Below are positions 1 through 34,232 of a DNA stretch of 34,232 nt, piece after piece; the stretch's first letter is position 1, and each line of letters starts with the position of its first letter. The stretch is from Candidatus Wolframiiraptor allenii. GTDB taxonomy: Archaea; Thermoproteota; Nitrososphaeria_A; Caldarchaeales; Wolframiiraptoraceae. The notes below the pieces were generated by a model. That model made no database searches. It saw only the letters and a program-made list of their open reading frames with translations, and was not told the origin of the DNA. Both the position numbers and the translations under genes were made by a program. The DNA is taken from the NCBI GenBank assembly GCA_023539495.1, contig JAKCEV010000006.1, positions 1 through 34,232 on the forward strand. Direction: 5' to 3'.

Positions 1-457
1 TTGATTCCCTTGTTAATGTTTCCAGTATTGTTGTTAGTTTTTCCGATATCTCGCCGTACTTCTCCATCATTATCTTGAAATTCTCATCGGTTCTCCTCGC
101 AAACTCCCTGAATTCCCTCCAGTATTCCATGAATATTGACTGCATTGCTCCGAAGCCCTCCTGAAGCTCCTCATGTAATGGTGACGGCCTTATCGTGAAG
201 TATTTTATTGCTGGCCTCGGCTTAGCCTCCTTAACATCGATGGACTTGACATATGCTGGTGGCGGGGGAGACTTCAGCATCTCAATGAATTTCTCCAATA
301 TTGCTTCATCCCCCTGAGCGAAGACTGTTACGGATCCATCCTTCTCATTCTTAACATAGCCTGATAGGCCGAGCTCCTGAGCCGAGTCCAGAACAAACCT
401 CCTATAACCAACCCTCTGAACCCTACCATAAACCCTAACCTGAAAAGCCTTCAGCAT
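1..457 (-). CDS. Acylphosphatase domain protein with C-terminal helical extension (3' end cut by the window edge)
   Basis: Manual minus-strand translation from CAT at 455-457: MLKAFQVRVYGRVQRVGYRRFVLDSAQELGLSGYVKNEKDGSVTVFAQGDEAILEKFIEMLK..., matching the acylphosphatase pattern (VxGRVQxVGYR, GxVxN...DGSV). Not in the ORF track because it has no stop inside the window. Confidence 0.85.
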   Translation of the reverse strand, partial: MLKAFQVRVYGRVQRVGYRRFVLDSAQELGLSGYVKNEKDGSVTVFAQGDEAILEKFIEMLKSPPPPAYVKSIDVKEAKPRPAIKYFTIRPSPLHEELQEGFGAMQSIFMEYWREFREFARRTDENFKIMMEKYGEISEKLTTILETLTRES

Positions 458-906
458 CGGATACAAACAAACTTCCTATATTCATAAGCTTTTCCAATAG
501 AGTCTGCTCGAGCCCTCTTAAGGAAGATCTTAGTGAGAAGGCTTTTGAAGAGAGGTGGGAGAAAACTCTAAAGCTCCTTGAGGTGGCTAGAGAAATCATC
601 ATCAAGAGATTACCGGAATAATGTACCTCAGGATCCCTGTTTGCTCATTATTGAGCTGGCATCGTTGAGAAACGAAAATTCGTGAACAGGTCTATAGCGA
701 AATTCATGGTACTGCCATGGAGCTCCAAGATTTAACTTCGTCATGGCCTAACAGATTCCAAATTCTAAATATCCTAGTACTAATCAAGATAAAAGAGAGG
801 CCACTGCATTTTTATGCGCGTGTTTAAGGGTGAAAGATTTTAAGCCCTATATTGTAACAACTTTCCAATGGTTAAAAGCTCCACAGTTAGTAATGGCTAA
901 TTTAAG

Positions 907-1797
907 TTAACTGGTTTTATTATTCTTCGGTAATTTTCCTCTCTGATTTAATTCGGGCTCAATATGTATTGTTAAGTTTACATTTGGGAGTATTTGTTTT
1001 ATCTCTTCTTCTATATGGTCTGCGATATCATGTGCCTCTTTTATGGTCATTGTATCGCTAACTACTAGATGTAATTCTGAGAATATCGTGTTCCCGCTTA
1101 CACGGGTTTTGAGCTCATGGTATTCTGAGAATAGATTTTTATGATTTTCAAGTATCTCACGTATCTTTCTATCAGCTTCTCTTGATGCTAGATCCATTAG
1201 ATGATTTGATGATTTTATGATTAGGTCGAGCCCTATCCTCGCGATAATTACTGCTATACCTATTGCGAGAAGCGAGTCAATGAATAAGTATCCTGTAAAG
1301 TATATTGCTGCCAAGCCCATCCAAACAGCAACGGTGGATAAAACATCTGAGAAGAGATGTTTAGCGTCTCCCTCAAAAGCGGGCGATTCTTTTATCTTTG
1401 ATTCTCTTAGAAGCATATATGCTATTCCAAGATTTATTATGGTTGCTATGACGGATACCGAGATTGCGGCATCTAGGGAATGTAGTTCAGCGGGGCTGAA
1501 GAGCCTGTTAAAGGCAGTGTATAAGAGGAATATTGAGATTATCGTTATTAGTATGCCCTCGATTAATCTGGATATCTCTTCGATCTTCTGATGACCGTAT
1601 TGGTGGCTTTCATCGGGAGGCTTTTCCGAAATGTATACTGAAAAAAGCATTATGCTGGATGCAACTATGTTTACCACCGATTCTAGAGCATCAGACAGTA
1701 AGGCAACCGAGTTTGAGATGAGAAATGAGATAAATTTCATACTAAAGACTAGTAGGCCACCTAAAACAGCGATTACACCAACTGTAATCTTTTTCAC
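907..1797 (-). CDS. Cation diffusion facilitator (CDF) family transporter
   Basis: 296 aa; ISNSVALLSDALESVVNIVASS, multiple TM segments, ESPAFEGDAKHLFSDVLSTVAVWMG and a C-terminal cytoplasmic domain typical of CDF transporters. Confidence 0.9.
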   Translation of the reverse strand: MKKITVGVIAVLGGLLVFSMKFISFLISNSVALLSDALESVVNIVASSIMLFSVYISEKPPDESHQYGHQKIEEISRLIEGILITIISIFLLYTAFNRLFSPAELHSLDAAISVSVIATIINLGIAYMLLRESKIKESPAFEGDAKHLFSDVLSTVAVWMGLAAIYFTGYLFIDSLLAIGIAVIIARIGLDLIIKSSNHLMDLASREADRKIREILENHKNLFSEYHELKTRVSGNTIFSELHLVVSDTMTIKEAHDIADHIEEEIKQILPNVNLTIHIEPELNQRGKLPKNNKTS

Positions 1798-1918
1798 TAT
1801 TCCTCAAAACACGGTGAAGAAGGACCTTCTCTTAAAGATTTATTACGATAAAACGGTGATGACGGGGTAAAGGATTTGTGCGGTTAAGAGAAACTCTACA
1901 ACACGCCTAAATTGTGGG

Positions 1919-2032
1919 ATGGCGGCGGAGTTTTTCGTCGGGGTCGCGGCCAAGCGCTTGACCATTGTCACAGCAGTCATTGTCATTGTGCACTTCATTG
2001 GCGAGCTTGTCTTAGTATATCTCGGCGGGTGA
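1919..2032 (+). CDS. Putative 37-aa single-TM small membrane protein
   Basis: ATG at 1919: MAAEFFVGVAAKRLTIVTAVIVIVHFIGELVLVYLGG*, one clear hydrophobic helix, directly upstream of tmk. In a different frame from the longer spurious ORF 1912-2118. Confidence 0.4.
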   Translation: MAAEFFVGVAAKRLTIVTAVIVIVHFIGELVLVYLGG

Positions 2033-2081
2033 GAGGGGCTGCTAATGATTTATCTTGTTCCGGTCTGAGATTTTATGCTGA

Positions 2082-2681
2082 ATGCCGGCTGGATTTCTGG
2101 TCGCATTGGAGGGTATAGATGGGGCGGGGAAGACGACGCAGGCGAGGCTGCTCGTTGAATGGCTTAGGGGGAGGGGGTTTGACGCTCGTTATACTTATGA
2201 GCCGACTCGCGGGCCCTTTGGCAGGATTCTGAGATCTATGGCCCATGCGAGGAATGTTGATCCGAGGCTCGAGGCCCTTCTCTTCGCCGCCGACAGGCTC
2301 CACCATCTAATCCGCGTGATAAACCCGCTCTTGGAGAGGGGTTTGATAATTGTCTCGGATAGATATCTCCACTCCTCGCTAGCATACCAGTCGGTTACAA
2401 CGGGTGATCAGAAATGGGTTGAGGAGATCAATAAGTTCGCGAGGAGGCCGGATCTTGGGATATATCTTGATGTCAGTGCGTCGGGGGGGCTTAACAGGCT
2501 GGCGAGGCGGAGGAAGAGGAGCAGGTTTGAGGATGAGGGCTTCCTAGAGCGGGTTAGGGAGAAGTATCTCGAATATGTTGAGAGGGGCGAGCTTGTGAAG
2601 GTGGATGCTGGAAGGCCTGTAGATGACGTCTTCTCTGACATCACGTCCATCGTCGAGGAGGCCTTGAGGGGTAGGCGATAG
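2082..2681 (+). CDS. tmk: Thymidylate kinase (dTMP kinase)
   Basis: 199 aa; P-loop LEGIDGAGKTTQARLL, DRYLHSSLAYQ, YLDVSASGGLNRLARR. Confidence 0.93.
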   Translation: MPAGFLVALEGIDGAGKTTQARLLVEWLRGRGFDARYTYEPTRGPFGRILRSMAHARNVDPRLEALLFAADRLHHLIRVINPLLERGLIIVSDRYLHSSLAYQSVTTGDQKWVEEINKFARRPDLGIYLDVSASGGLNRLARRRKRSRFEDEGFLERVREKYLEYVERGELVKVDAGRPVDDVFSDITSIVEEALRGRR

Positions 2682-2715
2682 CATTTTATCGGGCGGCCGC
2701 TCATATCCCGGCGAG

Positions 2716-3927
2716 TTGCCCATCAAGCTGATCAAGGATCCAGTCCACGGGTATATCGAGGTCTCAAGCGAAGAGCTTCAAGTGGTTGATACCAGGGCTG
2801 TTCAGAGGCTTAGGAGGATAAGCCAGCTCCCCTTTGTATACCTCGTCTATCCGGGTGCCCGGCATAGTAGATTCGACCACTCGCTCGGATGCATGCATCT
2901 TGCGGGCGAGTTCGCGAGGAGCCTTGGGCTGGAGGAGTATAGGGTTAGGGTTCTGAGGATCGCGGGCCTGCTCCACGACATAGGCCACACACCATATTCC
3001 CATCTCTTCGAGACGATGCTGGAGAGAGCCGGGCTGAGCCATGAGGACGTAACTGCCAGGATCCTCCGGGAAGATTCGGAGCTCGCCGAGGCCATAGAGA
3101 GGTGCGGCATCATGCTCAAGGATGTCTTGGAGGTGCTGGAGGGGAGGGCGCCCGAGTCCATGGTTATCAGCGGGCCAATAGATGCCGATAAGCTCGACTT
3201 CCTCGTCCGTGACTCCTACTTCACTGGAGCCCCATACGGCCTGATAGATGTCAGGAGGATAGTTCTCAGAAGCAGGCTTGTGGATGGAAGGCTTGCGATC
3301 AACATAAACGCCGTTGGCGCGGTCGAGGAGATGGCCCTAGCGAGATACCAGAACTTCATGAACATCTACCTCCATCATACCGCGAGGGCTGCTCAGATGC
3401 TCTTTCTATCAGGCGCTAAACTGCTTGATGAGGTCGCGAGCCTGCCGAGGATGAGTGTCGAGGAGTATCTGGGCCACGACGACTACACTATCTGGTGCCT
3501 CATGAGGTCCAATAATAGGACGAGGTGGATTATAGACAGGATAGAGAGGAGGATTATACCCAAGGTCGCCTACGAGCTTAGGCTGAGGGAGGAGGAGGTC
3601 CCCGCGGAGGTCCTGAGGAACCCGGAGGAGGTTTTGGGCGATATATCCTCCCTCTCAAGCGCGCCGGAGGATAGAATCTGGCTCGACACCCCATACATAA
3701 CATCCCTACCATTCAGGGATAGCGGGAAGATCTCCTTCTACGAGGAGAGGCATGGCGAGCCGAGGACCGTGGAATACTCATCGCCACTGCTCGAGTTCAC
3801 GTCAAGGATGCATGTTATAATTAGGGTTTACACGGATCCACCCTTCATCGAACAGGTTAGGGCTGCCTCAGAGAAATATTTTGGGGAGAGGGTTGGGGCC
3901 GCTTCCCGAAGACCCTGCGATAGATGA
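2716..3927 (+). CDS. HD-superfamily phosphohydrolase (dGTPase/SAMHD1-like)
   Basis: 403 aa from a TTG start; KDPVHGYIEV, RHSRFDHSLGCMHLA, LLHDIGHTPYSHLFE (HD motif), DADKLDFLVRDSYFTG. Confidence 0.9.
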   Translation: MPIKLIKDPVHGYIEVSSEELQVVDTRAVQRLRRISQLPFVYLVYPGARHSRFDHSLGCMHLAGEFARSLGLEEYRVRVLRIAGLLHDIGHTPYSHLFETMLERAGLSHEDVTARILREDSELAEAIERCGIMLKDVLEVLEGRAPESMVISGPIDADKLDFLVRDSYFTGAPYGLIDVRRIVLRSRLVDGRLAININAVGAVEEMALARYQNFMNIYLHHTARAAQMLFLSGAKLLDEVASLPRMSVEEYLGHDDYTIWCLMRSNNRTRWIIDRIERRIIPKVAYELRLREEEVPAEVLRNPEEVLGDISSLSSAPEDRIWLDTPYITSLPFRDSGKISFYEERHGEPRTVEYSSPLLEFTSRMHVIIRVYTDPPFIEQVRAASEKYFGERVGAASRRPCDR

Positions 3928-4792
3928 TGTAGTCGCCATAAGCTATCAGACCTAACGGGGACCCGACCATTACCAAGAATATCAGGCCATATGCTATGTA
4001 TATTAGTGCTGTGGCCACAGTGGATAGCACTGGCGTGAAGTCTATTTTTGGGTATGGGGATGGCTCGGTCTCCGGCACCCTAATCCAGATCGAGATAGAC
4101 GAGTATGTGACCATGCGCTCGAGGCTCTTCAGCTGCGCCTCGATCCTCTCGATCTCGCCTCTAATCCTCCAAAGCTCCTTCTCAATCATCAGCAGATCTT
4201 GGACGCTTTGAGCCTTTTCAACCGCTGCGAGCAGCTATTCCTCCTCGGCACGAAGGTTCCTCAGCCTCGCCTCAAGATCCACATACTGCTCGGTTACATC
4301 TTGGACGCTCACATCCTCGCCGATGACCTTCCCTATCCTCCGGATCTCCGCTAGAACCTTGTAGAAGGCTGACTCGGAAACCTTAACCATGATCGAGACC
4401 GACTTCTTCTCACCATCGGAGGAGCTCAGCCGGGCAATATATCCGCCATAAGATTCAACTATCAAAATGATCCTGTCTGCAGCTGCCTCAGGGTCCTCCG
4501 ACTCCAGCTCAAGATTTCCACTCCTCACAAGCATTCTCACCGATGGATATTCGGTTCCGGCCATGTACGCGTCAACCGTGCTCGTCGCTGTGTGCGTGGC
4601 GGCCGTCTGAATAGCCATGTCCTTAAAGCCCATAGCCTTCTCCAGCGACACAAGCTCTAGAAAAGACTCGGATCCCTTTAAGCCAACTAACATTATTCCG
4701 ATAACATATGAGGTGGCGATCACGATGATTATCGCGAGAATTCTCCCGCTCAGCCTCATGCCAGATTTAGTGCTCTGCGTCCGTATAATCAC
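3857..4792 (-). pseudogene. DUF4349-like membrane protein interrupted by one in-frame TAG at 4235-4237 (nonsense mutation, readthrough, or sequence error)
   Basis: ORFs 4235-4792 and 3857-4189 are in the same frame. Manual translation across the gap gives ...LEARLRNLRAEEE*LLAAVEKAQSVQDLLMIEKELWRIRGEIERIEAQLKSLERMVTYSSISIWIRV..., a continuous DUF4349 coiled coil plus C-terminal TM apart from one TAG. Confidence 0.75.
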
Positions 4793-4828
4793 ATGGCCAC
4801 GAACATGCTGTTTGGCTTCCTTGAACGC

Positions 4829-6316
4829 CTAGACGAATTTCCTGAGCTTTATCGAGAGATCTCCGAGGCTTATCAGGGCCATGGCCCCGACTGTCGGCTC
4901 GAGACCCACGCTCCTCTGATAGCTCGTTTGCTCCTGCCATGTGCCTGAGTTTATGATCCTCACGCCGCGATATGATCCAGCATATGCGACGTGGACGTGG
5001 CCCGTGTGGAAGACATGTGGGATCCGATCTATCACGAGCATGTCCTCGGGCGTGGGGATTATGGGCGTGGTCTCGCCATAGATCGGGCAGAGGTGCCTGC
5101 ACCTGAGAACGAGCTTCAAAATTTCCCCAAGATCCCTCTCCAAGCTGCTATGAGAGAACCCGGGGGCCTGCTGTATCACATCATCCAGCCCCTGGCCATG
5201 ATAGATTAGAAAAATCCTCCCGGAGATCCTGATCCAAGCAGGGTTCCCGACGAAGATGAAGCTTCTCCCGGATTTCTCGAGTATCGCGCGATATTTCTCG
5301 GGGAGCGGGGGCTGTGGGAGGGCTCGTTGGACCGGGTCATGGTTTCCCGGGCCAATTATTATCTTCACGCGCTCCGGGATCTCGGACAGCAGCCCCGCAA
5401 GCTTCTTAAACTGCTCCTCGACCGAGAATATCTCGAGCTCCTTATGCTGGTTCGGGTATACGCCCGCCCCATCCACCACGTCCCCGGCGATTATAAGGAG
5501 CTTGACATTCCTGGCCTCGGGATCATCCTCGCGATTAATCCAGTCTAGGAAGTTCTCAAAGAGATCCTCCCTGAAGTGCTTGCTTCCGACATGTATGTCC
5601 GAAATCATGCAGATGAACGCTTCATGAGCAGTCTTTTCTAAGCGCTCCGCGGCCAGATCCGGGAGTATAAGTTCCCTCGCGATGAGCGCTTCGCCGCTTT
5701 TCACAACCCTCGCCCCGATCACCATATCGGGTAGCAGCTGCTCCGGGCTATCTCCCGAGACTCCATCCTTCGGCGCGATTATCCTATGTTCCCCGCTCGG
5801 GTCGTCCACCCTCAGGATCCACGCCTTCTCGGACTCCTTCTTCTCGATGAGCATCACGATTATGTTTGCCTCCTGTGACTCCCGGAGTCTCATGGCATCT
5901 CTCAGCGAGATCACCCCCCTAAGCCTCTCCCGCAGAAGCCCTGAAAGCTTCTCATACCTGCTCGAGAAATACCTCTGAAACTCCTCGAATGTTCCTTGGA
6001 TCCTCCACTCCACTAGAAAACGCTCATCAACTTCTATCACGATATCCTCATGCTCTTCCTCGGCCTCCTCCATCTCAACCTCCTCAGCCGTAGCCGGCGG
6101 CTCTTCAGCCACCTTCACGTCCCCAACCAGCTCAACCAAGAGGCTTTCATCGATGATCGTCGTCCCGCTTTTCTCCAGCCTGCGCATCGCCTCCTCCAGT
6201 ATCTCGAGGGGTGCTTCAGCCTGCTCGAGGATCTCTAGAGCTCCCTTAGTCACCGTATAGCCCCGGGACGTGGCCTTCTCGACTATCTTCCTTGCTAGGG
6301 CCTCGCGCCTCAACAT
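4829..6316 (-). CDS. polB: DNA polymerase D (Pol II) small subunit DP1, exonuclease-like phosphoesterase
   Basis: 495 aa; OB-fold region plus calcineurin-like phosphoesterase motifs CMISDIHVGSKHF, IAGDVVDGAGVYPNQ, IIGPGNHDPVQRALPQPPLPEKY, FHTGHVHVA. Confidence 0.93.
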   Translation of the reverse strand: MLRREALARKIVEKATSRGYTVTKGALEILEQAEAPLEILEEAMRRLEKSGTTIIDESLLVELVGDVKVAEEPPATAEEVEMEEAEEEHEDIVIEVDERFLVEWRIQGTFEEFQRYFSSRYEKLSGLLRERLRGVISLRDAMRLRESQEANIIVMLIEKKESEKAWILRVDDPSGEHRIIAPKDGVSGDSPEQLLPDMVIGARVVKSGEALIARELILPDLAAERLEKTAHEAFICMISDIHVGSKHFREDLFENFLDWINREDDPEARNVKLLIIAGDVVDGAGVYPNQHKELEIFSVEEQFKKLAGLLSEIPERVKIIIGPGNHDPVQRALPQPPLPEKYRAILEKSGRSFIFVGNPAWIRISGRIFLIYHGQGLDDVIQQAPGFSHSSLERDLGEILKLVLRCRHLCPIYGETTPIIPTPEDMLVIDRIPHVFHTGHVHVAYAGSYRGVRIINSGTWQEQTSYQRSVGLEPTVGAMALISLGDLSIKLRKFV

Positions 6317-6337
6317 CTCTCACGGCCAAGTATCCAG

Positions 6338-7627
6338 CTATCTCGCGGCTGATGGCTTGTAGTCGAGCAGGGGTGAGAGAAGCTCATCTCCGCGTATTGC
6401 CTCCTCAATCTCGTCGGGCGGCGTGAGGAGTATTATTCTCCGCGTCCTTCCATGTCTGCCCATGTTCACAAGCTCGCTCTTCACGACGCCGAGCATGTCG
6501 AGCTCTGATATAAGGCTGCTAACCCGCCTATCTGTCAGGGGTTCTATACCAATCTGCCTGCAGACCTCCTTATATGTCTGATAAATCATGCCCGAGACCG
6601 GGCTCAATACATTACCCCTCGTGAGGAGGAGCATGCTGACGAGGATGAGCTTGCTGTGGAGCGGGAGGGTGGATATGGCCTCGAATATCCTGCCGCGCTC
6701 TATGATGTTCTGGGCGATCCTCACATGCCTCTCCTCAACCACCTCATCCCCATTCCTCTCGGCAACCTCTGCGGCAACCCTGAGCAGGTCTATGGCCCTC
6801 CTCGCATCACCATGCTCGGATGCGGCGAGCGCCGCGCACAAGTTTATGATCTCCTGGGGTACTGCTCCCTCTCTGAAGGCCAGCCTCGCCCTCTCGCTCA
6901 AGATATCAACGAGCTCTATGGCCGTGTATGGGTGGAAGACAAGCTCCTCCTCGCTGAGGCTGCTGAGAACCCTTGGATCCAAATAGTCCTTGAAGTGGAG
7001 ATCGTTAGAGGTCCCGATCATAGTGAGGCCGCATCCCTCCATGCCCTCATTTATCCGTGAAAGCTCGTAGAGGAGGTTATCGCCATAGCTTTTTACAAGC
7101 GCATCTATCTCATCGAAGCAGGCCACAAGTAGAACCCCCTTCTCCTTCAAGCCCCTCCTGAGCCTCGCGAAGACCTCGGCCTTTGCAAGACCCGTGAAGG
7201 GCACCTTAACGCCTATGCTCTCGCAGAGCTCCGCCAGCACCCGATACTCCGTCCCAGCTATCCTGCAATTGACATATGCGAAGGCAACGGGTAGATCCTC
7301 CCCAGCGACAACCTCCTGAAACCTCTTGAACACGTAGCGTACTACCGCGGTCTTACCTGTACCCGTCTTACCATAGATGAAGACATTACTGGGCTTTGAG
7401 AGACTTAGGGCGGGGGATAATATCTCGCCAAGCCGCCTGATATGCTCATCCCTATGCGGGAGCTTCTCCGGAACATAATCAGATCTCATCACCTCGCGGT
7501 TCACAAATATCCTCGGCCTCTGAAGAGCCTTCTTCAAAACCTCCTCTAGGGGATCCCCTCCACCCCTAGATTTCCTATGGAGGAGCCCCTCACCTGATTG
7601 AGATCCTATTGATGACTTTGTATTCAA
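6338..7627 (-). CDS. cdc6: Orc1/Cdc6 replication initiator (AAA+ ATPase)
   Basis: 429 aa; Walker A VFIYGKTGTGKTAVVRYV, Walker B LLVACFDEIDAL, C-terminal winged helix. Confidence 0.94.
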   Translation of the reverse strand: MNTKSSIGSQSGEGLLHRKSRGGGDPLEEVLKKALQRPRIFVNREVMRSDYVPEKLPHRDEHIRRLGEILSPALSLSKPSNVFIYGKTGTGKTAVVRYVFKRFQEVVAGEDLPVAFAYVNCRIAGTEYRVLAELCESIGVKVPFTGLAKAEVFARLRRGLKEKGVLLVACFDEIDALVKSYGDNLLYELSRINEGMEGCGLTMIGTSNDLHFKDYLDPRVLSSLSEEELVFHPYTAIELVDILSERARLAFREGAVPQEIINLCAALAASEHGDARRAIDLLRVAAEVAERNGDEVVEERHVRIAQNIIERGRIFEAISTLPLHSKLILVSMLLLTRGNVLSPVSGMIYQTYKEVCRQIGIEPLTDRRVSSLISELDMLGVVKSELVNMGRHGRTRRIILLTPPDEIEEAIRGDELLSPLLDYKPSAAR

Positions 7628-7747
7628 AGTAGCCCCTTAATGTAATGGGGGTAAAAGCTAATCAATCGAATACTTAAGAAATATTGAGTATCTTCTCGAG
7701 AATTATTCAAAAAGGCTTTAGAACTGTTTTCTGGGGGCGATATCTTT

Positions 7748-7774
7748 GTTCCAGTGGAAATATGGGGGTGTGGG
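7748..7774 (+). promoter_or_regulatory. ORB-like element 1: GTTCCAGTGGAAATATGGGGGTGTGGG
   Basis: Dyad TTCCAGTGGAA followed by a G-string, the archaeal ORB architecture. Confidence 0.75.
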
Positions 7775-7890
7775 TCTTTCGGCAGGACCAGTAACGCTGC
7801 ATTGGTTTTCACATAGTGAAGAAGCCTGTGAAGTGGCTGGGTGGAAAGCCTTTTTCAAGGGCCTTTTTGGCGGAACAAGGCAGGATATGC

Positions 7891-7920
7891 TTCTCCACTG
7901 GAAATTGAAGGGGCCCCACG
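7891..7920 (+). promoter_or_regulatory. ORB-like element 2: TTCTCCACTGGAAATTGAAGGGGCCCCACG
   Basis: Half-dyad TCCACTGGAAA followed by GGGG; converges with element 3 on a shared GGGGCCCC. Confidence 0.6.
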
Positions 7921-7939
7921 CTTTCCGCTGGAAAGCCTT
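7912..7939 (-). promoter_or_regulatory. ORB-like element 3 (minus-strand reading CTTTCCAGCGGAAAGCGTGGGG)
   Basis: Dyad TTTCCAGCGGAAA followed by GCGTGGGG, matching element 1 in inverted orientation. Confidence 0.6.
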
Positions 7940-8241
7940 CATGTAAATGCCTTTCCTCTATTCTGGCTCTATACAGATGTCTTGAAAGGGAGCTGGCGCA
8001 GGATTTAGCATTCTTTCCTCGGTCAGCGCAGCATATTTTCCTCATTTATTGAACATATTTCTTGAGGAATAATCCAAGATTAATCACTTCTTTGAAAATG
8101 ACTAGATTATGTCTGGAAGCTTCCACCATAACAGGCAGGTGAACATATTTTCTTGAGAATACTTCATGATCATAATGGTTATTTCAGGGGCATTCTAGGG
8201 TATTATCTAAGATGCGTGGCCTACGTGAAATGCGAAGTTTT

Positions 8242-8616
8242 TCACTCCTGCTCTGTGAAGCGTTCCCTTAGATTTGATGCAAGCTCGAGGGCTTTTAAGA
8301 GGCCTATCAGGGTCTTTGCAAGCTCTTTTACCTCTTTTGGATCCGCCGCCCGCTTTAGCGCGATATTCACCTCCTCGATCTTCGTGGTTAGGGTCTTCAC
8401 GAGCTCATTCAACGTAATGCCCGTGAAGGCCTCCTCAATCTCCTCCTCGCTCGAGACCCTGATCACCCTCTTATTGCATTTCAGGCACCAGATCTGGCCC
8501 TTTATCTCGAAAAGGGGGCTGCTGCAGACCGGGCAAACATCTGCAAGCATTTTAGCCCCGCTCCTAAGGGCATCGGCCATTCTCCGCATATACTCGGCCT
8601 CATCCGACGACATCAA
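8242..8616 (-). CDS. Sjogren's syndrome/scleroderma autoantigen 1 (p27)-like zinc-ribbon protein
   Basis: 124 aa; RRMADALRSGAKMLADVCPVCSSPLFEIKGQIWCLKC. Confidence 0.8.
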   Translation of the reverse strand: MMSSDEAEYMRRMADALRSGAKMLADVCPVCSSPLFEIKGQIWCLKCNKRVIRVSSEEEIEEAFTGITLNELVKTLTTKIEEVNIALKRAADPKEVKELAKTLIGLLKALELASNLRERFTEQE

Positions 8617-8657
8617 AGGATATTTCTTGGAGTCGGCCTATAAAGATGCTTCCAGTA

Positions 8658-10055
8658 TTACTCCCAAGTCCTTCGGAAGACCCGCATGAGATAGCGGATG
8701 GCCCCAGGGAGGGCTCTTTTAAGGATGAAGCCCTTGTCAATTATTATGTCCTTGAGAACACGCTTCGGGTTCAGGTAGAATGTTATATAGGCCCAGAGTA
8801 GCAGCCTCTTGATCCTCTCGGGGGTCAGGTAGAGGCTCCTCATAACAACATCGAGGGTTGTAAATTTCCTCCAGTCTCTCGTCAGGAGTAAGTTTTCCTT
8901 CAAAGCCATGTCCCAAAGCCTTGTGCCAGGGTATGGTGTGGCTATCGTGAACTGGGCGAGGTCAACTCCACAGCCATCGGCGAATCTTATCGTCGCCATT
9001 ATATCCTCCTCCCTCTCATGTGGAAATCCTATGATGAATGAGCCGAGCGCGTTTAGCCCGGAGTCCTTGGCAGCCTTCACAGCATCCACAGCCTGTTTCC
9101 TCGTTATCCCCTTCCCGATAAGTCTCAAGGTCTCCTCCGAGCCGGATTCTATGCCGAAGTAGATCGTGTGGGCGCCAGCTCTCCTCATGGCCTCGCCGAG
9201 GCCATGGCTGAATGTATTAACTCTGGAGGAGGCGCTCCATGATATGTCCAACCCCTCCCTCACGATCATCTTGGATATCTCCTCAGCCCTGCTCATGTTT
9301 AGCGTGAAGGTATCGTCGAGGAATTCGATCTCCCTGACGCCGTAGTCGTATCTTAGGATCATCAGTTCCTCTAGGACCCTATCGGGGCTATGAGCCCTCC
9401 ACCTCTTGCCGAACTGAAGCGATGAGGAGCAGAATATGCAGCCATAGGGACAGCCCCTCGACGTGATCACAGCAGCGTACTTGACCTTATCAACGACATA
9501 CTTCTCCATGGGAAGAAGATCGTAAGCAGGTATTGGAAGCGCGTCCAAGTTGCCTATAAGCCCCCTCGGTGGCCCCTCTTTTATCCTGTCCCCCACCCTA
9601 TATGTGATCCCCGCGATTCCCTCGAGACCCCTACCACGCTCAACTCTCTCAAGTATCTCCTTGAGGGTCTCCTCACCCTCGCCTCTAACCACCACATCGA
9701 TGTATGGGCATTCTTGGAGGACTTCATGGGCCATGAATGTCACATGTGGGCCGCCTAGAAGGACCAAGGCGCTTGGAACATGCTCCTTAACGATCTTGGC
9801 GACCGCGTATGCATCGTAGATCGCCGGCGTCGTGGCCGTCAGCCCAACAACATCCGGCTGGAAGCCCTTAATTATACTCGCCAAATCCTGAAGCATCAGG
9901 TTTTCCGTGAGACCGTCAATTATCTTGGCCTCCCATCCATACTCCCTAGCGACGGCAGCCAAGTAGGCGAGGCCAAGAGGCGGCCCAGATGCCCCTAAAA
10001 CCTCCCTGACAACAGACCTCGTGGGCGGGGAGATAAGTAGAAGCCTCACGCCCAC
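8658..10055 (-). CDS. B12-binding-domain radical SAM protein
   Basis: 465 aa; N-terminal B12-binding-like domain (GASGPPLGLAYLAAVARE..., DVVGLTATTPAIYDAY), SRGCPYGCIFCSSS CxxxCxxC cluster motif, YFGIESGSEETL. Confidence 0.92.
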   Translation of the reverse strand: MGVRLLLISPPTRSVVREVLGASGPPLGLAYLAAVAREYGWEAKIIDGLTENLMLQDLASIIKGFQPDVVGLTATTPAIYDAYAVAKIVKEHVPSALVLLGGPHVTFMAHEVLQECPYIDVVVRGEGEETLKEILERVERGRGLEGIAGITYRVGDRIKEGPPRGLIGNLDALPIPAYDLLPMEKYVVDKVKYAAVITSRGCPYGCIFCSSSLQFGKRWRAHSPDRVLEELMILRYDYGVREIEFLDDTFTLNMSRAEEISKMIVREGLDISWSASSRVNTFSHGLGEAMRRAGAHTIYFGIESGSEETLRLIGKGITRKQAVDAVKAAKDSGLNALGSFIIGFPHEREEDIMATIRFADGCGVDLAQFTIATPYPGTRLWDMALKENLLLTRDWRKFTTLDVVMRSLYLTPERIKRLLLWAYITFYLNPKRVLKDIIIDKGFILKRALPGAIRYLMRVFRRTWE

Positions 10056-10097
10056 CTAATTTTCATGGCAGCAGCACATAATTATTTCTTATTTTTC

Positions 10098-10781
10098 CTA
10101 CCTGCCAGTAGTTCTAATCCTTCTTCTGAGTGCTGGGTCACGGTCTATCAACTCGTCCAAGACCTGCTCGAATGATTTTTCCTGCGGTATTGTTATCTCA
10201 CGGTAGACACCGGTCCTGCCATGCTCCCTCCTCTTCTTGAGAACTCTCACCCTGTTTCTGAGGATCTTTGGATCTATGCCAAGTATCGAGGCAGCCTCCT
10301 CAATACTTCTTTCAACCGGCAGCTCGATATGGCCCTCGGGCGTCGGGATTATCAACATGAGCTCCTTATTCATGCCTGGGACCCTTAGCCCCCTCCTCAA
10401 CTCCTCGTATGAGAGCTGGCCGGCGAGCTTGTAGAAGCCTGCCTCATCCCCAGTCATCCTTAGGAGCGGCAGAGAGACCGAGGTATAATCATCTATCACG
10501 AGATATGCCTTGGGCACATGGCCCGGCGTGGCCTGGACTAGGATCCTATCCCTCACCCTCACACCAGCCTCGGAGAGGTAGAGCTCCACCATGGCCGTGC
10601 TCGTCGGAAATGGTATAAAGACGTCCACGTCACTCTCCTCATCAACATCCCCACGCGCAACACTCCCATAAACTATTGGATTAAGGCCATGATCCAGGAG
10701 AGGCTTCATGAGGACAAGAGCCCTCTCCCGAAGGCGCGCCAATAGCCTCCATCGCCCATCATCGTACCTCACCTCAATCAT
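10098..10781 (-). CDS. Nucleotidyltransferase-domain protein with C-terminal HTH-like region
   Basis: 227 aa; VYGSVARGDVDEESDVDVFIPF (GS..G..S D.D motif). Confidence 0.8.
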   Translation of the reverse strand: MIEVRYDDGRWRLLARLRERALVLMKPLLDHGLNPIVYGSVARGDVDEESDVDVFIPFPTSTAMVELYLSEAGVRVRDRILVQATPGHVPKAYLVIDDYTSVSLPLLRMTGDEAGFYKLAGQLSYEELRRGLRVPGMNKELMLIIPTPEGHIELPVERSIEEAASILGIDPKILRNRVRVLKKRREHGRTGVYREITIPQEKSFEQVLDELIDRDPALRRRIRTTGR

Positions 10782-10831
10782 TCAGGAATATGCTCGAGAA
10801 GCTTTCCTAAGATTCTTTTTCCAATTTCCGG

Positions 10832-11395
10832 CTAGGCTGCTCCGGCCAGGTGCTCGAGCAGGATCTTGAAGCCGAGGAGCACGAGTATTGCGCCGCCTAT
10901 TATTGAGGCCCTCTCCCCCGCTAGGCTCCTAACCTTTAGGCCCATAAAGTATCCTAGGATCGCCAGTGTGAGGGAGGCGAGGCCGGCTGCGAGGGACATG
11001 CTGACCACCTCAAGCCCCATGAAAGGCGTGCTGAAGCCGACCGCAAGCGCGTCTATGCTCGTTGCCACGGAGAGCGTTATGAGAAGCCGGAGTGTCATGG
11101 GCTCACATCGCATAGGCTCACCACTAAGCCCCTCCCGGATCATATTGCCTCCCACGGCGGCTAGGAGGACAAAGGCTATCCAGTGATCATAATAGACTGC
11201 TGCTTCGATGAGGTTCCCACCAGTCCATCCCAACAATATCATCCCAGCTTGGAAGGCACCGAATGATGCAGCGAGCAGGAGGGGGGTAAATGTCTTCACG
11301 CGCTCCCAGCATGCCCCCGCGGCAAAGGCTGCTGAGAAGCAATCGAGGGCCAAGCCGACCGCGATCGCCGCAACAACTTCAATCATTCGACGCAT
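10832..11395 (-). CDS. mntP: MntP-like manganese efflux protein (DUF204 repeats)
   Basis: 187 aa, polytopic; internally duplicated ALDCFSAAFAAG... / SIDALAVGFSTPF. Confidence 0.8.
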   Translation of the reverse strand: MRRMIEVVAAIAVGLALDCFSAAFAAGACWERVKTFTPLLLAASFGAFQAGMILLGWTGGNLIEAAVYYDHWIAFVLLAAVGGNMIREGLSGEPMRCEPMTLRLLITLSVATSIDALAVGFSTPFMGLEVVSMSLAAGLASLTLAILGYFMGLKVRSLAGERASIIGGAILVLLGFKILLEHLAGAA

Positions 11396-11515
11396 CCCCA
11401 GAATAATTCAGACAAAAACCTTTTGACGTATAGCGCCAGACAGATGCAAATACAAAAGAGCCTTTCTTCATTATTCCTGAAAGCTTCTTAGATTCTATTG
11501 TTCTTTAAGAAGAGT

Positions 11516-12340
11516 TTAGGGGTTAGCAGCCTGCTCAAAGGGCTTTCTCCCGGTGATCTCCTCGAAGAGCGTTTCGGGCTCCGGAACCTCGACACCCATC
11601 TTACCAAAGTATCTCACGATGTTCCTGAGATCCCTTAGGAGAAGTTCATCGGCGACAGGCTGTTCGATCCTAACAGCTTGGGAGAGATCTATTAACACTA
11701 TATCATTCTCCGGGGTTATGAAGATGTTATACTCGCTAAGGTCGCCATGCACGAGCTTCGCGCCCTGATAAAGTCTCCTAATCGCCTCAATGGCCTTGGA
11801 ATATATATCGGGGTAGACCTCGGGATCCAGCTCCACCTCCACCAGCAATGGATACCTCTTGCCATCCACGCCCATGAACTGCATCCCAAGGACATTATTC
11901 CTCACAAAGTAAGGCTTCGGGACCGGGACACCCACCTCATACGCGTCCTTCAGGTTCCTATATTCCCTCCTCGCCCACAAGTAGATAAAGTCCCTGAAAT
12001 CCTTGGGGACGCGCTGGAACCTCGGATCATGGAGCACATACATGGAGCGGGCCTTCCTGAACTCTGCGCTCGTGATCAGGTAGATTTTGACCGCGAGAGC
12101 CTCGCCGCCTCCACCCTCAGCATAATAGATCCTTGACTCCTTCCCGGCGCTCACGACGCCATAAAACTCCCTGATAAGCCTCCGATTCATCAGCTCGTAG
12201 ATGGTCATAAGGGTCTGCTGGTCGAAGACCTCCTCCAAAACCTCATTTAACTCGGATCTCTTCCTGAGGTAGCGCTGCTCCCGCTCATACCGATACTCCC
12301 TCATCCTAAGCTTCTTCTCCAGCTTATCTTCTCTGGGCAA
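11516..12340 (-). CDS. rio1: RIO1-type serine/threonine protein kinase
   Basis: 274 aa; GVVSAGKESRIYYAEG, AVKIYLITSAEFR, KLVHGDLSEYNIFI, IVLIDLSQAV. Confidence 0.95.
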   Translation of the reverse strand: MPREDKLEKKLRMREYRYEREQRYLRKRSELNEVLEEVFDQQTLMTIYELMNRRLIREFYGVVSAGKESRIYYAEGGGGEALAVKIYLITSAEFRKARSMYVLHDPRFQRVPKDFRDFIYLWARREYRNLKDAYEVGVPVPKPYFVRNNVLGMQFMGVDGKRYPLLVEVELDPEVYPDIYSKAIEAIRRLYQGAKLVHGDLSEYNIFITPENDIVLIDLSQAVRIEQPVADELLLRDLRNIVRYFGKMGVEVPEPETLFEEITGRKPFEQAANP

Positions 12341-12387
12341 ACTCTCCCAGAGAGCACGCCCAGCTTAAATAAAAAGCTTTGAAAACG

Positions 12388-12726
12388 CTAAGCGCTGAGC
12401 TTCTCTTTGAGGAAGTCTGGTAGGGCGCCCTGCTCAGCGAGCTTGAGGGCCTGACCCTTCGTAAACCTCCACCAGACATCTCCACGGCTATCACTCTGGA
12501 AATCCCAGGGGCTCACGAGAACTAAGTCGCCCTCCCTTATCCAGATCCGGCGCCTAAGCTGCCCCCTAATCCTGCAAAGCCTCCGCTTACCATCACTACA
12601 CTCAACAAGAACCCTATCATTACCAACAAGTTTAACTACTACCCCATAGACATCCGTCGGGCCAGGCTCAGGCATCTCCTCAAGCTCATCAGGCTCCGAC
12701 ACAATCTTCCTCTTACCCATGTCCAA
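12388..12726 (-). CDS. eif1a: Translation initiation factor eIF-1A
   Basis: 112 aa; GVVVKLVGNDRVLVECSDGKRRLCRIRGQLRRRIWIREGDLVLVSPWDFQ. Confidence 0.95.
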   Translation of the reverse strand: MDMGKRKIVSEPDELEEMPEPGPTDVYGVVVKLVGNDRVLVECSDGKRRLCRIRGQLRRRIWIREGDLVLVSPWDFQSDSRGDVWWRFTKGQALKLAEQGALPDFLKEKLSA

Positions 12727-12763
12727 GCCATCCTACCACAGCCCACCTAAAAAGCTTACAAAG

Positions 12764-12821
12764 GGGCTCAGTTACCCCAGGTATCCTCACAGATCAGAAT
12801 CCCTATGGATCCTCATCGCCC
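12764..12821 (-). ncRNA. Candidate C/D box sRNA (2'-O-methylation guide)
   Basis: Minus-strand RNA GGGCGAUGA-ggauccauagggauu-CUGA-ucu-GUGAGGA-uaccugggguaa-CUGA-GCCC: terminal GGGC/GCCC stem, C (CGAUGA), D' (CUGA), C' (GUGAGGA), D (CUGA), 3-nt D'-C' spacer, 12-nt D guide, 58 nt total, in the intergenic leader of eIF1A. Confidence 0.65.
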
Positions 12822-12858
12822 ATCCTGAGAGCTTAGCAAAGCCTCTTAAGAGCTTTAA

Positions 12859-13236
12859 TTAAGTCTCCGTGACATCACGTGATCTCAGGGAGTTTTTGCC
12901 GAGCTCCGTTAGCCTATACCTGTATGGCTTTCCCTCCCTGACTAAGAGCCCACCCTCAACAAGCCTCTTAAGAGTTCTCGCGACATGCTCCCTACTTAGC
13001 CCGAGGGCTCTGCTAAGATCCCTAGCGCTCTGGGGGCCCCTAGACTCGATAAGCTCCATGATCTTTATCTCGGTCTCTGTGAGGTCACCTGGCCTCTGCT
13101 CGGGCCAGCCCGCCTCACTGACGACCATGAACTGCTCCATTCTTTTTCGAGCCTTCATTAATAGATAAGTAAAGACGACTGTCTGGACTAGGAAGAGGGT
13201 CGAGAAGATTATTGCAAGTATCTCGAACTGGCTCAT
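12859..13236 (-). CDS. Membrane-anchored winged-helix (MarR/ArsR-like) regulator
   Basis: 125 aa; N-terminal TM helix (ILAIIFSTLFLVQTVVFTYLLM), C-terminal wHTH (IMELIESRGPQSARDLSRALGLSREHVARTLKRLVEGGLLVREGKPYRYRLTELG). Confidence 0.8.
   Translation of the reverse strand: MSQFEILAIIFSTLFLVQTVVFTYLLMKARKRMEQFMVVSEAGWPEQRPGDLTETEIKIMELIESRGPQSARDLSRALGLSREHVARTLKRLVEGGLLVREGKPYRYRLTELGKNSLRSRDVTET
12870..12887. promoter_or_regulatory. Palindrome copy A: TGACATCAC-GTGATCTCA
   Basis: 9+9 bp inverted repeat with one mismatch; reverse complement matches copy B at 13259-13276. Confidence 0.45.
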
Positions 13237-13250
13237 TGGACTCGGCCCTC

Positions 13251-13649
13251 CTATCGTGTGATATCACGTGGCGTCACGCTGCTTATCAGGTTAGCTGCCT
13301 CCTCGACCATGCCCTTCTTGAGGAGATCTGCTGCCTCGATTATCGCCGAGACCGCCTCATCGCCCAGAACGCCGAGATACCTAAGGAGGAAGAGCGTGTA
13401 TATGCTCCGCTTAATATTGTCTATAGCCTGCCTCATGGTTCGGGCATATGCTCCCTTGCTAACCCCCCTTACCCTAGCCTTCTCCCGGATGGTCATCTTT
13501 CTCCCGAGATTTGCGGATCCCAGCTCTATCAGTAGAACCTCGAGCTGCGGCTCGGTCAGGTATGAGAGCTTTAGGAGGGACTTCAAGACATGTTTCTCGG
13601 GGATCTGGACGCCGCTCTTCTCGAGAAAAGCGAGGACGGAACTTCTCAT
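13251..13649 (-). CDS. Conserved hypothetical protein, possibly HTH-containing
   Basis: 132 aa, helical; TIREKARVRGVSKGAYARTMRQAIDNIKRSIYTLFLL resembles a DNA-binding helix-turn-helix. Confidence 0.65.
   Translation of the reverse strand: MRSSVLAFLEKSGVQIPEKHVLKSLLKLSYLTEPQLEVLLIELGSANLGRKMTIREKARVRGVSKGAYARTMRQAIDNIKRSIYTLFLLRYLGVLGDEAVSAIIEAADLLKKGMVEEAANLISSVTPRDITR
13259..13276. promoter_or_regulatory. Palindrome copy B: TGATATCAC-GTGGCGTCA
   Basis: 23-40 nt upstream of the start codon (13236) of the membrane wHTH gene. Confidence 0.4.
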
Positions 13650-13692
13650 GCAATCCTCCCGTGCGTTATACAGATTCGTAGACTATTGAGGA

Positions 13693-14163
13693 TTATTTTT
13701 CTTGGGCCTCTGGGCCGAGATCATACCATGATAATCTCGTCGGAATATTCTCCTCGCCTATTGGGACGCGGGGCTGGGAGAGCCTATATCTTATCTGGTT
13801 CCCGAGCTTGTGCTTCTCGAGATAGCCCCTCTCAGCGAGCCTGGCCAGGTATGTTGACGCGGTGCTGAGCGTTATCGGCTCCCTGTACTCCGTCATATAA
13901 GCCTCCACAACATCCCTTGAGGTGAAGTATCCGAAGGGGAAGTATTTCGCGAGGATTCTAGCGAGCTTGCCGAGCTTGCTATTCTCATAATACTGCTCCT
14001 CGTTCTGCTCCTTACCCGTGAGTCCTCCATAAAGCTCTAGGAGATCGGCCATCTGCATTAACTTCTCCCTACTTAGCCTGCCCTCGAAGATCAGGACCAG
14101 CTTGTCTCCATTATCATCAACCATCTCAAGCCTGATCTTCTTCCTCCCGCCCTGCCCCGCCAT
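13693..14163 (-). CDS. Winged-helix domain protein
   Basis: 156 aa; FTSRDVVEAYMTEYREPITLSTASTYLARLAERGYLEKHKLGNQIRYRL. Confidence 0.7.
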   Translation of the reverse strand: MAGQGGRKKIRLEMVDDNGDKLVLIFEGRLSREKLMQMADLLELYGGLTGKEQNEEQYYENSKLGKLARILAKYFPFGYFTSRDVVEAYMTEYREPITLSTASTYLARLAERGYLEKHKLGNQIRYRLSQPRVPIGEENIPTRLSWYDLGPEAQEK

Positions 14164-14256
14164 TCCATGCTAGCTTCCACGCCCCGGATATATCTCCTTT
14201 GAGAGCTGTGGATGGACATCTTACTCCTAGGATAATACCGTGGAAATCGGCATGGA

Positions 14257-14550
14257 TTACTCGGGCGCTGATCTTATCTGCTCTAGGATGGATATGGCCA
14301 TCCATAGCTGAGTTCGCGTGAAGACTGGTAAGTTCGGGTCGTTCATGATACCCTCTATCATCTCGATGGCGTTCGCGGCCCTAACCGCCGGCTTATACCG
14401 TTCATCAAACAGCGCGTCGGCAGCCTCTTTCGCCACCCTCCGAATATTCCTTGGAGTCGAGACGTCATTGGCTATGGATTCCAAGATCTGGACTACATTC
14501 TTCCTCTTTTCCTCCCAGCTCTGGGAAGCACCGCTAGCCATACTCCCCAC
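14257..14550 (-). CDS. UPF0147 family protein
   Basis: 97 aa; VVQILESIANDVSTPRNIRRVAKEAADALFDERYKPAVRAANAIEMIEGIMNDPNLPVFTRTQLWMAISILE. Confidence 0.85.
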   Translation of the reverse strand: MGSMASGASQSWEEKRKNVVQILESIANDVSTPRNIRRVAKEAADALFDERYKPAVRAANAIEMIEGIMNDPNLPVFTRTQLWMAISILEQIRSAPE

Positions 14551-14651
14551 CCCGAGAATAATATCCGAAGATTTCGTAAGCCGCTAATTCCGCGGCGCCC
14601 CTTTCTCAAAAAGTTTTCCCTAATGGATGGAATGAGTCCGCTAACCTAATA

Positions 14652-15821
14652 TTGTTAGGGCCTCCTGCTTTCTCGGACTTGCTGGAGCTATTGAGCCATC
14701 CCCTAATAATCCTCGCTATCGCTTGGATAGTAATGTATCTTGTATTGAGGTTCTTAGTGGGGTGGAGCCCTAGAGGAGTTAAGCTCTATCCACTGGGCTT
14801 TATCGTGAGATCTGAGAGGGCTCTTGTAATCCTGGATAGGTTCTCCTCTAGGGCCCCAAGGCTTCTCAAGATAATGTCTGATGTCGGCATAGTCTTGGGC
14901 TTCGTAATGATGGGTGCCGCGATCTACCTGCTTTCTAGGAATCTCGCGACATACCTCTTCGCGCCATCGCAGGTTGGCCCCCAGAATATCGTCGTGCCTC
15001 TAGTCATAGGCGTGACTATAAGGCTGGAGCATTTGCCATACCTGCTCCTCGCGCTGGGGATTATACTTGTTACGCATGAGGGGATGCATGGGCTGATAGC
15101 GAGGGCTGAGGGGCTGAGGCTCAAGTCAACAGGCCTCTTCCTCTTCTACGTATTCCCCGGAGGATTTGTCGAGCCGGATGATGAGGAGTTCAAGAACGCC
15201 CCTGTTAGGGTTAGGGCGAGGGTTGCGGCTGGTGGGAGCCTCGCGAACCTCATAGTAGGGCTCATCGCCCTCCTCCTTATCTTCGGGGCCTTCATCCCCG
15301 TGGAGGCCGGGGTAATCGTCGCTGGCGTCGAGGAAGGGGCCAAGCTATCCGTAAATGATGTGATTTACAGCGTGAATGGCGTCCTGGTTAATAGCACGAG
15401 TCTCTACTGGAACATAACGGCGTCGGAGGCAATAGTGGTTGAGAGCAGTAGGGGGAGGCTTGTTTACGAGCTACGCGAGCCGATAAACATGCCAATAGCC
15501 CATGTGCTTAGGAGCCTAGGGATCACGCATGTGGCATTCTATTATCCGATGAGGATCAGCCTTGGAGACCCGATACTTGAGCACAGCCTCTATAGGCTCC
15601 TACTCTGGATCCAACTGCTCGGGATAAATGTCGCGATCTTTAACATGCTCCCGATCAGCTTCCTCGACGGCGGCCTCCTCGTAACAAGCCTCTTGGAGAG
15701 GCTGACAAAGAGCGAGAAGGCTATCAGGGGGGTGAGCACGGCCCTTACAATATTCTCCCTCGGCCTCATAGCGCTCAACATAGGATTTACGTTCAAGACT
15801 TTCGGCCTAGTCCAGATCTAG
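14652..15821 (+). CDS. Site-2-protease-like M50 membrane metalloprotease with PDZ domain
   Basis: 389 aa; HExxH as VTHEGMHGLIA, PDZ segment (AGVIVAGVEEGAKLSVNDVIYSVNGVLVNS), NMLPISFLDGGLL; TTG start. Confidence 0.9.
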   Translation: MLGPPAFSDLLELLSHPLIILAIAWIVMYLVLRFLVGWSPRGVKLYPLGFIVRSERALVILDRFSSRAPRLLKIMSDVGIVLGFVMMGAAIYLLSRNLATYLFAPSQVGPQNIVVPLVIGVTIRLEHLPYLLLALGIILVTHEGMHGLIARAEGLRLKSTGLFLFYVFPGGFVEPDDEEFKNAPVRVRARVAAGGSLANLIVGLIALLLIFGAFIPVEAGVIVAGVEEGAKLSVNDVIYSVNGVLVNSTSLYWNITASEAIVVESSRGRLVYELREPINMPIAHVLRSLGITHVAFYYPMRISLGDPILEHSLYRLLLWIQLLGINVAIFNMLPISFLDGGLLVTSLLERLTKSEKAIRGVSTALTIFSLGLIALNIGFTFKTFGLVQI

Positions 15822-16768
15822 GCTCTCAGGGCATCCCTTATGCGCTGCTCTAGCTCGCAGGCCCTACATATCCTCCTGCTAGAGGGCTCACCGCATAGTT
15901 CGCATACCTGCTCGCCGCCATATCCAGCCCTCGTAATCAATCTCTCAAAGTTATTCAGGAATGAGAAGAGGGCCTCGGGCCTATTCGCGGAGTACCAGTT
16001 TAGGAAGCTCCTGACCCTATCTCTCATGGATGTGTGGGTATAGGGGCATGTGATTGTCTGGAATGGGATGCCTTGGAGGTAGGCGTAGAGCGCGACCTCT
16101 CGCTGGGGTGTTAGCCTGAATGGCGCGACTCTTGGTACTGCTCCGCCCTCCTCCCTCCTGAGGCCCACGGGCTTAATGTTGCCCTCCCCCTTGAGAAGGT
16201 TCAGAAGATATGTCTGAACCACGTCGTCGAGCGTGTGGGCAGTGGCTATCACCGTTGCGCCAAGCCTCCTCGCCGCAATGACAAGCGCCTTCCTCCTTAG
16301 GACGCCGCATATCGTGCATGGCTGAACCCCAACCTTCTCCGCGGCCCCTGATTCAACAGCCTCGCTTAAGCCGAACCCAAAGAGCTCCTTGAAGCTAAAG
16401 GACTTGAATGGAATGCCGAGGCTCGAGGAGAAGCTCTCCGCGGCTTTCATCGCCTCGCTCCTATAGCCCTCAATCCCCTCATCTATCGTAACCGCGTAGA
16501 GTCTCGCGTGTGGAAAGTCCCGCTCTATCAGGCTTAGTATCTTGAGTAGGCTCAGGCTATCCTTGCCGCCCGAGACGGCCACAAGTATCCGATCATCATA
16601 CCTTAAGAGATCGTACTTGGAGATGGTCCTCCTAACCCTGTCAACCATGCTTGAGCAAAAGCACTGGGCGCAGAGTCGCTCTCCAGAGTATCGCCTAAAG
16701 TAGACAGGCCGCTTCTCACCACAGAACGTGCAGGCGCCAGCCGCCTCCAAGCATCCAACTTCAATCAT
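15818..16768 (-). CDS. ncs6: tRNA 2-thiolation protein, TtuA/Ncs6 (CTU1) family
   Basis: 316 aa; PP-loop AVSGGKDSLSLLKIL, CxxC zinc motifs at both ends (CTFCGEKR, CAQC; CELCGEPSSRRICRACE), CTICGVLRR, TAHTLDDVVQT. Confidence 0.9.
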   Translation of the reverse strand: MIEVGCLEAAGACTFCGEKRPVYFRRYSGERLCAQCFCSSMVDRVRRTISKYDLLRYDDRILVAVSGGKDSLSLLKILSLIERDFPHARLYAVTIDEGIEGYRSEAMKAAESFSSSLGIPFKSFSFKELFGFGLSEAVESGAAEKVGVQPCTICGVLRRKALVIAARRLGATVIATAHTLDDVVQTYLLNLLKGEGNIKPVGLRREEGGAVPRVAPFRLTPQREVALYAYLQGIPFQTITCPYTHTSMRDRVRSFLNWYSANRPEALFSFLNNFERLITRAGYGGEQVCELCGEPSSRRICRACELEQRIRDALRA

Positions 16769-16798
16769 CAGGCCACGAACCTTGAGAGTATGAGAGAA

Positions 16799-16922
16799 GG
16801 GGTGCCAGCACCCGGCTTTCGCGGGGGCTCCCGCACCCCACTACTCGCCAGGCGGGAGGGGGCTTGACTTCCAGGTTCGGAATGGGTCTGGGTATTTCCC
16901 CCCTCCCTATGACCGGCACCCC
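16799..16922 (-). rRNA. rrf: 5S rRNA (stand-alone)
   Basis: Minus-strand GGGGTGCCGGTCATAGGGAGGGGGGAAATACCCAGACCCATTCCGAACCTGGAAGTCAAGCCCCC...GGTGCTGGCACCCC; conserved CCCAUUCCGAACCUGGAAGUYAAGC core and closing helix. Confidence 0.95.
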
Positions 16923-16932
16923 AGCCTATTAC

Positions 16933-16946
16933 GCCTACAAGTAGGC
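16933..16946. promoter_or_regulatory. Palindrome GCCTAC-AA-GTAGGC between the predicted TATA region and the start of 5S rRNA
   Basis: Perfect 6-2-6 inverted repeat at about -11 to -24 relative to the 5S 5' end; AT-rich GGATTAAA at about -25 to -32. Confidence 0.4.
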
Positions 16947-17028
16947 TTTAATCCTTTTTCACCTCGCGGAGAAGCCTACATATGTATTTAACTCGGGGCT
17001 TAGGAGGGTTTTCTAGAGGGGCTGAGAA

Positions 17029-18189
17029 TTGGGTTTTTCCGGCGGAGGTGCTGGGGTCTTTGCCCGCATGCAGATTGCCGGTCAAGGAGACCTACTAACC
17101 TCTCTCCTACAGCTTATCTGGCTCCTTTTCCTGATGCTTTTCATCCTTTATCCGAATTTCTCCCAGAGGCTTCAGCTATCCTACATCCTGAAGGATCTTG
17201 AGAGGAAGCTCTATGGGCTTAAGCGGATCAGGGAGGAGGTTAGAAGTAGGACCATAGAGACTCTTCGAAGATACTCTGAGGGGAACATGGATTTGGAGAG
17301 GGAGCTTGATCAGATCCTCCTATCCTTCGCGATAACCCCGGAGTCCATGGACCCCTATGGCATCGTGTATAAGCTCGAGCACATAGTCAACACTTGGGAG
17401 GATACTTTCGAGGAGAGTGTTAAGAGGCTTTGCCCAAGGGCTGATAGGGAGAGGATGAAGACCCTGACGAACCTCGTTGAGGTTGCTAGGGGGATAGACT
17501 ACCTCTATAGGGTTGTCAGGCACTATTACCTCTTGGGCAAGAAGACCTCGAACATATACATCGTGCTCCAGATCCAGATGCTGATGCCTCAGCTGATGGA
17601 GATTGCCGAGGCATATAGGCAGGCCTGTTACGCGTTTATGCAAGGCCAGCCGGTGGGAGACGGCGTTGGGGTCCTAGCCGCCGCGAAGCTCGTTGAGGGG
17701 TTGGAGAAGAGGACATACGAGGTTGCGAAGGACACCATAGTTCACGAGCTCGTGATGGATGGCAGGAGGCTCTTCGTCCTTAGGGCTGCTGGGCCGGGAG
17801 GGGCTGTCGGGAAGCCGGCTGACGGCATAATTAAGATAATCGAGAATGAGGGGGAGCGTGTTAAGGCTATAGTGATGATAGATGCTGCCCTCAAGCTCGA
17901 GGGCGAGGACACGGGAAAAGTTGTCGAGGGTATTGGCGCCGCTATTGGCGGAATAGGCGTGGACAAGTTCAAGATAGAGGAGATAGCGAAGAAGTATAAC
18001 ATCCCGCTCTACGCGTTCGTGATCTACGAGTCTATAGGGGAGGCGATAACCCCAATGAGGGAGAGCATTGCGAAGGCGGCTGAAGAGGTCGTGGAGCGTG
18101 TTAAGAACATAATCAGGAGCAAGGTCGAGGAAGGAGCCTCCGTGATCATCGCCGGGATAGGAAATACTGTTGGGATAGGATTAAGTTGA
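17029..18189 (+). CDS. DUF1512 family archaeal membrane protein
   Basis: 386 aa; LQLIWLLFLMLFILYPNFSQRLQ, VYKLEHIVNTWEDTFEESVKRL, GAVGKPADGIIKIIENEG, MIDAALKLEGEDTGKVVEGIGAAIGGIGVDKFKIEE. Confidence 0.85.
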   Translation: MGFSGGGAGVFARMQIAGQGDLLTSLLQLIWLLFLMLFILYPNFSQRLQLSYILKDLERKLYGLKRIREEVRSRTIETLRRYSEGNMDLERELDQILLSFAITPESMDPYGIVYKLEHIVNTWEDTFEESVKRLCPRADRERMKTLTNLVEVARGIDYLYRVVRHYYLLGKKTSNIYIVLQIQMLMPQLMEIAEAYRQACYAFMQGQPVGDGVGVLAAAKLVEGLEKRTYEVAKDTIVHELVMDGRRLFVLRAAGPGGAVGKPADGIIKIIENEGERVKAIVMIDAALKLEGEDTGKVVEGIGAAIGGIGVDKFKIEEIAKKYNIPLYAFVIYESIGEAITPMRESIAKAAEEVVERVKNIIRSKVEEGASVIIAGIGNTVGIGLS

Positions 18190-18229
18190 GGCTCCAAGCG
18201 GGATTATGCCTGGAGGAGGCGGGTAAAGT

Positions 18230-18451
18230 ATGTTTCCAAGCAGCCGGGAGAGGCAGATCTTAAACCCCTTAACCTTTCTCAAGTGCTTGAGCTGCTCAAC
18301 CATAAACTCCAGGCCGTTTAAGGAGGGGGACTATGTTTTCGGCGAGGTTGAGGAGAAGTGCCCGAAATGCGGCGGAGATAGGATGAAGATCGTGGGCATA
18401 TATGTAAAGGAGCCGGAGCAGCGGGAAAAGAGGCAGAAGCAAACATTCTAA
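18230..18451 (+). CDS. Small zinc-ribbon protein
   Basis: 73 aa; FLKCLSCSTIN...EEKCPKCGGDRMKIVGIYV, two CxxC motifs. Confidence 0.65.
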   Translation: MFPSSRERQILNPLTFLKCLSCSTINSRPFKEGDYVFGEVEEKCPKCGGDRMKIVGIYVKEPEQREKRQKQTF

Positions 18452-18457
18452 GATATT

Positions 18458-19357
18458 TCAGGTTATTATCTCACACCCATCCTCATAGACTATGACGGTG
18501 TGTTCTGCTTGGGCGACCGGCTCGCCGAGCCTCTCAACGAGGACTGGATACTGGTGTATTCTTCCGGACTTAACCAGCCTCTCATGAATATTCTTAACCC
18601 TCTCATAGTCATCTATCCATCTCACGGCGTATGGTAGGTTGCCGAACCTCTCAGCAAGATATTGAATAAGCCTCCTCTCATCTTCCCTGAGTTTTTGATA
18701 ATTTGTTTTCTCCGGCTCCACACGGTATATGGTCGCCATCTTAGCTGAGACCACCTCGCCGGCCCCCCTCATGGTTGTCAGGAAGGGCTCGACGGCGTAG
18801 ATGTGGCCCGCCTCAAGCCTGCCTGGACATGCCCCGCCGATGTTCGGTATAGTTGTACCCGCGTGAAGCTGATTCCGCCTTATCTCATGGCCCGTGAGAT
18901 TTCTTATGGTCTTGAAGCCGAGCCTGCTCGCCGCCTCCTGCACCGTGAGCCCGATCCTCGAGACAGGGACACCGGCGCGCATGGCCCTTATCGCCTCCTG
19001 AAGGACTATTCTCGCAGCCTCCACCATCCGCTCAAGCTCAGGCGATAATGCTACCGTCGCGGCGGTATCAGCGATATAGCCGTCGAGGGATGCGCCGACG
19101 TCAACCTTGACGAGGCTTCTCGGCGGTATTCTCAGCTGGTCTCCGGGCGGCGATGTATAGTGGGCGGCCACCTCGTTTATGCCGATATTGCACGGGAATG
19201 CAGGCTTAGCTCCCTCCAGGCGTATAACTTCCTCGACAGCCTCGCAGATCTCGATGACGAGAGCAGCCTCTCTTATGAGCCTGCAAGCCTCCTCCCGAGC
19301 CCTTCTAGCTATCAAGCCCGCCTGCCTCAATCTATCCAAGGCATCCTCGCTCAGCAA
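18458..19357 (-). CDS. map: Methionine aminopeptidase, type II
   Basis: 299 aa; FPCNIGINEVAAHYTSPPGD, VDVGASLDGYIADTAATV, NLTGHEIRRNQLHAGTTIPNI, YAVEPFLTT. Confidence 0.95.
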   Translation of the reverse strand: MLSEDALDRLRQAGLIARRAREEACRLIREAALVIEICEAVEEVIRLEGAKPAFPCNIGINEVAAHYTSPPGDQLRIPPRSLVKVDVGASLDGYIADTAATVALSPELERMVEAARIVLQEAIRAMRAGVPVSRIGLTVQEAASRLGFKTIRNLTGHEIRRNQLHAGTTIPNIGGACPGRLEAGHIYAVEPFLTTMRGAGEVVSAKMATIYRVEPEKTNYQKLREDERRLIQYLAERFGNLPYAVRWIDDYERVKNIHERLVKSGRIHQYPVLVERLGEPVAQAEHTVIVYEDGCEIIT

Positions 19358-19412
19358 CTCTTTCCTATCCAGCTCTCCTTCTCAAAAGCCCACTAAATAA
19401 AAATAGCCGAGC

Positions 19413-19514
19413 TTATGGAGTCCCAACTTTCGACCTGCACTTGTCGCAGACCCGCTTGCCGCCGACCGCGTAGAGATTCTCCGTCTTCCTCCCGCAGATC
19501 TGACATCTAGGCAT
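19413..19514 (-). CDS. 33-aa zinc-finger microprotein
   Basis: MPRCQICGRKTENLYAVGGKRVCDKCRSKVGTP*; two CxxC knuckles; internal ATG (CAT 19512-19514) preferred over the 130-aa ORF that runs antisense into trpS. Confidence 0.65.
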   Translation of the reverse strand: MPRCQICGRKTENLYAVGGKRVCDKCRSKVGTP

Positions 19515-19616
19515 CCGCCACCACCCCCCGCTAGGAGGGTATTCTTTTGGAGCGGAAATAAGGATTACTGCATCTAGCATATATATTGCTGGTCTGTTAA
19601 CGGGCTGTTCGAGGAG

Positions 19617-20777
19617 ATGGCTGAGGCTGGCGGAGCTGGGGAAGAATTCATAGTCACGCCATGGAAGGTCGAGGGGAAAGTGGATTACGACAAGCTGATC
19701 GAGAGATTCGGGACAACGCCGATAGATGATGAGCTCCTCCGTAGGATCGGCAAGCTCGCCGGCGAGCTTAATCATCTCCTGAGGCGCCGGATCTTCTTCT
19801 CCCACCGAGACTTGGATAAGGTTCTAGATGACTGGGAGGCTGGGCGGGGATTTTTCCTCTATACGGGCAGAGGACCAAGCGGGCCCATGCATATAGGCCA
19901 CATCCTGCCATTCTACCTCACGAAATGGCTTCAAGACAGGTTCGGGGTCAACGTCTACATACAGCTAACAGATGATGAGAAGTTCCTTGAGGAGGAGCGG
20001 GGCCTCACGCTCGAGGAGACGAGGGGCTGGGCCTATGAGAACGCCCTCGACATAGCGGCTGTGGGCTTTGACCCCGACAAGACTTTCATCTTCCAGGACA
20101 CGGAGTATATCAGGAACATGTATCCAATGGCCCTGAAGGTGGCGAGGAAGGTCAACATGAGCTGGGTTAGAGCGGTCTTCGGATTCGATATGCAGACGAA
20201 TATCGGAATGATCTTCTACCCAGCAATCCAGATAGTGCCATCACTCTTCGAGAAAAGGCGCTGCCTCATTCCATGCGCGATAGATCAGGACCCATACTGG
20301 AGGATACAGAGGGATATTGCTGAGAGCCTCGGCTATTATAAGGCCGCCGCGATCCATAGCAAGTTCCTGCCGCCGCTCACAGGCCCCACCGGCAAGATGA
20401 GCGCCAGCCAGCCGGAGTCCGCGATCTACCTTCACGAGGACGAGGAGTCGGTAAGGAGAAAGATTTGGAAAGCCTATTCAGGCGGGCAGCCGACCGCCGA
20501 GCTCCACCGCAAGCTAGGAGGAAACCCGGAAGTGGATGTCGCGTTCCAGTGGCTCTACTACTTCTTCGAGCCGGATGACGCGAGGCTGAGGAAGATAGAG
20601 GAGGATTACAGGTCAGGAGCACTTCTAACAGGAGAGCTGAAGTTAATCCTGACCGAGAAGGTCCTCAGGTTCCTCGAGGAGCATCGTGAGAAGAGAGAGG
20701 AGGCAAAAGAAAAGCTCCACCTATACAAGTATGATGGAGAACTAGCTAAAGAAATGTGGAAGAAGATACACGAGTGA
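19617..20777 (+). CDS. trpS: Tryptophanyl-tRNA synthetase (archaeal/eukaryal type)
   Basis: 386 aa; GRGPSGPMHIGHILPF, TDDEKFLEEE, IPCAIDQDPYWR, TGPTGKMSASQPESAIYL. Confidence 0.96.
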   Translation: MAEAGGAGEEFIVTPWKVEGKVDYDKLIERFGTTPIDDELLRRIGKLAGELNHLLRRRIFFSHRDLDKVLDDWEAGRGFFLYTGRGPSGPMHIGHILPFYLTKWLQDRFGVNVYIQLTDDEKFLEEERGLTLEETRGWAYENALDIAAVGFDPDKTFIFQDTEYIRNMYPMALKVARKVNMSWVRAVFGFDMQTNIGMIFYPAIQIVPSLFEKRRCLIPCAIDQDPYWRIQRDIAESLGYYKAAAIHSKFLPPLTGPTGKMSASQPESAIYLHEDEESVRRKIWKAYSGGQPTAELHRKLGGNPEVDVAFQWLYYFFEPDDARLRKIEEDYRSGALLTGELKLILTEKVLRFLEEHREKREEAKEKLHLYKYDGELAKEMWKKIHE

Positions 20778-20795
20778 TGTTATTCTGGAGGATGG

Positions 20796-21032
20796 TTGCC
20801 TTTGCCCTATCTATGGAGGTTCAAGAAGTTTCCCGAGGGGGTCTTGGATCCAAGGCAATTGCGGATACTAGTTTTCCTGAGGAATAATGGTCCACATACC
20901 TCTGGCGACATAGCCCGGACTCTGGGGTACTCGGTCCAGTTCACGCGTAGAGCCCTGCAGATATTGAGGAAGATGGGAGCTGTCGAGGTCTATCTGAAGC
21001 CAACTAGAAGCTTGGAGGATTATGGCGAGTAG
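20796..21032 (+). CDS. Small winged-helix protein
   Basis: 78 aa; LRILVFLRNNGPHTSGDIARTLGYSVQFTRRALQILRKMGAVEVY; TTG start. Confidence 0.65.
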   Translation: MPLPYLWRFKKFPEGVLDPRQLRILVFLRNNGPHTSGDIARTLGYSVQFTRRALQILRKMGAVEVYLKPTRSLEDYGE

Positions 21033-21100
21033 AATAAGGGGGTGCCGGCTCCAAGCTTTAACCCACTAAGGTTATATCTCCGGTGGGCTATGGAATGAAT

Positions 21101-21430
21101 GGGGCGGCGGCAGGTAGGGCCGGGGAGCTAGCCCTTCCCTGTAACCCGAAATGGGCTACATGCGGGGGCCAGTAACCCGGGGGGCGCCTGCGAGGAGGAG
21201 GCCGCGGCTGCGGGCTCCGGGGGATGAGGGTGCGCCCACGCAGGGCCTCGTAGGGGGCTGCCCCACTCGTAGGGGTGGGCAACAGCCTCCGAGCACGCCG
21301 AACCGCGTTAGGCCCGGGAGGGAGCAGCGCTAAGGCGTGGCGGGGCCGCGCGTGGATCACGTGCCGGACTTCCTCCCGCTGCCCGTGGCCTCTTGTCCTC
21401 CTTGCCACCCCCGGGGGCTGCCGCCGCCCC
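21101..21430 (+). ncRNA. ffs: Signal recognition particle RNA (7S RNA)
   Basis: Terminal 13-bp helix GGGGCGGCGGCAG(21101-21113)/CTGCCGCCGCCCC(21418-21430); CCTGTAACCCGAAATGGGC 5' domain; GAACCGCGTTAGGCCCGGGAGGGAGCAGCGCTAAGGCG S-domain helix 8 motif; TATA-like TAAGGTTATATCT about 25-30 bp upstream. Confidence 0.93.
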
Positions 21431-21484
21431 TCAAAACCCCCAAAAAGAAGATATTTTACCAATCTCGTTCCCGGAATTGGCACC

Positions 21485-22114
21485 ATGCTCTCGGATCGGG
21501 ACTTCCAGAGAATAGTCAGGGAAATAGACTCCGTGAAGAATCTCGATGTTGTCAGGTTTGTCGAGGAATCATCGCCTTGGTTCAGGCTTCTTGACCGCTC
21601 CATCCAGCGTGTGGTCCAAATTCTAAGGGAGGCCGGGGTCTTCCACGTCTTTTACGGCCTTCGACCCCTCCCCCTTTACGGCGTCCCCTATATCGCGAGA
21701 GATAGAATCTTCGCTGTAAAGGCTGGTGAGGGCTTGGATAAGGTTGTGGAGGCTTTTAGGGGCCGTGGATTCGAGAAGGTTATCGGGCCACGTGACAGCA
21801 TATCCCTCCTCGACCTACAGAACAATAATATGGTGATGCTCCTCGACTCGCCGAGGCCGCTTAAGTGGAGTGATGAGCTCGCTGGAAGATGCTTGGAGAG
21901 GATGGGGCTGACGATATTATCCCCGGAAGATTACGCCCTAAGCCTCATCTCGGGGAAAGCCGGCACCATGGAGATGGAGCTCGCCGCAAAGGTGATCTAC
22001 GCCAACATGGATGGGCTCGATAAGACCTATCTCAAGAGGAGGGCCTCCGAGCTCTCGATCGGAGAATGCCTAAAAACGATTCTCGAAGGCGTCGAGGCGG
22101 CTAGTCGGCGATAA
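21485..22114 (+). CDS. Hypothetical nucleotidyltransferase-like protein
   Basis: Start at ATG 21485 (MLSDRDFQRIVREIDSVKN...) rather than 21275, which would read through the SRP RNA gene; LRPLPLYGVPYIARDRIFAVKAGEGLDKVVEAFRGRGFEKV. Confidence 0.65.
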   Translation: MLSDRDFQRIVREIDSVKNLDVVRFVEESSPWFRLLDRSIQRVVQILREAGVFHVFYGLRPLPLYGVPYIARDRIFAVKAGEGLDKVVEAFRGRGFEKVIGPRDSISLLDLQNNNMVMLLDSPRPLKWSDELAGRCLERMGLTILSPEDYALSLISGKAGTMEMELAAKVIYANMDGLDKTYLKRRASELSIGECLKTILEGVEAASRR

Positions 22115-23507
22115 GCGTTCTGATTCTCAGGATCGCATCGCCGAACAATCTTTTAACCCTCTCGACGATGTCATCCTCGAGCCTGGCGACTATTATCAAG
22201 TCTGCATCACCATAAACCTCATCCACTTGATCCACCTCACTCCAGCTCAGCATCTCGGGCATCTTCTCCCTTACCGGGAACCTCGGGTCAAGGTTTAGGA
22301 GGATGTAGGCCTTCTGGGGCTTCAGGAGCTTCTGTAGGGCGAGTTCATCAACCTCCAAGTTCATGTTCCTGAGAACCTCCGCGATCTCTCTCGGCCCGAG
22401 TTCCCCTCCTTTCTGCTCAGCGAGTCTCGCGATCATAGAAGAGGCTTCTTGGAGCACGGCGTCATCCACATCGTTCTTGAGAGCCTTTTGGATAAGCTTC
22501 TTACTCAAGTAAGTTGTGGCCTCGAAATAAAGCTTGTCAAAGTCATGCTTCAGCTTTCCTGTTGGGACGTAGCCCTCAGGCGCCTTCAAGGCCATGGATT
22601 GATGGACCCCTGCACGGATAGTCTGGGCTTCCCTGCTTAATGGGTGCCTGAATGGGATCCTTATCCCCGTGAGCTTGGAGAATGTTTCATAGAGCTCTCT
22701 CAGCCTGTCTCGCCTAATCCTTAGGTTAAGACCATGGATGTCGATCAACGGCGCTGCGACCTCGTATAGGTCCGCTATCCCGTTCCTGTCACCTATGCCA
22801 AGAACCGAGACGTGGAGCTCATCTGCCCCCACTAGTGCCGCCTCAACCGTGTTCGCTGAAGCATAGCCATAATCATTATGGAAATGCGCTGAGAGAGGTG
22901 TTTTGCAGAGGGCCACGAGCCTCTCGAAGAACTCCCTCGCCTGCGGTGGAGTGAGCATCCCACATGTATCCGGGATGCTTACAACCGTCGCCCCGGCCTC
23001 TCCCAGGTCATCCACAAGCCTTGCTAAGGTCTCGATACCTCCATCCTCGCCAAGGTAATATCTCGAAGCATCCTCGATCGTTGCCCTTCTATATTTGAAG
23101 CCATATGAGGCCGCGAGCTCCAAGGCTTCCTCAAGCCTCCTCTTCGCCTCCTCAAAGCTCATCCCACCGAGCTTGAAGCGTCTATGAAGCTCTGTTGGTG
23201 CCAAGTAAACCCCCAAACCCTCTACATCATACTTCGCCGCCGCCTCGACATCCTGCCTATACGCCCTCCCGTGTAGTACAATCTCTACATCATAACTCCT
23301 GAGAATATCTATCACAGCCTCAACATCCTCACGAGTGGTTCTTGGGGGATAATCTATCGTCAGCTCAATCCGATCAACGCCCACGCAAGCCAGAAGCTCC
23401 GCGACCTTGGCCCTAACCTCGCGCTTAAACCGCTTATATAGCTCACCCTCCCTGAGAGTTGTATCGAGTATCTTCGGCAACTCTCGCCGCCAACCGGTCC
23501 CATCCAC
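22101..23507 (-). CDS. Homocitrate synthase / isopropylmalate synthase-like enzyme with C-terminal Lrp/AsnC-type (RAM/ACT-like) domain
   Basis: 468 aa; ILDTTLREGELYKRF, LSAHFHNDYGYASANTVEAALVGADELHVSVLGIGDRNGIADL (HMGL-like signatures); C-terminal KAYILLNLDPRFPVREKMPEMLSWSEVDQVDEVYGDADLIIVARLEDD. Confidence 0.88.
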   Translation of the reverse strand: MDGTGWRRELPKILDTTLREGELYKRFKREVRAKVAELLACVGVDRIELTIDYPPRTTREDVEAVIDILRSYDVEIVLHGRAYRQDVEAAAKYDVEGLGVYLAPTELHRRFKLGGMSFEEAKRRLEEALELAASYGFKYRRATIEDASRYYLGEDGGIETLARLVDDLGEAGATVVSIPDTCGMLTPPQAREFFERLVALCKTPLSAHFHNDYGYASANTVEAALVGADELHVSVLGIGDRNGIADLYEVAAPLIDIHGLNLRIRRDRLRELYETFSKLTGIRIPFRHPLSREAQTIRAGVHQSMALKAPEGYVPTGKLKHDFDKLYFEATTYLSKKLIQKALKNDVDDAVLQEASSMIARLAEQKGGELGPREIAEVLRNMNLEVDELALQKLLKPQKAYILLNLDPRFPVREKMPEMLSWSEVDQVDEVYGDADLIIVARLEDDIVERVKRLFGDAILRIRTLIAD

Positions 23508-23612
23508 ATCTTAAGCATTGATTAGAAAAACGAACCCGCTTAACGAGAATCGAGAAACATCTCAATGAAATGATTTTTAGGAAGAGGGAGGCGGATATGA
23601 GCTAGGTGAACC

Positions 23613-23873
23613 ATGGCAAACTTCCAAGTAATCTTCTCGGGGAATGAGGATGAGTTGTCCAGATTCATCCTAGCTTGGAAGATGGCCTCCGAGATCAAGA
23701 GATATGACGAGCTAAAGAACCAGATAGAGGAGCTTGAGAAGAGGCTTAAGGAGCTTAGGGACAAGATACTAGAGCTGGAGAATGAGAGGATAAAGCTTCA
23801 GAGAGAGGTCGCCGAGCTCACGGCTCTCAGGGAAAGCATGCGCAGAGAATTAACAGTACACAAAGAGGGTTAA
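23613..23873 (+). CDS. Small coiled-coil protein
   Basis: 86 aa; heptad-rich YDELKNQIEELEKRLKELRDKILELENERIKLQREVAEL. Confidence 0.6.
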   Translation: MANFQVIFSGNEDELSRFILAWKMASEIKRYDELKNQIEELEKRLKELRDKILELENERIKLQREVAELTALRESMRRELTVHKEG

Positions 23874-23906
23874 AAGCCGATAGAAACAAGGAATGAAGCC
23901 GCAGCG

Positions 23907-24809
23907 CTACTCGAATATCTTCCTGTAGGGTTCGACAACGTCTTTAACAAAGGCATTTATTCCCTCGATTGTCTTGTGATGTAGGAGCATCTCCTTTAAC
24001 ACGTAGAAGGGTATCGTTGCTATGTGGACCCCGAGCTCCGCAACCTCTCTAACCTGCCTTGCATTTCTCATGCTCGAGGCGATCACCTCCGTCTTGAAGC
24101 CATAGTTCGAGAATATCTGCAGGATTGATCTCACGAGATCCACGCCGCTGTATATCCCGTTGTCATTCGCGAGCGCGGCCGCACTTCTCACCCGCCCATC
24201 CAGATAAGCCTTAGCCAATGAGTCGAGCTCAAGTGAAGATATTACCCTGCTCAGCTTCTCTGATTCCAGAATTCCCATTAGCTCAAAGTCATAGTAGTCT
24301 TCTTTCTTGTAGTCCTTGCCCCTCTTCATGCCCAGCTTGTCTCTTAGGTAGTCATCAATCCTACCCGCGAACGGGCTTACATACGCCGCGCCTGCCTTCG
24401 CCGCGAGCAGGGCTTGCTCCGGCGTCATGACCAAAGTCGCGTTCACTGGAATGCCAAGCTCGCTCAAAGTCCTTATAGCCATCAAGCCATCATAGATATT
24501 GCTCTCACCATCGAGGCTCGGGCATACCGGGATCTTTATCACAACCTCCCCATATCCGGCAAACTTTTCATAGAGGAGCTTAGCCTCCTTAACCATCTTC
24601 TCATATGATACGCTTATCACCTCTAAGCTGACCGGCCCGGGAGACGTTCTCAGAATCTCCTTGATATACTCCTCCATGTTTATTGATCCACCTCGCTTAT
24701 CAACAGCCTGCTTTATCAGGGATGGATTCGTCGTAACCCCATCAATTATCCCCAGCGAAGTCGCGAACTTTATCTCCTCAATCTCAGCCGTGTCAAGAAA
24801 GATCTTCAT
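23907..24809 (-). CDS. tal: Transaldolase / fructose-6-phosphate aldolase family protein
   Basis: MKIFLDTAEIEEIKFATSLGIIDGVTTNPSLIKQA, VVIKIPVC, NATLVMTPEQALLAAKAGAAYVSPFAGRIDD; start moved to internal Met at 24809. Confidence 0.9.
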   Translation of the reverse strand: MKIFLDTAEIEEIKFATSLGIIDGVTTNPSLIKQAVDKRGGSINMEEYIKEILRTSPGPVSLEVISVSYEKMVKEAKLLYEKFAGYGEVVIKIPVCPSLDGESNIYDGLMAIRTLSELGIPVNATLVMTPEQALLAAKAGAAYVSPFAGRIDDYLRDKLGMKRGKDYKKEDYYDFELMGILESEKLSRVISSLELDSLAKAYLDGRVRSAAALANDNGIYSGVDLVRSILQIFSNYGFKTEVIASSMRNARQVREVAELGVHIATIPFYVLKEMLLHHKTIEGINAFVKDVVEPYRKIFE

Positions 24810-24847
24810 CGAGGGAATGGGATTTTTATCACAATATTTAAGTTTTC

Positions 24848-25897
24848 TCAATCGCTGTTGGTCCCGCCGGCAGGATGTGTCGTCGGCATTATGGCAAGAT
24901 TCATGACTATCTCCGCTATGTCCGCGCTATAATCCGCTATTCTCCTAATGCTCTCGAGAATGAGCCTCAGCCCCGTTAAGGTCTTGGCGTCAAGCCTCGA
25001 AGACAAGATTTCGTTCACGGCTTTTGACTCGAGCTCGTGAAACTTTTCAACTTCGTCGATCACGGCATTCGCTTGCTTCGAGCTCATCTTAAAGAGGGAC
25101 TCAATTGATTTCTCATAGATTTTCAGTGAGAGTTCCGCGATTTCTACCACCTTATTTATGAGGTTTGAGGCGCTCGCGAGGTTCATGGACATCAAGAGCT
25201 TCGCTATCCTAGCCGCATGATCGGCGATCCTCTCCATGCTCTTGACTATTATCCTGTATCCGAGGCACTCCCTCGGGCTCATCCCCATATCCCTCATGAG
25301 AATCCTGTTCTCCACCGCCATCTTCAGTCCCCTTACGATGAAGAAGTATAGCCTGTCAACTTCATCATCCCTCTGGATCACATCCTTCGCGAGTGATGAG
25401 TCCTGAAGGCTTAGCGCCTTTAAAGCATCCATGCACATGGAGGCCACCATGGAGTGCATCCTGCTAATGGCATCCTTGACCGGGAACTCGACTAGGCCAA
25501 GCAAGCATCTAACAACCATGCAGTCCGTTGACTCCTCGACCGTCTCCAGCCCTATCAGCTTGCCCCTCATCACGGCCTTCAAATGCGCCTTATATTCATC
25601 AACCCTCTGCCCAAACTTCACCTTGATGACATCATAGCCCGCCAAGTAGCATGAGATGAACTCGCGGACTACCTCGCCGAGGGAGCTGGCTGAGGAAGCA
25701 TCTATAAACGCCTCGGCAGGCCTATTGATCTTGCCGCCACCGGGGATCAAAAGCAGGCTCATATCCGGCTGCCTCACAATCTGGACATAGTCACCCGGTT
25801 TAAGGCCCAGGTTCTCAGCCCAATCCTTCGGGAGAGAAACTATATAGGTAGAGCCCCCAGTAATCTGAACCCGCCTCAACTCCACATTAGACCTCAT
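24848..25897 (-). CDS. AbrB-type DNA-binding domain plus PhoU-domain phosphate regulator
   Basis: 349 aa; VELRRVQITGGSTYIVSLPKDWAENLGLKPGDYVQIV (SpoVT/AbrB), two PhoU-like helical repeats (RIADHAARIAKLL, RIADYSADIAEIV). Confidence 0.88.
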   Translation of the reverse strand: MRSNVELRRVQITGGSTYIVSLPKDWAENLGLKPGDYVQIVRQPDMSLLLIPGGGKINRPAEAFIDASSASSLGEVVREFISCYLAGYDVIKVKFGQRVDEYKAHLKAVMRGKLIGLETVEESTDCMVVRCLLGLVEFPVKDAISRMHSMVASMCMDALKALSLQDSSLAKDVIQRDDEVDRLYFFIVRGLKMAVENRILMRDMGMSPRECLGYRIIVKSMERIADHAARIAKLLMSMNLASASNLINKVVEIAELSLKIYEKSIESLFKMSSKQANAVIDEVEKFHELESKAVNEILSSRLDAKTLTGLRLILESIRRIADYSADIAEIVMNLAIMPTTHPAGGTNSD

Positions 25898-26030
25898 CTC
25901 ACCTAAATAGATTACCAGAAACTCAATATAACCCTATATTTGGAGATTTGGAAAAGACCCTGCTCAAAGAAGAGCAACGAGCTATCTTGAAGATCGTCAG
26001 GCTTCATATGAATGTATAGGGGGTGAAGGA

Positions 26031-26153
26031 TGGTCCCGCGGGCAGGATTTGAACCTGCGGCCATCCGGTATCTGTCCGCCTGGTAGGCTGAGTGCCGCGC
26101 CTCTTTGGGCGCGGGCTACAGCCGGACGCTCTACCAGGCTGAGCTACCGCGGG
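26031..26153 (-). tRNA. tRNA-Tyr(GUA) with 46-nt intron at 37/38, CCA encoded
   Basis: CCCGCGG/CCGCGGG acceptor (C1:G72, archaeal Tyr identity), T-arm GCAGG-TTCAAAT-CCTGC, anticodon arm TCCGG-CTGTAG^...^A-CCGGA; canonical BHB (CUGU/ACAG central helix, AGC and AUA bulges). Confidence 0.95.
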
Positions 26154-26331
26154 GCTATCTTCTCACTTTTCCTAGGCTCTAATTAACTCTTTTGCGGCTT
26201 TTTCGTAGAATCTAAGGTCTAACCGCTTTGATTTCTCTCTTAGGCTACATGGTGATGAAAGGCTTTAGAGAGAGGAAGGCAGAAATCCAGTACCCCTAAG
26301 TACGTCATTTCTCCTTACGCTTTTTAGCTAG

Positions 26332-26445
26332 GTCTTGAGAAGAATTTCAGAAGTTGTCGAAGAATATGAGATTAAAGTGATCTACGTGAATGAGGATCAT
26401 ACATCCTCAAGGCGTCCATTAATTCAAGTGCATGAAGTCGGGTAG
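26332..26445 (+). pseudogene. Remnant of a TnpB (OrfB, IS200/IS605-type) protein
   Basis: Stop-bounded frame VLRRISEVVEEYEIKVIYVNEDHTSSRRPLIQVHEVG*, resembling the TnpB segment before the zinc finger (…EVAEEYGIKVxxVxExxTSxxCPxxG), with the cysteine knuckle lost. Confidence 0.5.
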
Positions 26446-26496
26446 GATGTTTAACGTTAACCTTGTAAAGGGCATATAACATGTTGATGAGACCAA

Positions 26497-26595
26497 TAAC
26501 CCTGGGTCGCGGGAGGGGTAGGGGTAATGGGCCGGAGACCCGGCCTCGGGCTAAGCCTTCAAGAAAAGGGGATGCAGCTCCAAACCTTACCCATA
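26497..26595 (+). ncRNA. Possible structured RNA or attenuator of unknown family
   Basis: GC-rich island in an AT-richer intergenic region; GGCCGG-AGAC-CCGGCC hairpin (26530-26545) and CCTT/AAGG hairpin enclosed by GGGTAA (26522-26527)/TTACCC (26587-26592); TATA-like GCATATAAC about 25 bp upstream. Confidence 0.25.
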
Positions 26596-26687
26596 TTAAA
26601 GCGTAGGGGGAGGGAGGTCAGATTTAATAGGATCCACTGTTGAATGCTAGCTGGAGCCTGTGTTGATGCTCACGGGAGGAATAGGGT

Positions 26688-27845
26688 TTGAGCGCTGGAG
26701 CGCCTTCAATGAAGTACCTTATCGAGGCTAGGATCGAGGTTAATGGTGTCGTGGATAAGAATGATGTTGTTGGCGCTGTCTTCGGTCAGACGGAGGGGCT
26801 TTTCAGCAGCGAATTCGACCTCAGGGAGCTTCAAAAGAGCGGGAGAATAGGAAGGATAGAGATCACGGTCAACGTACAGGACAAGAAGACTATTGGCAGG
26901 ATCATGGTGCCAACCGCGCTTGACAAGTACTCGACGGCGCTTATAGCAGCCATGATTGAGAGCATTGAGCGCGTGGGGCCATATACAGCGTCCGTTAAAA
27001 TTGAAAGGATCCATGATCTCAGGGCCGAGAAACGCAGGAAGATCGTTGAGAGGGCTAGGGCCATACTCTACGAGTGGGAGAAGAGCAAGATCCCCGAGGA
27101 GGATGAGATCCTGAAAGAGCTCGAGGAATCGTTGTTAAGGGCGAAGATGATTGAGCTGGGGCCGGAAAGGATTCCAGCGGGCCCGGATGCGGAGAAGAGT
27201 GATGAGCTGATAATAGTCGAGGGAAGAGCCGATGTGATAAATCTGCTCAGACACGGTTACACGAACGTCGTAGCGGTTGAGGGGGTAAAGATACCCGAAT
27301 ACGTTAAAAGTCTCGCCGGTAGGAAGAGGAGGGTCATAGCCTTCTTGGATGGGGATAGGGGCGGAGACATGATACTTTATCAGCTACATAGCTCCGGCGT
27401 GAAGATCGATGAGGTTGCCCGAGCGCCTTATGGTAAAGAGGTTGAAGGATTGACGGGGAAAGAGATCTCGGACGCCCTTCACCGCGCCGTGCCACTTGAG
27501 GAGGCCTTGAAGGGCTTGAAGATGCCTAAGGCCGTGGAGAGGGAGCGCGTCGAGCTTCCTGAGGGGATCAAGAGATATGTTGAAGAGGTTAAGGAGAGGC
27601 TTATGGCTATCTTGCTGGATGAGGGTTTGAACGAGCTCAAGAGGGTGCCGGTGAGCGAGCTGGCCCAGGAGCTCGAGAACTATAAGGACTCCGTGAAATA
27701 CGTGGTCTTTGATGGAATAGTCACGCAGAGGCTTGTCGATATACTCTCCGGGAGGCCGGATGAGGTCTATTTGATAGGCGTCAGGATGGGAGACATCTCG
27801 AAGCCCGCCGACAACGTCAGGATCATGACATTCAACCAGCTCTAA
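26688..27845 (+). CDS. dnaG: Archaeal DnaG-like primase (TOPRIM)
   Basis: 385 aa; YLIEARIEVNGVVDKNDVVGAVFGQTEGL, ELIIVEGRADVINLLRHGYTNVVAVEG, FLDGDRGGDMIL. Confidence 0.95.
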   Translation: MSAGAPSMKYLIEARIEVNGVVDKNDVVGAVFGQTEGLFSSEFDLRELQKSGRIGRIEITVNVQDKKTIGRIMVPTALDKYSTALIAAMIESIERVGPYTASVKIERIHDLRAEKRRKIVERARAILYEWEKSKIPEEDEILKELEESLLRAKMIELGPERIPAGPDAEKSDELIIVEGRADVINLLRHGYTNVVAVEGVKIPEYVKSLAGRKRRVIAFLDGDRGGDMILYQLHSSGVKIDEVARAPYGKEVEGLTGKEISDALHRAVPLEEALKGLKMPKAVERERVELPEGIKRYVEEVKERLMAILLDEGLNELKRVPVSELAQELENYKDSVKYVVFDGIVTQRLVDILSGRPDEVYLIGVRMGDISKPADNVRIMTFNQL

Positions 27846-28912
27846 CTCCTTCTCAGAGGCATCTTGTATCTGAGCAGGGCGACTATGCCGCCGAGGCCAG
27901 CAATCTTCTCCGATGCCTCGAGACCGTCCACGAGCACATGGAGCTCCAGCCTGCCTCTCTCAGCCTGCTCCAAAAGCTTCTCCAGCCTCTCATTCTCCAA
28001 ATTTTCCCAGAGATAGGATTCCGCCACGAGAATCCTCTCCACGGCTCCGAAGCTCCAGGCTTCATAAACTTCATCAAGGCCTATCGCGACCCTCTCCGGA
28101 TCACCCGACATTACCCTAATGAAGTTCTCCACCTCCATCATATCCCTGAATGGCTTCAATTCCCTCAGGTACTCGGGTATCGCACTAGACCTCAGGGCCT
28201 CTCTTATGCCGGCCTCGCCCCCTATCGAGATATTCAAAGATCCTATAACCCTGTTCAAGAGATCCTTTTCACGCCTCCTGAGGTACGCGAGGAACCTCTC
28301 GACAAATATTCTCGGGCCGATGAGGAGTATTCCAGTCTCAGGCAGACCCTTAATCACCTCGACAACCTCATCGAAGAACCTCTCCAGCTCCTGTTCGCCC
28401 CATTGAATCGATTTATCGGCTCTCGGCAGGCTCTTCGAGTATGCTATCTTTACACCCCTGCTCGAGAACTCAGCAACTGCGAGGTCTTCGTCATCAAGAG
28501 AAACGCAGATGACCATGCTCTCCTTCTTCCCCTCATAGCTTTTCGCGAAGGAGCGGAGTCTCTCGAAATCCCTTTGAGACTCTATCTTGAGGGGGTTGCC
28601 GGGATAGATCGTAAGCGTGTGATGCTTTCCGATAAGATCTAGATCACGGCTCTCGTAAACTATCCTCCCCGAGAGCCTGATCCTCCTCATGAGCGGGTCC
28701 GCCGCCTTGGACTCTACCTCAATCCCGAGGGTCACCTGAATCCTCTCGCTATCCATCCTACCACTCGCCCTCTCCTTCTTCAGCTCCCTAGAGGTCTTCG
28801 AGTAGACTATATCACCCGGCTTCACAAGCCTGAACAAGTTTATCAGGTCTAGGCTGCTCTCAGGTACCAGCTCGACTTTCCTCTTAACAGCATCAACACG
28901 CACCACGTACAT
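27842..28912 (-). CDS. pelA: mRNA surveillance protein pelota (Dom34)
   Basis: 356 aa; LRLVKPGDIVYSKTSRELK-like N-terminal domain (LINLFRLVKPGDIVYSKTSRELKKERASG), three-domain layout, C-terminal eRF1 domain 3 (VERILVAESYLWE, GLGGIVALLRYKM). Confidence 0.93.
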   Translation of the reverse strand: MYVVRVDAVKRKVELVPESSLDLINLFRLVKPGDIVYSKTSRELKKERASGRMDSERIQVTLGIEVESKAADPLMRRIRLSGRIVYESRDLDLIGKHHTLTIYPGNPLKIESQRDFERLRSFAKSYEGKKESMVICVSLDDEDLAVAEFSSRGVKIAYSKSLPRADKSIQWGEQELERFFDEVVEVIKGLPETGILLIGPRIFVERFLAYLRRREKDLLNRVIGSLNISIGGEAGIREALRSSAIPEYLRELKPFRDMMEVENFIRVMSGDPERVAIGLDEVYEAWSFGAVERILVAESYLWENLENERLEKLLEQAERGRLELHVLVDGLEASEKIAGLGGIVALLRYKMPLRRS

Positions 28913-29052
28913 TAAACTACTATTCTCTGGGCATGATTCACCATGTTTTAAGGATAAAAATGGTGCTGGATGGCGGAGGGTTTAAAGAATTGATGCGGCT
29001 ATGCTGTTCCTGGAAAGCTTTTATAACCTATGATGTATATGGATGCTGAGTT

Positions 29053-29469
29053 ATGTCGTCTAAGAGGCTTGAGAGGTCTGTGAGGAATAAGGTCCTCGCG
29101 GGGGTTATAGGTGGGCTTGGGGAATATCTTGGCGTCGATGCAACCCTTCTCAGGATTGTAGCGGTGATCCTCCTCATACTCTTGCCTGTGCTCATGGTGA
29201 TACTCTATGTCCTTGGGGTTCTGTTGATGCCAAAGGCGGGTGAGGAGAAGCCACCGATAGCGAGCTTCGACATTTCGCGGCACGCGAGCCTGATAATCGG
29301 TCTCGTTCTCATAATCATAGGCGCGGCCATGCTCGGCTCAGCCACGGCCCTAACAATCTCCTGGATCTTCCATCCAGTCGGAATAATACACGCCATCCAA
29401 GCAGCCCTAGCAGCGGTCCTAATAATAATCGGGCTAGTGATAATGCTCCCGAGCCTTAGAAGCCTCTAG
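29053..29469 (+). CDS. PspC domain membrane protein
   Basis: 138 aa; KRLERSVRNKVLAGVIGGLGEYLGVDATLLRIVAVILLI; three TM segments. Confidence 0.88.
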   Translation: MSSKRLERSVRNKVLAGVIGGLGEYLGVDATLLRIVAVILLILLPVLMVILYVLGVLLMPKAGEEKPPIASFDISRHASLIIGLVLIIIGAAMLGSATALTISWIFHPVGIIHAIQAALAAVLIIIGLVIMLPSLRSL

Positions 29470-29509
29470 GCATAGAATCTCGAATAGGAAAAATTGGTGG
29501 AATGGAGGG

Positions 29510-29989
29510 TTATCCGCCTGGAGAGCCGTGGAAGGGCACATCCCTCCATATCATATCCCATTCATCCTCATACGTCACGGCCTCAGCTCTTACTATAAAG
29601 TCTAGGATCCTTTTCAGCAGCTCATGATGCCTCCTCTCATCAGCTAGAATCGCGTTTAGGATGAGCCTGACCTTCTCGTCCCCGACCTGCGGCAGGATTT
29701 CCTCAATCCTCCTTATCAGCCTAGACTCATACTCAATATGCCTCTCTATGAGTTCTCTCTGTTCATGAAGTGTCTCGTGGCTCAGGGGCGGGCGGCTCCT
29801 CGTCAACATCATCTCAACTGCCTCATACATCTCCGCATGCTTCATCGAGTCATGCGATATCCCCTTCAGGACTGTGGCGACAGCCGGGCTGCCGATGCGG
29901 GGGAGAGACTCCTCCAAGGATCTGACGATCTCCCTCTCAACCTTGATCTGCTCGCGGATGAATTCTAAGAGCTTCTCCACAGAAGACAT
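29510..29989 (-). CDS. Ferritin-like/rubrerythrin-like diiron protein
   Basis: Start at internal MSSVEKLLEF; EREIVRSLEE...HDSMKHAEM...EYESRLI...ADERRHHELL four-helix carboxylate/His pattern. Confidence 0.7.
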   Translation of the reverse strand: MSSVEKLLEFIREQIKVEREIVRSLEESLPRIGSPAVATVLKGISHDSMKHAEMYEAVEMMLTRSRPPLSHETLHEQRELIERHIEYESRLIRRIEEILPQVGDEKVRLILNAILADERRHHELLKRILDFIVRAEAVTYEDEWDMIWRDVPFHGSPGG

Positions 29990-30068
29990 GGAACACGCCT
30001 CGGAGGTAACGCTGTCGCCCTGAAATAAATGTGTTATTGCATAGCGCGGAAACCTTATTACCCATAGG

Positions 30069-30590
30069 ATGAGACTAATCTTCATGAGCGGCATTAGTGA
30101 GGATGGGCTTCTCAAACTGATCTATTGTTGCGGGGTTTTGGAGGAGCGGGTGGCAGAGGCCTATAGGCACATGGCGGAGCGGGCTGGGGATCTCATCTTG
30201 AGAGCCGTGCTGGGTTATGTGGCGGATGACTCGCGGAAGCACGCGGATGCGCTGAGGAACATGGCCGCGGCCCTAGGCGCGGGGGCACCGGATCCGGAGG
30301 AGTGCAGGCGGGTTGCTGGAGAGCTCTGGGCCATAACGATGCGGGGAGTGGAGCGCGAGCTCGCTCAGACCAGCAGGCTCTCAAGAGAAGACTTGGCATC
30401 CATAATAGAGTCACTAGCAGACTTGGAGAGCGCGGTCATGGAGGAATACCTGATGATGCTCCAGGCAGAGGCGATGAAGATGCTGTTGGAGGACAGGCCC
30501 GAGGCAAACTGCCTCAAGAAGATCATAGAGTGGATAGCAGAGGATGAGAAGAGGCATGCGCAGATACTAGAGGCGCTGAAAAGCAGATGA
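30069..30590 (+). CDS. Ferritin-like/rubrerythrin-like protein, divergent from the previous gene
   Basis: 173 aa; EERVAEAYRHMAERAGD, DDSRKHADALRNMA, MEEYLMMLQAEAM, AEDEKRHAQIL. Confidence 0.7.
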   Translation: MRLIFMSGISEDGLLKLIYCCGVLEERVAEAYRHMAERAGDLILRAVLGYVADDSRKHADALRNMAAALGAGAPDPEECRRVAGELWAITMRGVERELAQTSRLSREDLASIIESLADLESAVMEEYLMMLQAEAMKMLLEDRPEANCLKKIIEWIAEDEKRHAQILEALKSR

Positions 30591-30622
30591 TCACGCGGCA
30601 TTCAACATGATTACCCAGTGGG

Positions 30623-30730
30623 TGGTGCGGGGGGTGGGATTCGAACCCACGAACCCCTGCGGGAGCGGGTCACCCATCTTGCAGGGGGATCTTGAGCCCG
30701 CCGCCGTTGACCAGGCTTGGCTACCCCCGC
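30623..30730 (-). tRNA. tRNA-Leu(CAA) with 20-nt intron at 37/38, CCA encoded
   Basis: GCGGGGG/CCCCCGC acceptor, long variable arm, T-arm GTGGG-TTCGAAT-CCCAC, anticodon arm GCGGG-CTCAAG^ATCCCCCTGCAAGATGGGTG^A-CCCGC with BHB (CUCA/UGGG). Confidence 0.93.
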
Positions 30731-30827
30731 GCCCTCCCCCAGAAACTAATCCTCCCTCACCGGATATTTTAATTCAAACCCGTGTCTCGTCCCAGAGGTT
30801 TGAAGGTTTTTAAGGCTTGGTCGAAGC

Positions 30828-31385
30828 TTGTTTAGGGGCCTGATAATGCGGGATCCTAGAGGGGTCTCCTTGCTCAGGTACGAGATCGCTGGCATAGTAT
30901 TCATAGTGTTTTTGGGGAGCTTCCTGCATTTCGCCTATGAGCTTTCGGGGTCGAGCCCGCTGGTCGCGGTAATCGCCGCGGTGAATGAGAGCGTATGGGA
31001 GCATCTTAAGCTAGCCTACTGGCCCGCCTTATTCTACATGATCTTGGAGCTGGTCTTCTTGAGAGGCCTGCCCAAGAACTTTGTGGCGGCTAAAACGGCC
31101 GGCATACTGATTATGCCCCTAGTAATCGTGGCAGGCTATTATCTCTACACAGCCTTCCTGCCGGAGAGCCTCGCGATTGATATCGGCCTCTTCATAGCCT
31201 CGATAGTGGCGGGGCAGATGGTCGGCTATAGCCTGATGGGCCGCGGCGGGGAGTATAGGTGGCTTAACCTCTTAGGCGCAGCGGCTCTAGTAATCATGGC
31301 AGTAGCATTCATGGTATTCACATTCTACGCCCCCCACATAGACCTCTTTAGAGACCCCATCACGGGCAGCTACGGGCTTGCTTGA
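30828..31385 (+). CDS. DUF6512-like polytopic membrane protein
   Basis: 185 aa; FLHFAYELSGSSPLVAVIAAVNESVWEHLKLAYWPALFYMILE; about 6 TM segments. Confidence 0.7.
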   Translation: MFRGLIMRDPRGVSLLRYEIAGIVFIVFLGSFLHFAYELSGSSPLVAVIAAVNESVWEHLKLAYWPALFYMILELVFLRGLPKNFVAAKTAGILIMPLVIVAGYYLYTAFLPESLAIDIGLFIASIVAGQMVGYSLMGRGGEYRWLNLLGAAALVIMAVAFMVFTFYAPHIDLFRDPITGSYGLA

Positions 31386-31422
31386 AGATTTTTGATGCAC
31401 CGGCATTTCCCCAGCTTAGGAG

Positions 31423-31968
31423 ATGCAGGTTTTCAGGCCCTACATGGACTGGTGGATGTCTGCGCGAGTATTGGATGACAGGCGGCTGGGAAAGCAGAGG
31501 GTGGAGGTGAAGCAAGTCATGATGGCCATTCTCCGCAGGATGAGCTTGATAAGGAATGGGAGGCGCGGTTGGCTCAACCACCCAATAGTCCTCATGTATT
31601 ACAATGATGGCAGGCCTTATCTAAGGGACCTCATCGGCTACTTCAATGCCTGTGTTGAGGAGTGGAGGCGTCGTGGGATGAGAAGTTCGATCAGCTTATC
31701 CGATATAGAGCATCTGATTCTGGGCGTGGTATCAGCCGAGGGCCACCCGTTGACGCATGTGCATGAGGTGGAATATCGGCGGGTCCTGATACTGAAGGAT
31801 CCAGGGCATTATTTGAGGGCTTTTCGGAAGGAGGAGGTGTTGGAGGTTTTTGAGACCGAGCCTGTGCTGATAAGCGGTGTCAATAGCTGGATTTTCAGGA
31901 ATAGGAGGCTCTATGAGTCCGTGCTGAGGCGAGCTGTTAAAGTGGCTGAGCGGCTGGGGATAATATAG
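31423..31968 (+). CDS. Pyrimidine dimer DNA glycosylase (endonuclease V-like / MSMEG_6728) family
   Basis: 181 aa; MQVFRPYMDWWMSARVLDDRRLGKQRVEVKQVMMAILR...GWLNHPIVLMYYNDGRPYLRDLIGYFNACVEEW. Confidence 0.85.
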   Translation: MQVFRPYMDWWMSARVLDDRRLGKQRVEVKQVMMAILRRMSLIRNGRRGWLNHPIVLMYYNDGRPYLRDLIGYFNACVEEWRRRGMRSSISLSDIEHLILGVVSAEGHPLTHVHEVEYRRVLILKDPGHYLRAFRKEEVLEVFETEPVLISGVNSWIFRNRRLYESVLRRAVKVAERLGII

Positions 31969-31997
31969 CCGAATTGGGGGAAAAATTGGATGAGATG

Positions 31998-34232
31998 TTA
32001 GAGGAGTCCATGGAGTAGCCAGAGCATGTAGAGGGGTATGAAGACTAGTGAGATGGTGTTCAGCAGCTTTATCAGGATGTGTAGTGATGGGCCGACCGTG
32101 TCCTTCAGAGGGTCTCCCACGGTGTCTCCGACGACCGCAGATTGGTGGGCTGGCGATCTCTTCCCACCTAGGTTCCCGGCCTCGATGAACTTCTTCGCGT
32201 TATCCCAGGTAGCGCCTCCCCACATCATCATTATCGCGAGTGGTATTGTTGAGGCGGTCGCACCGATTACGAGCGCGCCGACGCCCGGGCCCCCGAAGAG
32301 GAGGCCTATGATGAGCGGTGTCAGGATTATCGTCAGGCTCGGCGCCAGCATTCCGCGGAGGGCGTGTTCTGTTGCTATTGAGACGGCCCTATAGTAGTCC
32401 GGCTTACCGCTTCCGTCAAGCAGGCCGGGTATCTCCCTGAATTGCCTTCTAACCTCGTCAACTATCTTGAAGGCTGCCTGCGTGACCACCTTTAAGGCTA
32501 TTCCGGAGAATAGATACGGTAGGAGGGCGCCGATCAGGGCAGCGATTATTATCCCCGGCTTGATTAGTATGAGCTCGTTGAAGAATGAGGCCATGGATTC
32601 TAGGAGGGCTGAAGGCGTTATCGTGGTTATCCCGACTTCCCTCGCCACATAGTCTTGGATGAATGCTTGGAAGAGGAGGAGCGTCGCTATTGTGGCCGAG
32701 CCCATGGCATAACCTTTCGTGAGAGCTTTCGTCGTGTTCCCGACAGCGTCTAGGGGCTCGAGGTTATCCCTTATCTCCTTGCTAAGCCCGGACATCTCGG
32801 CAATCCCAGCGGCGTTATCCGTTATCGGGCCGGCGCCATCCAAGGTCATCACGGTCCCGGTGAGCGAGAGCATCCCACGCGTGGCGAGCGCGGTCCCAAA
32901 TACTCCCTTAATAAAATCGGTAAGCCATCCTCCCTCCATCCCGCCTATGGGCATGAGTTTTCCGAAGAGGAAAGAGATGCCAAGAGCCGCGGCTATGATG
33001 ATTATCGGCTCAGCGACGGCCCTCATCCCGATCGAGAGGCCTCCAAGGATGTTTAGAGCCGGCCCGTTGGCGGAGATCTCAGCGAGCTCTCTAACAACCT
33101 TGCTCTTCATCCCGGTATACCTATTCGTCGTGAGGACGACTAGAGTTGCGCCTATTATGCCCGCGGCGCCTGCTCCAAGCATGTAGAGCCACTGGGCTGG
33201 GAAGAGCCAATAGACAACACCCGCGTACGCGATGATGGAGACTATAGCTGTCACGACTATGCCGAACGCAAATGGCTCGAACGGCTCCTTGAAGCTCTTG
33301 TATGAGAGGATTGCCGCGAGGCCGGCAACTGTCGAGATTACTCCAACGGCCCCTATCGCGAGCGGCAGCACCATGAAGAGCGGATCATGCGTTAGGACAT
33401 AGAGGACCCATCCTATGATCATTCCTCCAAGGGTCTCGGCCGTGACGGATTCAAAGATGTCAGCACCTCTCCCCGCGCAGTCGCCAACATTATCCCCAAC
33501 CTGGTCAGCGATGACCGCTGGGTTCCTCGGATCATCCTCCGGTATCCCGGCCTCAATCTTCCCAACTAGGTCGGCGCCTATATCCGCGGACTTGGTGTAG
33601 ATCCCGCCGCCCAGCTGGGCGAAGAGGGCTGAGAGGCTTGCTCCGAAGGCAAAGCCCGCAAGAGCGTCGAGAACCATCCTGAACTCGATCATCTCGGGTA
33701 GGCCGGCAGCTAGGAGCGAGTAGGCGAGGAATAGGATCGCGAGCCCGAGCAGGCTTAAGCTATAGACCGAGAAGCCGAGCACCCCTCCGCCTAGGACTGC
33801 GACCCTTAGGGCTGCGAGGCTGCCGCGTTTAGCGGCCTCGGTAGTTCTGACATTGGTTCTTGTTGAGGCGTCCATGCTGAAGAATGCTGCCGCGACTGAT
33901 GCGCCTCCGCCGATCAGGGTTGAGAGACCTGTGAGAAACGCCTCTCTAGCCGCTATCCCCGGCTCAACATTCATCGCGGCAGTATAGATCGTGTAGATCA
34001 TAATGGCGATCACGATGGCTAGTCCAAGCGTGAAGAGCATTATCGTCCTGATCTGCTTGTTCATATAAGCCCTAGAGCCCTCCCTAATAGCTTCCCAGAT
34101 CCTTATCATCTCCCTGCTCCCCATCGGGTATCTGCGGATGATCGTGTAGAGGAGTATGGCGGCAACGATGCCGATGAGGCCGAAGCCGATCGCCATGATA
34201 ACGACCGTTAACGGTAGGCCGGAGAGCAACAT
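31998..34232 (-). CDS. hppA: Membrane-bound proton-translocating pyrophosphatase, K+-independent signature
   Basis: 744 aa; GGGIYTKSADIGADLVGKIEAGIPEDDPRNPAVIADQVGDNVGDCAGRGADIFES; GNTTKALTKGYAMGSA (Lys in GNTTK = K+-independent class). N-terminus lies at the window edge. Confidence 0.95.
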   Translation of the reverse strand: MLLSGLPLTVVIMAIGFGLIGIVAAILLYTIIRRYPMGSREMIRIWEAIREGSRAYMNKQIRTIMLFTLGLAIVIAIMIYTIYTAAMNVEPGIAAREAFLTGLSTLIGGGASVAAAFFSMDASTRTNVRTTEAAKRGSLAALRVAVLGGGVLGFSVYSLSLLGLAILFLAYSLLAAGLPEMIEFRMVLDALAGFAFGASLSALFAQLGGGIYTKSADIGADLVGKIEAGIPEDDPRNPAVIADQVGDNVGDCAGRGADIFESVTAETLGGMIIGWVLYVLTHDPLFMVLPLAIGAVGVISTVAGLAAILSYKSFKEPFEPFAFGIVVTAIVSIIAYAGVVYWLFPAQWLYMLGAGAAGIIGATLVVLTTNRYTGMKSKVVRELAEISANGPALNILGGLSIGMRAVAEPIIIIAAALGISFLFGKLMPIGGMEGGWLTDFIKGVFGTALATRGMLSLTGTVMTLDGAGPITDNAAGIAEMSGLSKEIRDNLEPLDAVGNTTKALTKGYAMGSATIATLLLFQAFIQDYVAREVGITTITPSALLESMASFFNELILIKPGIIIAALIGALLPYLFSGIALKVVTQAAFKIVDEVRRQFREIPGLLDGSGKPDYYRAVSIATEHALRGMLAPSLTIILTPLIIGLLFGGPGVGALVIGATASTIPLAIMMMWGGATWDNAKKFIEAGNLGGKRSPAHQSAVVGDTVGDPLKDTVGPSLHILIKLLNTISLVFIPLYMLWLLHGLL

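Follow-up and report, generated by a model that had tools for sequence, protein, structure and literature searches.

Judged by its sequences, the locus described here is a canonical Orc1-type origin of a Wolframiiraptor-like hot-spring archaeon (Caldarchaeales), and it is very probably where chromosome replication starts; origin activity and Orc1 binding are what we infer from it. The evidence taken jointly makes it highly probable that this is an Orc1-dependent, and probably the only, ORB-type origin, in which two of three conserved ORBs (ORB-B and ORB-C) border a loading zone and ORB-C has a dual use, as a DNA element and as part of the orc1 coding sequence. A single Orc1-type origin is proposed because the ORB pattern is essentially confined to orc1, equals the published motif, and is absent upstream of the second cdc6 gene.

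Genomic context of the probable origin

The window, i.e. the whole stretch of 34,232 nucleotides that was analysed, is contig C22 of a 1.32-Mb MAG of 95 contigs. In minus-strand order it carries genes for a radical-SAM/B12 protein and an Auto_anti-p27 zinc-ribbon protein, a 614-bp gap (7628-8241), orc1/cdc6 and the gene for the small subunit of PolD (DP1). An earlier note on this DNA had given exactly these limits for the non-coding gap between the p27/zinc-ribbon ORF and orc1; the ORFs that it regarded as artifacts (7718-7942, 7746-7946, and 7809-8045) do exist, and their FQWK-type peptides are, as it proposed, translated ORBs. The orc1 product is of the Orc1-1 type (profile match to TIGR02928, 413 bits), with S. 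solfataricus Cdc6-1 as its best solved relative (2qby_A, E 2e-116), and is 96% identical to Orc1 of Candidatus Wolframiiraptor gerlachensis, which places the host in the Caldarchaeales (Aigarchaeota). The features of the locus are as follows.

4829-6316, minus strand: PolD small subunit (DP1) gene, directly downstream of orc1
6338-7627, minus strand: orc1/cdc6 initiator gene, with a TTG start and AAA+ and winged-helix domains
7562-7582, minus strand: ORB-C, CTCCATAGGAAATCTAGGGGT, orc1 codons 16-22, translated LHRKSRG
7628-7638, minus strand: block AAGGGGCTACT, immediately before the orc1 start and almost unchanged across 8 genus members
7657-7707, no strand: candidate duplex-unwinding region between ORB-B and ORB-C, the least stable and most AT-rich conserved interval
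7749-7769, plus strand: ORB-B, proximal, G-string away from orc1, TTCCAGTGGAAATATGGGGGT
7808-7820, no strand: palindrome TTCACATAGTGAA between ORB-A and ORB-B
7894-7913, plus strand: TCCACTGGAAATTGAAGGGG, a second dyad that faces ORB-A and is fully ORB-like at this locus, with 1 mismatch to the pattern
7913-7933, minus strand: ORB-A, distal, G-string toward orc1, TTCCAGCGGAAAGCGTGGGGC
8242-8616, minus strand: Auto_anti-p27 zinc-ribbon gene, upstream border of the origin

The zinc-ribbon gene adjoins the origin in most class loci examined. The Pyrococcus-like arrangement, with both PolD genes beside cdc6, is not found here: DP1 is adjacent and DP2 sits on a separate contig, C54. The origin-orc1-DP1 order, which the earlier note took to be kept in the lineage without an adjacent DP2, is found in most, though not all, of the class: DP1 lies far from orc1 in the Caldarchaeum-like genome G024 (family f4) and was not found beside orc1 in the remaining f4 loci or in two f1 genomes. 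At the f4 loci (L053-L137 of G024 among them) orc1 keeps its ORB cluster even though DP1 is not adjacent. A second, divergent cdc6 paralogue (G000:C89:35568-36671) was rejected as a site of origin because its upstream gap is short and holds neither ORBs nor a conserved repeat. Several f4 genomes encode a third Cdc6, which in G029 is broken into pieces with stop codons. A search of the origin region for structured RNA returned zero Rfam matches.

ORB motifs are concentrated at orc1

The three motifs reported in the earlier note are all present in the sequence: TTCCAGTGGAAATATGGGGGTGTGGG at 7749-7774 (+), the TCCACTGGAAATTGAAGGGG dyad at 7894-7913 (+), and, on the minus strand, TTTCCAGCGGAAAGCGTGGGG, which spans 7914-7934, a few bases off the 7915-7937 first given. 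The GGGGCCCC shared by the two converging dyads was located at 7910-7917. Pattern TTCCANNGGAAA has 3 exact matches in 1.32 Mb, two of them at this locus, and the dyad-plus-G-string pattern TCCANNGGAAANNNNGGGG has exactly 3 genome-wide, confined to 370 bp of this locus; the reversed-pattern control gave 0 in each case. One of the three TCCANNGGAAANNNNGGGG matches (7563-7581, minus strand) lies inside the orc1 frame and had previously been missed. The TTCCAnnGGAAA dyad with a G-string, by which archaeal Orc1-type origins are recognized, is present as three exact matches (control 0), and the motif at this locus fits the published common ORB motif, TCCA[CG]T[TG]GAAA[TC][GA]AAGGGGT (PMC4164010).

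Comparison with relatives, a check set beforehand, revealed that the ORB cluster is kept at orc1 across the class genomes. Pattern TCCANNNGAAANNNNGGGGT gave 85 matches in 44 class genomes (one control match), 84 of which fall at the orc1 locus, a count that includes two beside an orc1 fragment in G001; the sole match elsewhere is G005:C3:7047-7066. The G001 matches form a second ORB pair (G001:C73:3001-3490) in the same MAG, next to a fragment matching orc1 residues 13-60, and represent either a duplicated origin or a contaminating contig.

A conserved three-ORB layout

Relative to orc1, the ORBs are oriented A(+), B(-), C(+) with a spacing of ~175 bp, and this layout recurs with similar spacings in most of 41 orthologous loci, where ORB-A usually lies at ~-300, ORB-B at ~-130, and ORB-C at ~+50 (centre spacings mostly 160-185 bp for A-B and 165-185 bp for B-C). 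ORB-B matches the ORB consensus at 15/15 positions. Nearly every class genome has an ORB-A at a corresponding position and on this strand; it is missing from G006, whose contig ends at that point, and family f3 carries its distal ORB on the other strand. The B-C spacing is 134-139 bp in most of family f2, and a few further loci, such as those of G028 and G040, also depart from the usual spacings. A helical-phase rule for ORB spacing was dropped, as A-B distances of ~160, 173, 178, and 184 bp fit no single phase.

The conserved set comprises A, B, and C, and not the converging 7894/7914 pair that had been proposed as the core: in the sister species the 7894 dyad is a degenerate, mini-ORB-like ATTTCC-GTG-A. 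The wider proposal of an Orc1-type oriC beside orc1/cdc6 is supported, except in its extent, as the origin passes 7628 into orc1, where the third conserved ORB lies. Palindrome TTCACATAGTGAA, which is present in 7/8 genus members and three genomes of other genera, is possibly a site for another origin protein. Block AAGGGGCTACT stays almost invariant in the genus while the orc1 start codon itself shifts, and is possibly a translation or promoter element. TTCAC/GTGAA was considered as a general centre motif and rejected, being mainly confined to the genus.

ORB-C lies within the orc1 coding sequence

In known examples ORBs are habitually all intergenic, which origin predictors assume although it is not a strict criterion; here, ORB-C (codons CTC CAT AGG AAA TCT AGG GGT) is coding, in the same orc1 frame, in 41/41 orthologues. 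Across genomes it matches a mean of 13.0/15 consensus positions, every other orc1 position averaging ≤9.1, and the match falls to 11-12/15 in a subset of family f4 as well as in some genomes of f1g5 and f2. The seventh codon (Gly) is GGT in 41/41, GGT usage for Gly in the same genes being 24%; with one genome taken per genus, GGT is fixed in 13/13 genera (log10P -8.7, somewhat overstated, as genera were treated as independent). The third codon encodes 8 amino acids (R, E, Q, S, W, G, L, K) and its last base is G in 41/41 (log10P -8.0, somewhat overstated for the same reason). Together with the in-frame start codon found upstream of ORB-C in 41/41 genomes, the fixed GGT and fixed third-codon G show that ORB-C, though translated, is also held as DNA, i.e. 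that it is under DNA-level constraint.

Two other accounts of this element have to be weighed. ORB-C might simply follow from conservation of an N-terminal peptide, F/L-Q/H-x-K-x-x-G, without selection on the DNA, and the parts of family f4 that keep the peptide pattern while the dyad weakens would fit this account; the fixed synonymous choice at the glycine, and a third codon whose amino acid varies while its final base does not, make it very unlikely. Conversely, orc1 might start downstream of ORB-C, in which case ORB-C would be untranslated and the true intergenic origin would end later. The TTG at codon 31 of this orc1 is a possible start, and in the outgroup G211 the gene starts near the DPL-equivalent residues with the ORB-C equivalent ~145 bp upstream. 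However, besides the upstream start, the frame is open through ORB-C in 41/41 genomes, the conserved DPL motif follows ORB-C at in-frame distances, and ATG/GTG/TTG codons are absent from ORB-C and onward to codon 45 in 18 genomes of 8 genera; ORB-C is therefore translated there, unless a rarer start is used. We give this second account as little credence as the first, and return to ORB-C as an element both translated and conserved as DNA.

Duplex stability and the proposed loading zone

The least stable 50 bp of the region at this locus is at ~7657-7707, and stability averaged over 41 genomes has its minimum at -100 to -40, again in the B-C interval, with z reaching 1.71. A candidate AT-rich unwinding element between ORBs of opposite polarity is thereby seen in the sequence, with B(-) and C(+) flanking the least stable conserved interval. 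Only the B/C pair diverges as in a Sulfolobus-type oriC1; A and B converge. The low-stability stretch may also hold, or simply be, the orc1 promoter.

Orc1 monomers most likely bind A, B, and C. ORB-B and ORB-C, which point outward, would define a loading zone for two MCM hexamers, by analogy with Sulfolobus oriC1, where two MCM hexamers are loaded between opposing ORBs. Melting would take place at ~7657-7707, and ORB-A may be an accessory or handover site. As B and C lie on either side of the orc1 promoter and 5' end, Orc1 bound there would also occupy the promoter and the start of its own gene, and would probably repress it.

The reading of the earlier note differs from this in its core, made up of the intergenic pair 7894/7914 plus 7749, and in its site of melting, at 8030-8200, which leaves the ORB in orc1 peripheral. 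The AT-rich stretch does exist; its zone at ~-480 is the second least stable across the class (z 1.04), is partly conserved, and at this locus contains two 31-nt copies of TGAACATATTTCTTGAGGAATA... (8050-8080 and 8140-8170, 90 bp apart). Nevertheless, it is not the least stable DNA of the region, either here or on average, it falls outside every ORB, the repeats are not recognizable in the genus alignment (sister species), and the 7894 dyad is not kept as a full ORB in relatives. This version is unlikely, and the unwinding region appears better placed between B and C, because of ORB polarity and conserved duplex stability. Another alternative would make the ORBs operators only, through which Orc1 represses orc1 (and DP1), with replication starting elsewhere or dispersed. 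The likely promoter and the start codon of orc1 do lie between ORB-B and ORB-C, and a skew inflection at the locus is not proven in relatives. GC, RY, keto, AT, and G-word skews (21 tests, compared with shuffled blocks) were computed for the complete genome of the order-level relative G024, the 575-kb contig G028:C2, and 220 kb of G036:C3. There was no significant signal at the locus in G024 (GC skew, p=0.29) or in G028:C2; in both, skew ranges mostly did not differ from those of shuffled blocks, with no notable step at the ORBs. In G036:C3 the keto skew has an extremum within 2 kb of the ORBs, and keto and GGGT skews peak 2-4 kb or less from them, with a sign opposite to the usual one and as part of the 21 tests; this extremum was not counted in favour of the origin. 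Against an operator-only role, three sites spread over ~350 bp exceed the needs of an operator, no second ORB cluster was found in the genome itself or in 44 relatives, and in both Pyrococcus and Sulfolobus an ORB cluster adjoining orc1 has been mapped as an origin (PMC4010727). We therefore consider that role highly improbable and the origin with its B/C loading zone the preferred reading.

Comparison with outgroups and known origins

In other families of the phylum the ORBs lie upstream of orc1, with a similar layout where both orientations were found. G211 has ORBs at -491, -284, and -78, counted from the aligned start and oriented + - +; its ORB-C equivalent precedes the ATG, and its Orc1 is without the N-terminal extension. 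With the outgroup ORBs upstream, an ORB-C that overlaps the gene seems, within the set of genomes compared, to be peculiar to this class; among the outgroups, sequence was read directly at one locus. In three genomes of family f25 (G162, G183, and G097) tens of kb separate the ORB clusters from the Orc1-1 gene, and converging (+,-) pairs occur among them, in contrast to the layout of family f18. The latter family is probably Sulfolobus-like: its Orc1 shares 67-76% identity with S. solfataricus Orc1-1, and its ORBs read (-) then (+), G-strings outward, with 100-130 bp between them in most members (compared with ~175 bp for the diverging pair here) and one or two further ORBs. This diverging layout agrees with the ORB3-DUE-ORB2 region of Sulfolobus oriC1, where ORB2 and ORB3 flank an AT-rich DUE within ~130 bp and are both essential (PMC12141716).

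Like the locus described here, Sulfolobus oriC1 has three same-class ORBs beside orc1-1, two of them diverging around an AT-rich element (PMC12141716). However, the Sulfolobus ORBs stand at least ~80 bp ahead of the aligned Orc1 start, whereas here one is intragenic, and farther upstream there is an additional ORB-A, oriented opposite to B. In Pyrococcus, as here, ORBs are directly upstream of cdc6 with eukaryotic-type replication genes near (PMC4010727), but here only DP1 follows orc1, DP2 is on another contig, and the second cdc6 is elsewhere. The haloarchaeal oriC1-cdc6A and oriC2-cdc6E similarly have inverted G-string ORBs adjoining cdc6 (PMC3936714, PMC3528665). In haloarchaea the additional ORBs through which oriC2 is down-regulated occupy intergenic DNA downstream of cdc6E, in contrast to the extra ORB inside the coding start here.

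Implications

Ori-Finder 2 and the haloarchaeal survey scan intergenic DNA only (PMC4164010, PMC3528665), and would therefore miss ORB-C, which by its polarity should mark one side of the loading zone; if the present reading is true, intergenic-only predictors would systematically truncate such origins. No description of an ORB inside an initiator coding sequence was found in the open-access literature, most subscription papers being outside the search, and no mapped or detailed Caldarchaeales (Aigarchaeota) origin was found in the literature searched. The locus provides a precise, testable candidate origin for the Caldarchaeales, conserved over four families, with the unusual feature of a predicted initiator binding site under DNA-level selection within the initiator's coding sequence. 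Synonymous recoding of ORB-C could cleanly part its DNA role from its protein role, and cultivation of W. gerlachensis has been reported (PMC9246946). We lean, by a modest degree, toward the view that throughout the class one of the two ORBs flanking the loading region sits in the initiator's own reading frame; if this is true, a single dual-use stretch of DNA would link the initiator's protein sequence, its expression, and the licensing of the origin.
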